A stretch of DNA of 11,245 bases from NCBI GenBank assembly GCA_003551985.1, contig PUOB01000242.1, forward strand, positions 1 to 11,245, written 5' to 3'. The notes under the pieces are model-generated. The model had not been told where the DNA came from, searched no databases, and worked only from the letters and a program-made list of their open reading frames with translations. Both the position numbers and the translations under genes were made by a program. Below are positions 1 through 11,245 of the stretch, in pieces. The first letter of the stretch is position 1. Each line of letters opens with the position of its first letter. This stretch comes from Desulfobacteraceae bacterium (lineage in GTDB: Bacteria; Desulfobacterota; Desulfobacteria; Desulfobacterales; Desulfosalsimonadaceae).

Positions 1-789
1 AAAAACAATCCTTTTGTGGTTATCAACTGCTCCGCTTACCCTGCCACGCTTTTGGAAAGTGAACTTTTCGGCCACGAAAAAGGAGCATTTACCGGTGCGG
101 TCCGGCAGAAAGCCGGACGATTTGAACAGGCGAACGGCGGCACCATATTTCTCGATGAAATCGGTGAAATTCCCCTGCAGGCCCAGGTGAAACTGCTTCG
201 GGTTGTCCAGAACCGGAAATTCGAGCGCATTGGCGGCGACACCACCATAAGCGTCGACATCCGGATACTGGCAGCAACCAACAAGGAATTGCTCCAGGCG
301 GTCAAGACGGGGGATTTTCGCGAGGACCTGTTCTACAGGCTAAATGTCATCCCTATGCATCTGCCGCCGCTTAGAAACCGTAAAAACGACATTCCATACC
401 TTGCCAGACACTTTCTCAGCCGCTTCAATGAAATCCAGGGCAAGTTCGTCAAAGATTTCGACACCGAGACCATGCGAAGGCTGCTTGAATATTCCTGGCC
501 CGGCAATGTCCGGGAACTGGAAAACACGGTCGAGCATGCCGTTGTCCTGGCGCGGGAGGACCGGATCATGCCCACGGACCTTCCATCGTTTCTCACAAAC
601 GGCGCTTTTACCGAAGGCGATGCCGCCCGCAAACCGGACAAGACACTTGAAACCCAGGAAAAGCAGCACCTCATCGAGATGCTCAACGAATGCGGCTGGA
701 ACAAAAAGGAAACCGCCCGCCGACTCGGCATCAGCCGCAGCACCCTGTATGTGAAGCTGAAGCGCTTTCAAATCAAAAATCCTGCTTGA
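1..789 (+). CDS. Sigma-54-dependent transcriptional activator, Fis family (5' truncated)
   Basis: The frame is open from the first base, so the gene begins outside the window; 262 C-terminal residues are visible. Seen in order: the sigma-54 contact loop GAFTGA (visible residues 28-33), a Walker B segment ending FLDEIGE (about 46-56), an [10 protein letters not shown] segment (about 106-115), the sensor II motif WPGNVREL (166-173) and a Fis-type helix-turn-helix (about 222-256). This is the standard bacterial enhancer-binding protein layout: the AAA+ ATPase remodels the sigma-54 polymerase complex and the HTH binds an upstream dyad. Walker A and any N-terminal receiver or sensor domain are cut off, so the input signal and whether it is an AtoC/NtrC-type response regulator cannot be seen. 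It lies directly upstream, in the same direction, of a near-consensus sigma-54 promoter serving the arsenate reductase operon, so that operon is its likely target (inference). The Fis-like domain and activator class are certain; the target is not. Confidence 0.96.
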
Positions 790-875
790 AAATATTCCCC
801 CACTCCCTCCACCGGGCTCACCACCGGACCGGCACGCAAAGACAGTGTCCGATTTTTATACACAGGCAAATAACC

Positions 876-902
876 GTAATTATTTTATTTTAAAAAAATT
901 AC
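876..902. repeat. AT-rich imperfect dyad after the activator gene
   Basis: GTAATT and AATTAC arms flank an A/T-only centre, and an RNA copy could fold into an all-A-U stem. It lies about 90 bases after the activator stop. It could act as a weak terminator or a protein-binding site. There is no GC-rich stem, so intrinsic termination is doubtful. Confidence 0.3.
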
Positions 903-984
903 CGATAACATGTGTACGAAACCCATACAGCACTACCCGTACAGCCCCCCTTCTCTAACCCGCGCCATAAAATATTATATGGTT

Positions 985-1083
985 CAATTTCATTCAGGCG
1001 GACGTCCGGTGGGGCCGTAATCAACCGTCCGGTGCCCGCCCGATGTTGCTTACGGCCCCACCGGACGTCCGCCTATGAAATTG
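985..1083. repeat. Long foldback inverted repeat, about 34 bp per arm
   Basis: Left arm 985-1020 and right arm 1050-1083 are perfect reverse complements over 34 bases, except for two extra bases (TC, 994-995) in the left arm. After one T/C mismatch the stem can continue four more pairs (CAAC 1022-1025 with GTTG 1045-1048), leaving a 19-base loop. The loop carries a third copy of CGTCCGGTG (1026-1034), also present in the left arm (1003-1011), which could pair with the right arm instead. TTATAT occurs on both sides (975-980 and 1089-1094). There is no T-tract, so it is not an ordinary terminator. It could be a small mobile or dispersed palindrome, or a structured regulatory element. Confidence 0.9.
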
Positions 1084-1230
1084 GTCATTTATATAAGGTC
1101 AAAACCGTCACCGTCGCCGATAAAGCCGGTTTCCCCCTCGATAGCTATATTCATTCCGCCGCTATATTAGTGCCCGAACGAAAACCAGGATTTTTCGGCA
1201 AGGTCAAGGAAGGCGAAAATTTTAACCGCA

Positions 1231-1244
1231 TGGTGCACGCACCA
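1231..1244. promoter_or_regulatory. Candidate enhancer (upstream activator) site for the sigma-54 activator
   Basis: A perfect dyad, TGGTGC-AC-GCACCA, is centred near 1237.5, roughly 98 bases before the transcription start predicted from the sigma-54 promoter at 1309-1324. Enhancer-binding proteins of this class usually bind dyads about 80-150 bases upstream. The half-site resembles the TGCAC/GGTGC cores of NtrC-like sites. Assignment rests on position and symmetry only. Confidence 0.45.
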
Positions 1245-1308
1245 ACAATTGCAGGGTGTTGGCCGTAGGGGCGGAGATATTGAGCTTTTTTACGGAACCG
1301 TCTATGTT

Positions 1309-1324
1309 TGGCATTCTTTTTGCA
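1309..1324 (+). promoter_or_regulatory. Sigma-54 (-24/-12) promoter of the arr operon
   Basis: TGGCATTCTTTTTGCA matches the sigma-54 consensus TGGCAC-N5-TTGCA at all conserved positions but one (T for C). The GG (1310-1311) and GC (1322-1323) elements have the required 12-base phase. Transcription should start near 1335, giving a leader of about 115 bases before the TTG start at 1450. A sigma-54 activator gene ending at 789 points at it, which strengthens the call. Confidence 0.8.
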
Positions 1325-1371
1325 AGTCTTTGCAATTCTACGCCGTAGTCATCAGACCCGAGGACACAGCG

Positions 1372-1386
1372 CATGCGTGACGCATG
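1372..1386. promoter_or_regulatory. Perfect 15-bp dyad in the predicted arr leader
   Basis: CATGCGT-G-ACGCATG is a perfect inverted repeat around one central base. It lies about 40 bases after the predicted transcription start, inside the untranslated leader, and is loosely framed by GGACA (1362-1366) and TGTCC (1397-1401). A repressor-type operator or a small RNA hairpin would both fit; no protein can be named. Confidence 0.4.
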
Positions 1387-1449
1387 TCGGCGGCACTGTC
1401 CGGATGCATTGGGACAAAACCTTATTTGATAAATTAGAAGGTAAAAACA

Positions 1450-1824
1450 TTGGATCCCATCATTATGATCCTTGGAACCGATGAGGGTCAAAGCGAGCGG
1501 TTGGCCGGATTGCTCCAAGCCAACGGGTACCACCCGGACGTAAAGGACAATTTCGCCATGCTGACTGAAAGGCTCACAGAGAAAAAACCGGCGGCCATTA
1601 TCCTGGATATCGATGCGGCGCCCCATGACAATCATCTGTTTCGCGCCTTCAAGCGAAACAATCCGGACGTCATACTGCTCGGCCTTTCCGCCTATTCATT
1701 TCACCCGGCGCTGAAGGAGTCGATGGAAAAACACATATTCGCATGCATGGTGAAACCGATTGACCCGGATGAAGTTCTTTTTCTTTTGAAAACCGGATGC
1801 GACGAGAGTCATACCGACACATAA
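1450..1824 (+). CDS. Single-domain response regulator (receiver-like protein)
   Basis: This 124-residue protein consists of a CheY-like receiver domain only. It has an acidic pair (Asp11, Glu12), a probable phospho-acceptor Asp53 in IILDID, a Ser at the conserved Ser/Thr position (Ser80 in LGLS) and the conserved Lys102 in VKPID, so it looks competent for phosphorylation. There is no output domain. The start is TTG at 1450, supported by AGAAGG at 1435-1440. It is the first gene after the sigma-54 promoter and ends 29 bases before arrA, so it should be co-transcribed. It may relay signal to a kinase or to the neighbouring activator, but no partner is visible. The N-terminal acidic pocket is somewhat degenerate (DE, with little hydrophobic lead-in), so a non-phosphorylated receiver-like role is possible. 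Confidence 0.8.
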   Translation: MDPIIMILGTDEGQSERLAGLLQANGYHPDVKDNFAMLTERLTEKKPAAIILDIDAAPHDNHLFRAFKRNNPDVILLGLSAYSFHPALKESMEKHIFACMVKPIDPDEVLFLLKTGCDESHTDT

Positions 1825-1840
1825 CTTGTTCAATTAAAAA

Positions 1841-1846
1841 GGGAGG
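1841..1846 (+). promoter_or_regulatory. arrA: Ribosome binding site fixing the arrA GTG start
   Basis: GGGAGG ends seven bases before GTG at 1854. This start puts the twin-arginine motif at residues 5-6, as expected for an exported enzyme. The upstream in-frame ATG at 1797 lies inside the preceding gene, has no such site and would add 19 residues before the signal peptide. Confidence 0.85.
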
Positions 1847-1853
1847 TTTACAA

Positions 1854-4439
1854 GTGAGGATCAAACGCAGGGACTTTCTCAAGATAAGCGGCATTGCGGG
1901 CGCGACCCTGACAATGCGCCTGCCGGCCCTGAATGCGCTTGCAGCAACAGGACCATCAAATGCGGATAGTCGGGGCAATCCGGAAAATAAGAATGGAAAA
2001 TGGATCCCGTCCACCTGCCAATCCTGCACCGCATGGTGCCCGATCGAAATTTTCGTCCAGAAAGGACGGGCGGTAAAGGTGCGAGGCAACCCATTGTGCA
2101 AGGCCAACAACGGCTACTGCTGCCCCAAGGGACACATGGGGCTTCAACTCGTGTATGACCCCGACCGCGTTAAAGTTCCCGTAAAGCGGACCAACCCGGA
2201 AAAAGGCCGCGGCGTGGACCCCGGATTCGTTCCGATTTCATGGGACGAAGCAATGGGCACCATCGCCGAAAAACTGGTTGAATTGCGCAATAACGGGGAA
2301 AGCCACAAGTTTCTGCTGATGCGCGGCAGGTATTCAACCACGACCCGAAACATTGCATACAGTCGCTTCCCGGAAATTTACGGCTCACCCAACAACATCT
2401 CCCACAGTGGCATTTGCGCGGAAGGGGAAAAATTCGGCCCCTATTATACGGAAGGGCTCTGGGGATACCGGGACTATGACCTTGTCAATACCAAATACCT
2501 GCTGATATGGGGGTGCGATCCCCTGAGCTCCAATCGCCAGGTTCCCAATACCATATACCGGTTCGGCCACTTGCTTAAAAATGCCACCGTGGCCACGGTC
2601 GATCCCAGGTTTTCCACCTCCGCCGCCAAGGGGCACCACTGGCTCCCGGTAAAGCCCGGGGAAGACGGTGCGCTTGCGCTCGCAATGGCGCACGTAATCC
2701 TCAAAAAGGGTTTGTGGCACAAAGAATTCGTCGGGGACTTCAAGGACGGGGAAAACCGCTTTGCCGGCGATGGCTCACGGGGATGGTTCATGTCACGGGA
2801 GGCCGACATTGATGAAGACCTGTTCGAGGAAATCCACACAAACGGGCTGATCAAGTGGTGGAACCTGGTGCTCAAAGACAAAACACCGGAATGGGCGGCT
2901 GAAATTACAGGCGTCGACGCGGCAGTCATTGAAAAAGTCGCCACCGACATGGGTCACGCAGCGCCCCGCGTTGCCATCTGGCTCGGGCCCGGGCCGGTAA
3001 TGAGTCCCCGCGGCGCATACACCTCGTCGGCCATCCATGCCTTAAACGGGCTGCTGGGTTCGGTTGACAACGAGGGAGGCACCCTCCGGCATTCGTCAGT
3101 ACCAATCGGCAGCGAACCGGCGGCCGACGACTACGTCGATGACATCGCCCGGGAAGGCAGAACATACCCGAAAATCGATCAGCGGGGAACCAAACGATTC
3201 CCGGCATTAAAAGGCGGAAAATCCGGCGGCGGCGTGGTTACAAACAACGTACCCAACGCCGTCCTTGCCGAAGATCCCTACGACATAAAGATCGCGATGG
3301 GCTACTGGAACAACTTCGCATTTTCCGGTCATGACACCAAGCGATGGGAAAAGGCATTTGCCAAAATACCCTTTTACGTATGCTGCACGACGCATCCATC
3401 CGAATTGGCCCAGTTTGCGGATATTGTCCTTCCCGCGCCGCTTGCCCCCTTCGAACACATCAATGTCATCAACAACTTTGCCAATACATACGCCCACGTA
3501 TCCATTCAACAGCCGGTCATTAAGCGCCTGTGGGATACAAAAACATTCGAAACGGAGATCATGTGGCTTTTGGCTGAAAAGCTCAAAGAAAAGGGCTTTT
3601 CCAACATGTTCGACTATTTTTCACAGGAATTTGAGGACCCGGAAACCGGGAAAAAACCGATGAACGCGGAAGAATTCGCGGAGATTCTGGCCAAAATTTA
3701 CAGCAAGCCGGTATGGGCCCCCGAGGCGCCGCTGCCGGGGGATAAGCTGGACGGATGGGCGGATTTCAAGAAAAAAGGCATTTACAACTCCCAGCCGTAT
3801 ACATTCCGACAGCACTGGGGGAATTTCGGAACCGTGACGAAAAAATTCGAGTTTTACAGCGAAACCTTGAAGAAAGCCCTTACCGGCCATGCGGAAATCC
3901 ACAATACTGACATTGATGACATCCTCGATGCCGTTGATTATACCGGCAAGGGGGAGCTTGCATTCGTTCCCCATTACGAGCCGCCGTTACGGGTTGACGA
4001 CGAAAACGAATATCCCTTTCTGTTTATCGATTACAAGTCCCGGCTCAACGGAGAGGGACGAAGCCAGAACGCGCCCTGGTACTATGAATTCAAAAAAGTC
4101 GATCTTGGCGACGAGCGATGGGCGGACGTCATCAAAATCAACCCTGAAGACGGCAAAAAAATCGGTGTCAAAACCGACGACACGGTCCGCGTAACGTCCA
4201 TGGCCGGATCCATAACCGTTACTGCAAAGCTCTGGGAAGGGGTGCGTCCCGGAACCGTTACCAAGAGTTTTGGCCAGGGCCACTGGGCGTATGGCCGGCT
4301 GGCCGCGAAAGACTATAAGAACGCCCTGCCCCGCGGCGGAAACAACAACGAGCTGATACCGGACGTATACGAGCCGCTGTCCGGCAGTTCCGCCAGAAAC
4401 GGCGGGTTTTTCGGCGTTAAAATCGAAAAGGTATCTTAA
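1854..4439 (+). CDS. arrA: Respiratory arsenate reductase, molybdopterin catalytic subunit ArrA
   Basis: ArrA reduces arsenate to arsenite in the periplasm as a terminal respiratory step, using a bis-MGD molybdenum centre. The protein has 861 residues; known ArrA proteins are about 850. It begins with a Tat signal (RRDFLK, residues 5-10, then a hydrophobic stretch ending near ALA 28-30). An N-terminal 4Fe-4S site follows: Cys55, Cys58, Cys62 and Cys90 (CX2CX3CX27C). The family signature RGRYS (157-161) and the segment SPNNISHSGICAEGEK (178-193) carry the residues assigned to the Arr active site: Arg159, Tyr160, His184, Ser185, the Mo-ligand Cys188, Lys193, then Tyr205. Recalled Shewanella ArrA sequence is similar along the whole length, including IKRLWDT, SRLNGEGRSQNAPWYYEF and the C-terminal GQGHWAYGR. 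RGRY rather than the GRGWG reported for arsenite oxidase ArxA favours the reductase. Polysulfide, thiosulfate and tetrathionate reductases are relatives but fit less well. Substrate remains untested. Confidence 0.88.
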   Translation: MRIKRRDFLKISGIAGATLTMRLPALNALAATGPSNADSRGNPENKNGKWIPSTCQSCTAWCPIEIFVQKGRAVKVRGNPLCKANNGYCCPKGHMGLQLVYDPDRVKVPVKRTNPEKGRGVDPGFVPISWDEAMGTIAEKLVELRNNGESHKFLLMRGRYSTTTRNIAYSRFPEIYGSPNNISHSGICAEGEKFGPYYTEGLWGYRDYDLVNTKYLLIWGCDPLSSNRQVPNTIYRFGHLLKNATVATVDPRFSTSAAKGHHWLPVKPGEDGALALAMAHVILKKGLWHKEFVGDFKDGENRFAGDGSRGWFMSREADIDEDLFEEIHTNGLIKWWNLVLKDKTPEWAAEITGVDAAVIEKVATDMGHAAPRVAIWLGPGPVMSPRGAYTSSAIHALNGLLGSVDNEGGTLRHSSVPIGSEPAADDYVDDIAREGRTYPKIDQRGTKRFPALKGGKSGGGVVTNNVPNAVLAEDPYDIKIAMGYWNNFAFSGHDTKRWEKAFAKIPFYVCCTTHPSELAQFADIVLPAPLAPFEHINVINNFANTYAHVSIQQPVIKRLWDTKTFETEIMWLLAEKLKEKGFSNMFDYFSQEFEDPETGKKPMNAEEFAEILAKIYSKPVWAPEAPLPGDKLDGWADFKKKGIYNSQPYTFRQHWGNFGTVTKKFEFYSETLKKALTGHAEIHNTDIDDILDAVDYTGKGELAFVPHYEPPLRVDDENEYPFLFIDYKSRLNGEGRSQNAPWYYEFKKVDLGDERWADVIKINPEDGKKIGVKTDDTVRVTSMAGSITVTAKLWEGVRPGTVTKSFGQGHWAYGRLAAKDYKNALPRGGNNNELIPDVYEPLSGSSARNGGFFGVKIEKVS

Positions 4440-4455
4440 CAGGAGAGATATATAA

Positions 4456-5280
4456 ATGACACAATACAGCATGATCATCGACCTGCAGAAATGCGTGGGG
4501 TGTGGCGTCTGCGCCATTGCCTGCAAAACGGAAAACAATACCCAGGACCGCTCGGATGACCAGTCATTTAACTGGGCGGACTTCATTTTCGTGGAAAAAG
4601 GCGCATTCCCCGATATACAGTACGCCATCTATCCGACGTTATGCAACCATTGCAGCGATGCGCCATGCGTGGTAGTCTGCCCGGTGCATCCAAAGGCGAT
4701 GTATAAAACCGACAACGGCGTCACCATGCAAAACGAAGACCGGTGCATCGGCTGCCAGTCCTGCCAGGACGCCTGCCCATACAGCGAACGAAGCATCGAG
4801 AGGACATTTTACGGATACAGCGTTATCAGCTTCAACCGCATGGAACCAAACGCGTTCTACACGGACAAGGAAGAGCTGCTTTCGGGAATAACGGCTTCCG
4901 GAAAGGCGGTCTCCGATGCGGTCGGGGCAACCCCGCCGCACAAAACGGACATCAGCCATTCGGATTACAATGCCGTCCGGCAGTCCGGCATTATTGAAAA
5001 GTGCATTTTCTGCGAGCACAGGCTCAAGGCGGGCAAACTCCCGGCATGCGTGACGGCCTGCCCGGCAGAAGCCAGAATATTCGGGGACCGCCATGACCCG
5101 GAAAGCGATGTAAGCCACCTTCTGTTGACCCACAAGGCGCGCAGGCTGAGAAACAACCGGGCGGAATTCCTGACGCCCGACCAAAGGGGGCATCTGCCCA
5201 ATGTGTTTTATATCAATGATTACATGCGTCCGGAGCGGATTATCGTCGAAGGTGAGAATTTCAAAAAAACTGAGATTTAA
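4456..5280 (+). CDS. arrB: Arsenate reductase iron-sulfur subunit ArrB
   Basis: This 274-residue ferredoxin-like electron-transfer subunit passes electrons from the quinol side to the ArrA molybdenum centre. Four 4Fe-4S sites are visible: Cys13/16/19/23, Cys63/66/71/75, Cys97/100/103/107 and Cys183/186/198/202, the standard arrangement of DMSO/polysulfide/arsenate reductase B subunits. IDLQKCVGCGVC at the N-terminus and KCIFCEHRL near residue 182 are typical of the family. There is no signal peptide, so export would be by piggy-back with Tat-targeted ArrA. Compared with recalled Shewanella ArrB (about 234 residues), it has extra sequence between clusters 3 and 4 (about 110-180) and a longer C-terminus. 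The start ATG follows AGGAGAG (4441-4447), 16 bases after the arrA stop. Confidence 0.9.
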   Translation: MTQYSMIIDLQKCVGCGVCAIACKTENNTQDRSDDQSFNWADFIFVEKGAFPDIQYAIYPTLCNHCSDAPCVVVCPVHPKAMYKTDNGVTMQNEDRCIGCQSCQDACPYSERSIERTFYGYSVISFNRMEPNAFYTDKEELLSGITASGKAVSDAVGATPPHKTDISHSDYNAVRQSGIIEKCIFCEHRLKAGKLPACVTACPAEARIFGDRHDPESDVSHLLLTHKARRLRNNRAEFLTPDQRGHLPNVFYINDYMRPERIIVEGENFKKTEI

Positions 5281-5294
5281 TCGAAAGGATCAAA

Positions 5295-5981
5295 ATGCTT
5301 ACAGCAGCGCAAACACAGCGCCGGCCGCGTGAACCAAAAAATAACCGGGCGGTACAAATGGCCCGTGCGGATTGCTGCAGGCTTCTGGCCGCGTGTTTTT
5401 ACCCGCCGGACGCAAAACTGTTCGCAAGGGAAGGTCTCACGGATAAGCTCGGCGCGCTTTTAAAAATTGCATGCACCGGGGCATCCCCCCTGGTACCGCC
5501 CTTGCAGGCTCACCTTAAACACGAAAACGACAAGCAGCTATCGGTTGCCTATACCCGTCTTTTTCTGGGGCCGCCTGAAGTACTGGCCCCGCCGTATGCT
5601 TCTTTTTACCTGGACAAGGGCGGTACCGTCATGGGGCCGTCCAGCGTAGCCATCGAGGCATTATACGACAGTGCGGGCCTGGCGCTGGACAATGACTTCC
5701 AGGACATGCCGGATCATGTCGTTGTCATGCTTGAATTCCTTTACTACCTGATATTCCGGGAAGCACTGGCGGAGGACAGCAACGAATTCCAGCAGAAAGA
5801 AAACTTGAAAAACATAAGGATTCATTTTCTGAAAAATTACATCTTCACATGGATACCCGAGTTCTGCCTGAAAATCACGGAGGCCGAAACGCATCCATTT
5901 TATACGGGGCTGGCGCAATGCCTGGACACCTTTATCCAATGCGGATTTGCAACGCGCGAGGTTGACCATGCAGACATTTGA
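5295..5981 (+). CDS. TorD/DmsD-family molybdoenzyme chaperone (ArrD-like)
   Basis: A cytoplasmic all-helical chaperone of 228 residues, expected to bind the ArrA Tat signal and hold the apoenzyme until the molybdenum cofactor is inserted. Family features visible: YTRLFLGPP (86-94), PPYASFYLD (99-107) and a D-x-P-DHV segment followed by a hydrophobic helix (FQDMPDHVVVMLEFLYYL, 135-152). Length and motif spacing match the TorD family. The ATG at 5295 has GAAAGGA just upstream. It lies 14 bases after arrB and its last codons overlap the next gene by 14 bases, indicating translational coupling. The first 20 residues are basic and polar and not conserved in character; an internal start is possible. 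Confidence 0.88.
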   Translation: MLTAAQTQRRPREPKNNRAVQMARADCCRLLAACFYPPDAKLFAREGLTDKLGALLKIACTGASPLVPPLQAHLKHENDKQLSVAYTRLFLGPPEVLAPPYASFYLDKGGTVMGPSSVAIEALYDSAGLALDNDFQDMPDHVVVMLEFLYYLIFREALAEDSNEFQQKENLKNIRIHFLKNYIFTWIPEFCLKITEAETHPFYTGLAQCLDTFIQCGFATREVDHADI

Positions 5982-6624
5982 TACACTTTTAGCGGCATCC
6001 GCCAAGGCGCATGGCCACCTCTGCGCAGGGCAGGTGGTCGGGGTGCGCATGGCCATGCTCGGATGCCGCCTGATCGGTCTTGACGAACCGACCTGCCGCA
6101 ACCAGATCAAAAAGCTCATCGTGTTCGTGGAAATGGACCGGTGCACGGCCGATGCCGTGGCCCATGTCACCGGCGTCAAGCTGGGGCGGCGGAGCCTCAA
6201 GTTCATGGATTACGGCATCATGGCCGCCACTTTCGTCAACCTGGAAACCGGAAAATCGTTCCGGGTCATTTCCACCGAGGAATCCAGGGACCTTGCGGAT
6301 TCCTACGCCCCTGAAGTCCAGGGAAAAGGCCCGCGGCAGCTCGAAGCCTACAAACGGATGCCGGAATGCGTTCTTTTCCGCGTTCAAAAAGTGAAAGTCA
6401 ACCTGAGCGAATACGACCTTCCCGGTCCCACCCGCCGGAAAGTCACCTGTACCCGGTGCGGCCAGGTCATCCGGGACAAAAAGGAAGTCGCGTCCAACGG
6501 CGCCATTGTGTGCCGGCCTTGTACCCGGGAGGCCTACTTCTCCCATGCATCGGAAGTGAGCTGGCCGGATATGAACCAGATTCCCGAGCCGGTCGGCCGG
6601 ATTAAGGAGGATATGTCGTGCTGA
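5968..6624 (+). CDS. FmdE-family protein with C-terminal zinc ribbon
   Basis: A protein of 218 residues. The N-terminal FmdE domain has the signature HGHLCAG (15-21) followed by GVRMA and an EMDRC segment (55-59); these His and Cys residues probably bind metal. The C-terminus is a zinc-ribbon-like pair CTRC (161-164) and CRPC (182-185). FmdE was named from the molybdenum formylmethanofuran dehydrogenase operon of methanogens; in bacteria it is common beside molybdenum and tungsten oxidoreductases, with an unproven role in cofactor or metal handling. Here it sits between the chaperone and a molybdopterin-binding protein, consistent with cofactor maturation for ArrA. Start choice: ATG at 5968 with GAGG (5958-5961) at good spacing, giving a 14-base overlap with the chaperone gene; the in-frame ATG at 5947 has no such site. 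Confidence 0.88.
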   Translation: MQTFDTLLAASAKAHGHLCAGQVVGVRMAMLGCRLIGLDEPTCRNQIKKLIVFVEMDRCTADAVAHVTGVKLGRRSLKFMDYGIMAATFVNLETGKSFRVISTEESRDLADSYAPEVQGKGPRQLEAYKRMPECVLFRVQKVKVNLSEYDLPGPTRRKVTCTRCGQVIRDKKEVASNGAIVCRPCTREAYFSHASEVSWPDMNQIPEPVGRIKEDMSC

Positions 6625-7649
6625 AAAAAATACCGCTGGAAAAGGCTGTGGGAACCGAACTGGCCCATGATATCACCGAGATCAGCCCGGGTGAATTCAA
6701 AGGCCCCGCTTTTAAAAAAGGACACACGGTATGTGACGAAGACCTGTGTCATCTTCAGAAGCTGGGCAAGAACCACCTATACCTGCTCGACCTTGAACCG
6801 GACGAAATCCATGAAAACGAGGCCGCGGCCCTTCTGGCGGAAGCACTCGCGGGCGATGGCGTAATCGTCGGGGAAAAACCGTCCGAAGGCAGGATCAACA
6901 TATACGCGGCCCATGACGGGCTGCTCACGGTGGACACCGCCACCCTGGCCGCGTTCAACATGGTGGACGAGGTGATGTGCGCCACTTTGCACAACAACAC
7001 CCGGGTCCAAAAAGGCGCCCTTGTGGGCGGCACCCGCGCGCTCCCGCTTGTCTTGAAACGCGCGCCCGTCGAACGCGCCGGCCGGATCGCGGCCCAAAAC
7101 GGCGGTATCCTATCCGTCGCCCCAATACGCCCCTTGAGTGCCGGACTGATCATAACCGGAAATGAAGTTTACCACGGGATCATAAAGGACCGCTTTGCCC
7201 CGGTATTGTCCGGCAAAATCGAGTCGCTTGGCGCCAGGGTGCACCGCACCGCATTTGCGCCCGACGACGCGGATCAAATAAGCGCCAAAATTTTATCCCA
7301 CATCGAAAACGGGTGCGACCTGATCCTGCTGTCCGGCGGCATGAGCGTCGACCCGGACGACGTGACCCGGAAAGGAATAGAAAAGGCGGGCGCGGACGCA
7401 ATGCATTACGGCGCGGCGGTTTTGCCCGGCGCCATGTTCATGGCGGCCTATTTCGGCGACATCCCCCTATTGGGCATTCCCGCATGCGCGCTGCATCACC
7501 GGGCAACGGTGCTCGACCTGGTCCTCCCCCGCATTATGGCCGGCCTCAGGATCGGGAAAAAAGAACTCGCCCTTCTGGGGCACGGCGGGCTCTGCCGGAA
7601 TTGCCCGGAATGCACTTTTCCGGGCTGCACCTTCGGGAAGGGGGCATAA
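6618..7649 (+). CDS. Molybdopterin-binding protein, MoeA/MoaB-like, with Cys-rich tail
   Basis: A 343-residue protein with a central MoaB/Mog-fold molybdopterin-binding domain: TGNEVYHG (180-187), the conserved LSGGMSVDPDDVT (238-250) and a following PGAMF...LLGIPAC stretch (270-290). The first 150 residues resemble the extra domains of MoeA, so a role in molybdate insertion or binding of the molybdopterin cofactor is likely. The tail has four cysteines (326, 329, 332, 337), a feature seen in stand-alone members from anaerobes and possibly binding an Fe-S cluster or zinc. It starts with GTG at 6618, after AAGGAGG at 6604-6610, and overlaps the FmdE gene by seven bases. It differs from housekeeping MoeA in lacking the usual C-terminal domain, so it is better seen as an operon-specific accessory than as moeA itself. 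Confidence 0.88.
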   Translation: MLKKIPLEKAVGTELAHDITEISPGEFKGPAFKKGHTVCDEDLCHLQKLGKNHLYLLDLEPDEIHENEAAALLAEALAGDGVIVGEKPSEGRINIYAAHDGLLTVDTATLAAFNMVDEVMCATLHNNTRVQKGALVGGTRALPLVLKRAPVERAGRIAAQNGGILSVAPIRPLSAGLIITGNEVYHGIIKDRFAPVLSGKIESLGARVHRTAFAPDDADQISAKILSHIENGCDLILLSGGMSVDPDDVTRKGIEKAGADAMHYGAAVLPGAMFMAAYFGDIPLLGIPACALHHRATVLDLVLPRIMAGLRIGKKELALLGHGGLCRNCPECTFPGCTFGKGA

Positions 7650-7750
7650 CAAAAAAAAAGCTTTTTACCGCCCGATTTTTCGCCTATACTGCAGCCACAA
7701 CAAGCAGCAGGAATTTATCCATCGAAACGAATCACCTTAAAAAATCAATT

Positions 7751-8347
7751 ATGAAAACGATGCACCCCCGCAAGGGGCCTCCATTGTATAGAAAAGATGT
7801 TCCCGTCGCCGCCATCGTCGGATATTCAAACTCCGGCAAAACGACGCTTCTGGAAAAACTGATCCGCGAAATGAACGCGCGGGACCTGCTGGTGGGAACC
7901 ATCAAACACGATGTTCACGGCTTCGAGATGGATCGGTCCGGCAAAGACACCTGGCGCCACAAGCAGGCCGGTGCATCGGCCACCATTATCTCCTCCCCCG
8001 CCCAGATCGGCATGGTCAAGGACGTGGACCACGACCATGACCCGCTGGAACTCGCCGCCCTCATGCCGGATGTAGACCTGATCCTGCTTGAAGGCTACAA
8101 AAGCGCGGAAATATCAAAAATAGAGGTTTTCCGGACGGCGGTATCCAAAAAACGCTGCTGCACGGATGACCCCTACCTGATGGCCGTGGTCAGCGACATT
8201 CCGCATGACAACGGGGTACCCTGCTTCGGCCTCGACGAGATTTCCGCCATTGCGGAGTTCCTGATTCAAAAACTTTCCGTCTCCCCCGCCCGCAGCACCC
8301 AAAAACCCGGTAAAAGGAAAATAAGCGCTCTCAATTCTTCGGAATGA
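7751..8347 (+). CDS. mobB: Molybdopterin-guanine dinucleotide biosynthesis protein MobB
   Basis: A GTP-binding protein of 198 residues that assists MobA in attaching GMP to molybdopterin to make MGD, the cofactor form ArrA needs. Visible: the P-loop GYSNSGKTT (24-32), the MobB signature GTIKHDVHGFEMD (49-61) with GKDTWRHKQAGA (64-75), and LLEGYK (112-117) leading to KIEVFR. The last 20 residues are basic and low-complexity, and longer than in a minimal MobB (about 170 residues). The open frame extends far upstream (to 7313), but that part overlaps the previous gene out of frame. ATG at 7751 (or 7760) is the sensible start, though no clear ribosome binding site precedes it. The 101-base gap before it has a TATACT (7685-7690) without a good -35, so a separate weak promoter is conceivable. 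MobA is not in the window. Confidence 0.92.
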   Translation: MKTMHPRKGPPLYRKDVPVAAIVGYSNSGKTTLLEKLIREMNARDLLVGTIKHDVHGFEMDRSGKDTWRHKQAGASATIISSPAQIGMVKDVDHDHDPLELAALMPDVDLILLEGYKSAEISKIEVFRTAVSKKRCCTDDPYLMAVVSDIPHDNGVPCFGLDEISAIAEFLIQKLSVSPARSTQKPGKRKISALNSSE

Positions 8348-8376
8348 CGGCAAAGCCGCCTGAACCGGAAAGGCCG

Positions 8377-8398
8377 GGCTGGCCGCCCAGCGCCAGCC
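8377..8398. terminator. GC-rich hairpin between the convergent operons
   Basis: GGCTGGC (8377-8383) and GCCAGCC (8392-8398) form a perfect 7-bp stem with an 8-base loop. It lies in the 140 bases between the ends of mobB (+) and the MOSC gene (-), where a bidirectional terminator is expected. No T-tract follows on either strand, so efficient intrinsic termination is uncertain. Confidence 0.4.
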
Positions 8399-8487
8399 GC
8401 ACGCAAATCTCCCGAACCGGGGTAGAATCGGTTTACATTCAGAAAGAACACCTGCACACTATGCCGGCGGGGACATAACCCTTTTCT

Positions 8488-8973
8488 TCACTTGACAGGC
8501 GTTTCGCTGCCGCGGCGGAAAACAAGAACCTCATCTCCCGGCCGGATTTCACCGCCTTCGAGTATCCGGACAAAAATCCCCTCCCGAGGCATGACGCAGT
8601 CACCGACCTGGTGAAATATGGCGCAATGATCATGGCATTCCTTTCCGATCTGCGTCACTTCGGCCAGAACGGACTGCCCGATCCGGATTTTTTCCCCCAC
8701 GGGAATTTCCCAGAGACGAATGCCTTCGGTCGTCAGGTTCTCCGCAAAATCCCCGGGGTTCACATCGATGCCCGCCTTCCGGATCTTCTCGATGCTCTCG
8801 ATTGCCAGCAGACTGACCTGCCTGTGCCAATCCCCCGCGTGGGCGTCGTTTTCAATGCCGTAATCCTTGATAAGCGATACCCGCTCGATGTTGTGCTTCT
8901 TTTCACCTTTTTTTTCACTGATGGAAACGGCCAGAATACGCCCTTCCCTTTCATTGGATAAATGCCCGGCCAT
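8488..8973 (-). CDS. MOSC-domain protein downstream of hgcB
   Basis: A 161-residue protein made of a single MOSC domain, the fold of the molybdenum cofactor sulfurase C-terminus, which binds cofactors or carries sulfur on a conserved Cys. Visible family segments: DAHAGDWHRQVSLLA (43-57), NPGDFAENLTTEGI (72-85), GKECHDHCAIF (110-120) with Cys113 and Cys117, and a closing EGIFVRILEGGEIRPGDEV. The start is ATG at 8973 with GGGAGGG about ten bases upstream; an in-frame ATG at 9027 lies inside hgcB without such a site. The gene follows hgcB by 44 bases on the same strand and is therefore probably co-transcribed with hgcAB. Similar short MOSC proteins often accompany molybdopterin biosynthesis genes, so it may instead serve the convergent arr module. 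Its biochemical role here is unknown. Confidence 0.88.
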   Translation of the reverse strand: MAGHLSNEREGRILAVSISEKKGEKKHNIERVSLIKDYGIENDAHAGDWHRQVSLLAIESIEKIRKAGIDVNPGDFAENLTTEGIRLWEIPVGEKIRIGQSVLAEVTQIGKECHDHCAIFHQVGDCVMPREGIFVRILEGGEIRPGDEVLVFRRGSETPVK

Positions 8974-9017
8974 GTAAAACGAACCCTCCCAGAATTTTTT
9001 CAACACGGTTAAACCAA

Positions 9018-9302
9018 TCAACAGCAATTCATATCCACCGGGATATTCTTTCCCTTAATCCATGTCTGGATGATATATGCGGCGCATCCCACACCCGGCG
9101 TGACGCTCATGGCCCCTGCCGGACAGTTATTGACGCAGGCGCCGCATTCCATGCACCCGTCCTTGTCGGCAATGCCGGCCTTTCTGCCATTGAGCACGAA
9201 AACGCCGTGCGGACAGACATGCGTGCAAATGCCGCACCCAATGCATGCCGTGTCGTTCAACCGCAGCGTGGCAACGCCCGAAAAATACCTGAATTTTTCC
9301 AA
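9018..9302 (-). CDS. hgcB: Mercury methylation ferredoxin HgcB
   Basis: HgcB is the dicluster ferredoxin that reduces the HgcA corrinoid and is thought to deliver Hg(II) to it. The protein has 94 residues with two 4Fe-4S motifs, Cys20/23/26/30 and Cys50/53/56/60 (each CX2CX2CX3C), a conserved lone Cys73 and the vicinal C-terminal pair Cys93-Cys94. All of these are diagnostic of HgcB and required or implicated in methylation in the studied Desulfovibrio system. The start is TTG at 9302: AGGAGG (9309-9314) lies six bases upstream, the gene then begins 28 bases after hgcA ends, and the lone cysteine falls at position 73 as in the reference protein. The longer frame from 9371 would overlap hgcA by 41 bases and add 23 residues of unrelated character. 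Confidence 0.96.
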   Translation of the reverse strand: MEKFRYFSGVATLRLNDTACIGCGICTHVCPHGVFVLNGRKAGIADKDGCMECGACVNNCPAGAMSVTPGVGCAAYIIQTWIKGKNIPVDMNCC

Positions 9303-9308
9303 TCTATG

Positions 9309-9314
9309 CCTCCT
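9309..9314 (-). promoter_or_regulatory. hgcB: Strong ribosome binding site fixing the hgcB TTG start
   Basis: Read on the - strand, AGGAGG lies six bases before TTG at 9302. It is the best Shine-Dalgarno match in the hgc module and decides the start against the upstream ATG at 9371, which automated callers may choose. Confidence 0.85.
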
Positions 9315-9330
9315 TCCCGGAAAAAACAAC

Positions 9331-10509
9331 TCAAAATGCCGCCAAGATCCATAAAAAAATACCCGCCGCAACCGCGCCGGCCTGAAACGGCATGCTGATT
9401 CGCATTTCTTTTTCCACCCCCGACGGCGAGGTGTACGGGGTGGCGCCGGTAAAATTCATGGCCAGAAACGAACTGACCGCCAGGGCGATGAAAAGCAGGG
9501 CAAACGTTTCAGGCACCCCTGTCTGTTCGCGAAAGAAAAAGACAAGCGGCAAAACGCCTGCAAAACCCGCAATCAAGCCTTTTACGCTGAAAGCCCGGCC
9601 CGGTATCCAGGGCAGAAACGCCGGCGTCAAAACGGCACCCGTGAAAATACCCATAAAATAAGCCGCAAGCATCATTGGACTCCGGCCGACCGCATCGCCA
9701 AACGAAAAAATGCCCGGCCCAATGCCCGACAATATAAACACCGCTGCGATTGTCCACAATGTCGGCTTCCAGACAAAATAAAGCTCCACCGGGGTAAGCA
9801 CCAGCCTTTCCCGGAGATCGAAGGTCACCTGCCGCATCTTTCCGGCGGCTTTCATGCGGTTGGCAATAAACGCCTCGATGTCGCCGGCCCGCACAGGACC
9901 CCATACCACCTCGAAACCACACCCTTTTTTCACATCCCCGGCCGAAACACCGTTTGCCGCAAGCTGCGGCAGCACGAGTTTTCGATGTGAAACCAGGCGT
10001 TCAAGGCCGGATTGCCGACCCCTCCGTATCACTTCCGCCGCTGAAAACAGGCCTTTTCCGCCGGCGCACCAGACGTTGATCCCCCTGGTGTCGACCACGA
10101 GGATCCATGCATCCGTATGCTTCAGCCGGGTTCTCAGCTTGTCGAAGCCGAGCTTGTAATTGGCGGTCACCAGAACCGGTGCGTCGCGTGAAGGCTCTCC
10201 GACGGCATAAAGCCCCGGTGCGAGCTTGTAATCACTTCTCCCGAGGCCGGATCTTGCCCGGACAGCGCCCAGAAAATCGTGAAAATCCAGGCCGGTTTTT
10301 ACCCTGGGAACCGGGCCGGCGGGTGTTTCCAGAAAATCCGCCACAAACCGGCAAACGGTATAGCCTGGCTTTTCATGAACACCGCTCGGCGGCGATGGCG
10401 GCGGACCGCAGCACGGCTCATCCGCGGCGTCTAAACAATCCGGCGAAGCCATTTCCGGAAAGGTCAAAGAGGGACAGCAGGCATCTTTTTTTGTTTCATC
10501 ATTTTTCAT
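9331..10509 (-). CDS. hgcA: Mercury methylation corrinoid protein HgcA
   Basis: HgcA is a membrane-bound corrinoid protein that transfers a methyl group from the one-carbon (acetyl-CoA type) pathway to Hg(II), giving methylmercury. The 392-residue protein contains the diagnostic cap-helix motif NVWCAGGK (145-152), in which Cys148 should be the lower axial ligand to cobalt. The surrounding corrinoid-binding domain covers about residues 48-235 (VKTGLDF, APGLYAVG, PVLVTANYKL, WILVVDTRGI). The C-terminal part has five predicted membrane segments (about 249-267, 278-300, 309-326, 334-352, 373-391). The related corrinoid protein CdhD lacks this membrane domain. The start is ATG at 10509, with AAGG nine bases upstream. 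This gives an N-terminal extension of roughly 50 residues relative to the 338-residue reference protein, rich in Pro and Cys (Cys11-12, 25, 33-34, 53). The open frame continues to 10773, but that part overlaps the regulator gene on the same strand in another frame and is rejected. Confidence 0.96.
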   Translation of the reverse strand: MKNDETKKDACCPSLTFPEMASPDCLDAADEPCCGPPPSPPSGVHEKPGYTVCRFVADFLETPAGPVPRVKTGLDFHDFLGAVRARSGLGRSDYKLAPGLYAVGEPSRDAPVLVTANYKLGFDKLRTRLKHTDAWILVVDTRGINVWCAGGKGLFSAAEVIRRGRQSGLERLVSHRKLVLPQLAANGVSAGDVKKGCGFEVVWGPVRAGDIEAFIANRMKAAGKMRQVTFDLRERLVLTPVELYFVWKPTLWTIAAVFILSGIGPGIFSFGDAVGRSPMMLAAYFMGIFTGAVLTPAFLPWIPGRAFSVKGLIAGFAGVLPLVFFFREQTGVPETFALLFIALAVSSFLAMNFTGATPYTSPSGVEKEMRISMPFQAGAVAAGIFLWILAAF

Positions 10510-10598
10510 TGATAACAACCTTGACAGTCTCGTAAAAAGTCCGGAATCCAGGCTTGTGCAACCTTTGAAGAACGGTAGGGGCGAATTCTCATTCACCC
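10510..10598 (-). other. hgcA: Spacer between the ArsR gene and hgcA
   Basis: This 89-base spacer has no clear promoter for hgcA on the - strand (only a weak TTGCAC with no matching -10), which supports transcription from the regulator's promoter. Just before the hgcA ribosome site it contains TTGACAGTCTCGTAAAAAGTC-like sequence (10521-10541), which resembles intergenic repeats I have seen in deltaproteobacterial genomes. Recognition is from memory only. Confidence 0.35.
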
Positions 10599-10602
10599 CT
10601 AC
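10575..10602. repeat. 12-bp hairpin overlapping the ArsR stop codon
   Basis: GTAGGGGCGAAT (10575-10586) and ATTCACCCCTAC (10591-10602) pair over 12 bases with one G-T wobble and a four-base loop TCTC. The regulator's stop codon (10599-10601) lies inside the right arm. No T-tract follows on the - strand, so it is more likely a partial attenuator, an mRNA stability element or a dispersed palindrome than a full terminator between the regulator and hgcA. Confidence 0.75.
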
Positions 10603-10913
10603 AGGAACGCTTCGATGGTTTTTTTGAAGGCATCCAGGGTCGCCCGGTCGATGCAGTAGCATGAACGTGGACCGTCCACAACGCCTATAACAAGACCGCT
10701 TTCTTTCAGGATCTTGAGATGCTGGCTCACCGTGGATTGGGCCAGGGGCAGAATGTCCACTATCCGCCCGCAAACGCAGCTATCGGTTTCAAGGAGGTGC
10801 GAAACAATCCGAACGCGGGCGGGATGCCCGAGTGCCCGGCATATCCGGGCAAAGGCCGCGTTTTCGAGCAGCGCATCGCCGGAGTCTGTTTTTTTTTCAC
10901 AACGATCCATCAT
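10599..10913 (-). CDS. ArsR/SmtB-family metal-responsive repressor upstream of hgcAB
   Basis: A 104-residue winged-helix regulator of the ArsR family. The recognition helix region reads LPLAQSTVSQHLKILKESGLV (about 55-75), typical of the family. Just before it, CVCG (Cys46, Cys48) matches the alpha-3 CVC metal site of arsenite-sensing ArsR proteins, although the third cysteine of the plasmid R773 protein is replaced (Ile51). A second CxC (Cys85, Cys87, in SCYC) lies in the wing, and Cys5 and Cys25 are also present, so an unusual thiol site is possible. It should repress until As(III), Hg(II) or another thiophilic ion binds. It lies 89 bases upstream of hgcA on the same strand; ArsR-type genes next to hgcAB have been reported in other methylators. 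The start is ATG at 10913 (or 10910), with AGGG about ten bases upstream. Confidence 0.93.
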   Translation of the reverse strand: MMDRCEKKTDSGDALLENAAFARICRALGHPARVRIVSHLLETDSCVCGRIVDILPLAQSTVSQHLKILKESGLVIGVVDGPRSCYCIDRATLDAFKKTIEAFL

Positions 10914-10953
10914 CGGTCATCCCTGGCAACGGTCGCCTCTTAATCGCATATTC

Positions 10954-10969
10954 ATCGTTAATCGACGAT
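10954..10969. promoter_or_regulatory. Candidate ArsR operator
   Basis: ATCGT-N6-ACGAT is a perfect 5-bp dyad that overlaps the -10 element and the start region of the predicted promoter. Next to it lie repeated ATCGTATATCGT-like AT-rich stretches (about 10967-10983). ArsR-family repressors typically bind AT-rich dyads overlapping their own promoter, so this is the natural autoregulatory site. The exact half-sites are uncertain. Confidence 0.5.
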
Positions 10970-10995
10970 ATACGATAATACGTAAAGAATGTCAA
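10967..10995 (-). promoter_or_regulatory. Sigma-70 promoter of the arsR-hgcAB operon
   Basis: On the - strand, TTGACA (10995-10990) is followed after 17 bases by TATATC (10972-10967). The -35 is perfect and the -10 matches four of six, at optimal spacing. It lies about 55 bases before the regulator start codon, and no better promoter is seen between the regulator and hgcA. Confidence 0.65.
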
Positions 10996-11245
10996 CCCTG
11001 AAGCGGTAAATTTTTTCTCAGCCACCAAAAAAAGGGGCGAAAAAACTGCGCATCCGGACGGCGGGCGTCGACATTGCACCCCCTGACCCACCCCTTTATC
11101 TCCCCGGAAATGCCTGCCCGGCCGATACAAAATACAAACCGAACACTTTCATAAATGACCTCGAAGCTTTCGGCACGGTGACTGCAACATTCGATTTACA
11201 AATTTGCGCACAAGTGTTTGTTCGCTTATTTTATTTTTTAAAACG
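10996..11245. other. Right-edge intergenic region
   Basis: No supported gene lies in these 250 bases. A 77-codon frame on the - strand covers the promoter region and shows no family features. The only clear signal is the sigma-54 promoter at 11171-11186. Confidence 0.55.
11171..11186 (+). promoter_or_regulatory. Second sigma-54 (-24/-12) promoter, firing out of the window
   Basis: CGGCACGGTGACTGCA keeps the invariant GG (11172-11173) and GC (11184-11185) in the 12-base phase and matches GGCACG and TGCA of the consensus. Predicted transcription starts near 11197 and runs rightwards, away from the divergent ArsR gene. The target gene lies beyond the window. Confidence 0.6.

What the first reader, a model, noticed from the sequence alone, without database searches (positions are those of the whole stretch)
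8488..10913. Complete mercury-methylation operon: arsR - hgcA - hgcB - MOSC
Both genes needed for Hg(II) methylation are intact. HgcA has NVWCAGGK plus a five-helix membrane domain, and HgcB has two 4Fe-4S motifs, Cys73 and a terminal Cys-Cys. They are preceded by an ArsR-family regulator and followed by a MOSC gene on the same strand with short spacers. The presence of hgcAB predicts that the host makes methylmercury.
Basis: partly seen in the sequence, partly recalled or inferred. Interest (0 to 1): 0.93.

Follow-up and report, generated by a model that had tools for sequence, protein, structure and literature searches.

The report
ArsR-linked mercury-methylation genes near arsenate reductase
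This DNA carries both genes known to be needed to make toxic methylmercury, intact, behind a gene for a repressor of the arsenic-sensing (ArsR) family and next to genes resembling those for breathing arsenate, so its host, likely a relative of sulfate-reducing bacteria, is predicted to methylate mercury, probably under arsenic-linked control.

Summary
On the minus strand lie intact arsR (10913-10599), hgcA (10509-9331), hgcB (9302-9018, TTG start) and a MOSC gene (8973-8488). HgcA and HgcB pass their NCBIfam cut-offs; a tree splits HgcA from CdhE-like corrinoid proteins. Methylation is predicted, not shown; arsR-hgcAB is a known arrangement.

Added here: (1) A palindrome, ATCGT-N6-ACGAT, sits at the arsR promoter (two overlapping copies, 10952-10978) and upstream of hgcA in 32 of 33 related loci with arsR, with one unrelated hit in 1.1 Mb; it is likely the ArsR operator. 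(2) Converging on this operon is an ArrAB-like arsenate-reductase cluster. The arrangement recurs in one related genome, but three genomes with the same arr cluster showed no HgcA. (3) MOSC follows hgcB in only 2 of 68 related loci and lies beside arrA in three relatives, so it likely serves molybdenum enzymes, not methylation.

Verdict: a genuine, largely ordinary hgcAB locus whose arsenic-related neighbourhood makes the native role of HgcAB testable.

The parts
10599..10913 (-). arsR: ArsR/SmtB-family repressor, 104 aa, with CVCG in the middle and SCYC near the C-terminus
   Evidence: NCBIfam HTH_metalloreg 66.6 bits, cut-off 55; Pfam HTH_5; CxC[GR] in 31 of 31 hgcA-linked ArsRs read, two of 33 dropped for short frames
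10952..10978 (.). predicted ArsR operator: two overlapping palindromes (10952-10971 and 10959-10978), core ATCGT-N6-ACGAT at 10954-10969
   Evidence: 26.5 and 23.2 bits; next best site in the window 10.7 bits
10990..10995 (-). TTGACA, -35-like hexamer just upstream of the palindromes
   Evidence: sequence; TTGACA is the recalled sigma-70 consensus; the tool's own promoter scan did not list it
9331..10509 (-). hgcA: corrinoid protein with cap motif NVWCAGGK, five hydrophobic segments, and an N-terminal CCG motif
   Evidence: NCBIfam NF040863 419 bits, cut-off 275
9018..9302 (-). hgcB: ferredoxin with two 4Fe-4S motifs, Cys73 and terminal Cys-Cys
   Evidence: NCBIfam NF040864 116.7 bits, cut-off 99
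8488..8973 (-). MOSC-domain protein (161 aa), 44 nt after hgcB; likely a molybdenum-cofactor accessory
   Evidence: Pfam MOSC 46.5 bits, cut-off 22.7; C-terminal part of PRK14499 207 bits, under its cut-off of 457; context
1854..4439 (+). arrA-like: respiratory arsenate reductase-type molybdoenzyme with KRRDFLK Tat-like leader, RGRY motif and Cys Mo-ligand region (ORF open from 1797; start uncertain)
   Evidence: best PDB match Shewanella ArrA 6cz7, 947 bits over 813 residues, next 147 bits; NCBIfam ArrA 1096 bits, under its cut-off of 1600; RGRY at ORF residue 176
4456..5280 (+). arrB-like iron-sulfur subunit
   Evidence: NCBIfam ArrB 238.6 bits, best family but under its cut-off of 450
5295..5981 (+). 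TorD/DmsD-type chaperone
   Evidence: Pfam Nitrate_red_del 101 bits
5968..6624 (+). FmdE-family protein
   Evidence: Pfam FmdE 98 bits; start
6618..7649 (+). MoeA-like molybdopterin-binding protein
   Evidence: Pfam MoCF_biosynth 76 bits
7751..8347 (+). mobB, molybdopterin-guanine dinucleotide protein B; converges on the MOSC gene
   Evidence: TIGR00176 137.5 bits, cut-off 76.2; start
1450..1824 (+). weak response-regulator-receiver-like protein
   Evidence: Pfam Response_reg 25.8 bits, under its cut-off of 30.2
16..789 (+). sigma-54 activator, cut by the window start
   Evidence: Pfam Sigma54_activat 175 bits from profile position 55

Best explanation
Window 8488-10913 holds an intact hgcA-hgcB pair behind an ArsR-family repressor gene whose promoter carries a conserved palindrome, the likely ArsR operator, so the host is predicted to form methylmercury under ArsR control, while the MOSC gene after hgcB likely serves the converging arsenate-reductase-like molybdoenzyme cluster rather than methylation. 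Predicted working: ArsR would sit on the two overlapping ATCGT-N6-ACGAT palindromes just downstream of the TTGACA hexamer and block arsR-hgcA-hgcB transcription until a ligand (arsenite, possibly S-adenosylhomocysteine) releases it. HgcB would pass low-potential electrons to the cobalamin of HgcA; HgcA would take a methyl group from S-adenosylmethionine; HgcB Cys73 and the terminal Cys-Cys (and perhaps the HgcA N-terminal Cys33-Cys34) would bring in Hg(II), which leaves as methylmercury. Shown here: the genes, their motifs, the family assignment, the palindrome and the neighbourhood. Shown by others for HgcAB: SAM as methyl donor, essential cysteines, ArsR control in strain ND132. Inferred here: operator function, ligand, co-transcription, activity and the role of MOSC.
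For: HgcA 419 bits (cut-off 275) and HgcB 116.7 bits (cut-off 99) against equivalog models; the acetyl-CoA decarbonylase/synthase gamma-subunit model gives 72 bits against a cut-off of 306. Tree: 110 HgcA-type rows apart from 14 CdhE-like rows, SH-aLRT 100; window inside a 16-row clade, 100. Palindrome: within 900 nt upstream of hgcA in 32 of 33 loci with arsR (the 33rd has one at -1121) and in 2 of 42 loci without arsR; one unrelated hit over 15 bits in 1,099,231 bp. Strict core: near hgcA in 24 of 33 loci with arsR and in L005 and L009, nowhere else in those 82 loci, 0.1 expected from shuffles. In G001, G005 and G006 the only other strict site lies inside an ORF; in G037, G038, G042 and G046 the hgc site is the only one in the genome. 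Literature passages: SAM donor and essential Cys (PMC11588087); ArsR control of hgcAB in ND132 as cited by PMC10349881. Arr-like cluster. MOSC.
Against: No activity, transcript or binding data; host unnamed, no genome held. Gene presence does not prove methylation. The weight matrix was built from the same sites it scores. With one mismatch allowed, ten further sites appear in G001, G005 and G006, about as many in G006 as the tool's reversed-pattern control (4 against 4; G001 5 against 0, G005 4 against 1), and six of the ten lie between ORFs by a mechanical call, so other ArsR targets are not excluded. 42 of 75 loci lack a detectable arsR. MOSC does follow hgcB in G006, whose assembly lacks the close arrA, which favours a link of MOSC with hgcAB. 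ArrA- and ArrB-like proteins fall below their NCBIfam cut-offs. G002, G003 and G004 have the close arr cluster but no HgcA was found in them. No terminator was found between mobB and MOSC or after hgcB, and the -35-like hexamer was not in the promoter scan.
Confidence: 0.8

Rival explanations
1. The four genes are one functional mercury-methylation operon in which MOSC has a direct part, for instance in handling sulfur or thiol ligands for HgcAB.
For: Same strand with gaps of 89, 28 and 44 nt; MOSC follows hgcB in G001 and G006 too, including G006, whose assembly has no close arrA.
Against: Only 2 of 68 related loci have it. MOSC homologues sit beside arrA in G008, G009 and G012, with no hgcA or hgcB match on those stretches. 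MOSC matches the C-terminal part of a MoaC/MOSC molybdenum-cofactor family, under its cut-off. mobB converges on it here, with one ORF between in G002, and further off in G006.
Confidence: 0.2
2. HgcAB here is an arsenic-handling system first: arsenite made by the neighbouring arsenate reductase would derepress ArsR, and mercury methylation is a side reaction.
For: CxC in 31 of 31 linked ArsRs read; arr-like cluster converging on hgc in the window and G001; reported arsenic response of hgcAB in ND132 (cited in PMC10349881).
Against: No arsenic substrate has been shown for HgcAB in what I read; a close arrA beside hgcA was found in 1 of the 80 loci (L036 has only a 29% match); G006 keeps hgc without arr and G002, G003 and G004 have arr with no HgcA found; the arr operon has no strict palindrome in the window.
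Confidence: 0.15
3. HgcA is a CdhD/CdhE-type corrinoid protein of acetyl-CoA metabolism, not a mercury methylase.
For: Pfam assigns CdhD (43.5 bits); closest solved structures are corrinoid iron-sulfur protein gamma subunits.
Against: HgcA equivalog model 419 bits; hydrophobic domain and NVWCAGGK present; tree splits it from the CdhE-like proteins.
Confidence: 0.01

Closest known systems
hgcAB of Pseudodesulfovibrio mercurii ND132 (arsR-hgcA-hgcB)
   Same: ArsR-like gene controlling hgcAB; HgcA essential Cys; HgcB Cys73 and terminal Cys pair (literature passages). Two loci titled Pseudodesulfovibrio carry the same palindrome (L048, L077).
   Different: The window's clade reads NVWCAGGK where most other loci read have NVWCAAGK; extra MOSC gene; converging arr-like cluster. 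ND132 itself was not fetched.
CO dehydrogenase/acetyl-CoA synthase corrinoid protein (CdhE/AcsC)
   Same: Corrinoid-binding part, 26-34% identity over some 120 residues.
   Different: No NVWCA motif in the aligned part; no membrane domain (recalled); separate tree branch.
Respiratory arsenate reductase ArrAB (Shewanella structure 6cz7)
   Same: Nearly full-length match at 947 bits, RGRY motif, NISHS-x-x-CAE Mo-ligand region.
   Different: 1096 bits against the NCBIfam cut-off of 1600; substrate untested.
SahR, the SAH-responsive ArsR-family regulator
   Same: ArsR family and a 20-bp palindromic motif (PMC4239095, passages; its letters are not in the text seen).
   Different: The SahR core regulon is sahR and SAM-cycle genes; here the strict palindrome lies at hgc, and the 11 other strict sites read of 17 in 13 genomes lie inside ORFs.

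Membership tests
HgcA mercury-methylation corrinoid protein | Score above the NCBIfam equivalog cut-off | tested here: met
   419.1 bits against 275
HgcA mercury-methylation corrinoid protein | Cap-helix motif N(V/I)WCA(A/G)GK (wording recalled) | tested here: met
   NVWCAGGK at residues 145-152; Cys148 aligned with Cys in 94 of 95 rows, the other row not covering it
HgcA mercury-methylation corrinoid protein | C-terminal domain of five transmembrane helices | tested here: met
   five hydrophobic segments, 250-392; hydropathy only
HgcB ferredoxin | Two CxxCxxCxxxCP motifs, Cys73, terminal Cys-Cys, next to hgcA | tested here: met
HgcAB methylator | Forms methylmercury from Hg(II) | not testable with these tools
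   no assay; prediction from genes only
CdhD/CdhE corrinoid family | Groups with CdhE in a tree | tested here: not met
   110 HgcA-type rows apart from 14 CdhE-like rows, SH-aLRT 100
ArsR/SmtB metalloregulator | ArsR-family model score, with a thiol pair for As(III) | tested here: met
   HTH_metalloreg 66.6 bits against 55; CVCG in the window, CxC[GR] in 31 of 31 linked ArsRs read; ligand binding not tested
SahR | Palindromes at SAM-cycle genes | tested here: inconclusive
   strict palindrome found between genes only at hgc in the three nearest genomes; weaker sites not excluded
Respiratory arsenate reductase ArrA | (R/K)GRY motif rather than XGRGWG of ArxA | tested here: met
   RGRY; rule from PMC6549141 (passage)
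Respiratory arsenate reductase ArrA | NCBIfam equivalog cut-off | tested here: not met
   1096 bits against 1600; so filed as ArrA-like only

The most novel reading that the evidence does not exclude
HgcAB belongs to arsenic metabolism: in this lineage it is wired through a near-dedicated arsenite-type ArsR, with one palindromic operator class conserved across many Desulfobacterota, to a converging arsenate-respiration operon, and its native job is to deal with arsenite or similar thiophilic stress made by that respiration, methylmercury being a by-product.
Probability: 0.15. Interest if true: 0.85.

Novelty: new member of a known kind. Interest (0 to 1): 0.5.

Why it matters
Methylmercury is a neurotoxin and the native purpose of hgcAB is unknown. 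A conserved and nearly unique palindrome in front of arsR-hgcAB gives a concrete DNA target for finding the ligand that turns methylation genes on, and the arr-hgc neighbourhood offers a natural test of the proposed arsenic link. The MOSC result warns against counting MOSC as a methylation gene.

Tried and rejected
CdhD identity for HgcA: rejected. MOSC as a conserved methylation gene: not supported. RNA elements: none at Rfam gathering scores; no tRNA. Terminator scan: three hits, all inside hgcA, fewer than the 5.1 mean of shuffles; one promoter-like hit, inside hgcA. Arr operon as a target of the same ArsR: the only strict palindrome in the window is at 10954, best weaker site elsewhere 10.7 bits. 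Whole host genome: none held. An ArsR elsewhere in genomes that have the palindrome but no linked arsR: G047 has a distant ArsR without the CYC end, G048 none at E <= 1e-10. Literature: hgcA with MOSC gave 15 papers; passages checked in two of them show only Moscow or nothing, the other 13 were seen in the listing only; hgcA with arrA as whole words gave 0 papers; the operator search found 122 papers with three of four terms and listed ten, all with zero hgcAB. The ND132 ArsR paper and the Haft and Gwadz selenoprotein paper are not held.
Full report
What is there. The minus strand of 8488-10913 carries arsR, hgcA, hgcB and a MOSC gene, all intact, with gaps of 89, 28 and 44 nt. HgcA scores 419 bits against the HgcA equivalog model (cut-off 275), HgcB 116.7 (cut-off 99), ArsR 66.6 against HTH_metalloreg (cut-off 55). 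HgcA has NVWCAGGK at 145-152, five hydrophobic segments between 250 and 392, and an N-terminal CCG motif at 33-35; HgcB has two 4Fe-4S motifs, Cys73 and Cys93-94. The nearest protein found is 97% identical (P0001).

Sample. 

Is it HgcA. A tree of 124 rows (window; the 82 loci; 13 HgcA-like and 14 CdhE-like rows from the family of G001; 14 database proteins) splits the 14 CdhE-like rows from 110 HgcA-type rows with SH-aLRT 100, and puts the window in a 16-row clade (100) with P0001-P0012, L001, L111 and L113.

Regulation. An expectation-maximisation search over 32 sequences (window and 31 loci; L027 and L060 dropped for short frames) found the palindrome TTATCGT-N6-ACGATAA in 31, L019 being the exception. 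The strict core ATCGT-N6-ACGAT lies within 900 nt upstream of hgcA in 24 of 33 loci with arsR and in L005 and L009, which have no linked arsR, and nowhere else in the 1,099,231 bp of the 82 loci; shuffles gave 0.1 expected. A weight matrix built from the sites finds it in 32 of 33 loci with arsR (L019 has it at -1121), in 2 of 42 loci without arsR but with more than 500 bp upstream (L005, L009), and at one unrelated place (L022); 7 loci had too little upstream sequence. In the window two copies overlap at 10952-10971 and 10959-10978, just downstream of TTGACA.

Genome-wide, G001, G005 and G006 have two strict sites each, one at arsR-hgcA and one inside an ORF; the reversed-pattern control gave 0, 1 and 0. 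I then gave ten more genomes, nine whose locus has arsR and the palindrome and one (G045, L070) without either. G037, G038, G042 and G046 have a single site, the hgc one. The other six have 14 extra sites, five of them in G045; the 8 that came with loci all lie in ORFs of at least 120 aa by a mechanical call, 6 were not read. With one mismatch allowed in an 18-base pattern, ten other sites appear in G001, G005 and G006: six between ORFs, three inside, one (L142) not placed; controls were 0, 1 and 4 against 5, 4 and 4 found. So the repressor looks close to dedicated, but a small wider regulon is not excluded. All 31 linked ArsRs read carry CxC[GR]; 21 carry [ST]CYC and 9 carry T[YR]FC. The CxC place resembles the arsenite site of E. 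coli ArsR (recalled).

Neighbourhood. On the plus strand, converging on MOSC, lie a sigma-54 activator (cut), a receiver-like protein, arrA-like, arrB-like, torD, fmdE, moeA-like and mobB. ArrA-like: best solved relative is Shewanella ArrA at 947 bits, next 147; RGRY motif, which PMC6549141 gives as the ArrA rather than ArxA form (passage); but 1096 bits against a cut-off of 1600, so it is filed as ArrA-like. In G001 the same converging arrangement is present without fmdE, moeA and mobB. Of 36 family genomes, 9 have an ArrA at E <= 1e-150: G001-G005 at 79-83%, and G008, G009, G012 and G024 at 54-55%. In G002, G003, G004 and G005 the close arr cluster runs to a contig end before any hgc gene could appear; G005 has arsR-hgcA at the end of another contig, but in G002, G003 and G004 no HgcA was found, only CdhE-like matches or nothing. 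So full linkage is shown in the window and G001 only. Upstream of the G005 arr cluster are a phosphonate-binding-type protein and a HAMP/sigma-54 protein. In G002 mobB converges on a MOSC fragment at a contig end, with one ORF between. G006 keeps arsR-hgcA-hgcB-MOSC, with a MarR gene, two HGD-D genes and then mobB beyond, and no close ArrA. No held paper has both hgcA and arrA as whole words.

MOSC. It follows hgcB in 2 of 68 related loci with at least 700 bp beyond hgcB (L001, L111). A MOSC match was found in 16 of 36 family genomes. In G008, G009 and G012, whose ArrA is 54-55% identical, MOSC lies next to and divergent from arrA, in G008 and G012 with a gene between that reads like an ArsR-type regulator (my reading of the translations, no family search). 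G008 and G012 have a more distant hgcA on other contigs. In G024 MOSC is some 37 kb from arrA. The likeliest role is in molybdenum-enzyme maturation, with its place behind hgcB a result of the converging layout; G006 argues the other way.

Mechanism. From PMC11588087 (passages): SAM is the methyl donor, HgcB clusters are proposed to reduce the cobalamin, and Cys93 of HgcA (Cys148 here) and Cys73, Cys94 and Cys95 of HgcB (73, 93, 94 here) matter for methylation. From PMC10349881 (passages): 14 of 31 confirmed methylator genomes have arsR within three ORFs upstream of hgcA, and ArsR control with arsenic response was shown in ND132; that primary paper is not held, and its SAH response is recalled. 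PMC7438021 (passages) reports ars genes near hgcAB. So arsR-hgcAB is known.

Verdict. Real and complete; a new member of a known kind; ordinary core, unusual neighbours.

Noticed in passing
L013, L019, L024 and 19 other loci, hgcB: The HgcB Cys73 codon is TGA in 22 of 78 loci (TGC 35, TGT 21) with the frame running on, in 21 of 22 to a terminal Cys-Cys, pointing to selenocysteine; the window has Cys. PMC11588087 cites a report that some hgcA and hgcB homologues may be selenoproteins.
   Followed up: partly
window 10408-10413 (HgcA C33-C34); L020, L021, L048 and others: The second Cys of the HgcA N-terminal CCG motif is TGA in 15 of 77 rows that cover both columns, Cys-Cys in 41; 24 of 95 rows have some in-frame TGA. 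None of these 15 is among the 22 loci with TGA at HgcB Cys73, though hgcB was not read for two of them, L076 and L084.
   Followed up: partly
L005 7963, L009 6085: Palindrome directly in front of hgcA with no linked arsR found; G047 has only a distant ArsR and G048 none at E <= 1e-10.
   Followed up: partly
L111 4944-8819 and L113 2392-6120: In G006 and G005 the gene divergent from arsR-hgcA is an AcrB-type (RND) efflux pump gene, with what read like partner genes beside it (partners read by eye).
   Followed up: no
L179 9899-10738 and L180 5879-6730: A gene that reads like an ArsR-family regulator lies between MOSC and the divergent arrA in G008 and G012.
   Followed up: no
L168 145-3370: The arr cluster of G005 has a phosphonate-binding-type protein and a HAMP/sigma-54 protein upstream, like the reported arsenic-sensing systems that start with a periplasmic binding protein (PMC5908839 seen in a listing with its abstract's start only).
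   Followed up: partly
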